DNA from: Betaproteobacteria bacterium
GTDB lineage: Bacteria > Pseudomonadota > Gammaproteobacteria > Burkholderiales > UBA3065
Assembly: GCA_009923755.1 (NCBI GenBank)
Contig: RFSW01000006.1
Span: forward strand, 1-36,886
Direction of reading: 5' to 3'
DNA length: 36,886 nt
Both the position numbers and the translations under genes were made by a program. Below, piece by piece: positions 1-36,886 of this stretch. Every line of letters starts with the position of its first letter. The stretch's first letter is position 1. Below the pieces are notes generated by a model. The model saw only the letters and a list, made by a program, of their open reading frames with translations, was not told the DNA's origin and did no database searches.

Positions 1-345
1 GAGAACATCCGTGTGCGTTCGGTGATCGGGCGCTTTCTCGAGCACAGCCGCATCTTCTACTTCCGCAATGATCGGGACTCCGACCTCTATCTCTCGTCGG
101 CCGATTGGATGGACCGAAACTTTTTCCGCCGCGTTGAGGCCTGCTTTCCGGTACGCGATCGCCGTCTCAAACAACGTGTGCTGCGCGAAGGCATCCGGCC
201 CTACCTCAACGACAACGCCCAAGCATGGCTGATGGACGGCGAGGGTCATTACCGTTTGCGCACGCCGCGTCGTGGCGGCAGACGGGTCGCCGCGCAGGCG
301 GATCTGCTACGGCTGCTGAGTGACGGCGCGGCCGAAGGAAAATGA
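1..345 (+). CDS. ppk1: Polyphosphate kinase 1, C-terminal fragment (5' end outside window)
   Basis: The reading frame is open from the first base and ends at a TGA at 343-345, leaving about 114 residues of the C-terminal domain. The fragment opens with ENIRVRSVIGRFLEHSRIFY, the conserved core near the end of Ppk1, and continues with the SADWMDRN segment typical of the same family. Ppk1 reversibly transfers the gamma phosphate of ATP to polyphosphate at the inner face of the membrane. The catalytic histidines lie upstream and cannot be checked. The next gene on the same strand encodes a CYTH-CHAD protein, and ppx and phoU lie just beyond, so the fragment belongs to a polyphosphate locus. Identity is clear despite truncation. 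Confidence 0.93.
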   Translation, partial: ENIRVRSVIGRFLEHSRIFYFRNDRDSDLYLSSADWMDRNFFRRVEACFPVRDRRLKQRVLREGIRPYLNDNAQAWLMDGEGHYRLRTPRRGGRRVAAQADLLRLLSDGAAEGK

Positions 346-360
346 ACAAACACACAAAAC

Positions 361-398
361 CGTCATCACGGCTTAACAATAGTATGCTTGCGATGACG
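361..398. repeat. Short inverted repeat between ppk1 and the CYTH-CHAD gene
   Basis: CGTCATC at 361-367 is repeated in inverted form as GATGACG at 392-398, separated by 24 bases that include the A/T-rich stretch TTAACAATAGTATGC. The 92-bp gap between ppk1 and the next gene is noticeably richer in A/T than its surroundings, as expected for a promoter or operator. The repeat is short and could be chance. No run of T follows, so it is not a terminator. Confidence 0.3.
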
Positions 399-437
399 TA
401 GTGTTGCGCCTCGTTGCACCCATGTCGTGCAGAGGGT

Positions 438-1940
438 ATGGAGATCGAACTCAAACTGGCGCTCGCGCCCACCGCGATGCGCCGTCTTATCGGCAGCCCC
501 CTGTGGTCGATCTGGCGCACCTCCGATGCGCGTAGTCGGCTGAGCACGCTGTATTTCGACACGCCCGAAGGCCACCTGCTGCGCGAAGGCGTGGCGCTGC
601 GCGTTCGACGCGCCGGGCGCCAATGGATCCAGACGGTAAAGGAGGGCGGCGGGGGTGCGCTCGGCGGGTTGCATCGCCGCACCGAGTCCGAGTGTCCGGT
701 CGGCGGCCCGCGTCCCGAGATCGCCAAGGTGCCAGCCGCCTTGCTGGATGGCCCGCTGGGCGACAAAGCTGTGCAAGCGCAGCTGGTGAAGGTGTTCGAG
801 ACACGGTTCGAGCGCCTCGCTCGCACCGTGCACACCAGCAGCGGCGCCGTCATCGAAGTGGCTTTCGACCGTGGCAGCGTGATCGCTGGAGACCGCCAAT
901 CGCCGATCTGCGAAGTCGAGCTGGAACTCAAGTCGGGGCAGCCGACCGACCTGCTGGCGATGGCGCGCGCGGTGGTGCGCGAGGGCGGCTGGCTCGACGA
1001 CGTCAGCAAAGCTGCGCGCGGCTATCGCCTGGCGTGGCCGGACCGGGTGCCGGCCAGCGTTCCGGTGACCGCCAAAGCCGATTCCGCCTCGAACCTGCGG
1101 TCCTGGCATGAGCTGGTGGTCAACGCGGTGTCCAGCGGCCTGGCGCACCTCCACGGCAACGCCGCCGGGGTTCGCGACGATGACCCCGATCCCGAATACA
1201 TCCACCAGATGCGCGTCGCCACGCGCCGGCTGCGCACCGTACTGGCGATCGCCCGGCGTCATGAGCACCACCCGCTCACCACTCACCTGCTCGCCGAGAC
1301 CGGTTGGCTCGGCCGCAGCCTCGGGCCCGCACGCGACTGGGATGTCATCCTCGGCGAGGTGCTGCCGGCGCACATTGCAGCCCACGGCACGCCCTCGGGT
1401 TACACGCGGCTCCTGAGCGACATCGACACGGCACGCCAGGCGGCCCACCGGGTGGCAGCCGCCGCCGTCGGTTCCGCCCGGTATGGTGAGCTGGTGCTGG
1501 ATCTGCTGGCCTGGCTGGAACTGCCCCCGCCCGACGGGCGCCAACGCGCTGCCGCATCGGCACGCGAGCAGCTCGGCCGCCGCCATCGCAACGTGCTGCG
1601 ACTCGGCCAACCCGAGTTGCTGGTCGACGATGAGGCTCGCCACCGGCTGCGGCTCGCCTGCAAAAAACTCCGCTACACCGCCGAATCGCTCGCGCCTGCT
1701 TTTGGCGCTCGCGCCAGCGACCGCTACGTGGCAGCCCTTGCGCATTTGCAAAAGTCGCTGGGCGGGCTCAACGATGCAGCGGTGGCGACAATGCGGCTCG
1801 ACAGCCTGCCAGCGGGGCGCGCCGAGGCCGCACGCCGCGCCATCAAGCGCCATCTGCGCCAGCTCGCGCTGCAAAAGCTCGATTCGCTGTCGACTCAATG
1901 GCAGGCCTTCACAGCCACCAAGCTGTTCTGGAGTAAGTAG
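438..1940 (+). CDS. CYTH-CHAD domain protein (polyphosphate-binding / triphosphatase type)
   Basis: This is a 500-residue protein. It starts at the ATG at 438, so that the second residue begins the CYTH signature ExExK (MEIELKL); an earlier TTG at 414 would only add eight unconserved residues. Residues 1-200 are a CYTH domain (triphosphate tunnel metalloenzyme fold) with alternating charged strands such as YFDTPEGHLLREGVALRVR. Residues from about 225 form a CHAD helical bundle with the conserved HQMRVATRRLRT and LACKKLRY motifs. CYTH domains in this fusion hydrolyse triphosphate or tripolyphosphate, and CHAD domains bind polyphosphate; both statements are family knowledge. The gene lies 92 bp after ppk1, and sixA starts on the base after its TAG. 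A role in polyphosphate granule biology is an inference from this context. Confidence 0.9.
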   Translation: MEIELKLALAPTAMRRLIGSPLWSIWRTSDARSRLSTLYFDTPEGHLLREGVALRVRRAGRQWIQTVKEGGGGALGGLHRRTESECPVGGPRPEIAKVPAALLDGPLGDKAVQAQLVKVFETRFERLARTVHTSSGAVIEVAFDRGSVIAGDRQSPICEVELELKSGQPTDLLAMARAVVREGGWLDDVSKAARGYRLAWPDRVPASVPVTAKADSASNLRSWHELVVNAVSSGLAHLHGNAAGVRDDDPDPEYIHQMRVATRRLRTVLAIARRHEHHPLTTHLLAETGWLGRSLGPARDWDVILGEVLPAHIAAHGTPSGYTRLLSDIDTARQAAHRVAAAAVGSARYGELVLDLLAWLELPPPDGRQRAAASAREQLGRRHRNVLRLGQPELLVDDEARHRLRLACKKLRYTAESLAPAFGARASDRYVAALAHLQKSLGGLNDAAVATMRLDSLPAGRAEAARRAIKRHLRQLALQKLDSLSTQWQAFTATKLFWSK

Positions 1941-2396
1941 ATGGATCTGATCTTGTGGCGTCACGCCGAAGCTGGCTACGGACCGCCAGACCTTGAGCGG
2001 ACACTGACGTCGCACGGCGAGCAGCAGGCGCGCGCCATGGCGGCGTGGCTACGCCCCCGCCTGCCCGAGGGCACTCGCATCCTCGCGAGCCCGGCCCGAC
2101 GCACGCAACAGACCGCCGCAGCCCTGTCGAAGCGCATCGAAACGCTGGAGGCGCTGGCACCCGGTGCCAGTGCGGAGGCACTGCTGGCGGCCTGCGGCTG
2201 GACCGCGACTGGAAGCGGCAGTGTGGTGGTGGTGGGTCACCAGCCCACCCTGGGCGAAGTCGCCAGGCGGCTGTTGGGCATCTGCGGCGCGGTCCCGGTG
2301 CGCAAGGGCGCGATCTGGTGGTTCACCGGGCGCGACCGCGAGGGCAGCCCGGTGGTGCTCACCGCCTGTCTGCCACCCGCGTTGCTCAACGACTGA
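1941..2396 (+). CDS. sixA: SixA-type phosphohistidine phosphatase
   Basis: This is a 151-residue histidine-phosphatase superfamily protein. The catalytic RHAE motif is at residues 7-10, and SPARRTQQTA and VVVGHQPTLGEVARRL carry the downstream conserved arginine and histidine. Its length matches E. coli SixA (161 residues) rather than the longer cofactor-dependent mutases. SixA removes phosphate from histidine residues, for example on the Hpt domain of ArcB or on NPr of the nitrogen PTS. The ATG directly abuts the stop codon of the CYTH-CHAD gene with no spacer, so the two are almost certainly co-translated. It converges on ppx, with 23 bp between the stop codons and no clear terminator. Confidence 0.88.
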   Translation: MDLILWRHAEAGYGPPDLERTLTSHGEQQARAMAAWLRPRLPEGTRILASPARRTQQTAAALSKRIETLEALAPGASAEALLAACGWTATGSGSVVVVGHQPTLGEVARRLLGICGAVPVRKGAIWWFTGRDREGSPVVLTACLPPALLND

Positions 2397-2419
2397 GCGC
2401 TACGCCCGGCACTGCCGAC

Positions 2420-3922
2420 TCAGGCGCCGGGATGCGCCGTATCGATCTCTTCAAGGCGCAACTCGCAGCCGACCAGCTGCCACTGTCGCACCTCTTCGGC
2501 AAGCGACGCCTGAGTAAGCGGGTGCGCCGACAACCATTCTGAATCCAGCGACACGCGCACCCGATTCTGATCGCAGGCCAGCAGCCGTAACGGCGCAACA
2601 ACATCGAGCGCGTAACGCGACCGGTGCAACAAAGCGGCCAGACGCAACGCGACGATCTGTGCGCGCCGCAAATCGTGCCGGAGCGAAGTAGCCACCTTGC
2701 CGAGCTTGCCGCGATGGCCAAGCACGAGGTTGGCCAGCGCCTCCTGTTCGGCACGCGAAAACCCGGGCATGTCGGCGTTGCGCAGGATGTAGGCAGAGTG
2801 CTTGTGATAACCGGAATGCTCCACCGACAAGCCGAGTTCGTGGAGATCAGCGGCCCATTTGAGCTGCTGACGGATGGTCTCGTCACCCCCATCGATGTCC
2901 CCCAGCACGGCCAGCGCGCTCTGCGCAACCGCAGCCGCCTGGGCGGTATCGACCTGATAACGACGCTGGAACTGGCTCACCGTCACGCCACGCAGGTCCT
3001 TCTCGCCAAAACGGCCGAGCATGTCGTAGAGGATGCCTTGGCGCATCGCGCCCTCGGCTGGCACCATGCGCTCGATGCCGAAAGCCTCGAACACCGCGCA
3101 CATGATGGCGAGGCCGGCGGCCAGCACCTGCATCCGGTCGGGGCGGACCTGCGGATAGTCGCGCGGCTCGAAACCGCCGGCGCGGATGCCTCGACGCACC
3201 AGACCCTCCAGACCTTCGGGCGTGATCACGCCGTCATCCAGCCCGCTCGACTCGCCGATGATCTGCGACAAGGCGCGCGCCGAGCCCGACGAACCTACCG
3301 CCTGTGTCCAGTCGGCGGGAGTGAATTCGTGCGCCACCACTTCCAACTCGGTGAGCGCGGCCAGCCGGGCGCGCTGCATGGCATCGGCGGTGACGACGCC
3401 GTCGGGGAAGTAGCGCAAGGTGTAGCTCACGCAGCCCATGTACAGGCTCTCGAGCCGGATCGGCCGGTAGGACTGGCCGATGATGCACTCGGTGGAGCCG
3501 CCGCCGATGTCCACCACCAGTCGCCGCGCACGCGAAGGCGGCAGGCTGTGTGCCACACCAAGGTAGATCAGCCGCGCCTCCTCGCGTCCGGCCACCACCT
3601 CAATGGGAAAACCCAGCGCCTCCTCAGCGGCGGGCAGGAACGCATCGATGTTCTTGGCGATACGGAAGGTGTTGGTGCCGACCGCGCGCACATCGTCGGG
3701 CACCAGCCCACGCAAACGCTGGCCGAAACGGGCCATGCAATCGAGGGCGCGCTGTTGCGATTCGACGCTGAGGATCTTGTCGGCACTCAGGCCAGCGCCA
3801 AGCCGCACCGGCTCTCGCAGCGCATCGAGCGGGAACACCTGCCCATCGACCACGCGGGCGATCTGCAGGTGGAAACTGTTGGACCCCAGGTCGACTGACG
3901 CAAGGGTCCTAGGCTGATTCAA
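2420..3922 (-). CDS. ppx: Exopolyphosphatase, Ppx/GppA family
   Basis: This is a 500-residue protein with an ASKHA-fold N-terminal half: phosphate-1 loop VDLGSNSFHL at residues 10-19, phosphate-2 loop VDIGGGSTE near 137-145, and a C-terminal HD-like helical domain. The length matches E. coli Ppx (513). It releases phosphate from the ends of polyphosphate; members may also hydrolyse pppGpp, and sequence alone does not decide this. The start used is a TTG (rare) at 3922 with AGAGG about 9 bases upstream; the N-terminus then aligns with the family start just before the first beta strand, and no ATG or GTG lies nearby in frame. The gene is 51 bp downstream of phoU on the same strand, giving a phoU-ppx operon. 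Confidence 0.92.
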   Translation of the reverse strand: MNQPRTLASVDLGSNSFHLQIARVVDGQVFPLDALREPVRLGAGLSADKILSVESQQRALDCMARFGQRLRGLVPDDVRAVGTNTFRIAKNIDAFLPAAEEALGFPIEVVAGREEARLIYLGVAHSLPPSRARRLVVDIGGGSTECIIGQSYRPIRLESLYMGCVSYTLRYFPDGVVTADAMQRARLAALTELEVVAHEFTPADWTQAVGSSGSARALSQIIGESSGLDDGVITPEGLEGLVRRGIRAGGFEPRDYPQVRPDRMQVLAAGLAIMCAVFEAFGIERMVPAEGAMRQGILYDMLGRFGEKDLRGVTVSQFQRRYQVDTAQAAAVAQSALAVLGDIDGGDETIRQQLKWAADLHELGLSVEHSGYHKHSAYILRNADMPGFSRAEQEALANLVLGHRGKLGKVATSLRHDLRRAQIVALRLAALLHRSRYALDVVAPLRLLACDQNRVRVSLDSEWLSAHPLTQASLAEEVRQWQLVGCELRLEEIDTAHPGA

Positions 3923-3973
3923 GAACGCAAACCTCTGGCGGAAGTGTCCGGTGACGTCGGCAAAGCCCAGTGA

Positions 3974-4675
3974 TCAGCCGCCACTGACCTCTTGCAACAC
4001 TTCGGGCGTGACGTGACGCACATCGCGACCTTCGACCATGTAGACCACATACTCGGTGATGTTGGTGGCATGGTCGCCGATGCGTTCGATGGCCTTGGCG
4101 ACAAACAGGATATCAAGGGCCGACGAGATGTTCCGCGGATTTTCCATCATGTGGGTGATGAGCCGACGGGTGACGCCGTCGAACTCGGCGTCCACCGCGA
4201 GGTCCTCGGCCGCAACCAAGGGCGCGACCTTGGGGTCGAGGCGGGCGAACGAGTCGAGCGCCTGGCGCACCATCAGGATGACCTTTGCCATCATCGATCC
4301 CAGTTCGCTGAAGCGGGTCACCTGCAAGCCGTCCTGCAACGCGATGGCGTGCGCCTTGCGAGCCACCTTCTCAGCCTTGTCGCCGATCCGTTCGAGGTCG
4401 GTGATCGACTTGACCGTCGCCATCACCAGGCGCAGGTCGTTGGCGACCGGCTGGCGGGTGGCGATGAGGTTGGTGCAAAGCTCGTCGATCTCCACTTCCA
4501 TCGCGTTGATCTGGTAGTCGCTGCTCATGACCGTCTCGAACTCACCCAGATGGTTGGTTTCCAGCGCCTTGAGCAAGCGGTTGAGTTGGGCCTCGACCAG
4601 CCCCCCCATGTATGCCACGCGGCCTCTCAGGGCCTCGAGTTCGTCGTCAAACTTGCTGCTGGTGTGCTGGTCCAT
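3974..4675 (-). CDS. phoU: Phosphate-specific transport accessory protein PhoU
   Basis: This is a 233-residue all-helical protein made of two PhoU repeats. The metal-binding type motifs are MEVEIDELC and RIGDKAEKVAR in the first repeat, and AVDAEFDGV and ERIGDHATNITEYVVYMVEGRDV in the second. PhoU mediates between the Pst transporter and the PhoR kinase to repress the Pho regulon when phosphate is plentiful. The ATG is preceded by GGAG at 5 bases. No pst or phoBR gene is present in the window; here phoU leads a two-gene unit with ppx. A PHO-box-like direct repeat lies 47 bp upstream, so PhoB control is likely. Confidence 0.95.
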   Translation of the reverse strand: MDQHTSSKFDDELEALRGRVAYMGGLVEAQLNRLLKALETNHLGEFETVMSSDYQINAMEVEIDELCTNLIATRQPVANDLRLVMATVKSITDLERIGDKAEKVARKAHAIALQDGLQVTRFSELGSMMAKVILMVRQALDSFARLDPKVAPLVAAEDLAVDAEFDGVTRRLITHMMENPRNISSALDILFVAKAIERIGDHATNITEYVVYMVEGRDVRHVTPEVLQEVSGG

Positions 4676-4721
4676 AACGGCTCCGAAAGTAGGGTGTACG
4701 ACTGCGCGAGCGCGCGAGTCT

Positions 4722-4739
4722 ATGAGCGGAATATGACAA
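4722..4739 (-). promoter_or_regulatory. PHO-box-like PhoB site upstream of phoU-ppx
   Basis: Read on the minus strand, the site is TTGTCAT-ATTC-CGCTCAT: two 7-bp direct half sites separated by 4 bases, the geometry of PhoB boxes (consensus half site CTGTCAT). The first half matches 6 of 7 and the second 5 of 7. It begins 47 bp upstream of the phoU ATG and lies in the 70-bp gap between the rpiA stop and phoU. A matching -10 element is not obvious in the GC-rich bases downstream. Confidence 0.5.
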
Positions 4740-4745
4740 AAAGAC

Positions 4746-5426
4746 TCACGGCCTCGGCTCGACCCGACGCACGCCGCCCGGTCCGCCGATCAGCGCAATA
4801 TCAGCCGAACGGCGTGCAAACAGACCCACCGCCACCACTCCGGCGATCTGGTTGATGTCGCTCTCCATGCCGATGGGGTTGAGGATCTCAAGACCATGGA
4901 CATCGAGGATGCAGTTTCCATTGTCGGTGGTGAAGCCGATGCGCAAGTCAGGCGCACCGCCGAGCCGTACCAACTCCCGGGCCACATGCGCGCGTGCCAT
5001 CGGTATGACCTCCACGGGCAGCGGGTAACGCCCGAGCAGATCCACGCACTTGCTCTCGTCAGCGATACAGACGAACTGACGCGCCACCGCGGCGACGATC
5101 TTCTCGCGCGTCAGCGCACCGCCGCCGCCCTTGATCAAGTGCAGGTCGGGGCTGATCTCGTCGGCGCCATCGATATACACCGGCAGCTCATTGACGCTGT
5201 TGAGGTCGAGCACCTCGATGCCGACCTTCCTGAGACGCTGCGCGGTGGCTTCGGAGCTGGCCACAGCGCCAACGACCTGATGACGCAGGTCGCCGAGCAT
5301 ATCGATGAAAAAGTTGGCAGTGGAGCCGGTGCCGACACCGATCACGCCGCCACGCGGCACATAGGCCAGCGCGGCTTCGGCGACAGCACGCTTGGCCGAG
5401 TCGGCGGAGGCGCTAAAAAGACCCAC
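4746..5426 (-). CDS. rpiA: Ribose-5-phosphate isomerase A
   Basis: This is a 226-residue protein, close to E. coli RpiA (219). It interconverts ribose 5-phosphate and ribulose 5-phosphate in the non-oxidative pentose phosphate pathway. Visible motifs are [11 protein letters not shown] (phosphate binding), YIDGADEI (catalytic Asp) and [16 protein letters not shown] (catalytic Lys and Glu region). The start is GTG, supported by a GGAG eight bases upstream; an ATG overlapping that GGAG is out of frame. The gene diverges from ilvA, with about 150 bp between the starts. It sits upstream of phoU on the same strand, but the PHO-box-like site in the gap argues for separate control of phoU. Confidence 0.95.
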
Positions 5427-5580
5427 AGTGCGAACTCCATGCTGGCAGAAACAGCCTGAGGATAGCCGAAAGGGCCTCGCCTGGCGGTCCTGCGACTTGC
5501 CCTCTGTTAACCTTGCCGCCTCTAATTTGTCTTGTGCTCAAAAACCCTGCGCGATTGCCGCGCCGGCGACCCTGAACCTC

Positions 5581-7116
5581 GTGCCTGCCTCGCCCCTGAC
5601 CACCCTGACCGCCGGGGATTACCTTGAGCGCATTCGCGCGGCGCGCGTCTACGATGTCGCGGTGCGCACCGACCTAGGCTTCGCCCTCGCTCTGTCAGAG
5701 CGAGTCGGCAGCACAGTCTTCTTCAAGCGCGAAGACCAGCAGCCGGTATTCAGTTTCAAATTGCGTGGGGCCTACAACCGCATCGCGCACCTCACGCCGG
5801 AGCAGCTGGCCAAGGGCGTCATCTGCGCCTCAGCGGGCAACCACGCGCAGGGTGTTGCGCTGTCGGCGGCCAAGATCGGCTGCCGCGCGGTCATCGTCAT
5901 GCCCACCACCACGCCCGCGATCAAGGTGGATGCGGTGCGCCGGCGCGGCGGCGAGGTGGTGCTGCACGGCATGAGCTACGACGAGGCCTACGCCCACGCC
6001 CGCGAACTCGAGCAGAGCGAGGGCATGACGTTTGTGCACCCGTTCGACGATCCGGACGTGATCGCCGGCCAGGGCACCATCGGCCTGGAGATCCTCGAGC
6101 AGCACCCGGGACCGATCGACGCCGTGTTCTGTTGCGTCGGTGGCGGCGGTCTGCTGGCCGGCGTGGCAGCGGCGATCAAGGCGCTGCGCCCCGAGATCAA
6201 GGTGTTCGGCGTCGAGGCCGCTGATGCTGATGCGATGGCGCAATCGCTCGCCGCCGGACAGCGCATTGCACTGACGCAAGTGGGCCTGTTTGCCGATGGT
6301 GCGGCGGTCAAGCAGGTTGGCGAGGAGACCTTTCGCCTGTGCAAGGACCTCTGCGACGGCATCGTGCTGGTCGACAACGACGCCATCTGTGCTGCGATCA
6401 AGGATGTGTTCGAGGACACGCGCAGCATCCTCGAGCCCGCCGGTGCGCTCGGCGTGGCCGGCGCCAAGGCCTGGCTGGCCGAGAACGGCCTTAGTGACAA
6501 GACGGTGGTCGCCATCGCCTCAGGCGCCAACATGAACTTCGACCGGCTGCGCTTTGTAGCCGAACGCGCCGAAGTAGGCGAGCAGCGCGAGGCGGTACTG
6601 GCGGTGACCATCCCCGAGCAGCCTGGCGCGTTCAAGGCCTTCTGCGCGCAGATCGGCAACCGCAACATCACCGAGTTCAACTACCGCTACGCCGACCCGC
6701 AAGCGGCGCACATCTTTGTCGGCGTGAGCGTGGGCAGCCGCGACGAGGGCCGCAAGCTGGCGGCCAACCTCGTCGCACACAGCCTGCCGACGCTAGACCT
6801 CACCGATGATGAGATGGCCAAGAGCCACCTGCGCCACATGGTCGGCGGGCGGGCCGATGCCGCCGACGAACTGCTCTACCGCTTCACCTTCCCGGAGCGG
6901 CCGGGCGCACTGCTCAATTTCCTCACGCAGATGCCGCAAGGCTGGAACATCTCTCTATTCCACTACCGCAACCACGGCGCCGACTACGGCCGCGTGCTGG
7001 TCGGCATCCAGGTGCCGCCAGGCGACAAGCCGCGCTTCCAAGGTTTTCTGGATGCGCTGGGGTATCCGTACGTCGAGGAAACGGCGAACCCGGCGTATCG
7101 CTTGTTCCTTCGATAA
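5581..7116 (+). CDS. ilvA: Threonine ammonia-lyase, biosynthetic (threonine deaminase)
   Basis: This is a 511-residue PLP enzyme that deaminates threonine to 2-oxobutanoate, the first step of isoleucine synthesis. The fold-type II catalytic domain spans about residues 15-325. The PLP lysine is K60 in SFKLRGAYN, followed by SAGNHAQGVA and the phosphate-binding VGGGGLLAG. Two ACT-like regulatory domains follow (about 330-410 and 425-505), with EQPGAFKAFC and PERPGALLNF as their effector-loop motifs, so isoleucine feedback control is expected. The length equals E. coli IlvA (514) if translation starts at the GTG at 5581; the frame is open another 189 bases upstream, but that extension is not protein-like. 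The ribosome site is weak. Confidence 0.93.
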   Translation: MPASPLTTLTAGDYLERIRAARVYDVAVRTDLGFALALSERVGSTVFFKREDQQPVFSFKLRGAYNRIAHLTPEQLAKGVICASAGNHAQGVALSAAKIGCRAVIVMPTTTPAIKVDAVRRRGGEVVLHGMSYDEAYAHARELEQSEGMTFVHPFDDPDVIAGQGTIGLEILEQHPGPIDAVFCCVGGGGLLAGVAAAIKALRPEIKVFGVEAADADAMAQSLAAGQRIALTQVGLFADGAAVKQVGEETFRLCKDLCDGIVLVDNDAICAAIKDVFEDTRSILEPAGALGVAGAKAWLAENGLSDKTVVAIASGANMNFDRLRFVAERAEVGEQREAVLAVTIPEQPGAFKAFCAQIGNRNITEFNYRYADPQAAHIFVGVSVGSRDEGRKLAANLVAHSLPTLDLTDDEMAKSHLRHMVGGRADAADELLYRFTFPERPGALLNFLTQMPQGWNISLFHYRNHGADYGRVLVGIQVPPGDKPRFQGFLDALGYPYVEETANPAYRLFLR

Positions 7117-7138
7117 GGGCTGCCTTGCCCGACAGCGT

Positions 7139-9025
7139 TCAGGGCAGGGCCAACTGCCCCTCGCCAAAGGCATCCGCTGCGGTCTGGTAGTAGGCGATCG
7201 CCTCGTCCCGCAGGCCCGGCACCACCGCGGTGGGCGTCACGCCAAAGGTCTCAGGGTCGATGCTGTAGGCCTCGACGATCCGCTTGGGCCGCAGGACAGT
7301 GAGCACTCCGTCCTTGAGATAACCCAATTCCTGATAGTTGGAGACGAAAGCGCGCTCGGCCGACCCCTCGGGCTCGTAGATCGAGCGCCCGAAGAAGTGC
7401 GCATCGCCGCGCAGGCCCATGACCTCGAGTAGCGTCGGCGGCAGATCGATCTGGCTCATCAACTGCTCGTGGCGCCCTGGCGACAGCAGATTGGGCGCAT
7501 AAAAGATCATCGGGATGTGATAGCGATCCACCGGCAGGCGCGTCTTGCCCGCTGCCGAGGCGCAATGGTCGGCGAGGATGACGAACAGGGTGTCCTTGAA
7601 CCACGGCTTGCTGCGCGCCTTGGCAATGAAGTCGCCGATCGCCCAGTCGCTGTATTTGACAGCGCCGCTCCGCCCGCCGGGGGAGGCGATGTCGATGCGG
7701 CCTTCCGGGTAGGTGTAGGGCCGGTGGTTGGAGGTGGTCATGATGTGCGCGAACACCCGCTTGCCCGATGCAGTTGCGCGGTCGAGCTCATCGAGCGACT
7801 GGCCGAAGAGCACTTCATCGGCCACACCCCATGCATTCTCAAAGGTGACGCGGCTGTCAGGGATGTCGCTGCGGTCGATCACCCGGTAATCGTTGCCGCC
7901 AAAGTAGGCGTTCATGTTGTCGAAGAACCCGTTGCCGCCGTAGAGGAACAGCGGTTGCACTCCTTGACGGGCCAGCACCTCGCCGAGGCTGGCCAAGTGG
8001 GCGTTGCCGGGCCGGCGCACGATCGCCTGCCCGGGCACCGGCGGTGTACCGAGCGACACCGCCTCAAGGCCTCGCACGGTGCGGGTCCCGGTGGCCAAAA
8101 GACGCGTGAAAAAAATGCCTTCTCCGGCCAGACGGTCGAGGTTGGGGGTCAGCGCATCGCGGTTGCCGAATGCCGCCATGTAATCCGCCGACAGGCTCTC
8201 GACCGTGATCATGACGACATGGCGGGGTTTGCGCCGGAACGGGGATGCATCTTCCGGCGCGTCCATCATGTCCTCAGGATTTATGGCCTCGCCCAGCGGT
8301 ACACGGTCGACACCGAGACCGGCGAGCAGATGGTTGGCTTGGTCGCGCGGCAGCGTGGCATAAAAACGATGGTAATCAAGCTCGTTGCGCCACGCCGCGC
8401 GCACCAACGACGCCAAACCATTGCGTGACAGCTCCTCCACGCGCGGGTCGGTGCCTGAAGCTGTGGCTGAAGGCATAACGATTGCCGGTGGCAGCATCAG
8501 CAACATGAGGAGCGCGCGCCGCGGCAACGCCGGCGCCCCCTGGACCACCGCCCCCCGCAGCAGCAGCCACGTAAAAGCTGCGGCCAGCGCTGCAACGGCC
8601 ATCAGCACCGGCACAACCGGATACGACTGGACGATGTTGGCAACGACCTCATGTGTGTAGAGCAGGTAATCGATGGCGATGAAATTGAATCGAGTGGAGA
8701 ACTCGGTCCAGAAGACCCACTCCGACACAGCGGCAAACAGCAGGCCGAACACCAACAAGAACACCCCCGCGGCGCGCATGCCGCGCCACAGAGGCCGTTG
8801 CAGAAGGGGCGCCGGAAACAGCATGGCGCCGAGCAGAAATGGCAAGGACAGGAGCAGGGCCACGCGCAGGTCCTCGACCAGGCCGAAGCCGAGGATGGCC
8901 AAGAGGTCTTGGCCCAATTCGGCGCCACTGTATGCGGCGAGAACACTCAGGCCGATGCGCGTCAGCAACGCGATGGCCAATACCAGCAGGGCGACGCGCA
9001 CCCAGAGCAAACGAGCAGACAGCAT
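7139..9025 (-). CDS. LTA synthase / OpgB-like membrane sulfatase-fold transferase
   Basis: This is a 628-residue inner-membrane protein. Residues 1-175 contain about five hydrophobic helices. From about residue 250, after HVVMITVESLSADYMAAFG, comes a periplasmic sulfatase-fold domain with the nucleophile region TGTRTVRGLE and the metal-site segment FVILADHCAS. The topology matches lipoteichoic acid synthase and the E. coli phosphoglycerol transferase OpgB, which move glycerol phosphate from phosphatidylglycerol and leave diacylglycerol. The ATG has GGGAG five bases upstream. It lies 43 bp downstream of a PAP2 phosphatase on the same strand, and dgkA diverges from that pair. The acceptor (osmoregulated glucan or another glycan) cannot be told from sequence. 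Confidence 0.85.
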   Translation of the reverse strand: MLSARLLWVRVALLVLAIALLTRIGLSVLAAYSGAELGQDLLAILGFGLVEDLRVALLLSLPFLLGAMLFPAPLLQRPLWRGMRAAGVFLLVFGLLFAAVSEWVFWTEFSTRFNFIAIDYLLYTHEVVANIVQSYPVVPVLMAVAALAAAFTWLLLRGAVVQGAPALPRRALLMLLMLPPAIVMPSATASGTDPRVEELSRNGLASLVRAAWRNELDYHRFYATLPRDQANHLLAGLGVDRVPLGEAINPEDMMDAPEDASPFRRKPRHVVMITVESLSADYMAAFGNRDALTPNLDRLAGEGIFFTRLLATGTRTVRGLEAVSLGTPPVPGQAIVRRPGNAHLASLGEVLARQGVQPLFLYGGNGFFDNMNAYFGGNDYRVIDRSDIPDSRVTFENAWGVADEVLFGQSLDELDRATASGKRVFAHIMTTSNHRPYTYPEGRIDIASPGGRSGAVKYSDWAIGDFIAKARSKPWFKDTLFVILADHCASAAGKTRLPVDRYHIPMIFYAPNLLSPGRHEQLMSQIDLPPTLLEVMGLRGDAHFFGRSIYEPEGSAERAFVSNYQELGYLKDGVLTVLRPKRIVEAYSIDPETFGVTPTAVVPGLRDEAIAYYQTAADAFGEGQLALP

Positions 9026-9068
9026 GCGGACTCCCTCGAAAACGCGAAGCGAGTCTGCATGCGCAGTC

Positions 9069-9767
9069 TTAATCGGGCCTTAAGGCGACCGGCGGCATGC
9101 GGCCCGGAAGCAGTCGGTCCAGCATTAGCGGAACTGCACAGGCGAGCCACAAGGTCCACAGTGTGTGCGACAGGAAATGCGCACCCTCGGCCATCCGGAA
9201 GAGGCCCATGGCGCCGCCCGCCAACAACCCCGCCGCCAGCAAGGGCTTGGCGATTCCCGGGCGGACCTGCCAGAGGGCGATCGCCACACCCACCCAGACA
9301 AAACCACCGGCCGCGTGCCCGGCCGGAAAACACTGGCCGCCCTGCCAGGCCGATGGCAGCGACTGCAGCAGGTGCACGTAGGGCACCTCACCGCCGAAGG
9401 GCTCCATCGACCACGGACAATGCCGGTTGGTGAGGTGCTTGATCAGCGTGACCATCACAGGCACCAGAACCAAAGTGCCGGCGGCAATCATGAATGCTCG
9501 GCGCACCGCGCCAACACCCGCCCCGAATGCTGCCCGGCAGAGCGCCAGAAAGGCGATCACCCCGAGCGCGTACATGGCCGACTTGGCCCCGCGGTAGAGC
9601 ACCGCGCTGAGCAAGGGGTGGCCGCGCAGTGGAAAGGCGCCACGCTCAGCGTCCCAGAACAGATGGGCCACCACAAGGTCGAGCGAGGTCGACTGGAAAA
9701 CCACGATCAAAAGCCCGGCCGCGAAGGCGAGCAAGAGGCTTTGGCGAGACCGGCTGTGCAGCGACAT
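9069..9767 (-). CDS. PAP2-family membrane phosphatase
   Basis: This is a 232-residue protein with about six hydrophobic helices and the three PAP2 regions in degenerate but recognisable form: LIKHLTNRHCPW (motif 1), CFPAGHAAGG (motif 2, catalytic His) and EGAHFLSHTLWTLW (motif 3, second His). The CPW variant of motif 1 is typical of a proteobacterial subgroup found beside lipid-modifying genes. Such proteins remove phosphate from lipid phosphates or undecaprenyl diphosphate at the periplasmic face. The start is ATG at 9767; a longer frame to 9878 crosses the dgkA promoter region and adds non-conserved residues. It is the first gene of a likely two-gene unit with the LtaS/OpgB-like gene and diverges from dgkA with 83 bp between starts. 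Confidence 0.83.
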   Translation of the reverse strand: MSLHSRSRQSLLLAFAAGLLIVVFQSTSLDLVVAHLFWDAERGAFPLRGHPLLSAVLYRGAKSAMYALGVIAFLALCRAAFGAGVGAVRRAFMIAAGTLVLVPVMVTLIKHLTNRHCPWSMEPFGGEVPYVHLLQSLPSAWQGGQCFPAGHAAGGFVWVGVAIALWQVRPGIAKPLLAAGLLAGGAMGLFRMAEGAHFLSHTLWTLWLACAVPLMLDRLLPGRMPPVALRPD

Positions 9768-9850
9768 GGGGCTGGATGCTATCCGGAGACAGACCCCCTC
9801 GGGCGAAGCTGGGAGTAGCATGCGCGCCTGACATCCCCAGAAGAACCACC

Positions 9851-10210
9851 ATGCGCCCGAAAAAAACCGGCATCCCACGCATCATCGACGCCGGCCGTCA
9901 TTCGATCGAGGGCCTGCGAGCCAGCTGGCAGGAGGAGGCCGCCTTCCGACAGGAATGCGCACTCGGCCTGCTCTTCCTCGCCGCGCTCCCGTTCCTTGAC
10001 CGCAGCGGGCTAGAGAACGCATTGATGGTCGGCAGCTTGGCGTTGGTCCTGATCGCGGAACTACTCAACACCGGCATCGAGAAAGCCATCGACCGCATCG
10101 ACTATGAGGACCACCCGCTGAGCAAGTTCGCCAAGGATGCGGGCTCTGCCGGGGTGTTCGTGGCGCTGGTGAACGTCCCGGTGACGTGGGGACTGATCCT
10201 GTTGGGATAA
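9851..10210 (+). CDS. dgkA: Diacylglycerol kinase, prokaryotic DgkA type
   Basis: This is a 119-residue protein (E. coli DgkA has 122) with an amphipathic N-terminus and three transmembrane helices. The catalytic signature is EWQEEAAFRQE-like (here SWQEEAAFRQE) plus AELLNTGIEKAIDRI and the HPLSKFAKDAGSA segment. It phosphorylates diacylglycerol to phosphatidic acid using ATP in the inner membrane. The ATG at 9851 matches the family N-terminus; the frame is open 222 bases further upstream but runs back through the PAP2 gene. It is divergent from the PAP2 / LtaS-like pair, and the latter would generate diacylglycerol, so recycling of that product is the natural role. Confidence 0.93.
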   Translation: MRPKKTGIPRIIDAGRHSIEGLRASWQEEAAFRQECALGLLFLAALPFLDRSGLENALMVGSLALVLIAELLNTGIEKAIDRIDYEDHPLSKFAKDAGSAGVFVALVNVPVTWGLILLG

Positions 10211-10377
10211 TCCCGATCATGTGCTGTGCCGCAGGAGTGCTGCGGTGCCCGCGGTTCCGGGAACATCCGGAAGCGGCCTGAAACGAAGGCTGAGAAGGTG
10301 AAAACGGGGTATCCGTGGGGGTACCATCCGCTTCAGTTCACTCCGATGCCCAGATCCCACGGGCGCGCAGGACCCCT

Positions 10378-10968
<591 letters not shown>

Positions 10969-11030
10969 CCAACCCGCCGCGGACGGCCCCCGCGCCCGGC
11001 ACCCCCGTCATCCCCTGACCCGAAGCCCGC

Positions 11031-12056
11031 ATGATCTACAAGGACACCCTCAATCGCCTGCTGGCACGGCAGGATCTGGCGCACGACGAGATGCTGGCGC
11101 TGATGCGTGCGCTGATGGGCGGCGAACTGGCCCCGGAGCAGATCGCCGCAGCAATCATCGCGCTGCGCTGCAAAGGCGAGACGGTGACCGAGATCGCTGC
11201 CGCCGCTGAGGTGATGCGCGAACTCTCCGCCAAAGTGATGGTGGCCGACCGCAGCCATCTGGTTGACACCTGCGGCACCGGCGGCGACTCGCTGCACACT
11301 TTCAACATCTCTACCACCGCGGCCTTCGTCGCCGCCGCCTGCGGGGCGCGGGTGGCCAAGCACGGGGGGCGGGCGGTGAGCTCGGGCAGCGGCAGCGCCG
11401 ATGTGCTGGAGCACTTGGGCGTCAATCTGAACGTGAGCCCGGAGCGCGTCGGCCAGCTGATCGATTTGGTCGGGCTTGGCTTTCTGTTTGCGCCCAACCA
11501 CCACAGCGCCATGAAGCACGCTGCACCCGTGCGCAAAGCCCTCGGTGTGCGGACTTTGTTCAACCTACTGGGCCCGCTCACCAACCCGGCCGGCGCACCC
11601 AACCAGTTGCTCGGCGTGTTCAACCGCGGCCTTACACGCACGCTGGCTGAAGTGCTGCAAATGCTGGGCAGCCGGCACGTGATGGTGGTGCATGGCAGCG
11701 ACGGCCTCGATGAGATCACGCTGAGCGGTGAGACCTTTGTATGCGAGCTCAAAGGCGACGAGGTTAGCGAATACTTACTCACGCCTGAGCGATTCGGCAT
11801 CAACCGCGCAGACATTTCCAGCATCCGCGTTGATGGCGTGGCGCAGTCGGCTGAAGTGCTGCGCGGCGTGCTCGAGGGCAAGCCCGGCCCGGCTGCTGAC
11901 ATCGTCGCGCTGAATGCCGGAGCAGCGGTGTACGTCGCCGGCGTCACCAGTTCCCTGGAAGACGGCGTGGCGCGAGCACGTCATGCCCTCGCAGATGGCA
12001 CTGCGGCGGCGCGACTCGACGCGCTGACGCGCGCTTCGGCAACGCCCCAGGGCTGA
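11031..12056 (+). CDS. trpD: Anthranilate phosphoribosyltransferase
   Basis: This is a 341-residue protein that joins anthranilate to PRPP in the second step of tryptophan synthesis. Visible motifs are the PRPP loop DTCGTGGDSLHTFNIST (near residues 80-96), KHGGRAVSSGSGSADVLE and the anthranilate-site region FAPNHHSAMKHAAPVRKALG. The length is usual for the family. It follows trpG by 62 bp on the same strand and is surely co-transcribed. The expected trpC does not follow: a 133-bp gap, with a 6-bp GC hairpin at 12112-12128 lacking a T-run, leads instead to a CBS-domain gene. Confidence 0.95.
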   Translation: MIYKDTLNRLLARQDLAHDEMLALMRALMGGELAPEQIAAAIIALRCKGETVTEIAAAAEVMRELSAKVMVADRSHLVDTCGTGGDSLHTFNISTTAAFVAAACGARVAKHGGRAVSSGSGSADVLEHLGVNLNVSPERVGQLIDLVGLGFLFAPNHHSAMKHAAPVRKALGVRTLFNLLGPLTNPAGAPNQLLGVFNRGLTRTLAEVLQMLGSRHVMVVHGSDGLDEITLSGETFVCELKGDEVSEYLLTPERFGINRADISSIRVDGVAQSAEVLRGVLEGKPGPAADIVALNAGAAVYVAGVTSSLEDGVARARHALADGTAAARLDALTRASATPQG

Positions 12057-12189
12057 GCAAGGCGCAGCAACACCCGCTGGATCGGCGGTGCACTCGTGCA
12101 GTCGGCGGACGCGGGCGGCTTGCGCCCGGTCAAAGCGCCAGCAGCCACCTGCCCTGACACTGGCCGCTCACACGGTAGGGGCGATCATC

Positions 12190-12648
12190 ATGAGTGTCGG
12201 CGAGATTTGCAGTCGCGAAGTGGTGTGCGTGCATCGGCTTGAAAGCGTAGCCAAAACAGCCCAGTTGATGCGCAAGCACCATGTCGGCAGCGTTGTGGTC
12301 GTGGACGAGCAGGCCGGAGCGCGCACCCCGGTCGGTATGCTCACCGATCGCGACATCGTCGTCGCGGTGGTAGCCGTCGGGCTCAATGCGGACATCGTTA
12401 CCGCTGGCGATGTGATGAGCGGGGAGCTGCTTTCAGTCAACGAGGATGCCGGCATCGCCGAGACCACCGAATTGATGCGGGTGCGGGGTGTGCGACGCAT
12501 CCCGGTCACCTCTGCGCTCGGTAGCCTGGTCGGCATTGTCGCCGCAGACGATGTGCAATCGCTGTTGGCGGAGGAGATGTCGGCACTGGCATCGATCGGC
12601 GAACGGGCGCAACGACGTGAGTCCGGTTTCCGTAAATCAGCCCCCTGA
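12190..12648 (+). CDS. Two-CBS-domain protein
   Basis: This is a 152-residue protein made of a Bateman pair. Repeat 1 begins at SVGEICSREVVCVHR and contains MRKHHVGSVVVVDE and GMLTDRDIVVAVV; repeat 2 begins at TAGDVMSGELLSVNE and contains MRVRGVRRIPVT and GIVAADDVQSLL. CBS pairs bind adenine nucleotides such as AMP or ATP and tune partner enzymes or channels. No other domain is fused. The ATG at 12190 has AGGGG eight bases upstream. The gene follows trpD and precedes a zinc-motif protein by only six bases, so it is probably transcribed with them. Its target is unknown. Confidence 0.87.
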   Translation: MSVGEICSREVVCVHRLESVAKTAQLMRKHHVGSVVVVDEQAGARTPVGMLTDRDIVVAVVAVGLNADIVTAGDVMSGELLSVNEDAGIAETTELMRVRGVRRIPVTSALGSLVGIVAADDVQSLLAEEMSALASIGERAQRRESGFRKSAP

Positions 12649-12654
12649 GCCATC

Positions 12655-13158
12655 ATGCGACCCGACGACGTGCGGGCTTGGCCCCGCTACCATCTGGATC
12701 GGCAGATCGACGAGGTACGCCACGACCCGTACCTGGCACACGGTAAACCCGCTGAGCCCGCGGCCTGCCCGGTCTGCGCGCTCGTGTTCCATGCCGGACG
12801 TTGGCAACGGCTTTCGCGCCCGGCTGGCGCGCACGCTCACACCTGCCCAGCCTGCCTGCGCACCCAGGAGGACTGCCCGGCAGGGTTGGTCACGCTGAGC
12901 GGAGGCTGCATTGCCAGCCAGCGCGAAACGCTACTGGGCTTGGCGCGCAAACAAGAGGCCCTGGCTGGCGCCGAACACCCCTTGCAGCGCATCATGGCGA
13001 TCCGCTCGGAAGGTGGCGCCGTGGTCATCAGCACCACCGACCCGCATCTGGCGCAGCGCATCGGTAGCGCCATCGCCAACGCCCTCGGTGGCTGCTTGGT
13101 GATCGACTACCCCACCGGCGAATACATGGTGCGTGTCACCTGGTCTTGTCCGGCATAG
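12655..13158 (+). CDS. BCAM0308-type zinc-motif protein
   Basis: This is a 167-residue protein with two cysteine pairs near the N-terminus, CPVC (in ACPVCALVFHAGRW) and CPAC (in THTCPACLRTQ), which look like a structural zinc site. A C-terminal alpha/beta region follows (ISTTDPHLAQRIGSAIANAL). The opening WPRYHLDRQIDEVRHDPYL and the FHAGRW segment recall the small proteobacterial family named after BCAM0308, distantly similar to the N-terminus of the archaeal export factor NMD3. The function is unknown. It starts six bases after the CBS-domain gene. The family name is from memory and not verified by search. Confidence 0.72.
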   Translation: MRPDDVRAWPRYHLDRQIDEVRHDPYLAHGKPAEPAACPVCALVFHAGRWQRLSRPAGAHAHTCPACLRTQEDCPAGLVTLSGGCIASQRETLLGLARKQEALAGAEHPLQRIMAIRSEGGAVVISTTDPHLAQRIGSAIANALGGCLVIDYPTGEYMVRVTWSCPA

Positions 13159-13180
13159 GCGAAATCTTGCCGGCTGCGCG

Positions 13181-13209
13181 TTGACCTCGGCATCCGCCCC
13201 GACTATTAT
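13181..13209 (+). promoter_or_regulatory. Strong sigma-70-type promoter for the tRNA-Lys pair
   Basis: TTGACC at 13181-13186 and TATTAT at 13204-13209 are separated by exactly 17 bases, and the first tRNA begins 13 bases after the -10 box. The bases just after the -10 (CCGCGGTCC) form a GC-rich discriminator, the feature that makes stable-RNA promoters sensitive to ppGpp in proteobacteria. The promoter starts 23 bp after the stop codon of the zinc-motif gene. Confidence 0.8.
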
Positions 13210-13222
13210 CCGCGGTCCTGCG

Positions 13223-13298
13223 GGGTCGTTAGCTCAGTCGGTAGAGCAGCGGACTTTTAATCCGTTGGTCGTGCGTTCGAGTCGCACACGACCCACCA
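13223..13298 (+). tRNA. tRNA-Lys(UUU)
   Basis: This is a 76-base cloverleaf. Acceptor arm GGGTCGT pairs with ACGACCC, followed by discriminator A and an encoded CCA. The D arm is AGCTCAGTCGGTAGAGC, the anticodon loop is CTTTTAA with anticodon TTT, and the T arm contains GTTCGAGTC. It reads AAA and, with the usual wobble modification, AAG codons. It is the first of two tandem lysine tRNAs, with 21 bases between them, under the promoter at 13181-13209. Confidence 0.97.
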
Positions 13299-13319
13299 GC
13301 GGACCGCAGACCGGTTTCC

Positions 13320-13395
13320 GGGTTGTTAGCTCAGTTGGTAGAGCAGCGGACTCTTAATCCGTAGGTCGAAGGTTCGAATCCTTCACAACCCACCA
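13320..13395 (+). tRNA. tRNA-Lys(CUU)
   Basis: This is a 76-base cloverleaf. Acceptor arm GGGTTGT pairs with ACAACCC, followed by discriminator A and an encoded CCA. The anticodon loop is CTCTTAA with anticodon CTT, so it reads AAG. The T arm contains GGTTCGAATCC. It differs from the first copy mainly in the acceptor and T stems. Its 3' end and the terminator behind it recur as a partial copy at 14296-14334. Confidence 0.97.
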
Positions 13396-13423
13396 GATAC
13401 GACGGCCCGCTTGTGTGCGGGCC
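13385..13423 (+). repeat. Direct repeat copy 1: 3' end of tRNA-Lys(CUU) plus terminator stem
   Basis: These 39 bases run from the last acceptor-stem bases (ACAACCCACCA) through GATACG to the end of the terminator stem. They match 14296-14334 at 37 of 39 positions. A repeat of the 3' end of a tRNA gene bordering foreign-looking sequence is the classic layout of attL/attR around an island, although no integrase is present. Confidence 0.75.
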
Positions 13424-13433
13424 GTTTGCTTTT
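13402..13433 (+). terminator. Rho-independent terminator of the tRNA-Lys operon
   Basis: ACGGCCCGC (13402-13410) and GCGGGCCGT (13417-13425) form a perfect 9-bp stem with the 6-base loop TTGTGT, followed by TTTGCTTTT. It begins six bases after the CCA end of the second tRNA. Confidence 0.9.
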
Positions 13434-13461
13434 GCGTGTGGAGTGGACGCGCGGCAGCGTC

Positions 13462-13530
13462 CAAGAACACGACGATCTCGACCCAGCGGTTCGCTGCGCT
13501 CCCGGCAGCGCTCTTGTTGCGATCGACCGG
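13462..13530 (-). pseudogene. Possible relic of an OmpA-family C-terminus
   Basis: On the minus strand a short frame encodes PVDRNKSAAGSAANRWVEIV, closely resembling the end of OmpA/MotB-type peptidoglycan-binding domains (consensus like DNxTxxGRAxNRRVEI). Nothing upstream on that strand continues the domain; it stops exactly where an IS3-like fragment begins on the other strand. It is therefore probably a leftover piece of a larger gene. The match is short and judged by eye only. Confidence 0.4.
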
Positions 13531-13534
13531 CGCG

Positions 13535-13606
13535 ATGGATACGGTGGACGTCAAGCACCTGCGGGCGCTTGAGCAAGAGAACACGCGGCCGCAGCACGTG
13601 CTTTAG
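13535..13606 (+). pseudogene. Possible relic of an IS3-family transposase OrfA
   Basis: The plus-strand frame reads MDTVDVKHLRALEQENTRPQ and then soon stops. This resembles the leucine-zipper region near the C-terminus of IS3-family OrfA proteins (typically VxxxKRLRALEEENRRLKR). No OrfB, no terminal inverted repeats and no remainder of OrfA are present, so at most a fragment survives. It abuts the OmpA-like relic and lies between the two copies of the tRNA-end repeat. Confidence 0.5.
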
Positions 13607-13689
13607 CGGCCTGACATGCACAGATTCCGCTGGTCGCTATACCAACGCAGCCTGATTGGCCAACCCCGACAGCATTTGCTGCGCTTACC

Positions 13690-14154
13690 TCAGCGAATTT
13701 CAATCGTGCCTTTCATACTCGGCTCGGTTCGCCGCGACATCAGGTCTTCAAACACGCCTGTACGCACTGGCAACAGCCACCATTCGACGCTGCGACCGCC
13801 CTTGACCTCGATTCGTCGCACCGTGCCGTACGCATCACCAATGGGTTCGCCAGCAGCATCGAAGAAAGTGACCTTGCGGGTGTAGACGGAATCAGCCAGG
13901 CGAGGCGAGTTGAAGTAGTAGCTTTTTTTGGTCGGGTTAACCAGCCGCAGGACGTACATCTTGCCCGCCTCCAGCGTCAGGCTGCTAGGCTCGAAGCGCT
14001 CCTCGCCGCTAGCAGTCCCGAGCTTCACCTCGATCACCGTGGGCTCCTGTTCGGTGAGGTCTGCGGCATCAGCTGCAACCGCGACAAGCATAGTCAAGGC
14101 TGCCGCCAAGACGCGGCAGCCCAGAAGATGAGAGGTTTTGTAATCTGTTTGCAT
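13690..14154 (-). CDS. Secreted cupredoxin-like protein
   Basis: This is a 154-residue protein with a signal peptide (hydrophobic core LAAALTMLVAVAADAAD, cleavage near residue 31). A beta-rich domain follows that resembles cupredoxins in layout: FEPSSLTLEAGKMYVLRLVN, then KSYYFNSPRLADSV. The usual copper ligands (a His after the VNPT segment and a C-terminal Cys-His-Met cluster) are not evident, so copper binding is doubtful. The ATG has GGAG eight bases upstream. It lies alone between the tRNA-Lys terminator region and the second repeat copy, transcribed towards the tRNAs. The 140-bp leader towards 14295 shows no clear operator. Confidence 0.72.
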   Translation of the reverse strand: MQTDYKTSHLLGCRVLAAALTMLVAVAADAADLTEQEPTVIEVKLGTASGEERFEPSSLTLEAGKMYVLRLVNPTKKSYYFNSPRLADSVYTRKVTFFDAAGEPIGDAYGTVRRIEVKGGRSVEWWLLPVRTGVFEDLMSRRTEPSMKGTIEIR

Positions 14155-14295
14155 GGTTCGTACTCCATGGGGGGGATAGTTAGCAAATCAGCGCCAGCGG
14201 CACTCCTCACAACAGGCACTCAGCACAGCAATAATACGGATTGAAATCTCAGGAAGGACAGCGTAAGACATCCCCGAGGCAGGTCGGAGTCCTCG

Positions 14296-14334
14296 ACAAC
14301 CCACCAGATACGCCGGCCCGCCTGTGTGCGGGCC
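14296..14334 (+). repeat. Direct repeat copy 2: tRNA-Lys 3' end and terminator remnant
   Basis: This stretch matches 13385-13423 at 37 of 39 positions, including ACAACCCACCAGATACG and a complete GGCCCGC/GCGGGCC hairpin with the loop CTGTGT. The bases just before it (AGGTCGGAGTCCTCG) look like a shrunken T arm of the same tRNA, while the rest of the tRNA is not recognisable. The T-run behind the hairpin has decayed to ATTACTCTTTC. It marks either the far end of an inserted or duplicated segment or a dead tRNA copy. Confidence 0.75.
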
Positions 14335-14365
14335 ATTACTCTTTCTGAACTCCACCCGTCGACAG

Positions 14366-15079
14366 ATGATCTCGTTCAACCTGCCCCCAGCCCCCATCAC
14401 CAGCTTCTGTGCCGCCCTGGGCGCCTTTTACTTGCGCCTCGCCTTGGCGGTCATCGCCCTGCGCCGACAGCACAAGGTTCGACTGGGCACCGGCCAACAC
14501 GCCGACCTCGAAGCCGCCATCCGCGCCCATGCCAACTTTGCCGAGTACGTGCCCTTCACGCTGGTTCTGCTGGTGCTCAGCGAACTCAATGCAGGCCCGT
14601 GGCCTCTGACCGCAGCCGCCGCCGCGCTGCTGCTCTACGGACGGTTCACCCACGCCGGCGCGCTGCGAAAAGACGACATCCCTCAACGCGTTCGCGGCAT
14701 GAAGGCGACCTTCGCTGCGATCGCAGTCGGGATGTTGGCCAATCTGGCTGCGTTCGTCTCAGCGCCCGCTTTTGCCGCTGACCCCCTGAGCGTAGCCTCT
14801 GGCGCTGAGCTCCGGAAAAGCCTCAGCGGCAATACAGTTGAAGGCAGTATGGAGGCCACGGGGCGCTACTCGGAGTTCTACGCCCCGGATGGAACAGTGC
14901 GCAGCAAAGACTACCGGGCCCGCTGGAGTGTCGAGGGTGATGCCATGTGTTGGGTATACGACGGTGCGCCCAAAGATTGCTGGCAGGCAGCCATCAAAGG
15001 GTCGCAGCTGCACTGGATCAAGGGCGGCAAGCGGCTCGGCAATGGGACGCTGTTGCCTGGAAATCCAAATCGATACTGA
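14366..15079 (+). CDS. MAPEG-domain protein fused to a secreted-type domain
   Basis: This is a 237-residue protein. Residues 1-133 form a four-helix MAPEG-like membrane domain, with LGTGQHADLEAAIRAHANFAEYV as the family signature. Residues 125-138 (NLAAFVSAPAFAAD) look like the end of the last helix and also like a signal-peptide cleavage region. From 139 a soluble domain follows, with VASGAELRKSLSGNTVEGSM, YSEFYAPDGTVRSKDYRARW and MCWVYDGAPKDCW, a pattern seen in small periplasmic proteins. The best-supported start is ATG at 14366; an in-frame GTG at 14324 lies inside the repeat copy. MAPEG members are glutathione-linked enzymes or of unknown role. No partner gene is evident. Confidence 0.72.
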   Translation: MISFNLPPAPITSFCAALGAFYLRLALAVIALRRQHKVRLGTGQHADLEAAIRAHANFAEYVPFTLVLLVLSELNAGPWPLTAAAAALLLYGRFTHAGALRKDDIPQRVRGMKATFAAIAVGMLANLAAFVSAPAFAADPLSVASGAELRKSLSGNTVEGSMEATGRYSEFYAPDGTVRSKDYRARWSVEGDAMCWVYDGAPKDCWQAAIKGSQLHWIKGGKRLGNGTLLPGNPNRY

Positions 15080-15137
15080 CCCGGCGAAACACCACCCCTT
15101 AAGAACTACGAAACCGCATCGCTCACCGCACGTCCAG

Positions 15138-16094
15138 TCAAGGCGCCAGGACCTTGACATCAAACGGCGTCTTGGGCGCCCCGTGCCAGTGGATGTGCAA
15201 AGCCCGCATGTCGTCGGCTCCGGGCACACCAAGTCGCCAAACGTTGGCCAGAGGTGCGCCGTCCAATCGAAAAGGCTGGTCGCTACGCAACCGATGCTCA
15301 TCGCCGTGCACCAGCAGCACCGGACGCTTCCAATCACGCGCCAGGGGCAAAAGCGTCTCGGCAAATAGGCCCCGGAGCCCGGCACCCTCGGGTAGGCCCT
15401 CGGTTGCACCCCCTGCGCCGAAGGGATCGGCCTGCATGAACAAGACCACCGCCTCAGCACCCATTTCAGCCGCTCTCGCGAAAGCCGCCTGCAGCCACGC
15501 GCGGTCGGCAAGATCGCGGCGGCGGAATTCGGTGCCGGCCTCGGGCGCAGGCGACTGCAAACCATTGTCACTGCCGACCACGTGGAGGGTCACAAACAGC
15601 AGTTTGTCGAGCTCCCAGCGCCGGTTCTCGACAAACTCCCCAAACTCGGGCATCGACTCCGCTTGACTGACGCCGGGCGCCTCGGCCTGGCCAAGCGCCT
15701 GCCCAGGCCGAAAGAACAGTTGCCGGATGCGCTCTAGTCGCTCAATCGGCGAGAAAGCCCCATTGCTTGCACGATGGCAGTCGGTCCACTCGTTGTCGCC
15801 CGGCGTGTAGATGAGCGGGTGGGAAAAACGCCCGAAGTTGTCGCGCTGCCGAATCAAGGCAGGATCGGCGCAAGACGTCTTGCCTGACTTGATGTCGCCA
15901 ACATGTACCGAAAACGCGGGACGAGTTGAATTGATGCTTGAGATCAACGCGTGGTATCGGGCTTCGACGTCCGCAGATTCGCCGTAAGGCAGGTCGCCAA
16001 GCGCCACGAAGTCGACTGCCGCCGAGGGCGCAGCCAGCGCCGAGAGAGACGCAAACAGCATCAGACCGAACTTCGGCGCGGCGCAGATCTTCAT
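15138..16094 (-). CDS. Secreted metallophosphoesterase-like protein
   Basis: This is a 318-residue protein starting at MKICAAPKFG. A signal peptide is visible (LMLFASLSALAAPSAAVDF, cleavage near residue 26). The mature part opens with FVALGDLPYG, followed by FSVHVGDIKSGKTSC and YTPGDNEWTDC, which together resemble the metal-binding blocks GDxx, GDxx and GDNE of calcineurin-like phosphoesterases. VLLVHGDEHRLR near the C-terminus supplies the late histidine motif. It is probably periplasmic. The substrate is unknown. The frame is open 54 bases further upstream, but those residues lack signal-peptide character. It converges with the MAPEG-fusion gene, with 58 bp between the stop codons. Confidence 0.78.
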   Translation of the reverse strand: MKICAAPKFGLMLFASLSALAAPSAAVDFVALGDLPYGESADVEARYHALISSINSTRPAFSVHVGDIKSGKTSCADPALIRQRDNFGRFSHPLIYTPGDNEWTDCHRASNGAFSPIERLERIRQLFFRPGQALGQAEAPGVSQAESMPEFGEFVENRRWELDKLLFVTLHVVGSDNGLQSPAPEAGTEFRRRDLADRAWLQAAFARAAEMGAEAVVLFMQADPFGAGGATEGLPEGAGLRGLFAETLLPLARDWKRPVLLVHGDEHRLRSDQPFRLDGAPLANVWRLGVPGADDMRALHIHWHGAPKTPFDVKVLAP

Positions 16095-16355
16095 AAGTGT
16101 GAGTTGATCGCAAGGCTGTGACACCTGCAAGTCGGCTCGATGGCGCAAACCGGGAGCCGGAACTGCGCTTGCTCGCTGCTGCGACTCACTGCCACCTCAA
16201 CGCACGCTTTCAGCGATTGGTCGATGGCATCCATCCAGTCGACAAACGCTGCGCTCTAAAGCTCGCCAACCATGTTTTTAGGGCCGGTGGGCCAGCGACA
16301 GGGATGCGTGGTGCCCTTGAATGCGGCCTCTGGAGAGCTGGGGAGGGTCAAGCGC

Positions 16356-16637
16356 TCAGCTGGTGTGGTGATGACCCCAGTCCTGCACACGCGAACCCGT
16401 TCCCGAAGACCATGCACGGTGGTGGCGGAGCGTCTCCAACTCCTCGATCGCGCGGCTCAACGAACGCTCCCAAAGCGGTTGGCTTGAACCCACCTCAAGA
16501 ATCGACTCGAGCCAACCGAAGACCATCTGGGCTTTTGCCGAGACCGCGGGCTCGCTTAGGAGCGCCCGATACTCTTGCTCGAGACGATCGATCTGCGCTC
16601 TTCCAATCGCTTGGCGAGCGGGCAGGGGGTTTTTCAC
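16356..16637 (-). CDS. Uncertain small hypothetical protein
   Basis: This is a 93-residue frame with a GTG start and no good ribosome site. Residues 10-75 (IGRAQIDRLEQEYRALLSEP, later VFGWLESILEV) look helical and protein-like, while the last 18 residues (WSSGTGSRVQDWGHHHTS) do not. It may be a truncated or decayed gene. I do not recognise it. The surrounding 840 bp (16095-16937) have no convincing gene on either strand; 16095-16355 shows nothing I can name. Confidence 0.3.
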   Translation of the reverse strand: MKNPLPARQAIGRAQIDRLEQEYRALLSEPAVSAKAQMVFGWLESILEVGSSQPLWERSLSRAIEELETLRHHRAWSSGTGSRVQDWGHHHTS

Positions 16638-16879
16638 TGTTATTCACCGCATGAATCCGGAGATATGGAAATGTTGTCCAAGACAAAGTCCACTTTTTTC
16701 GCGGGATCAGCGAATCAACTGCGGCAAGAGGACTCGACGCGCCCGTCGGCCTCATTCATCGCCAGAACCAATAGCCGCATAGACAAAAACCATGCTTCGC
16801 CGTGCGCTCAAACATTGCTGCAGTCGCACAAACCCACTACTTTAGGAACGTTGTTGATTCCTCCTCCTTCAGCAACTTC
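16638..16879 (+). other. Gene-poor stretch leading into an orphan terminator (sRNA candidate)
   Basis: No frame on either strand looks coding, and base composition drops in GC (for example GACAAAGTCCACTTTTTTCG and ACTACTTTAGGAACGTTG). The stretch ends at a strong plus-strand terminator although no plus-strand gene precedes it. Either a gene has been lost, or a small RNA is transcribed from here. I could not find a convincing -35/-10 pair. Confidence 0.3.
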
Positions 16880-16905
16880 GGGCCCCTTCGCGGGGCCCTT
16901 TTTTT
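16880..16905 (+). terminator. Strong orphan rho-independent terminator
   Basis: GGGCCCC (16880-16886) and GGGGCCC (16892-16898) form a perfect 7-bp GC stem closed by a TTCGC loop (a UUCG-type stable loop) and followed by seven T residues. It is canonical for plus-strand transcription. There is no gene on that strand for 1.8 kb upstream (the MAPEG-fusion gene ends at 15079), so what it terminates is unexplained. Confidence 0.85.
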
Positions 16906-16937
16906 GCATGAAAGCGTTCAGTACGCCCTGCTGCGCC

Positions 16938-17231
16938 TCACATCAGCAACACCGAACACAGGCGCCCGACGTAGGCATCGTGGATGCGTCCCTCCCACAG
17001 CGGGGTGGCAGATTCAGCGTCGCCCCCGGCCTCGACCCGCAACAAACCGATCCCGACGTCGTTGAAATACCACCACGAGAGGCGATTGCGCCAAGGCGTT
17101 GAGCGGGGGCCACCCTCGACGACCCGGCGCTCCCCGCTGGACACAGCGTCCATCTGCTCGTCCTGCAGCACGATCCAGCACGCACCCTCGCAGGTGTCGA
17201 CGACGAAGCGATGAAGGACGTGCTCGGACAT
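16938..17231 (-). CDS. Hypothetical protein, 97 residues
   Basis: I do not recognise this protein. The ATG at 17231 has AGGAG ten bases upstream. The sequence is mixed hydrophilic with a Trp-rich centre (WRNRLSWWYFNDVGIGLLRV) and a strand-like start (HVLHRFVVDTCEGACWIVLQ), and looks like a small soluble cytoplasmic protein; there is no signal or membrane segment. It is transcribed on the same strand as the methyltransferase and signalling genes upstream, 192 bp away. That gap holds only a 7-bp hairpin (17307-17326) and no other coding signal. Confidence 0.55.
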   Translation of the reverse strand: MSEHVLHRFVVDTCEGACWIVLQDEQMDAVSSGERRVVEGGPRSTPWRNRLSWWYFNDVGIGLLRVEAGGDAESATPLWEGRIHDAYVGRLCSVLLM

Positions 17232-17306
17232 GTCAGCCGCGCTCCTGGATCAAGCTCCTCCCGATGCCGACATGGCCCGCGTCTCGATGCGCCGGGTCCG
17301 ATGCTG

Positions 17307-17326
17307 CACAGCAACATTGTGCTGTG
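17307..17326. repeat. Small hairpin in the gap before the 97-residue gene
   Basis: CACAGCA (17307-17313) and TGCTGTG (17320-17326) form a perfect 7-bp inverted repeat with the loop ACATTG. No T-run follows on either strand, so it is more likely an operator or chance than a terminator. Confidence 0.3.
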
Positions 17327-17423
17327 TGCCGGCCCCTGCGGCGTCATTTGTTAGGTAAATGAGCCCATCATTTCTATGAATGATCAGCCGATGGTCGGAT
17401 GATGTGGGGCCGCGCTTATCAGG

Positions 17424-18425
17424 CTAGGCGAACGCCTTGCGCACCTCACGCTCGACCACGGCGCGGGCCGACGGTATACCTGCCACGGCAAAGCGTTCCC
17501 CGACGTAACCCGCCAGCTTGCGCAACGTTCTCAAGTGCGGAACCGGTGAGGCGTAGTGACGCAGGCGCGTATGCCGGCGCAATGTGGCCTCGACATGCAA
17601 GGCATTGGCTGGCAACCGCCGGTCGATTCCCGGTTGCTCGGGCGCAACCCGCTTGAACACCACATTGATGTGTCGTGTGTCCGGCTGAATGAGGATATCT
17701 TGCGCCGCCAATCCAACCGTTAACGCCATCCGGACCAGGTTCTCGCGGTTGAAGTTATAGAGGTGCCCGATGTGAAAACGCTTGTCCGGCGCGTGCCAGT
17801 CGGACTCGACGTCTGGTACTTCCACCACCAGCAGACCCTCCGGCTTGAGCCAGCCGCGCAAGATGCCAAGAGCTGCGCCCGGATCGGGGAGGTGCTCGAG
17901 CACATGGTTGAGCGTGATCAGGTCAAACGGTTCGTCGACGAAGTCGAAATCCTGCAGGAAGCCGCTGGCCACCTGCACACCGAGCACTTCGCAGCCCCAC
18001 GCACAAAAGCCCTGATTAGGTTCGATACCGCGTGCGTCAAAGCCGCGCGACTGCAAGACGAAGGGAAAGAAACCTGCGCCCGCGCCCACATCGAGAACCC
18101 GGGCACCCGCCCGCAGAAATGGCTCAACACGGCGAAAACGCGCGATGGCGCGACGCGTTTCGCGCAGCGCATGTTTGAGTTTAGGGCTGGCGGCGGCCTT
18201 GTAGCGAACGCGATAGTCATGCGCGTAGAACTTTCGATTGGCGGCCTCATCCGGCCGCGGGTCGGTCCACACAAGCCCGCATTCGACGCACATCACGGTG
18301 CGTAAGGGGTCGCCATGGCGATCACGGTCGGCCACTTGCCGCACGTGGGTCGAGCCGCACAGATTGCACGGCACCGAGCAGGCGGCTGCGGCGCCCGCTG
18401 TCAGAAGATCGCTGTTACGGTCCAT
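17424..18425 (-). CDS. Class I SAM-dependent methyltransferase with N-terminal zinc motif
   Basis: This is a 333-residue protein. Residues 16-52 hold CNLC and CVEC cysteine pairs, a zinc-ribbon head often found on methyltransferases of sugar or cell-surface biosynthesis. The Rossmann domain follows: motif I VLDVGAGAGFFPFVLQSRGF, motif II acidic end GIEPN, and LITLNHVLEHLPDPG as the conserved post-II block; then GLLVVEVPDVES. It uses S-adenosylmethionine; the substrate is unknown. No glycosyltransferase or sugar gene is nearby, so context does not help. It is 107 bp downstream of the PAS receptor gene, separated by a probable terminator. Confidence 0.85.
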   Translation of the reverse strand: MDRNSDLLTAGAAAACSVPCNLCGSTHVRQVADRDRHGDPLRTVMCVECGLVWTDPRPDEAANRKFYAHDYRVRYKAAASPKLKHALRETRRAIARFRRVEPFLRAGARVLDVGAGAGFFPFVLQSRGFDARGIEPNQGFCAWGCEVLGVQVASGFLQDFDFVDEPFDLITLNHVLEHLPDPGAALGILRGWLKPEGLLVVEVPDVESDWHAPDKRFHIGHLYNFNRENLVRMALTVGLAAQDILIQPDTRHINVVFKRVAPEQPGIDRRLPANALHVEATLRRHTRLRHYASPVPHLRTLRKLAGYVGERFAVAGIPSARAVVEREVRKAFA

Positions 18426-18503
18426 CAGTCATCGCTCCCACCGTATGTTACCGCGGCTGTCGAGCGATGGCGTCAGCGACGCTGCCGACTCGATGACACC
18501 GAT

Positions 18504-18533
18504 GGAGAGAGGGTCGGCGCGAGAAGCCGGCCC
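18504..18533 (-). terminator. Probable terminator after the PAS receptor gene
   Basis: On the minus strand GGGCCGGC pairs with GCCGACCC (one G-T pair, 8 bp) around the loop TTCTCGC, starting at the stop codon of the PAS chemoreceptor-like gene and followed by the pyrimidine run TCTCTCC. The weak T-run makes it imperfect, but position and stem fit termination. Confidence 0.5.
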
Positions 18534-19615
18534 TAACGCTCGGCCGCCAGTCGCGCCAGCGATGCGGCAAGGTCGTCGATACGCGACTTGGTGGTCTCGA
18601 TCAGGCCACCGATCTCTTGAGCGGCGTCGGCCGAGCGGCTCGACAAGGTGCGCACCTCCTCGGCGACAACTGCGAACCCACGCCCGGCACGGCCCGCATG
18701 GGCAGCCTCGATGGCCGCGTTGAGCGACAACAGTTGCGTCTGGATGGCGATGCCGTTGATGGTGCTAACGATGTTGCCGATCTGTTCACTCACCTGCAAA
18801 ACCTGACGCATCAGGTCGTTGGTCTCGGTGAAGGTCCGCTTGCGCATCGTCACATCAGTCCCGAGCATCAAGATCTTGACAACCTTGCCAGACGAATCCC
18901 GAACCGGGCTCAGCTGCGCCAACAGCCAATGTTCATGACCGGCGCCATCGACGATCTTCGACTCGGTGACCAGGTGATCGCCGCGCTTGAGGAGCGCGAT
19001 CTCCTCGGGTTTTACGATCCAGCCGAGCAAGCCGGGGGGCGCAGCGCTGGCAGAGGCGACCTCGCTGCGGCCGAGCATGCGCCAGACCTGAAGATTGGCA
19101 TCAAGGAGATCACCTTCCGGTGAGAACTCGGCCATCGCACTGCTGGCACGCATAGCGGCGATCCGGACGTCGTTCTCCATCGCTTGCTCACGCGACTCGG
19201 TGACGTCTGCGGCGACCTTGACGATGCGACTGACCTTGCCGGCATCGTCGAAGACCGGCATGTAGCTGGCTTCGATCCACAGCGCCGAACCGTTCTTTCG
19301 CTGACGCCGATGGACCCCACCGATGTTCTTGCCGCGGCGAAGCGCGTCCCACATCTCCTCGTATTCGCGCGACTCGGCAAAGGCACGGTCGCACAACATA
19401 CGGTGGTGGCGACCCACGAGCTCGTGCTCGTGGTAGCCGACCGCGCTGCAGAAATTGGCGTTGGCGCGCACGATGGTGCCGTCGGGCTGAAACTCGATTA
19501 CGGCCCAGGCTCGCGAGATCGCCTCCAGCAGATGGATGTCGGTCGACGCAGGCTGCGCAACCGCCTCCGCCTGACCCTCCAACACAAGTTTGCTCTTGAT
19601 GCCGGCTCGGGCCAT
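18533..19615 (-). CDS. Soluble tandem-PAS chemoreceptor-like protein
   Basis: This is a 360-residue protein without transmembrane segments, so it is cytoplasmic. It has two PAS domains (about residues 30-145 and 155-260); the first carries the GRHHRMLCD and [20 protein letters not shown] blocks typical of Aer-like PAS modules. A short methyl-accepting hairpin follows: [20 protein letters not shown] and [20 protein letters not shown] are the signalling-tip sequences that bind CheA and CheW. The hairpin is only about 90 residues, far shorter than in classic receptors, and lacks an obvious methylation region. An N-terminal extension from a GTG at 19648 is possible; ATG 19615 with GGGGA six bases upstream is preferred. 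It lies in the same-strand run as a CheA-like kinase and CheY-like protein. Confidence 0.82.
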
Positions 19616-19682
19616 ATCGGGTCCCCACACTGTGACAGGAGGGGACACTACAACAAGGAGAAAGACTTTTGGTGTGGTTTTT

Positions 19683-19711
19683 TAATTCATTGGACTAATA
19701 AACCACTGCAA
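19683..19711 (-). promoter_or_regulatory. Candidate promoter of the PAS receptor gene
   Basis: On the minus strand TTGCAG (19711-19706) and GAATTA (19688-19683) are 17 bases apart in an unusually A/T-rich gap between this gene and the PNPOx-like gene. The -10 box is a poor match (GAATTA against TATAAT). It would give a leader of about 60 bases. Confidence 0.35.
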
Positions 19712-19755
19712 CGCGCGGCGGCCAACAGTGTCACGCCCGGTTGGACGTCACCGCT

Positions 19756-20409
19756 TCACGCCTCGCCGCGCGCGTGCTTCCGTTGGTACTCGTCGAGTCC
19801 GATGACGCCCTCCGCCTGCGCAGCGCTGCGGTCTTCGTCGGCGATCACGTCCTGCACGAAATCGAGGCGCTTCCAGGTTGCCAAAGGCGTTTTACGGCAC
19901 GCGACCGGCACGAAGCGGTTCTGCTCGAGGCGCTGATAACGGTGGATGTAACGCGGGCAGTTGACCCAAACCTTGTCGACCGAGACGCGCACCACATACT
20001 TTGCCTCGACCCAGTCGCCAAGCAGGATGTCTTCGCGATGAAAAGTCGCGCGACCCTGCACACGCACGCGATGCGGGTTCTCAAAGTCGATAAAGAGAAG
20101 CCCGACGCGCCCCTGCCCGACGATATTGCCCATCGAGAGGAACATGCCATTGCCATCGAAACCAGGGAACGCCAGAGTCCGCTCGTTCACCACCTTGACC
20201 AAGCCCACCGGCCCGCCCTTATAGGAGACGGTCGGGTTGCCGTCCGGATCGACAGTCGACAGGAAGAACATATCCCGCGACTCAATGAACACGGCCTCAT
20301 CGGGCTGGATGGCTTCGTGCACCCAGTTCTCATCCAGCATGGTGGCCAAGCGGGTGGTCCCGAAGGCCTCCTGCAGTCGTCGATGCTCCTCGTGATACAC
20401 GCTCGCCAT
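19756..20409 (-). CDS. PNPOx-like flavin-binding split-barrel protein
   Basis: This is a 217-residue protein of the pyridoxamine 5'-phosphate oxidase-like superfamily. The pattern FIESRDMFFLSTVDPDGNPT, PVGLVKVVNERTLAFPGFDG and GNGMFLSMGNIVGQGRVGLLFIDF is the FMN-binding split barrel; HRVRVQGRATFHRED completes it. The C-terminal part (KVWVNCPRYIHRY) is typical of a subgroup of stand-alone oxidoreductases, not of true PdxH. These proteins bind FMN, F420 or haem; the substrate cannot be inferred. It is transcribed with the small membrane protein and regulator upstream (47-bp gap), and the ATG is at 20409. Confidence 0.83.
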   Translation of the reverse strand: MASVYHEEHRRLQEAFGTTRLATMLDENWVHEAIQPDEAVFIESRDMFFLSTVDPDGNPTVSYKGGPVGLVKVVNERTLAFPGFDGNGMFLSMGNIVGQGRVGLLFIDFENPHRVRVQGRATFHREDILLGDWVEAKYVVRVSVDKVWVNCPRYIHRYQRLEQNRFVPVACRKTPLATWKRLDFVQDVIADEDRSAAQAEGVIGLDEYQRKHARGEA

Positions 20410-20455
20410 ACTGCCCCGATGCCTCGCAAAAACGTCTATCGGACTCGCCAGGCGC

Positions 20456-20566
20456 TCAGTGCCCGGCGTTCAAACCAAAGACAAAAAAACACCAGATCAC
20501 CACCAGGACCAGCAAGAGGACCGCAAACAGCAGCCCGCCCTTCCAGTCAGACCAGAATTCAGACAT
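20456..20566 (-). CDS. 36-residue single-span membrane protein
   Basis: This is a very short gene. Translation starts MSEFWSDWKGG, continues as one hydrophobic helix of about 20 residues rich in Leu, Val and Phe with a central Trp-Cys (VIWCF), and ends FGLNAGH before TGA. The ribosome site is excellent: GGAGGTG five bases before the ATG, better than most long genes here. The charged N-terminus and short polar C-terminus fit a membrane-anchored small protein. It lies between the CheY-like gene (70 bp upstream) and the PNPOx-like gene (46 bp downstream), on the same strand. I do not recognise the family. Small subunits of respiratory oxidases are comparable in size, but no such complex is nearby. 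Confidence 0.75.
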   Translation of the reverse strand: MSEFWSDWKGGLLFAVLLLVLVVIWCFFVFGLNAGH

Positions 20567-20636
20567 GACTTCACCTCCAGCGCGTGACCGGGCAAGCTCC
20601 CGGCTCTATGACTCTACGCCCTGGAACGAGTCCAAA

Positions 20637-21119
20637 TCAAGTGGCGACGGGGGTCGGCGCAGGCGCGGGGGCCGATGCAGAGGCGCCCCCGGTGCCCACG
20701 CCCGGCGCCACCCCGGTCTGTTGCATCTTGAGCCACACCGCCTTGAGCTTATCTTCCAGCACCGCAGGACTGATCGGCTTCATCAGGTAGCTCGACACAC
20801 CCGCCTGGATGGCCGCAAGGATCTGCTCGCGCTGGCCTTCTGCGGTGATCATAATGAACGGCAAGTGGGCGAACTGCTCTGTGGTGCGCACCAGTTCAAG
20901 GAACTCGATCCCCGTCATGCCTGGCATCTGCCAATCGGACAGGATGACATCCACCGGGCGGCCGATCAGGAAGGTCTTTTCCAGGACCTGCGCCGCCAGT
21001 TGACCACTGGAGGCCTCCACCACATTGGTGTAGCCGAGGTTCTTGAGCATGGCGCGCACGACCCGGCGTAGCGGCTCCATATCATCGACCAACAGGAACA
21101 GGGTAGTCTGCGGGAACAT
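20637..21119 (-). CDS. CheY-like single-domain response regulator with Ala/Pro tail
   Basis: This is a 160-residue protein. Receiver domain residues 1-130 carry the acidic pair D12-D13, phospho-acceptor D62 in ILSDWQMPGMTG, T92 in FIMITAEG and K114 in YLMKPIS, that is, the full active site. There is no output domain; the last 25 residues are a low-complexity Ala/Pro/Gly tail (ASASAPAPAPTP). ATG 21119 has GGAGGAAG seven bases upstream, and the frame extending to 21188 lies inside the kinase gene. It starts 14 bp after the CheA-like kinase stop, so the two are an obvious phosphotransfer pair. Confidence 0.92.
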   Translation of the reverse strand: MFPQTTLFLLVDDMEPLRRVVRAMLKNLGYTNVVEASSGQLAAQVLEKTFLIGRPVDVILSDWQMPGMTGIEFLELVRTTEQFAHLPFIMITAEGQREQILAAIQAGVSSYLMKPISPAVLEDKLKAVWLKMQQTGVAPGVGTGGASASAPAPAPTPVAT

Positions 21120-21133
21120 CGTCGCTTCCTCCG

Positions 21134-23005
21134 TCAGAGACTGCCTTCGCCACCGGCCGGCGCCGGAGTCGCCAGCGGCACCTTGCAACTCAGCATGAAA
21201 CTCTGCCCAGGCGTACTGTCGATGCTTATCTGACCACCCAGTTTGGCAATGGTCCCGGCCAGAGCGTCGAGACCGACCCCGCGTCCCGACAGGCCCGTGA
21301 GACGGCCTGCGGTGCTAAAACCGGGCATCAGCAGGACACGCCACGGCTCGCCAGCCGCCACCGCAGCATCGACGGAGGCCTGATCGAGCGCCGGGTTATT
21401 GCGCGCGCTTGCCACAACCGACGAGAAATCGCTGCCGCGACCGTCATCGGCGATCTGCAAAGACAACATGTCAGACCCGACTTCGACCATCACTGAAATC
21501 ACGCCCTCCGGCGCCTTCTCGGCGCAGATGCGCGTCTCCATATCCTCCAGGCCATGGTCAAGGGCATTGTTGAGCGCATGCACCAGCACGCGGTCGAGCG
21601 CCATGAACACCGGCTTCGGCACCATGCCGCCAGACCCGTAGACCTCCAAACGCGCCGCCTTGCCCAGCTCTGCACATAAACGCTCGATGTCTGTCGGCCA
21701 GCACGCGAACAGCTGCTTGACATCCATCGCCTCGGAAGCCAGTAGGACGCGGCTGGCGGTAACGGTGTCGCCGGCTGCCAACGCGGCGCGCATCGCTTCG
21801 AGCTGTGCCGGCACCAACACAACCCCCTCGAGGCGCTGCACCAGACTCGGGTCGATCAAGCCCTTGAGCAAGCGGCCCTCAGCCCCCGCCGACCGCAGAG
21901 CGGCAAAGGCAGCAGCGAGGCCAGCAGAGGCATCGGCGTCGCCGGCGATCGATCGGCCAAGCGCGGTTTCCACTTCGTGTGCCGCGTGACGCAGGGCTGC
22001 CAGGGCGAAGTTGCCCGAAAACCCCTTGAGCGAATGCAGCTCACGCATCAAGCGCGCGGCCTCGTTGGCGTCGGGTGCGGCGGCGCCGCTCAGATTGGCG
22101 AGCATCCCCTCGCAAAGGCTGTCGACTTCGTCGATGAGGCGCAACAGGGTGAAGAACGAATCCGGGTTCTGGTAGATCTTGCCAAGCGTCGCCTGGCGGC
22201 CCCGTTCCGCCTCGCCGGCACGTTCCAGTTCGCGCTCGCGAGTCACGTCCTCGATGCCGATGTCGACGGCCACCACACGCCGGTCATCATCGTAGATGGG
22301 GTGGAACTGCAAGCGCAGGTCCCGCAGCACGCCGTTGGCTTCGATGCGCGCCTCCGGGGTCAGCAGATCAAACAGGTCGCTCAGCGGCACCCCGAAATCC
22401 TCGAACACCATGGCAAACACCGACCGCCAAGAGGCTGCCGAGGCGGCGTCGCCGGGGTGCAGCAGTTCCGGTAGCGAAAAACCGGAGAGCGGATTGTTGC
22501 CCAAGTATTCGATGCACTTCGTCGAGTACTCGTTGGTGACCTCGGCGTTGCGATCCAACTTGAGAAAACCTTGTGGCGAATGCTCAAGAATCTCGGCCAG
22601 ACGTTTGTTGGCGCGCTTGAGCCGATCGCTCATCTGCAAGAAAAGCGCGCGCCAGAGCTTGGGCACGCGCTGCGCAATGGCATTGAGGTCTTGCGCTGGG
22701 ATACGGTAAGCGGTGCAGTCGGTCTCTGCGACCAGAGTGGCGCTGACCGGCGTTTCCGGCAACAGGCACGAGATCTCGCCAAAGCAGGCCACGGTATCAA
22801 CTACGCCGAGGATCTCACCGCGACTGAGCACCCGCAGGCGCCCGCTACATAGAATGTATGCCGCCTCTGCTTGCTGGCCTTCGCTGAGCAGCGCAGTGCC
22901 AGCCGGCACCTGCACCTCCTGCATGCTGACGGCCAGCATAAGGCGCTCCTCAAGTGTCCAGTCGCTCATGATGGCGAGATTCTTGAGCGTATCGGCAGCT
23001 GACAT
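21134..23005 (-). CDS. CheA-like kinase with cNMP-binding-fold, PAS and Hpt domains
   Basis: This is a 623-residue cytoplasmic protein. In order: cyclic-nucleotide-binding fold (about 15-125, with FGEISCLLPE, but the conserved phosphate-binding Arg is replaced in PVSATLV), coiled linker, PAS (about 135-260), Hpt domain (about 280-370; phospho-His H324 in LHSLKGFSG), then a CheA-type ATPase (N box HALNNALDHG 476-485, G1 DDGRG 520-524, G2 GRGVGLD 574-580). No P2 or CheW-like P5 domain is visible, so it is not a chemotaxis CheA. It probably autophosphorylates H324 and passes phosphate to the CheY-like protein encoded 14 bp downstream. ATG 23005 follows GAGGA; an upstream in-frame GTG is less likely. 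Confidence 0.85.
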   Translation of the reverse strand: MSAADTLKNLAIMSDWTLEERLMLAVSMQEVQVPAGTALLSEGQQAEAAYILCSGRLRVLSRGEILGVVDTVACFGEISCLLPETPVSATLVAETDCTAYRIPAQDLNAIAQRVPKLWRALFLQMSDRLKRANKRLAEILEHSPQGFLKLDRNAEVTNEYSTKCIEYLGNNPLSGFSLPELLHPGDAASAASWRSVFAMVFEDFGVPLSDLFDLLTPEARIEANGVLRDLRLQFHPIYDDDRRVVAVDIGIEDVTRERELERAGEAERGRQATLGKIYQNPDSFFTLLRLIDEVDSLCEGMLANLSGAAAPDANEAARLMRELHSLKGFSGNFALAALRHAAHEVETALGRSIAGDADASAGLAAAFAALRSAGAEGRLLKGLIDPSLVQRLEGVVLVPAQLEAMRAALAAGDTVTASRVLLASEAMDVKQLFACWPTDIERLCAELGKAARLEVYGSGGMVPKPVFMALDRVLVHALNNALDHGLEDMETRICAEKAPEGVISVMVEVGSDMLSLQIADDGRGSDFSSVVASARNNPALDQASVDAAVAAGEPWRVLLMPGFSTAGRLTGLSGRGVGLDALAGTIAKLGGQISIDSTPGQSFMLSCKVPLATPAPAGGEGSL

Positions 23006-23074
23006 GTCGGTCCTCAAAAACACCGTGATCGCTGAGTGTATCCCGCGCGGCCGGGTGATGGCCTACGCGGCCGC

Positions 23075-23677
23075 TCAGGCAAGCGGTTCGAGATAGCCGG
23101 ACAATCGCCGCAAGCGTTCCTCGGGGTCGTCCACCGCCAACAGGTCCGCCTTGAGGCCCGGTGGCAAAGGCAGCAACTCCGCCCAACGATTGGCCACCCA
23201 GCCGCACTCATCCAAGCGGTAAGGCGGTAGGACCGGCAACTCAGCAAGCCGGTCGGCCTGCTGGGCCGCCCGGATCAGGCGACCAAGCTGGTCTGCCAGC
23301 GCCTGCAAGTGCGGCGGAATGTCGGCCGGCGCATCCTCGGGCAGCCACTCGAACTCACCGTGCCAGACACCGAAGGGGCCGGGCTTGTGCCCGATCAGAC
23401 GAAAGCGCCGCAAGCCCCGGCAGACCACGCGCAGCAGCGCCGGCTCGACCTCTACCACTTCGGCCACCTCGACCATGCAGCCGACCGGATGGAGCTGCGG
23501 CACATGCCCCGGCACCTGCACCTCGTGGCCCTCGGCGAGCCATGGCACGCCAAAAGACTCGCCATCACGATGACAACGCCTGACCAGATCGAGATAACGC
23601 ACCTCGAAGATATTGAGTTGCAACAGCCCGTCCGGGAACACCCCGTGGGACAGCGGGAACAAGGGCGCGAGGCTCAT
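23075..23677 (-). CDS. LON N-terminal-domain (substrate-binding) protein
   Basis: This is a 200-residue stand-alone LON-N/PUA-like domain. It opens with LAPLFPLSHGVFPDGLLQLN and continues with IFEVRYLDLVRRC, the same block seen at the start of Lon protease, and has VGCMVEVAEV further on. There is no ATPase or peptidase part. Many bacteria encode such single-domain proteins; their role is not settled. Its ATG overlaps the stop of the 84-residue gene upstream (ATGA, 23674-23677), so they are translationally coupled. The kinase gene starts 70 bp downstream on the same strand. Confidence 0.86.
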   Translation of the reverse strand: MSLAPLFPLSHGVFPDGLLQLNIFEVRYLDLVRRCHRDGESFGVPWLAEGHEVQVPGHVPQLHPVGCMVEVAEVVEVEPALLRVVCRGLRRFRLIGHKPGPFGVWHGEFEWLPEDAPADIPPHLQALADQLGRLIRAAQQADRLAELPVLPPYRLDECGWVANRWAELLPLPPGLKADLLAVDDPEERLRRLSGYLEPLA

Positions 23678-23928
23678 GACCGACCCGCCGCAAGCCAGGC
23701 GGCGGCCTCAGGCAGTGAGTGGCGCGCCGGACCAGATGCGGTGCGCCGCCGGAACACAGGGCCGCGGTCGATACATCGCTCAAGCACACCGGCCACCCGC
23801 CCGGCCGAGTCGACCGGGCCAGCGACCCGCGGGCCATCACTGCGCTCGAAAACCAGCATTGCCGGGGCTCCAGTCGGGCAGGCCAGTGCCGACCGCGCAG
23901 CTACGGCGTCAGGAGGAAGACAGGACAT
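23674..23928 (-). CDS. Hypothetical protein coupled to the LON-N gene
   Basis: This is an 84-residue protein of unknown family. A strand-like start (ALACPTGAPAMLVFERSDGP) is followed by RVAGVLERCIDRGPVFRRRT and an Ala-rich helix. AAGGTG lies four bases upstream of the ATG, and the stop overlaps the start of the LON-N gene in ATGA, which is good evidence that it is translated. No signal or membrane segment is seen. Confidence 0.58.
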   Translation of the reverse strand: MSCLPPDAVAARSALACPTGAPAMLVFERSDGPRVAGPVDSAGRVAGVLERCIDRGPVFRRRTASGPARHSLPEAAAWLAAGRS

Positions 23929-24034
23929 GGGACACCTTCAGGCTCGCCGGATGCGGCAACTGATCGTTTGTCGCCGCAGTTGCCCATAGGTTCGCAGTAG
24001 TGCTGTCGGCTCGGGCCGGCCGGGCGACCATGCT

Positions 24035-25039
24035 TCAGGTCATCAGCGCGCGCACGTGCGTGGCGACGCCACTGGCGATCCCCTCGAAGTTGTAGCCGCC
24101 CTCGAGCACCGAGACCACGCGCCCGGCGCAGTGCTTGCGAGCGATGGCGCAGACACGTGTGGTCATCTGGCGATAGCCCTCGTCGGTGATATCGAAGCAG
24201 CCGAGCTTGTCCTGGGTGCGACTGTCAAAGCCAGCCGAGACGAGCACGAAGTCGGGGCGAAAACTATCGGCTGCTGGCAGCAGGCGCTCGTCGAAGGCGC
24301 GCAGCATCTGGGCATCGGTGGCGCCGCAAGGCAGGTCGACACTGATCTTGGTGCCGACAGCCTCACCAGCCCCGCGCCGCGCCGGGTCGCCCGTGCGCGG
24401 GTAGGCGCGCCAGTCGTGGGTGTCGAACAACAGCACCGAAGGGTCTTCGTAAAAGAAGTGTTCGGTGCCGTCGCCGTGGTGGTAGTCCCAGTCGACGATA
24501 AGGATGCGCTTGTAGCCGAGATTGCGTTGCAGATGGCGGGCAGCGATGGCGACGTTGTTGTAGAGGCAGAAGCCCACCACCTCGCCGTCGTTGCGCGCAT
24601 GGTGCCCCGGCGGCCGCGAGCAGACGAAAGCGTTGCGCACCTCTCGCGCGTGCACCGCTTCACAGGCAGCAAGCGCGGCACCGACGCCGGCACGCCCCAA
24701 ACGGTCGATGGCATCGCCATGCTTCCGGCGGATGCCAGCGATGTGATCGTCGGTGTGGATCAGCCGAAGCTCCGCCTCGGTTGGCGGACGAATGGCGATC
24801 GGACGAAGCTCGCGCGTCAGGCCCTGGGCCTCCACAGCCCTACGGATGGCAGCCACCCGCTCCGGCTGCTCAGGGTGTGTCGGCGAAAAGACCGGCGTGA
24901 GAAAAATGTCGTCCCAGACCAAGCCCGTGGCGGTCGGCGTCATCGGTTTGGCAAGTGCGGGCCCCGCAGCAGCGCCACCAAGTGTCGCGGCGGCCGCGAT
25001 CAGCGCGCCACCACGATGAAGGAAATCGCGTCGATCCAT
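24035..25039 (-). CDS. Tat-exported histone-deacetylase-fold enzyme
   Basis: This is a 334-residue protein with a twin-arginine signal peptide: MDRRDFLHRG, a hydrophobic Ala/Gly core and cleavage near ALAKP (residue 30). The rest is an HDAC/acetylpolyamine amidohydrolase domain with RPPGHHARND (the two catalytic histidines), VDWDYHHGDGTE (zinc Asp and His) and VSAGFDSRTQD, ending in VLEGGYNFEG. These zinc enzymes remove acetyl groups from polyamines or other small amides. Export is unusual, because the fold is normally cytoplasmic. ATG 25039 or 25042 can serve; 25039 gives the better spacing to GGAGG. It stands alone between two divergent or unrelated genes. Confidence 0.88.
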   Translation of the reverse strand: MDRRDFLHRGGALIAAAATLGGAAAGPALAKPMTPTATGLVWDDIFLTPVFSPTHPEQPERVAAIRRAVEAQGLTRELRPIAIRPPTEAELRLIHTDDHIAGIRRKHGDAIDRLGRAGVGAALAACEAVHAREVRNAFVCSRPPGHHARNDGEVVGFCLYNNVAIAARHLQRNLGYKRILIVDWDYHHGDGTEHFFYEDPSVLLFDTHDWRAYPRTGDPARRGAGEAVGTKISVDLPCGATDAQMLRAFDERLLPAADSFRPDFVLVSAGFDSRTQDKLGCFDITDEGYRQMTTRVCAIARKHCAGRVVSVLEGGYNFEGIASGVATHVRALMT

Positions 25040-25199
25040 CATGCCCCTCCACCGCAAGCGCCCAAACGCGGGATGTTTCGCTCAAACCGCCGGATGATTC
25101 CCGCCAACACGCCTAGATTCTCGTGGACTCAGTCTTTTGTTGGCCAAAAAGCCCGCTTACGCCTATCTTACGTGCACGCCCATCGGGGTAACAGCATGG

Positions 25200-25212
25200 A
25201 AGGAGGTGATCC
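25200..25212 (+). promoter_or_regulatory. Extended ribosome-binding site matching the whole anti-SD tail
   Basis: AAGGAGGTGATCC is complementary over 13 bases to the 3' end of 16S rRNA (GGATCACCTCCTT). The GTG start follows at 25214. This decides the start over an in-frame ATG at 25196, which would place the site inside the coding sequence. Confidence 0.8.
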
Positions 25213-25213
25213 A

Positions 25214-25456
25214 GTGAATCTCGCGAAATCGATCCTGTTGGCAGGTCTGGTGTCTTTCAGCGGCGTGGCCGCGGCGCACAATTGCCCGAACGAGATGAAG
25301 CAGATCGACGCCGCCCTCAAGGTGAGCAAGCTCGAAGCTTCCAAGCTCGATGAAGCTAAAAAGTTGCGCGCCGATGGCGAGGCCAAGCATTCGGCCGGCG
25401 ATCACGACGGCTCTATGGCATCGCTGAAGAAGGCCAAGTCGGTGCTGGGCATCTGA
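25214..25456 (+). CDS. Small secreted helical protein
   Basis: This is an 80-residue protein starting at GTG. It has a signal peptide (LAKSILLAGLVSFSGVAAAH, cleavage near residue 20), then a Lys- and Ala-rich helical mature part of about 60 residues: NEMKQIDAALKVSKLEASKL and HSAGDHDGSMASLKKAKSVL. It resembles small betaproteobacterial periplasmic proteins whose function is unknown. The exceptionally strong ribosome site and a perfect terminator directly behind suggest an abundant product from a single-gene unit. A weak promoter (TTGGCC, 18 bp, TATCTT) may lie near 25140-25169. Confidence 0.78.
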   Translation: MNLAKSILLAGLVSFSGVAAAHNCPNEMKQIDAALKVSKLEASKLDEAKKLRADGEAKHSAGDHDGSMASLKKAKSVLGI

Positions 25457-25477
25457 CCCGCCTGATTTCGTGTCCGA

Positions 25478-25502
25478 GGCCGGCGCTTGCGCCGGCCTTT
25501 TT
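25478..25502 (+). terminator. Rho-independent terminator of the small secreted protein gene
   Basis: GGCCGGCG (25478-25485) and CGCCGGCC (25490-25497) form a perfect 8-bp stem with the CTTG loop, followed by TTTTT. It lies 21 bp after the stop codon. Confidence 0.9.
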
Positions 25503-25632
25503 CATGCCACATCGTTGGTGCACCGAACGCCGTCCGCTAAATCGCTGCAAAGTCAGCACACCAGTGCAGCAACCCCGGTCGAGGCCTGCGCAGCACTCTG
25601 ACGAGGCTGGCGGGTCCAAAAGGCATAGCCAG

Positions 25633-26361
25633 CTAAAAGAGCGGCGAAGTGATCAGCCGCAAGCCGATGGTGAACCAGCGGATCGCGGAGCCGTCCTGAA
25701 AACGGTCGCCATATGTGGCGTCGAGCTGCACATGGCCCGGCACCACCCAACGGCGCAGCCCAACCTGAAAAAAAGGCCGGCCGGCCTGATGATCGAACAC
25801 CTCGCCCATCAACCAGGTCTGGCCGCTGCCGGTGATGTCGAATTCACCGCCGACACCACCGATGCCACGCAGGCGCTCACCACCACTGGGCTCGGTGGCA
25901 CCGAGATTGGTGTGGATGACGAGGCGGTCACCGAACAAAGAGCGACTGATCGGCAAATAGAAGTACCGCTGCACATTGGAGGCGTCCTCGATACCAGCGC
26001 CGATGTGACGGGCACGGCCGAGCGCGAGGCCATACCCCCAGCCATCCGTCTCGAGCGGTTTAAACAGGGTCTTCACCTGTGTCACCGTATCGGCGTGGTA
26101 GACCCCTTGCGAATCGGCGAATGCCCCGCCCAAGGTGATCTCCAGGTTGCCGCCGGGATTACAGGCCGGCAGCGCCCAATACTCAGTGCTGGAGCGATTA
26201 AAGCGGAACCAGGTCTCAACCTGACAGGCGCCGGCATCGGTCAGCCGCGCATCGTCGGTGACCATCGGCCGTGCCGAAAAAGCCGGAGCGGCCACCATCA
26301 GGCCGAGCAGACCTGCAGCACTGAGAAGCCATAGCAGCCCATGGCGAAACAAGCGGTGCAT
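25633..26361 (-). CDS. Outer-membrane-type beta-barrel protein
   Basis: This is a 242-residue protein with a signal peptide (LLWLLSAAGLLGLMVAAPAF, cleavage near residue 30). The mature start RPMVTDDARLTDAGACQVET is typical of a family of exported barrel proteins. Alternating hydrophobic/polar strands follow (for example GRPFFQVGLRRWVVPGHVQL), and it ends in a C-terminal phenylalanine, as expected for insertion by the Bam machinery. The function is unknown. The 122-bp gap upstream separates it from the DCC-family gene; the two may share transcription. Confidence 0.75.
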   Translation of the reverse strand: MHRLFRHGLLWLLSAAGLLGLMVAAPAFSARPMVTDDARLTDAGACQVETWFRFNRSSTEYWALPACNPGGNLEITLGGAFADSQGVYHADTVTQVKTLFKPLETDGWGYGLALGRARHIGAGIEDASNVQRYFYLPISRSLFGDRLVIHTNLGATEPSGGERLRGIGGVGGEFDITGSGQTWLMGEVFDHQAGRPFFQVGLRRWVVPGHVQLDATYGDRFQDGSAIRWFTIGLRLITSPLF

Positions 26362-26483
26362 CCGGAGATGGGTCCTTACTTGGCGTCCTGCGGACGACCG
26401 GGAGGCATAGCGTGCTACCGGCAGATGACGTGCAGGTTACCGGATGACGGGGGCCTGGCCGACGCCGCGACCGAAGGCCGCTC

Positions 26484-26840
26484 TCAAGCGCGTCGCCAAG
26501 CCTGTCGGAGCCACAGGAACAGCTGATAGCCCAGCCCGAGCGCGTGGTGCACGCCCGGCAGCGCCGCCAACCGGCCCGCCGCCTGCAAGCCGGCAAAGCG
26601 TTGCCAAAGCAAGGCAAAAGCGCGTGCACCGTGCACCAAACGACCATCTCCACAGCGGACATGGAACACCCGCAGAGCGTCGACGCGACAAAGATCGCTC
26701 GCCGGGTCGCACACTGACGCGCTGACGTCCACCCACTCGATCGGACTGAGCGCTTTACGACTCTGATACCAGTGGATTTCGCGGCGACAGACCGGACAGC
26801 CTCCATCGAAGTAGACATGTGTGACGACGTGAGCACTCAC
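26484..26840 (-). CDS. DCC-family (DUF393) thiol-disulfide-type protein
   Basis: This is a 118-residue protein opening with VYFDGGCPVCRREIHWY, the signature of the DUF393/DCC family (conserved DxxCxxC at the first strand). VHGARAFALLWQRF and a hydrophobic C-terminal part follow. The family is thought to be thioredoxin-like, though its role is not established. The GTG start overlaps the HNH gene stop (GTGA), so the two are translationally coupled. Confidence 0.83.
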   Translation of the reverse strand: MSAHVVTHVYFDGGCPVCRREIHWYQSRKALSPIEWVDVSASVCDPASDLCRVDALRVFHVRCGDGRLVHGARAFALLWQRFAGLQAAGRLAALPGVHHALGLGYQLFLWLRQAWRRA

Positions 26841-27175
26841 TGCCTTCTCCGCGGCCGTCTGACCGTCTCATAAAAATCATTCGGCTTGCTGCTGACCCAA
26901 TCGACGAAGGCACGCACCTCGGGATGCGCCAGCAAGGCTGGGGCGGTGGCGTAATGCCGCGCCAATTCGGTCTCGCTGAACAGCGCGTGGACTTGCCGAT
27001 GACAGATCCGATGCATCGGCGCTGTCTCGCGACCGCCCTTGAGCTTGGGCACCAGATGATGCCAGTCGAGTTGACCGGGCGGCACCGGACGACTGCACAG
27101 AAGGCAGCGCACCGGCTCGGGCGCCGTCAGTGGTGGCGGGTCGACCCGACGGATGCGGCGCATCAGTGCCGCCAT
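26837..27175 (-). CDS. Small HNH-endonuclease-fold protein
   Basis: This is a 112-residue protein with one CxxC (RCLLCSRPVP) and the HNH core: LDWHHLVPKLKGGRET supplies the first histidines, and MHRICHRQVHALFSETELAR supplies the second half. It lacks any DNA-binding addition. Small HNH proteins of this type are widespread and mostly uncharacterised; they are not always active nucleases. It overlaps the downstream DCC gene by four bases and diverges from phoX with 115 bp between starts. An internal ATG at 27163 is an alternative start. Confidence 0.82.
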   Translation of the reverse strand: MAALMRRIRRVDPPPLTAPEPVRCLLCSRPVPPGQLDWHHLVPKLKGGRETAPMHRICHRQVHALFSETELARHYATAPALLAHPEVRAFVDWVSSKPNDFYETVRRPRRRQ

Positions 27176-27238
27176 GGCGCAATGGATGCGCTCATCCGGC
27201 GAACATCTACGCCGTGCGGAAACCCACGCGTCAACCCT

Positions 27239-27256
27239 CTGTCACACCGCTGCACC
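27239..27256 (+). promoter_or_regulatory. Weak PHO-box candidate upstream of phoX
   Basis: CTGTCAC-ACCG-CTGCACC has the PhoB spacing (7-4-7). The first half matches the consensus well, the second poorly. It lies 35 bp before the phoX ATG, where control by PhoB would be expected. Confidence 0.3.
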
Positions 27257-27290
27257 ACGCTCCCACCCTTTCTTCACCCAGCGCCAAACC

Positions 27291-29174
27291 ATGAAACGCA
27301 TCCGACTTCCCTCCAGCAACCCCGTCGTCACCAATGATGTCGTGCCGCCACTGCCCCTGTCGCGACGGCAGTTGCTCGCCGGCGCCGGGGCGATCGCCCT
27401 GCTCCGGTCGATGCCGGCATGGGCCGGTGATGCCCCTGACGCGCTGTTCTCTTTCAAGGCAGTTCCCCTCTCGGAGCAGGCAGATACGGTGGTGGTTCCG
27501 TCCGGGTACCGCTGGCGCGTGATGGCCGCATGGGGCGACCGTCTCGATGGCTCGGGCGCGGGCATGCCAGGCGATGCCAGCCACAGCGCAACCCAGCAGG
27601 CAGCCCTGTTCGGCATGCACCACGACGGCTGCGCCCTGTTCACCGAACCCGGCACGCCGGATCGCGGCCTTTGGGTCACCAACCACGAGTACCTGGATGA
27701 CGGCCTGCTGCATCGCGACGGCGCCGCCAGTTGGTCGGCAGAAAAAGTGGCCAAGGCGCAAGCGGCGGTCGGCGTGTCGGTATGTCACGTCAAGACGCGT
27801 GCCGAAGGCGGCTGGCAGGTGGCCCCGGGTCCGTTGGCGCGGCGCATCACCGCCACCACGCCCTGCTCGGTCAGCGGCCCGGGGGCTGGCCATGCCCTGC
27901 TGAAGACGGCGGCAGACCCAGCCGGACAGCGCGTCCTCGGCACCTTTGCCAACTGCGCGATGGGCGTGACGCCGTGGGGGACCTATCTCACCTGCGAAGA
28001 GAATTTCGACCGCTACTTTTTCAAGGGAGAGAAGCCGAACCGCGAAGAAGCCCGTATCGGTCTCGATGACAAAGCGCTGTTCCGCTGGCATGACCACGAC
28101 CCGCGATTCGACGCCGGCCAGCACCCCAACGAGTTCAACCGCTTTGGCTGGGTGGTCGAAATCGATCCGCACCAGGCTGATGTGGCGCCGGTGAAACGTA
28201 CCGCCCTTGGCCGCTTCAAACACGAAGGCGCCACCGTCACCTTGGCGCGCGACGGCCGGGTGGTGGTGTATTCCGGTGACGATCAGCGCGGTGAGTACGT
28301 CTATAAGTTCGTCAGCCGAGATCGCTACGACCCGCGGCTCAAGGTGGCCCGAAGCCACTGGGGGCGGCTGCTCGACGAGGGCACGCTCTTCGTGGCACGT
28401 CTGGCCGACGATGGCAGTGGCGAGTGGCTGCCGCTTGTCTGGGGGGAGAACCGGCTGACGCCGGAAAATGGCTTTGCCGACCAAGCCACGGTGCTGATCC
28501 ATGCCCGCTCAGCCGCCGACACGGCCGGCGCAACGCCGATGGACCGCCCCGAATGGATCGCCGTGCACCCCGTCAACGGCGAGGTCTATGTCGCGCTGAC
28601 CAACAACAGTGAGCGCGGCAAGAAGATGGCCATCAACGCGGCCAATCGACGGCCTGAAAATGCCATGGGCCACCTTCTGCGGATCCGAGAGAACGCGGGC
28701 GATGCCGGTGCCACCCGGTTCGGTTGGGATGTCTTCGCAGAGGCTGGCGATCCGATGGCAGAGCGTGCCGAACACCGGGGCGACCTTAAGGGCGACTGGT
28801 TCGGCTCACCCGATGGCCTCTGGTTCGACCCGCGTGGCATCTTGTGGACGCAAACCGATGTCGCCTCCGACAAGCTCGGCAAAGGCCCCTACGCGCGCAT
28901 GACCAACAACATGATGTTCGCCTGTGACCCACGGAACGGCGTGTTTCGGCGCTTTTTGATCGGACCGAAAGGCTGCGAGATCACTGGTATCGCGATCAGC
29001 CCCGACCTGCGGACGCTCTTCATCAACATCCAACACCCCGGCGAAAGCCCGACCGAGCGCCTCGACCCGGCCAAACCCATGGCCGTCTCCTCTTGGCCGG
29101 ACCCGGCTTTCGGCCGGCCCCGCTCAGCGAGCATCTGCATCTGGCGCGAAGACGGGGCGGAGGTGGGGGTCTGA
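27291..29174 (+). CDS. phoX: PhoX-family alkaline phosphatase, Tat-exported
   Basis: This is a 627-residue protein. The twin-arginine signal lies at residues 24-50 (LSRRQLLAGAGAIALL, cleavage after MPAWA). The PhoX (DUF839) domain then shows NCAMGVTPWGTYLTCEENF, DPRFDAGQHPNEFNRFGWVV, the metal-site segment EWIAVHPVNGEVYVALTNNS and GSPDGLWFDPRGILWTQTD. PhoX enzymes are calcium/iron phosphatases that release phosphate from organic esters in the periplasm or outside the cell. The ATG at 27291 is chosen because the family starts here; the frame is open upstream into the HNH gene. It diverges from the HNH-DCC pair. Confidence 0.9.
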   Translation: MKRIRLPSSNPVVTNDVVPPLPLSRRQLLAGAGAIALLRSMPAWAGDAPDALFSFKAVPLSEQADTVVVPSGYRWRVMAAWGDRLDGSGAGMPGDASHSATQQAALFGMHHDGCALFTEPGTPDRGLWVTNHEYLDDGLLHRDGAASWSAEKVAKAQAAVGVSVCHVKTRAEGGWQVAPGPLARRITATTPCSVSGPGAGHALLKTAADPAGQRVLGTFANCAMGVTPWGTYLTCEENFDRYFFKGEKPNREEARIGLDDKALFRWHDHDPRFDAGQHPNEFNRFGWVVEIDPHQADVAPVKRTALGRFKHEGATVTLARDGRVVVYSGDDQRGEYVYKFVSRDRYDPRLKVARSHWGRLLDEGTLFVARLADDGSGEWLPLVWGENRLTPENGFADQATVLIHARSAADTAGATPMDRPEWIAVHPVNGEVYVALTNNSERGKKMAINAANRRPENAMGHLLRIRENAGDAGATRFGWDVFAEAGDPMAERAEHRGDLKGDWFGSPDGLWFDPRGILWTQTDVASDKLGKGPYARMTNNMMFACDPRNGVFRRFLIGPKGCEITGIAISPDLRTLFINIQHPGESPTERLDPAKPMAVSSWPDPAFGRPRSASICIWREDGAEVGV

Positions 29175-29287
29175 GGCGAACCCCGGGTGATTGCGCCCCG
29201 GTATCAGGGCAGAGCTGGCAGCAGACCCGATGACTGCACTGCGGCGCGCGCCCGACTCCAGCTGCCGGCACTGTTAAAGTCGGCGGC

Positions 29288-30217
29288 GTGACTACCGCGC
29301 CCTGTCCCACAAGCGATCCCCTGCGACCGACCCTCGACGAGGCGATCGCCATCGTCCGCGGCGGCGGCGTGGTCGCCATGCCGACCGAGACCGTCTACGG
29401 GCTCGCCGCCGATGCGCGCAATGCCGCTGCAGTGGCGCGGGTGTTCGCGCTCAAGCAGCGGCCGCTCGACCATCCCTTGATCGTCCACCTGGCGAGCGCC
29501 GAAACCCTGGCGGCGTGGGCAGCCACTGTGCCCGAAACCGCGCGGCGCTTCGCCGCAGCCGCCTGGCCGGGTCCTCTAACCTTGGTTCTGGCGGCGCGCG
29601 AAGACGTGCCGCGGCAGATCACCGGCGGGCAGGACACGGTGGCGCTGCGCGTGCCTGACCACCCACTGGCACAGGCGCTCATCAGAGGTACAGGTGGCGC
29701 GCTGGTGGCACCGTCGGCCAACCGCTTCGGCCAGTTGAGCCCGAGTTGCGCCGAACACGTGTTGCAAGGCTTTGGCGACACGCCGCCGCCGGTGCTCGAT
29801 GGCGGCCCCTGCCGCGTCGGCATCGAGTCGACCGTGGCGTTCGTCGATGCGACCGGCTGGCAGATCCTGCGGCCGGGCCACTGGACCGCCAAGGCGCTGG
29901 CGCACATCGCCGGCACGCCCCCACGGCCACCGAACTCAGCGGCACCGCGCGCACCCGGCCAACTCGCCTCGCACTACGCGCCACGCACGCCCCTGATCTT
30001 GTGCGCCGACCGCGCTGCACTGCTCGCCGGGCAGACACCCGACGACGCGATACTGGAACTGCCGGCGGACGCGCAAGCTGCCGCCGCCGCGCTCTACGAG
30101 GCCCTGCACCGGCTCGATGCGAGTGGCGCCCGCCGCATCCTGGCTCAGCTGCCGCCCGACACGGCCGAATGGGCCGCCGTGCGTGACCGGCTCACGCGCG
30201 CGGCAACGTCGCCCTAG
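29288..30217 (+). CDS. Threonylcarbamoyl-AMP synthase, Sua5 type
   Basis: This is a 309-residue protein. The N-terminal YrdC/TsaC domain (about residues 15-195) has VVAMPTETVYGLAADARN, VFALKQRPLDHPLIVH and VAPSANRFGQLSP. A C-terminal Sua5 domain follows (about 210-309), starting at RAPGQLASHYAPRTPL. It makes threonylcarbamoyl-AMP from threonine, bicarbonate and ATP for the t6A37 modification of tRNAs that read ANN codons. The start is GTG at 29288. It follows phoX by 113 bp; the gap has a weak 5-bp hairpin and no clear terminator. Confidence 0.9.
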   Translation: MTTAPCPTSDPLRPTLDEAIAIVRGGGVVAMPTETVYGLAADARNAAAVARVFALKQRPLDHPLIVHLASAETLAAWAATVPETARRFAAAAWPGPLTLVLAAREDVPRQITGGQDTVALRVPDHPLAQALIRGTGGALVAPSANRFGQLSPSCAEHVLQGFGDTPPPVLDGGPCRVGIESTVAFVDATGWQILRPGHWTAKALAHIAGTPPRPPNSAAPRAPGQLASHYAPRTPLILCADRAALLAGQTPDDAILELPADAQAAAAALYEALHRLDASGARRILAQLPPDTAEWAAVRDRLTRAATSP

Positions 30218-30342
30218 GGCGGACACCCTCTCCCCCATGGCGGCGCCGGTTCTGCTTCGCCATGGCGCCGTCATCGCAAACGCGGAAACTGCTGCCCGAC
30301 TCTGTAGTCCGAGACATAGCAACCTTACGCAGGAGCCGACAC

Positions 30343-30888
30343 ATGTTCCAGAACCTCCGCCGCCTCGCTGCCGTCGCAGCCCTCGGCACCCTCGCTCTCC
30401 TTGCAGGCTGTAGCAGCGTCTCACCGGCCAAGTATTCGCAGCAGGGTCCCAAGTTCTCATTCCGCGACTACTTTGACGGCACGGTAGACGCCTGGGGCAT
30501 GTTCCAGAGCCGCGACGGCGAGGTCATCAAGCGCTTCAAGGTCACGCTCAAGGGCACCTGGGAGGGCCAGAACGGCACACTCGACGAGAATTTCGTCTAT
30601 GCCGACGGCACCACCGAGCACCGCATCTGGAAGATCCGACAAACCGGGCCCGACAGCTATACCGCTACCGCCGGCGACATCGTTGGCGAGGCCCAAGGTG
30701 AGGAAGCGGGCCCGGCCATCCGCTACCGCTACACCATGGCCATCCCGGTGAGCGGCAGCACTTATCAATTCCAGTTTGATGACTGGATGTACCAGATCGA
30801 CGACGACGTGGTTCTCAACCGCGCTACCATGAGCAAGTTCGGCGTGCAGCTGGGCGAGGTGACGCTGAGCTTCCGCAAACGTCGCTGA
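30343..30888 (+). CDS. DUF3833-family lipoprotein
   Basis: This is a 181-residue protein with a lipoprotein signal (LAAVAALGTLALLAGCSS; lipobox LAGC, lipidated Cys at residue 22). The mature part is beta-rich and has the DUF3833 blocks FRDYFDGTVDAWGMFQSRDG, VTLKGTWEGQNGTLDENFVY and FQFDDWMYQIDDDVVLNRAT. Members resemble lipocalin-like outer-membrane lipoproteins, role unknown. AGGAG lies seven bases before the ATG. It converges on the DUF1854 gene, with only seven bases between stop codons. Confidence 0.88.
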   Translation: MFQNLRRLAAVAALGTLALLAGCSSVSPAKYSQQGPKFSFRDYFDGTVDAWGMFQSRDGEVIKRFKVTLKGTWEGQNGTLDENFVYADGTTEHRIWKIRQTGPDSYTATAGDIVGEAQGEEAGPAIRYRYTMAIPVSGSTYQFQFDDWMYQIDDDVVLNRATMSKFGVQLGEVTLSFRKRR

Positions 30889-30895
30889 GAGAGGA

Positions 30896-31372
30896 CTACA
30901 GGAAGCGCTCGAGGAACTTCCGGCTGGCGCGATCGAGCGCCGGGATGTCGCGGATCAGGTACTGAACGCCGGCAGCGTCGGCCACCAGCAGACTGCTGCC
31001 ACCGACCCGCTGCAGCGCCTCCTCGCCCGGCAGCAGCAACTCGGTGTTGCCGCGGTCGGTGCGCACTGTCCAGCGGCTCGGCGTGGAGATGCTGCTGATT
31101 GCAAGAATGGCCTCGATCACCGGCGTGAACTCGCGGCTGGCCAGCGCCGCCTCGATCCGCTCGCGGCGAGCCTCATCAAGCGCCGCAAGATCGTCAATCC
31201 AGAGCAGTTCGTGACCGTCGGCATCGAGCACGGAGACCGCGTCGTCAGGCGCGCTGATCGGGAAGGCACGGGCCACCGTCACGCGAGCGTGCACCATGCC
31301 ATCCGCCTCGAGACACCAATGCCCGGCCGCATCGCGCATCAAGGCCCAGTGGAAAGGGATGGGTACGTTCAT
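30896..31372 (-). CDS. DUF1854 protein associated with cyanophycin metabolism
   Basis: This is a 158-residue protein without signal or membrane segments. It has the DUF1854 pattern: ARAFPISAPDDAVSVLDADG, a conserved HELLWIDDL block, then TPSRWTVRTDRGNTELLLPG and QYLIRDIPALDRASRKFLER. In betaproteobacteria this family recurs next to a specific ABC transporter and cyanophycin synthetases, which is exactly the arrangement here. Its biochemical role is unknown. Its start overlaps the transporter stop (ATGA, 31369-31372), so the two are translated together. Confidence 0.85.
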   Translation of the reverse strand: MNVPIPFHWALMRDAAGHWCLEADGMVHARVTVARAFPISAPDDAVSVLDADGHELLWIDDLAALDEARRERIEAALASREFTPVIEAILAISSISTPSRWTVRTDRGNTELLLPGEEALQRVGGSSLLVADAAGVQYLIRDIPALDRASRKFLERFL

Positions 31373-33630
31373 GCCACGCCGCCGTCGGCCACCGCGCCGG
31401 TGCCGACCACCCCATCTTCGAGCAAGGCCTCGGCCTGACGCGCCTGCGCCTGATGCAAAGCGTAGTAGGCGCCACGGCGGGCCATCAGCTCGTCGTGGGT
31501 GCCGGTCTCGACCATCTCGCCGCGGTCCAGCACCACCAGGCGATCGGCTTTGCGCAGGGTCGACAAACGGTGTGCTATGGCAATGGTGGTGCGGCCGCGC
31601 ACCAGATTGTCGAGCGCGGCCTGGATCGCTTTCTCGGTGGTCGAGTCGACCGACGACGTGGCCTCGTCGAGGATAAGGATGCGTGGGTCGATCAGCAGCG
31701 CCCGCGCGATGCTGATGCGCTGGCGCTCGCCGCCGGAAAGCGACTGCCCGCGCTCGCCGACCAGCGAATCGTAACCGTGCGGCAGGCGCATGATGAACTC
31801 GTGCGCGTTGGCCGCCCGCGCCGCGGCGACCACCTCGGCGCGGCCCGCATCCGGCCGTCCGTAGGCGATGTTCTCGGCAATGGTGCCGAAGAACAGGAAG
31901 GGCTCCTGCAGCACCAGGCCGATGTTGCGCCGATAGTCGGCCACTGCGAGTTCACGGACATCGATGCCGTCGACGCGGACGGCGCCTTCACTCGGGTCGT
32001 GGAAGCGGCAGACCAGGTTGACCAGGGTGCTTTTACCCGAGCCGCTGTGCCCGACCACGCCGATCATCTCGCCAGGCCGGATGTCCAGACTCAGCCGGCG
32101 GATGACCTGCCGGTTGCCGTAGCGGAAACTCACGTCATCGAGCTGGATGCGCCCCTGCACGGGCGGTAAGGGCCTCGGCTGGGCCGGCTCCGGCACGTTG
32201 CTCTGGTGGTCAAGGATGTCGAAGATGCGCTTGGCGCCGGCCGCCGCCTTCTGCGTGTGCGAAACGATGCGGCTCATGCTGTCGAGCCGCGTGTAGAAGC
32301 GGCCGATATAGGCGATGAAGGCGGCCAGCGTACCGACCGTGATCTCGTCGTTGGAGACCTGCCAGATGCCGAAGGTCCAGACCACCAGCAAGCCGATCTC
32401 GGTCAGCAGCGTGACGCTCGGCGCAAACATCGACCAGACCTTGTTGACGCGGTCGTTGATCTCGAGGTTGTGCCGGTTGGCGGCGTGAAAACGTCCGGCC
32501 TCGCGGCCCTCCTGGGCAAAGGCCTTGACCACACGGATGCCGGGGATGGTGTCGGCCAGCACATTGGTCACCTCAGACCAGATCCGGTCGGCACGCTCGA
32601 AGCCGCGGCGCAGACGGTCGCGCACCACATGGATCAGGTAGCCGATGACGGGAAGCGGCAGCAGGGTGACCAGCGCCAACCAGGGGTTGATGCTGAACAA
32701 GACGGCTGCGGTCATCCCGATCATCAGCACGTCGGTGGCGAAGTCGAGCAGGTGCAGCGAGAGGAACAGGTTGATGCGCTCGGTCTCGGCGCCGATGCGC
32801 GCCATCAGGTCGCCGGTGCGCTTGCTGCCGAAGTACGACACCGACTGGTTGAGCAGGTGCTCGAAGGTGGCGGTGCGCAGGTCGGCCCCGATACGCTCCG
32901 AAACGCGCGCCAACACATAGGTGCGGGCCCAACCGAGCCCCCAGCCGACCAGCGCGGCTGCGAGCAGGCCGAACATGTAGAGGCTGACCAGTTGCTTGTC
33001 GAGATCCTGACCGTTCTGGTATGGAATCAGCAGCTTGTCCATCAGCGGCTTGGTGAGATACGGCGGAACCAGAGTCGCCGACGTGGCGAGCATGGTCAGC
33101 ACGAAACCGAGCAACAGACGCGACCGGTAGGGTCGCGCAAAGCGCCAGAGCCTCAGCAGGGTCAGGGTGGATGGCGGTTGCTCATCTTCGGCGCAGGTCT
33201 CACACAGCACAACGCCCACTGGCACCTCAACGCCACAGGCACGGCAGTTTGCGGCCGATAGAGCCTCATCGCCCTCGCGCCAGCGATGCCAAGCGTCGAC
33301 AAGCGACTGCGCCGCCGGTTGCAGCCCGAGACGCAGTTCCCAGCGCGCAAGCAAGGTCTCGCCCGAGCGCCAGTCGAGGCTGACGACGCCAGCATGGTCG
33401 ATCAGACTGAGTTCGCCATCCCGCAAGGGCCACTCGCCGACCACGTGGACGCGGCGATCGAGCCACTGCAACGAGAGGATACGACTGGTCGAGAGCGCCA
33501 CCGCGCCGGGCTGGAAACGGCGCGCAGCGTCGAGGTCGGTCTCGGCGATGGCAAGCAGGGCCTCGTCGGATGACAGATGGGCTGTCGCCGCCCTGGACCA
33601 GGCATCGACGTCGAGGATGGGCTGGCTCAT
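31369..33630 (-). CDS. ABC transporter (half-transporter) associated with cyanophycin locus
   Basis: This is a 753-residue fused permease-ATPase. It has an N-terminal extension of about 155 residues with a zinc-ribbon (CRAC at 129-132, CETC at 143-146), then a six-helix type IV exporter domain (about 165-465) and a nucleotide-binding domain with Walker A GHSGSGKST (527-535), signature LSGGERQ (631-637) and Walker B ILILDEA (651-657). It resembles lipid/multidrug half-exporters and would work as a homodimer. The extension is unusual and sets it apart from MsbA. It is co-translated with DUF1854 and divergent from the cyanophycin synthetase genes. The substrate is unknown. ATG 33630 is chosen; an upstream start at 33687 would run through the shared inverted repeat. 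Confidence 0.88.
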   Translation of the reverse strand: MSQPILDVDAWSRAATAHLSSDEALLAIAETDLDAARRFQPGAVALSTSRILSLQWLDRRVHVVGEWPLRDGELSLIDHAGVVSLDWRSGETLLARWELRLGLQPAAQSLVDAWHRWREGDEALSAANCRACGVEVPVGVVLCETCAEDEQPPSTLTLLRLWRFARPYRSRLLLGFVLTMLATSATLVPPYLTKPLMDKLLIPYQNGQDLDKQLVSLYMFGLLAAALVGWGLGWARTYVLARVSERIGADLRTATFEHLLNQSVSYFGSKRTGDLMARIGAETERINLFLSLHLLDFATDVLMIGMTAAVLFSINPWLALVTLLPLPVIGYLIHVVRDRLRRGFERADRIWSEVTNVLADTIPGIRVVKAFAQEGREAGRFHAANRHNLEINDRVNKVWSMFAPSVTLLTEIGLLVVWTFGIWQVSNDEITVGTLAAFIAYIGRFYTRLDSMSRIVSHTQKAAAGAKRIFDILDHQSNVPEPAQPRPLPPVQGRIQLDDVSFRYGNRQVIRRLSLDIRPGEMIGVVGHSGSGKSTLVNLVCRFHDPSEGAVRVDGIDVRELAVADYRRNIGLVLQEPFLFFGTIAENIAYGRPDAGRAEVVAAARAANAHEFIMRLPHGYDSLVGERGQSLSGGERQRISIARALLIDPRILILDEATSSVDSTTEKAIQAALDNLVRGRTTIAIAHRLSTLRKADRLVVLDRGEMVETGTHDELMARRGAYYALHQAQARQAEALLEDGVVGTGAVADGGVA

Positions 33631-33653
33631 TGGCTCTGAATGCTCTTCACGGC

Positions 33654-33687
33654 GTGTCAACGCTGGGGCGGGCGGGCGCGTTGACAC
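33654..33687. promoter_or_regulatory. Perfect 10-bp inverted repeat in the divergent cyanophycin control region
   Basis: GTGTCAACGC (33654-33663) and GCGTTGACAC (33678-33687) are perfect reverse complements separated by 14 G-rich bases. They sit in the 81-bp gap between the divergent transporter and synthetase genes, 24 bases from each start codon. Each arm contains TTGACA on one strand, but no -10 box fits at 16-18 bases, so an operator shared by both directions is more likely than two promoters. Confidence 0.65.
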
Positions 33688-33711
33688 AGCACCGTATCAA
33701 GAACCTTCTCC

Positions 33712-35889
33712 ATGCCCAGTGATCTCCGCCCCGCGCGCTTTGACATCAAGCTGCTGAGCGTCCGCTATATCGCCGGTCCGAACGTCTGGACCGTGGAGTA
33801 TCACCCCATCATCGAGGCGCTGGTCGACATCGGCGCCCTCGAAGATTTCCCCTCCGACACCCTGCCGGGCCTGCCCGAGCGGCTCGAAGCCTGGCTGCCC
33901 GGCCTCATCGAGCACCGCTGCAGCGTCGGCGAGCGCGGTGGCTTTCTGCAGCGCCTGCACCGCGGCACCTGGCCGGCGCACATCATGGAACACGTCACCC
34001 TCGAGCTGCAGTCGATGGCCGGCTTCGAGGGCGGCTTCGGCCGTGCCCGCGAGATCTCACGACGCGGTGTCTATAAGGTCGCGGTGAGCGTGCAGCACGA
34101 ATCGGTCGGTCGGCGCGCCATGGCAGCCGCGCGCGACCTGGTGCTCGCCGCCATCCACGATGAGCCCTTCGACGTCGCGGCGGTGGTCGAGGAACTGCGC
34201 GACATGGCCGATGCGCTCTGCCTCGGCCCGAGCACCTCGCACATCGTCGCAGCCGCCAAGGCGCGCCGCATCCCCTTCATGCGGCTCAATAGCGGCAACC
34301 TCGTGCAGATCGGTCATGGCGCGGCCCAGCGCCGCATCTGGACCGCCGAGACCGACGGCACCAGCGCCATCGCCGAGGGCATCTCGCGCGACAAACAGCT
34401 CACCCGCCAGTTGCTCTCCGCCTGCGGTGTGTCGGTGCCCCGCGGCCGCCAGGTCGACAGCCCCGAGGACGCCTGGGAAGCCGCCGAGGACCTCGGCGTG
34501 CCGGTGGTGGTCAAGCCGCTCGACGGCAACCACGGGCGCGGCGTATTCACCAACCTCTCGACCCGGGAGGAGGTGGTGGCTGCCTATGCGGTTGCCATCA
34601 ATGAGGGCAGCGGCGTGCTGGTCGAGCGCTTCATCGACGGCCTTGAGCACCGGCTGCTGGTGGTCGGCGACCGTCTGGTGGCAGCCGCCCGCGGCGACAT
34701 CGCCAGCGTGACCGGCGATGGCCGCTCGACCCTGCTGGAGCTGATCGAGTCCCAACTCAACAGCGACCCGCGACGCGGCAACGGCGAAGACCAACCGCTC
34801 AACCGCGTGCGCCTTGACTCGGCGGCGCGCATCGAGATCGCGCATCAAGGTTATGCAGCCGGCGACGCCGTGCCGGCCGCCGGCGTCGAGGTGGTCATCC
34901 AACGCAACGGCAATGTCGCCATCGACTGCACTGCCGCCGTGAATCCTGCGGTCGCCGCACAAGCGTGCCTGGCAGCCCGCATCGTCGGGCTCGACATCGC
35001 CGGCATCGACATCGTCTCTGCCGACATCGGTCGGCCCTTCGCCGAGACCGGCGGCGCAATCGTCGAGGTCAACGCCGGCCCCGGCCTGCTGATGCACATC
35101 AAGCCGGCCGAAGGCACGCCGCAGCCGGTCGGCAGCGCCATCATCGGCCACCTGTTCCCCGAAGGCGCCACTGGCCGCATCCCCTTGGTCGGCGTCAGCG
35201 GCAGCCACGGCACCGCGCTCACCGCGCAGCTCATCGCCCGCATCCTCTCGCTGCACCCCTGGCGCACCGGGCTGGTCTGTGGCGCACCCACCGACACCGC
35301 CGGCATCGTCACACCGTCGCGTCGCGAACCGGTATTCGAGCAGGGCCGCAAGGTCCTCATGAACCCGGCGGTGCAGGCTGCGGTGATCGAGACGCCGATG
35401 CGCGAACTGCTCGATGAGGGCACCTGCTACGACGTCTGCAGCGTAGGTGTGGTCACCGGCCTCGATACGGCGCAGACCTTCCCCGACCGCGATATGGAGA
35501 CGCCCGAACAACTGCACACCATCCTCCGCACACAAGTCGACGTGGTGCCCAAGTGGGGCGTGGCCGTCCTCAATGCCGAAGATGAGATCGTCGCCAGCAT
35601 GGCCGAACTGAGCGAGGGCGAGGTCATCTACTTCTCACGTGACGCCTTGCATCCGACAGTCGCGGCGCACCTCGCGGCCGGTGGTCGGGCCGTGGTGTTG
35701 GCAGACGACGAGTTGCAATTGCGGCACGGCACGACGCGGGAGACCCTGTGCGACACTAGCGACCTCCCCGGAGGCTGCCCCGACACACCGGGCTGCCGGG
35801 CCCATCTGGCCGCGGTGGCAACGGCGTGGGCGCTCGACTTCAATTGCGAGCGCATCCGTGCCGCCGTATTGCACCCGCTCACTGTCTAA
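33712..35889 (+). CDS. Cyanophycin synthetase-like protein lacking a functional Mur-ligase site
   Basis: This is a 725-residue protein. The N-domain (about 1-160, starting KLLSVRYIAGPNVWTVEY) is followed by an ATP-grasp domain (about 215-480) with VVVKPLDGNHGRGVF and GGAIVEVNAGPGLLMH, which in CphA adds Asp to the polymer. The Mur-ligase domain starts at 490, but its P-loop reads GVSGSHGTAL (494-503) instead of GxxGxNGKTT, losing the ATP-binding Lys and Thr. The protein also stops about 150 residues before the usual CphA end (about 870-900), so the C-terminal Mur lobe is absent. It probably acts as one half of a pair with the complete-looking synthetase 14 bp downstream, or polymerises dipeptides. 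The ATG follows CTTCTCC, a poor ribosome site. Confidence 0.88.
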   Translation: MPSDLRPARFDIKLLSVRYIAGPNVWTVEYHPIIEALVDIGALEDFPSDTLPGLPERLEAWLPGLIEHRCSVGERGGFLQRLHRGTWPAHIMEHVTLELQSMAGFEGGFGRAREISRRGVYKVAVSVQHESVGRRAMAAARDLVLAAIHDEPFDVAAVVEELRDMADALCLGPSTSHIVAAAKARRIPFMRLNSGNLVQIGHGAAQRRIWTAETDGTSAIAEGISRDKQLTRQLLSACGVSVPRGRQVDSPEDAWEAAEDLGVPVVVKPLDGNHGRGVFTNLSTREEVVAAYAVAINEGSGVLVERFIDGLEHRLLVVGDRLVAAARGDIASVTGDGRSTLLELIESQLNSDPRRGNGEDQPLNRVRLDSAARIEIAHQGYAAGDAVPAAGVEVVIQRNGNVAIDCTAAVNPAVAAQACLAARIVGLDIAGIDIVSADIGRPFAETGGAIVEVNAGPGLLMHIKPAEGTPQPVGSAIIGHLFPEGATGRIPLVGVSGSHGTALTAQLIARILSLHPWRTGLVCGAPTDTAGIVTPSRREPVFEQGRKVLMNPAVQAAVIETPMRELLDEGTCYDVCSVGVVTGLDTAQTFPDRDMETPEQLHTILRTQVDVVPKWGVAVLNAEDEIVASMAELSEGEVIYFSRDALHPTVAAHLAAGGRAVVLADDELQLRHGTTRETLCDTSDLPGGCPDTPGCRAHLAAVATAWALDFNCERIRAAVLHPLTV

Positions 35890-35903
35890 ACCCCGTCCCG
35901 AAC

Positions 35904-36886
35904 ATGGATGTCTCCCGAATTCGCGCGCTGCGCGGACCTAATCTGTGGACGCGCGAGACGGCGATCGAGGCGATCGTCACGCTGACGCCCGACGAAAGCG
36001 CCCTTGACCGCAATCCTGGCTTTGAACAACGCCTGCGCGCTCATCTGCCGGGTCTTGGCCGGATCGCCTGCTTGCCCGCAGATGGCACCACATCCCTGGC
36101 CCACGCGCTCGAGGCTGTCGTGTTGGCGCTACAGGCCTCCGCCGGCTGTCCGGTGAGCTTCAGCCGCACCGTGCATGCAGTGCGCGAAAACGTCTACCAG
36201 GTGGTGGTGCAGTACAGCGAAGAGGCCGTCGGAAGGCGTGCTTTCGAATACGCGGAAGCCCTCTGTCGGGCTGCCTGGAGTGGCACCGACTTCGACCTCG
36301 CGACCGCGTTGGCCGAGTTACACGAACTCGACCAAGACATCCGACTGGGCCCCAGCACCGGGGCCATCGTGCAGGCGGCCATGGCGCGCGGCATCCCGCA
36401 TCGGCGCCTCACTGAAGGCAGTCTGGTGCAGTTCGGTTGGGGTTCGCGCCAAAAACGCATTCAAGCCGCTGAGACCGGGCGCACCAGTGCTATCGCCGAA
36501 TCGATCGCGCAGGACAAGGAGCTGACCAAAGACCTGCTGCACGCCGCCGGGGTGCCCGTGCCGCTCGGTCGAAGTGTCAGCGATGCAGCGGACGCGTGGG
36601 CGGCGGCGCAGGAGATCGGCTTGCCCGTGGTGGTCAAGCCGCGTGACGGCAATCAAGGCAAGGGTGTGGCGGTGAACCTGTGCGAGCGCGAAGCAGTGAA
36701 GGCGGCCTACGCCGTCGCCGCCTCCTTCCGCGACGACGTGATGGTCGAACGTTACCTGCCCGGCAACGACTTCCGTCTCCTGGTGGTGGGCGATCGCCTC
36801 ATCGCTGCTGCGCGCCGCGACCCGCCGCTGGTCACTGGCGACGGCGTCCATTCCGTCCGCCAACTGGTGGACGAGGTCAACAAGGA
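35904..36886 (+). CDS. cphA: Cyanophycin synthetase, second copy (3' end outside window)
   Basis: The frame is open from the ATG at 35904 to the window end, about 327 residues. The N-domain begins MDVSRIRALRGPNLWTRETA; the ATP-grasp domain has QDIRLGPSTGAIVQAAMARG, DKELTKDLLHAAGVPVPLG and VVVKPRDGNQGKGV. Its N-terminal half parallels the first synthetase throughout, showing an old duplication. The Mur-ligase P-loop that matters for Arg addition lies beyond the window. It starts 14 bp after the first synthetase gene and is surely in the same operon. Cyanophycin synthetase builds the Asp-Arg storage polymer without ribosomes. Confidence 0.9.
   Translation, partial: MDVSRIRALRGPNLWTRETAIEAIVTLTPDESALDRNPGFEQRLRAHLPGLGRIACLPADGTTSLAHALEAVVLALQASAGCPVSFSRTVHAVRENVYQVVVQYSEEAVGRRAFEYAEALCRAAWSGTDFDLATALAELHELDQDIRLGPSTGAIVQAAMARGIPHRRLTEGSLVQFGWGSRQKRIQAAETGRTSAIAESIAQDKELTKDLLHAAGVPVPLGRSVSDAADAWAAAQEIGLPVVVKPRDGNQGKGVAVNLCEREAVKAAYAVAASFRDDVMVERYLPGNDFRLLVVGDRLIAAARRDPPLVTGDGVHSVRQLVDEVNK

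Follow-up and report, generated by a model that had tools for sequence, protein, structure and literature searches.

Why should a bacterium carry two cyanophycin synthetase genes side by side when the first of them has a dead Mur-ligase site? Cyanophycin is a nitrogen-storage polymer of bacteria, and the question is raised by a 36,886-nt stretch of DNA (contig RFSW01000006.1, here called the window) from a Betaproteobacteria bacterium of the Burkholderiales, whose genome is 83% complete. We compared the upstream protein, CphA', and its downstream partner, CphA, with SuCphA1 of Synechocystis, whose numbering is used for equivalent residues. Judged from the residues that each has kept and lost, the two proteins appear to split one enzyme's work, and the complementary state of their N-domain sites is the most informative feature of the pair. 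The features of the locus are as follows.

33712-35889, + strand: CphA' (725 aa), CphA1-derived, with N site intact, G site altered, M site dead and no Mlid
33745-34230, + strand: N domain, residues 12-173; PF18921 at 38-148 (E 1.2e-32); model pLDDT mostly >90
33913-33993, + strand: metallopeptidase-like site Cx19HxxEH (H68, C70, R81, H90, E93, H94), from sequence and alignment
34231-35169, + strand: G (ATP-grasp) domain, residues 174-486, ATP-binding residues kept
34513-34542, + strand: G-domain P-loop KPLDGNHGRG; H274 equals H267 of SuCphA1
34693-34695, + strand: G328, in place of Asp-binding R323
34900-34932, + strand: Asp-recognition loop, ANLSTGG changed to RNGNV, S396 deleted
35089-35091, + strand: L460, in place of Asp-binding R458
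35170-35886, + strand: Mcore only, residues 487-725, no Mlid
35191-35220, + strand: degenerate Mur P-loop GVSGSHGTAL, residues 494-503
35527-35541, + strand: R606 and D610 in Mcore, equivalent to S603 and E607 of SuCphA1
35904-36886, + strand: 5' part of partner CphA, truncated where the contig ends; N motif absent, DGNQGKG, R309 and R323 kept
31369-33687, - strand: cyanophycin metabolism-associated ABC transporter, NF052233
30896-31372, - strand: cyanophycin metabolism-associated DUF1854 protein, NF052234

The CphA' reading frame opens with an ATG at 33712, and its stop codon ends at 35889. The original prediction held that its Mur P-loop is destroyed and its C-terminal Mur lobe missing, and alignment to SuCphA1 bears out both points. 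GVSGSHGTAL stands where SuCphA1 has GTNGKTTT, and the Mur ATP site of CphA1 (K499, T500, D585, H586) is lost, with K499 replaced by Thr, T500 by Ala and D585/H586 by Gln/Thr; the chain terminates with Mcore, at SuCphA1 residue ~724, and none of the ~130 Mlid positions is aligned. No intact substitute P-loop appears at any other place in the aligned M domain. Two congeners (G004 at 88% and G002 at 83%) have GVSGSHGTAL or GVSGSHGSAL at this place and the same C-terminus, and because these same-genus relatives share both lesions, a sequencing error is ruled out. A decaying pseudogene is likewise excluded by these common lesions and by a dN/dS of 0.10-0.25 across all three CphA' domains. A scan for promoters and terminators found nothing.

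In a profile search CphA' matched CphA1 over residues 12-719, with the N, G and Mcore architecture present and Mlid missing. It scored above the cut-off of the PRK14016 subfamily (NF010623; 920 against 877 bits) and below that of the equivalog TIGR02068 (650 against 850 bits). The AlphaFold2 model (pLDDT 91, pTM 0.87) aligns to chain residues 1-724 of 7wae and 7txv, and the latter, SuCphA1 E82Q with cyanophycin bound, was the best Foldseek match (TM 0.87). TM scores were 0.86-0.88 to cyanobacterial CphA1, compared with 0.62-0.66 to CphA2. The protein thus shares with CphA1 (SuCphA1; TeCphA1) the N-G-Mcore fold, the Cx19HxxEH site and the ATP-grasp ATP residues, and differs from it in the lost Asp pocket and, in the window, in the lost M ATP site and Mlid. 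With CphA2, the cyanobacterial dipeptide polymerase to which it had been likened, it has in common the lack of a full M domain, at most one ligase activity, and a replaced R458 (Tyr in CphA2 8fxh, then HLKPA; CphA' has LLMHxKPA). In contrast to CphA', CphA2 has no N-domain Cx19HxxEH motif (PMC9262961) and keeps R323 and the NLSSGG loop (8fxh); identity is 21-24%. The CphA2 assignment was therefore rejected on the N motif, the CphA1-like fold and the position of CphA' in a clade of its own among the CphA1s.

The claim that the ATP-grasp site is intact survived in part. The ATP residues K220, K261, H267, R309, D431 and E450 are all kept, whereas the Asp pocket is gone, R323 being replaced by Gly and R458 by Leu and the NLSTGG loop being deleted. 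Mutagenesis in TeCphA1 and SuCphA1 has shown that R323, the N394/S396 loop and R458 are needed for activity (PMC9427784). The N domain presents the opposite picture. Its site is intact in the window (C70-x19-H90xxE93H94), and H68, C70, R81, H90, E93 and H94 correspond to H57, C59, R70, H79, E82 and H83 of SuCphA1; the endo-cyanophycinase motif, Cx19HxxEH with the supporting residues H57, F67, R70, E87 and Y110, is present. The second synthetase, predicted to be complete, does adjoin: partner cphA starts at 35904, 14 nt after the CphA' stop, and contig C202 holds the rest of it, with NLSTGG, R458, GTNGKTTT, DHLGL, DYGHN, GDRRDED and Mlid.

To place the pair among its relatives, we examined the residues defined by structures and mutants (PMC9427784, PMC9262961) in an alignment of about 200 proteins to SuCphA1. 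CphA' was defined by loss of S396 in the G domain, and the N site was kept out of the definition. C59/H79/E82/H83 are intact in 102 of 102 CphA', a count that leaves out one mis-framed fragment, and in 0 of 95 partner CphA, in which the loop carrying H57 and C59 is missing altogether. The Asp pocket (R323/S396/R458) shows the reverse, 0 of 102 against 95 of 95. The second-shell residues H57, F67, R70, E87 and Y110 are all present in 100 CphA'. Position 267 is His in all 102 CphA' and Gln in 94 of 95 partners. H267 is essential in cyanobacterial CphA1 (H267A is inactive), yet nearly all partner CphA have Gln there (DGNQGKG); the partners L189 and L193 of family f198 keep His. The Mur core with H748 is complete in 92-93 of 93 partners and in 26 of about 102 CphA', mainly those of Cupriavidus, Ralstonia, Achromobacter, Bordetella and Pandoraea. 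Roughly one CphA' in four thus has a complete M domain, so that the Mur lesion is optional and was dropped as a defining trait; by these alignments, what is universal in about 100 tandem loci is the N site set against the Asp pocket.

CphA' is a conserved family found in tandem with full-length CphA in Burkholderiales. The pair recurs across families of the order (60 relatives), and among 398 evenly sampled genomes of the phylum at least two cphA N domains were present in 20 of 20 cphA-bearing Burkholderiales genomes, the window's own included; the ten cphA-bearing genomes from other orders had one copy each. A class sample added three further pairs, in family f198. A scan of named genomes gave at least 586 relatives, and the 80 kept for comparison include Cupriavidus, Ralstonia, Achromobacter, Bordetella, Pandoraea, Herbaspirillum, Nitrosomonas, Gallionella and Accumulibacter. 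Over 73 tandem loci the intergenic gap had a median of 43 nt and was always <200. These counts are not independent events, since all pairs descend from one duplication, and the loci share ancestry and include a few genomes entered twice (for example, L046 = L120). The divergent ABC transporter and DUF1854 protein are tied to almost every tandem cphA locus, with a close homologue of the window's transporter in 53 of 57 fully flanked loci; the association of both with cyanophycin is already in their NCBI family names.

As controls we used single-copy CphA1s from other orders, classes and phyla, drawn from even samples and plasmids. All sites were kept in one protein in 26 of 30 rows by alignment and in a 27th (L156) by motif search; the fixed-length alignment, which misplaces a few residues, had made L156 seem N-negative. 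Of the three true exceptions, one (L198) lies on a Chryseobacterium plasmid and two are additional copies in G058, where a CphA'/CphA pair is present as well. Two plasmid loci have other arrangements. L199:4001-5869 (Legionella adelaidensis) encodes a 622-aa protein in which a CphA N domain bearing an intact Cx19HxxEH is joined to a Mur domain and the ATP-grasp domain is all but missing; genes for cyanophycinase and isoaspartyl peptidase come next. L197:6832-8568 (Ruegeria sp. AD91A) encodes, directly 3' of a complete cphA, a member of the Mur-ligase family whose GTNGKTTT P-loop is intact.

The pair descends from an anciently duplicated cyanophycin synthetase, with a common origin for each copy. 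In an 86-protein tree CphA' forms one clade and partner CphA another, each with SH-aLRT support of 100 and with f198 included, and the window's CphA' clusters with the upstream copies from tandem loci (31 rows, support 100). Adjoining the CphA' clade (support 89) is L156 of genome G239, a CphA whose N, Asp and Mur sites are all intact and whose gene neighbours the same ABC transporter; it looks much as the pre-split protein should, in a genome that is 8% contaminated and on a contig that ends inside the gene. On contig C9 of G239, a single complete CphA (L200) with the N motif and Gln267 also lies beside this transporter, possibly the pre-duplication state. In the N+G tree, loss of the M site needs several changes, at least 2 or 3 of them forced by well-supported branches; within CphA' the M site was lost more than once and the N site never.

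We consider that CphA' acts in trans, providing primers on which CphA depends, and that CphA would itself do all the Asp and Arg addition; from the pattern of kept and lost residues we give this a probability of about two in three. CphA would add Asp through its G domain and Arg through its M domain, and because its N-domain site is lost it should depend on primers. CphA' would add no free Asp and, in the window, no Arg, and keeps its zinc-peptidase-like N site; with this it would cleave newly made cyanophycin to give short (beta-Asp-Arg)n primers, which CphA, encoded 14 nt downstream, would elongate. Mcore is probably kept as a platform under the N domain. In SuCphA1, S603 and E607 of Mcore touch the polymer bound at the N site (PMC9262961), and these positions are Arg and Asp in 124 of 125 CphA' rows, though the M ATP site is often dead, so completing the N site may be one reason for keeping Mcore. 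Published mixing experiments show that primer supply in trans is chemically possible: TmCphA1 of Tatumella, which lacks all four N-motif residues and is primer-dependent, becomes primer-independent in trans with SuCphA1 whose G and M domains are both killed, or with the isolated SuCphA1 N domain (PMC9262961). TmCphA1 is like the expected partner CphA in having active G and M domains, no N site and a need for primers; unlike it, TmCphA1 is distinct in sequence, and we found no CphA' partner described for it in open-access papers. Since N-site-less CphA1s without a CphA' exist (L198; Tatumella), CphA' would not be obligatory. Three further observations count against the primer reading: the N site departs from SuCphA1 at T101 and E90, wild-type R. 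eutropha, with its two homologs, makes no detectable cyanophycin according to a 2024 review (PMC11362209), and the G site is constrained (H267, R309, Mg ligands), which a pure primer-maker would not need. This last point may reflect a second activity, perhaps dipeptide ligation, or a structural role.

That constraint is the starting point for the reading in which CphA' is mainly a ligase, its G domain activating the cyanophycin C-terminus and joining a beta-Asp-Arg dipeptide or another amine in place of free Asp. We regard this as possible but doubtful. Most CphA' have kept the ATP and acyl-phosphate residues (H267 in 120 of 125 rows, besides R309 and the Mg ligands), G is the most constrained domain (dN/dS about 0.10-0.14), the loop deletion opens the Asp pocket, and the replaced R458 with its neighbouring motif recalls CphA2 8fxh. 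However, the two pockets are not alike, because 8fxh keeps R323 and the NLSSGG loop, both of which CphA' has lost; some CphA' without H267 (f198 and G284) or with further G residues lost (L158, L179, L186 and L187, the G domain of L187 being wrecked) persist in tandem with the N site intact; and the loss of the partner's N site is left unexplained. A combination of the two ideas, an obligate mixed assembly in which CphA' cuts polymer through N and joins a new acceptor such as beta-Asp-Arg through G before CphA elongates, seems unlikely to us; primers would then be made and recycled by the CphA' subunit and elongated by the CphA subunit. The Asp-adding role originally proposed for CphA' is hardly credible: H267 and the ATP-binding residues would suit it, but R323, the S396 loop and R458, each needed in characterised CphA1 (PMC9427784), are lost in every CphA' examined and kept by partner CphA.

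The N site itself could instead break the polymer down in place of a missing cyanophycinase. Most pair-bearing genomes in the relatives sample have no recognisable cyanophycinase, only G024 and G058 having one above the cut-off, and the absence of the enzyme from Betaproteobacteria was noted earlier (PMC5178258). We find this reading improbable, because SuCphA1 cleaves slowly at its N site to give mostly 4-mers rather than dipeptides (PMC9262961), and because single-copy CphA1s retain this site next to a cyanophycinase gene. If CphA' served mixed tetramers with CphA as a scaffold or regulator, its catalytic sites being irrelevant, the kept fold (pLDDT 91, TM 0.87 to SuCphA1) and purifying selection in all domains, the dead Mcore included, would fit; but there would be no reason to expect both the first and the second shell of the N site to be invariant across about 100 proteins with degenerate G or M sites, and we find this reading quite improbable.

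The tandem itself is already known, and corresponds to CphA/CphA' of Ralstonia eutropha (Cupriavidus) H16; the Cupriavidus and Gallionellaceae loci fall into the same two clades as the window pair. In 2013, Adames reportedly described CphA'H16 as lacking much of a G-domain loop. Two homologs are recorded in R. eutropha (PMC11362209), 'two copies of cphA' with an ABC transporter in Group 1 clusters of activated sludge (PMC10687191), and adjacent CphA1/CphA2 in Gallionellaceae (PMC5178258). We found no description of the reciprocal lesions or of a division of labour in the open-access papers that our search covered.

In conclusion, primer supply in trans suggests a natural version of the two-protein system that Sharon et al. 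built from mixed mutants, and databases probably mislabel the upstream gene when they call it 'cyanophycin synthetase'. It would predict which CphA1s are primer-dependent, and for polymer production CphA' would be a ready primer-making partner. A partner tested alone might look inactive, as each would lack what the other has. For many Burkholderiales, this would provide a testable reason for two adjacent synthetase genes.
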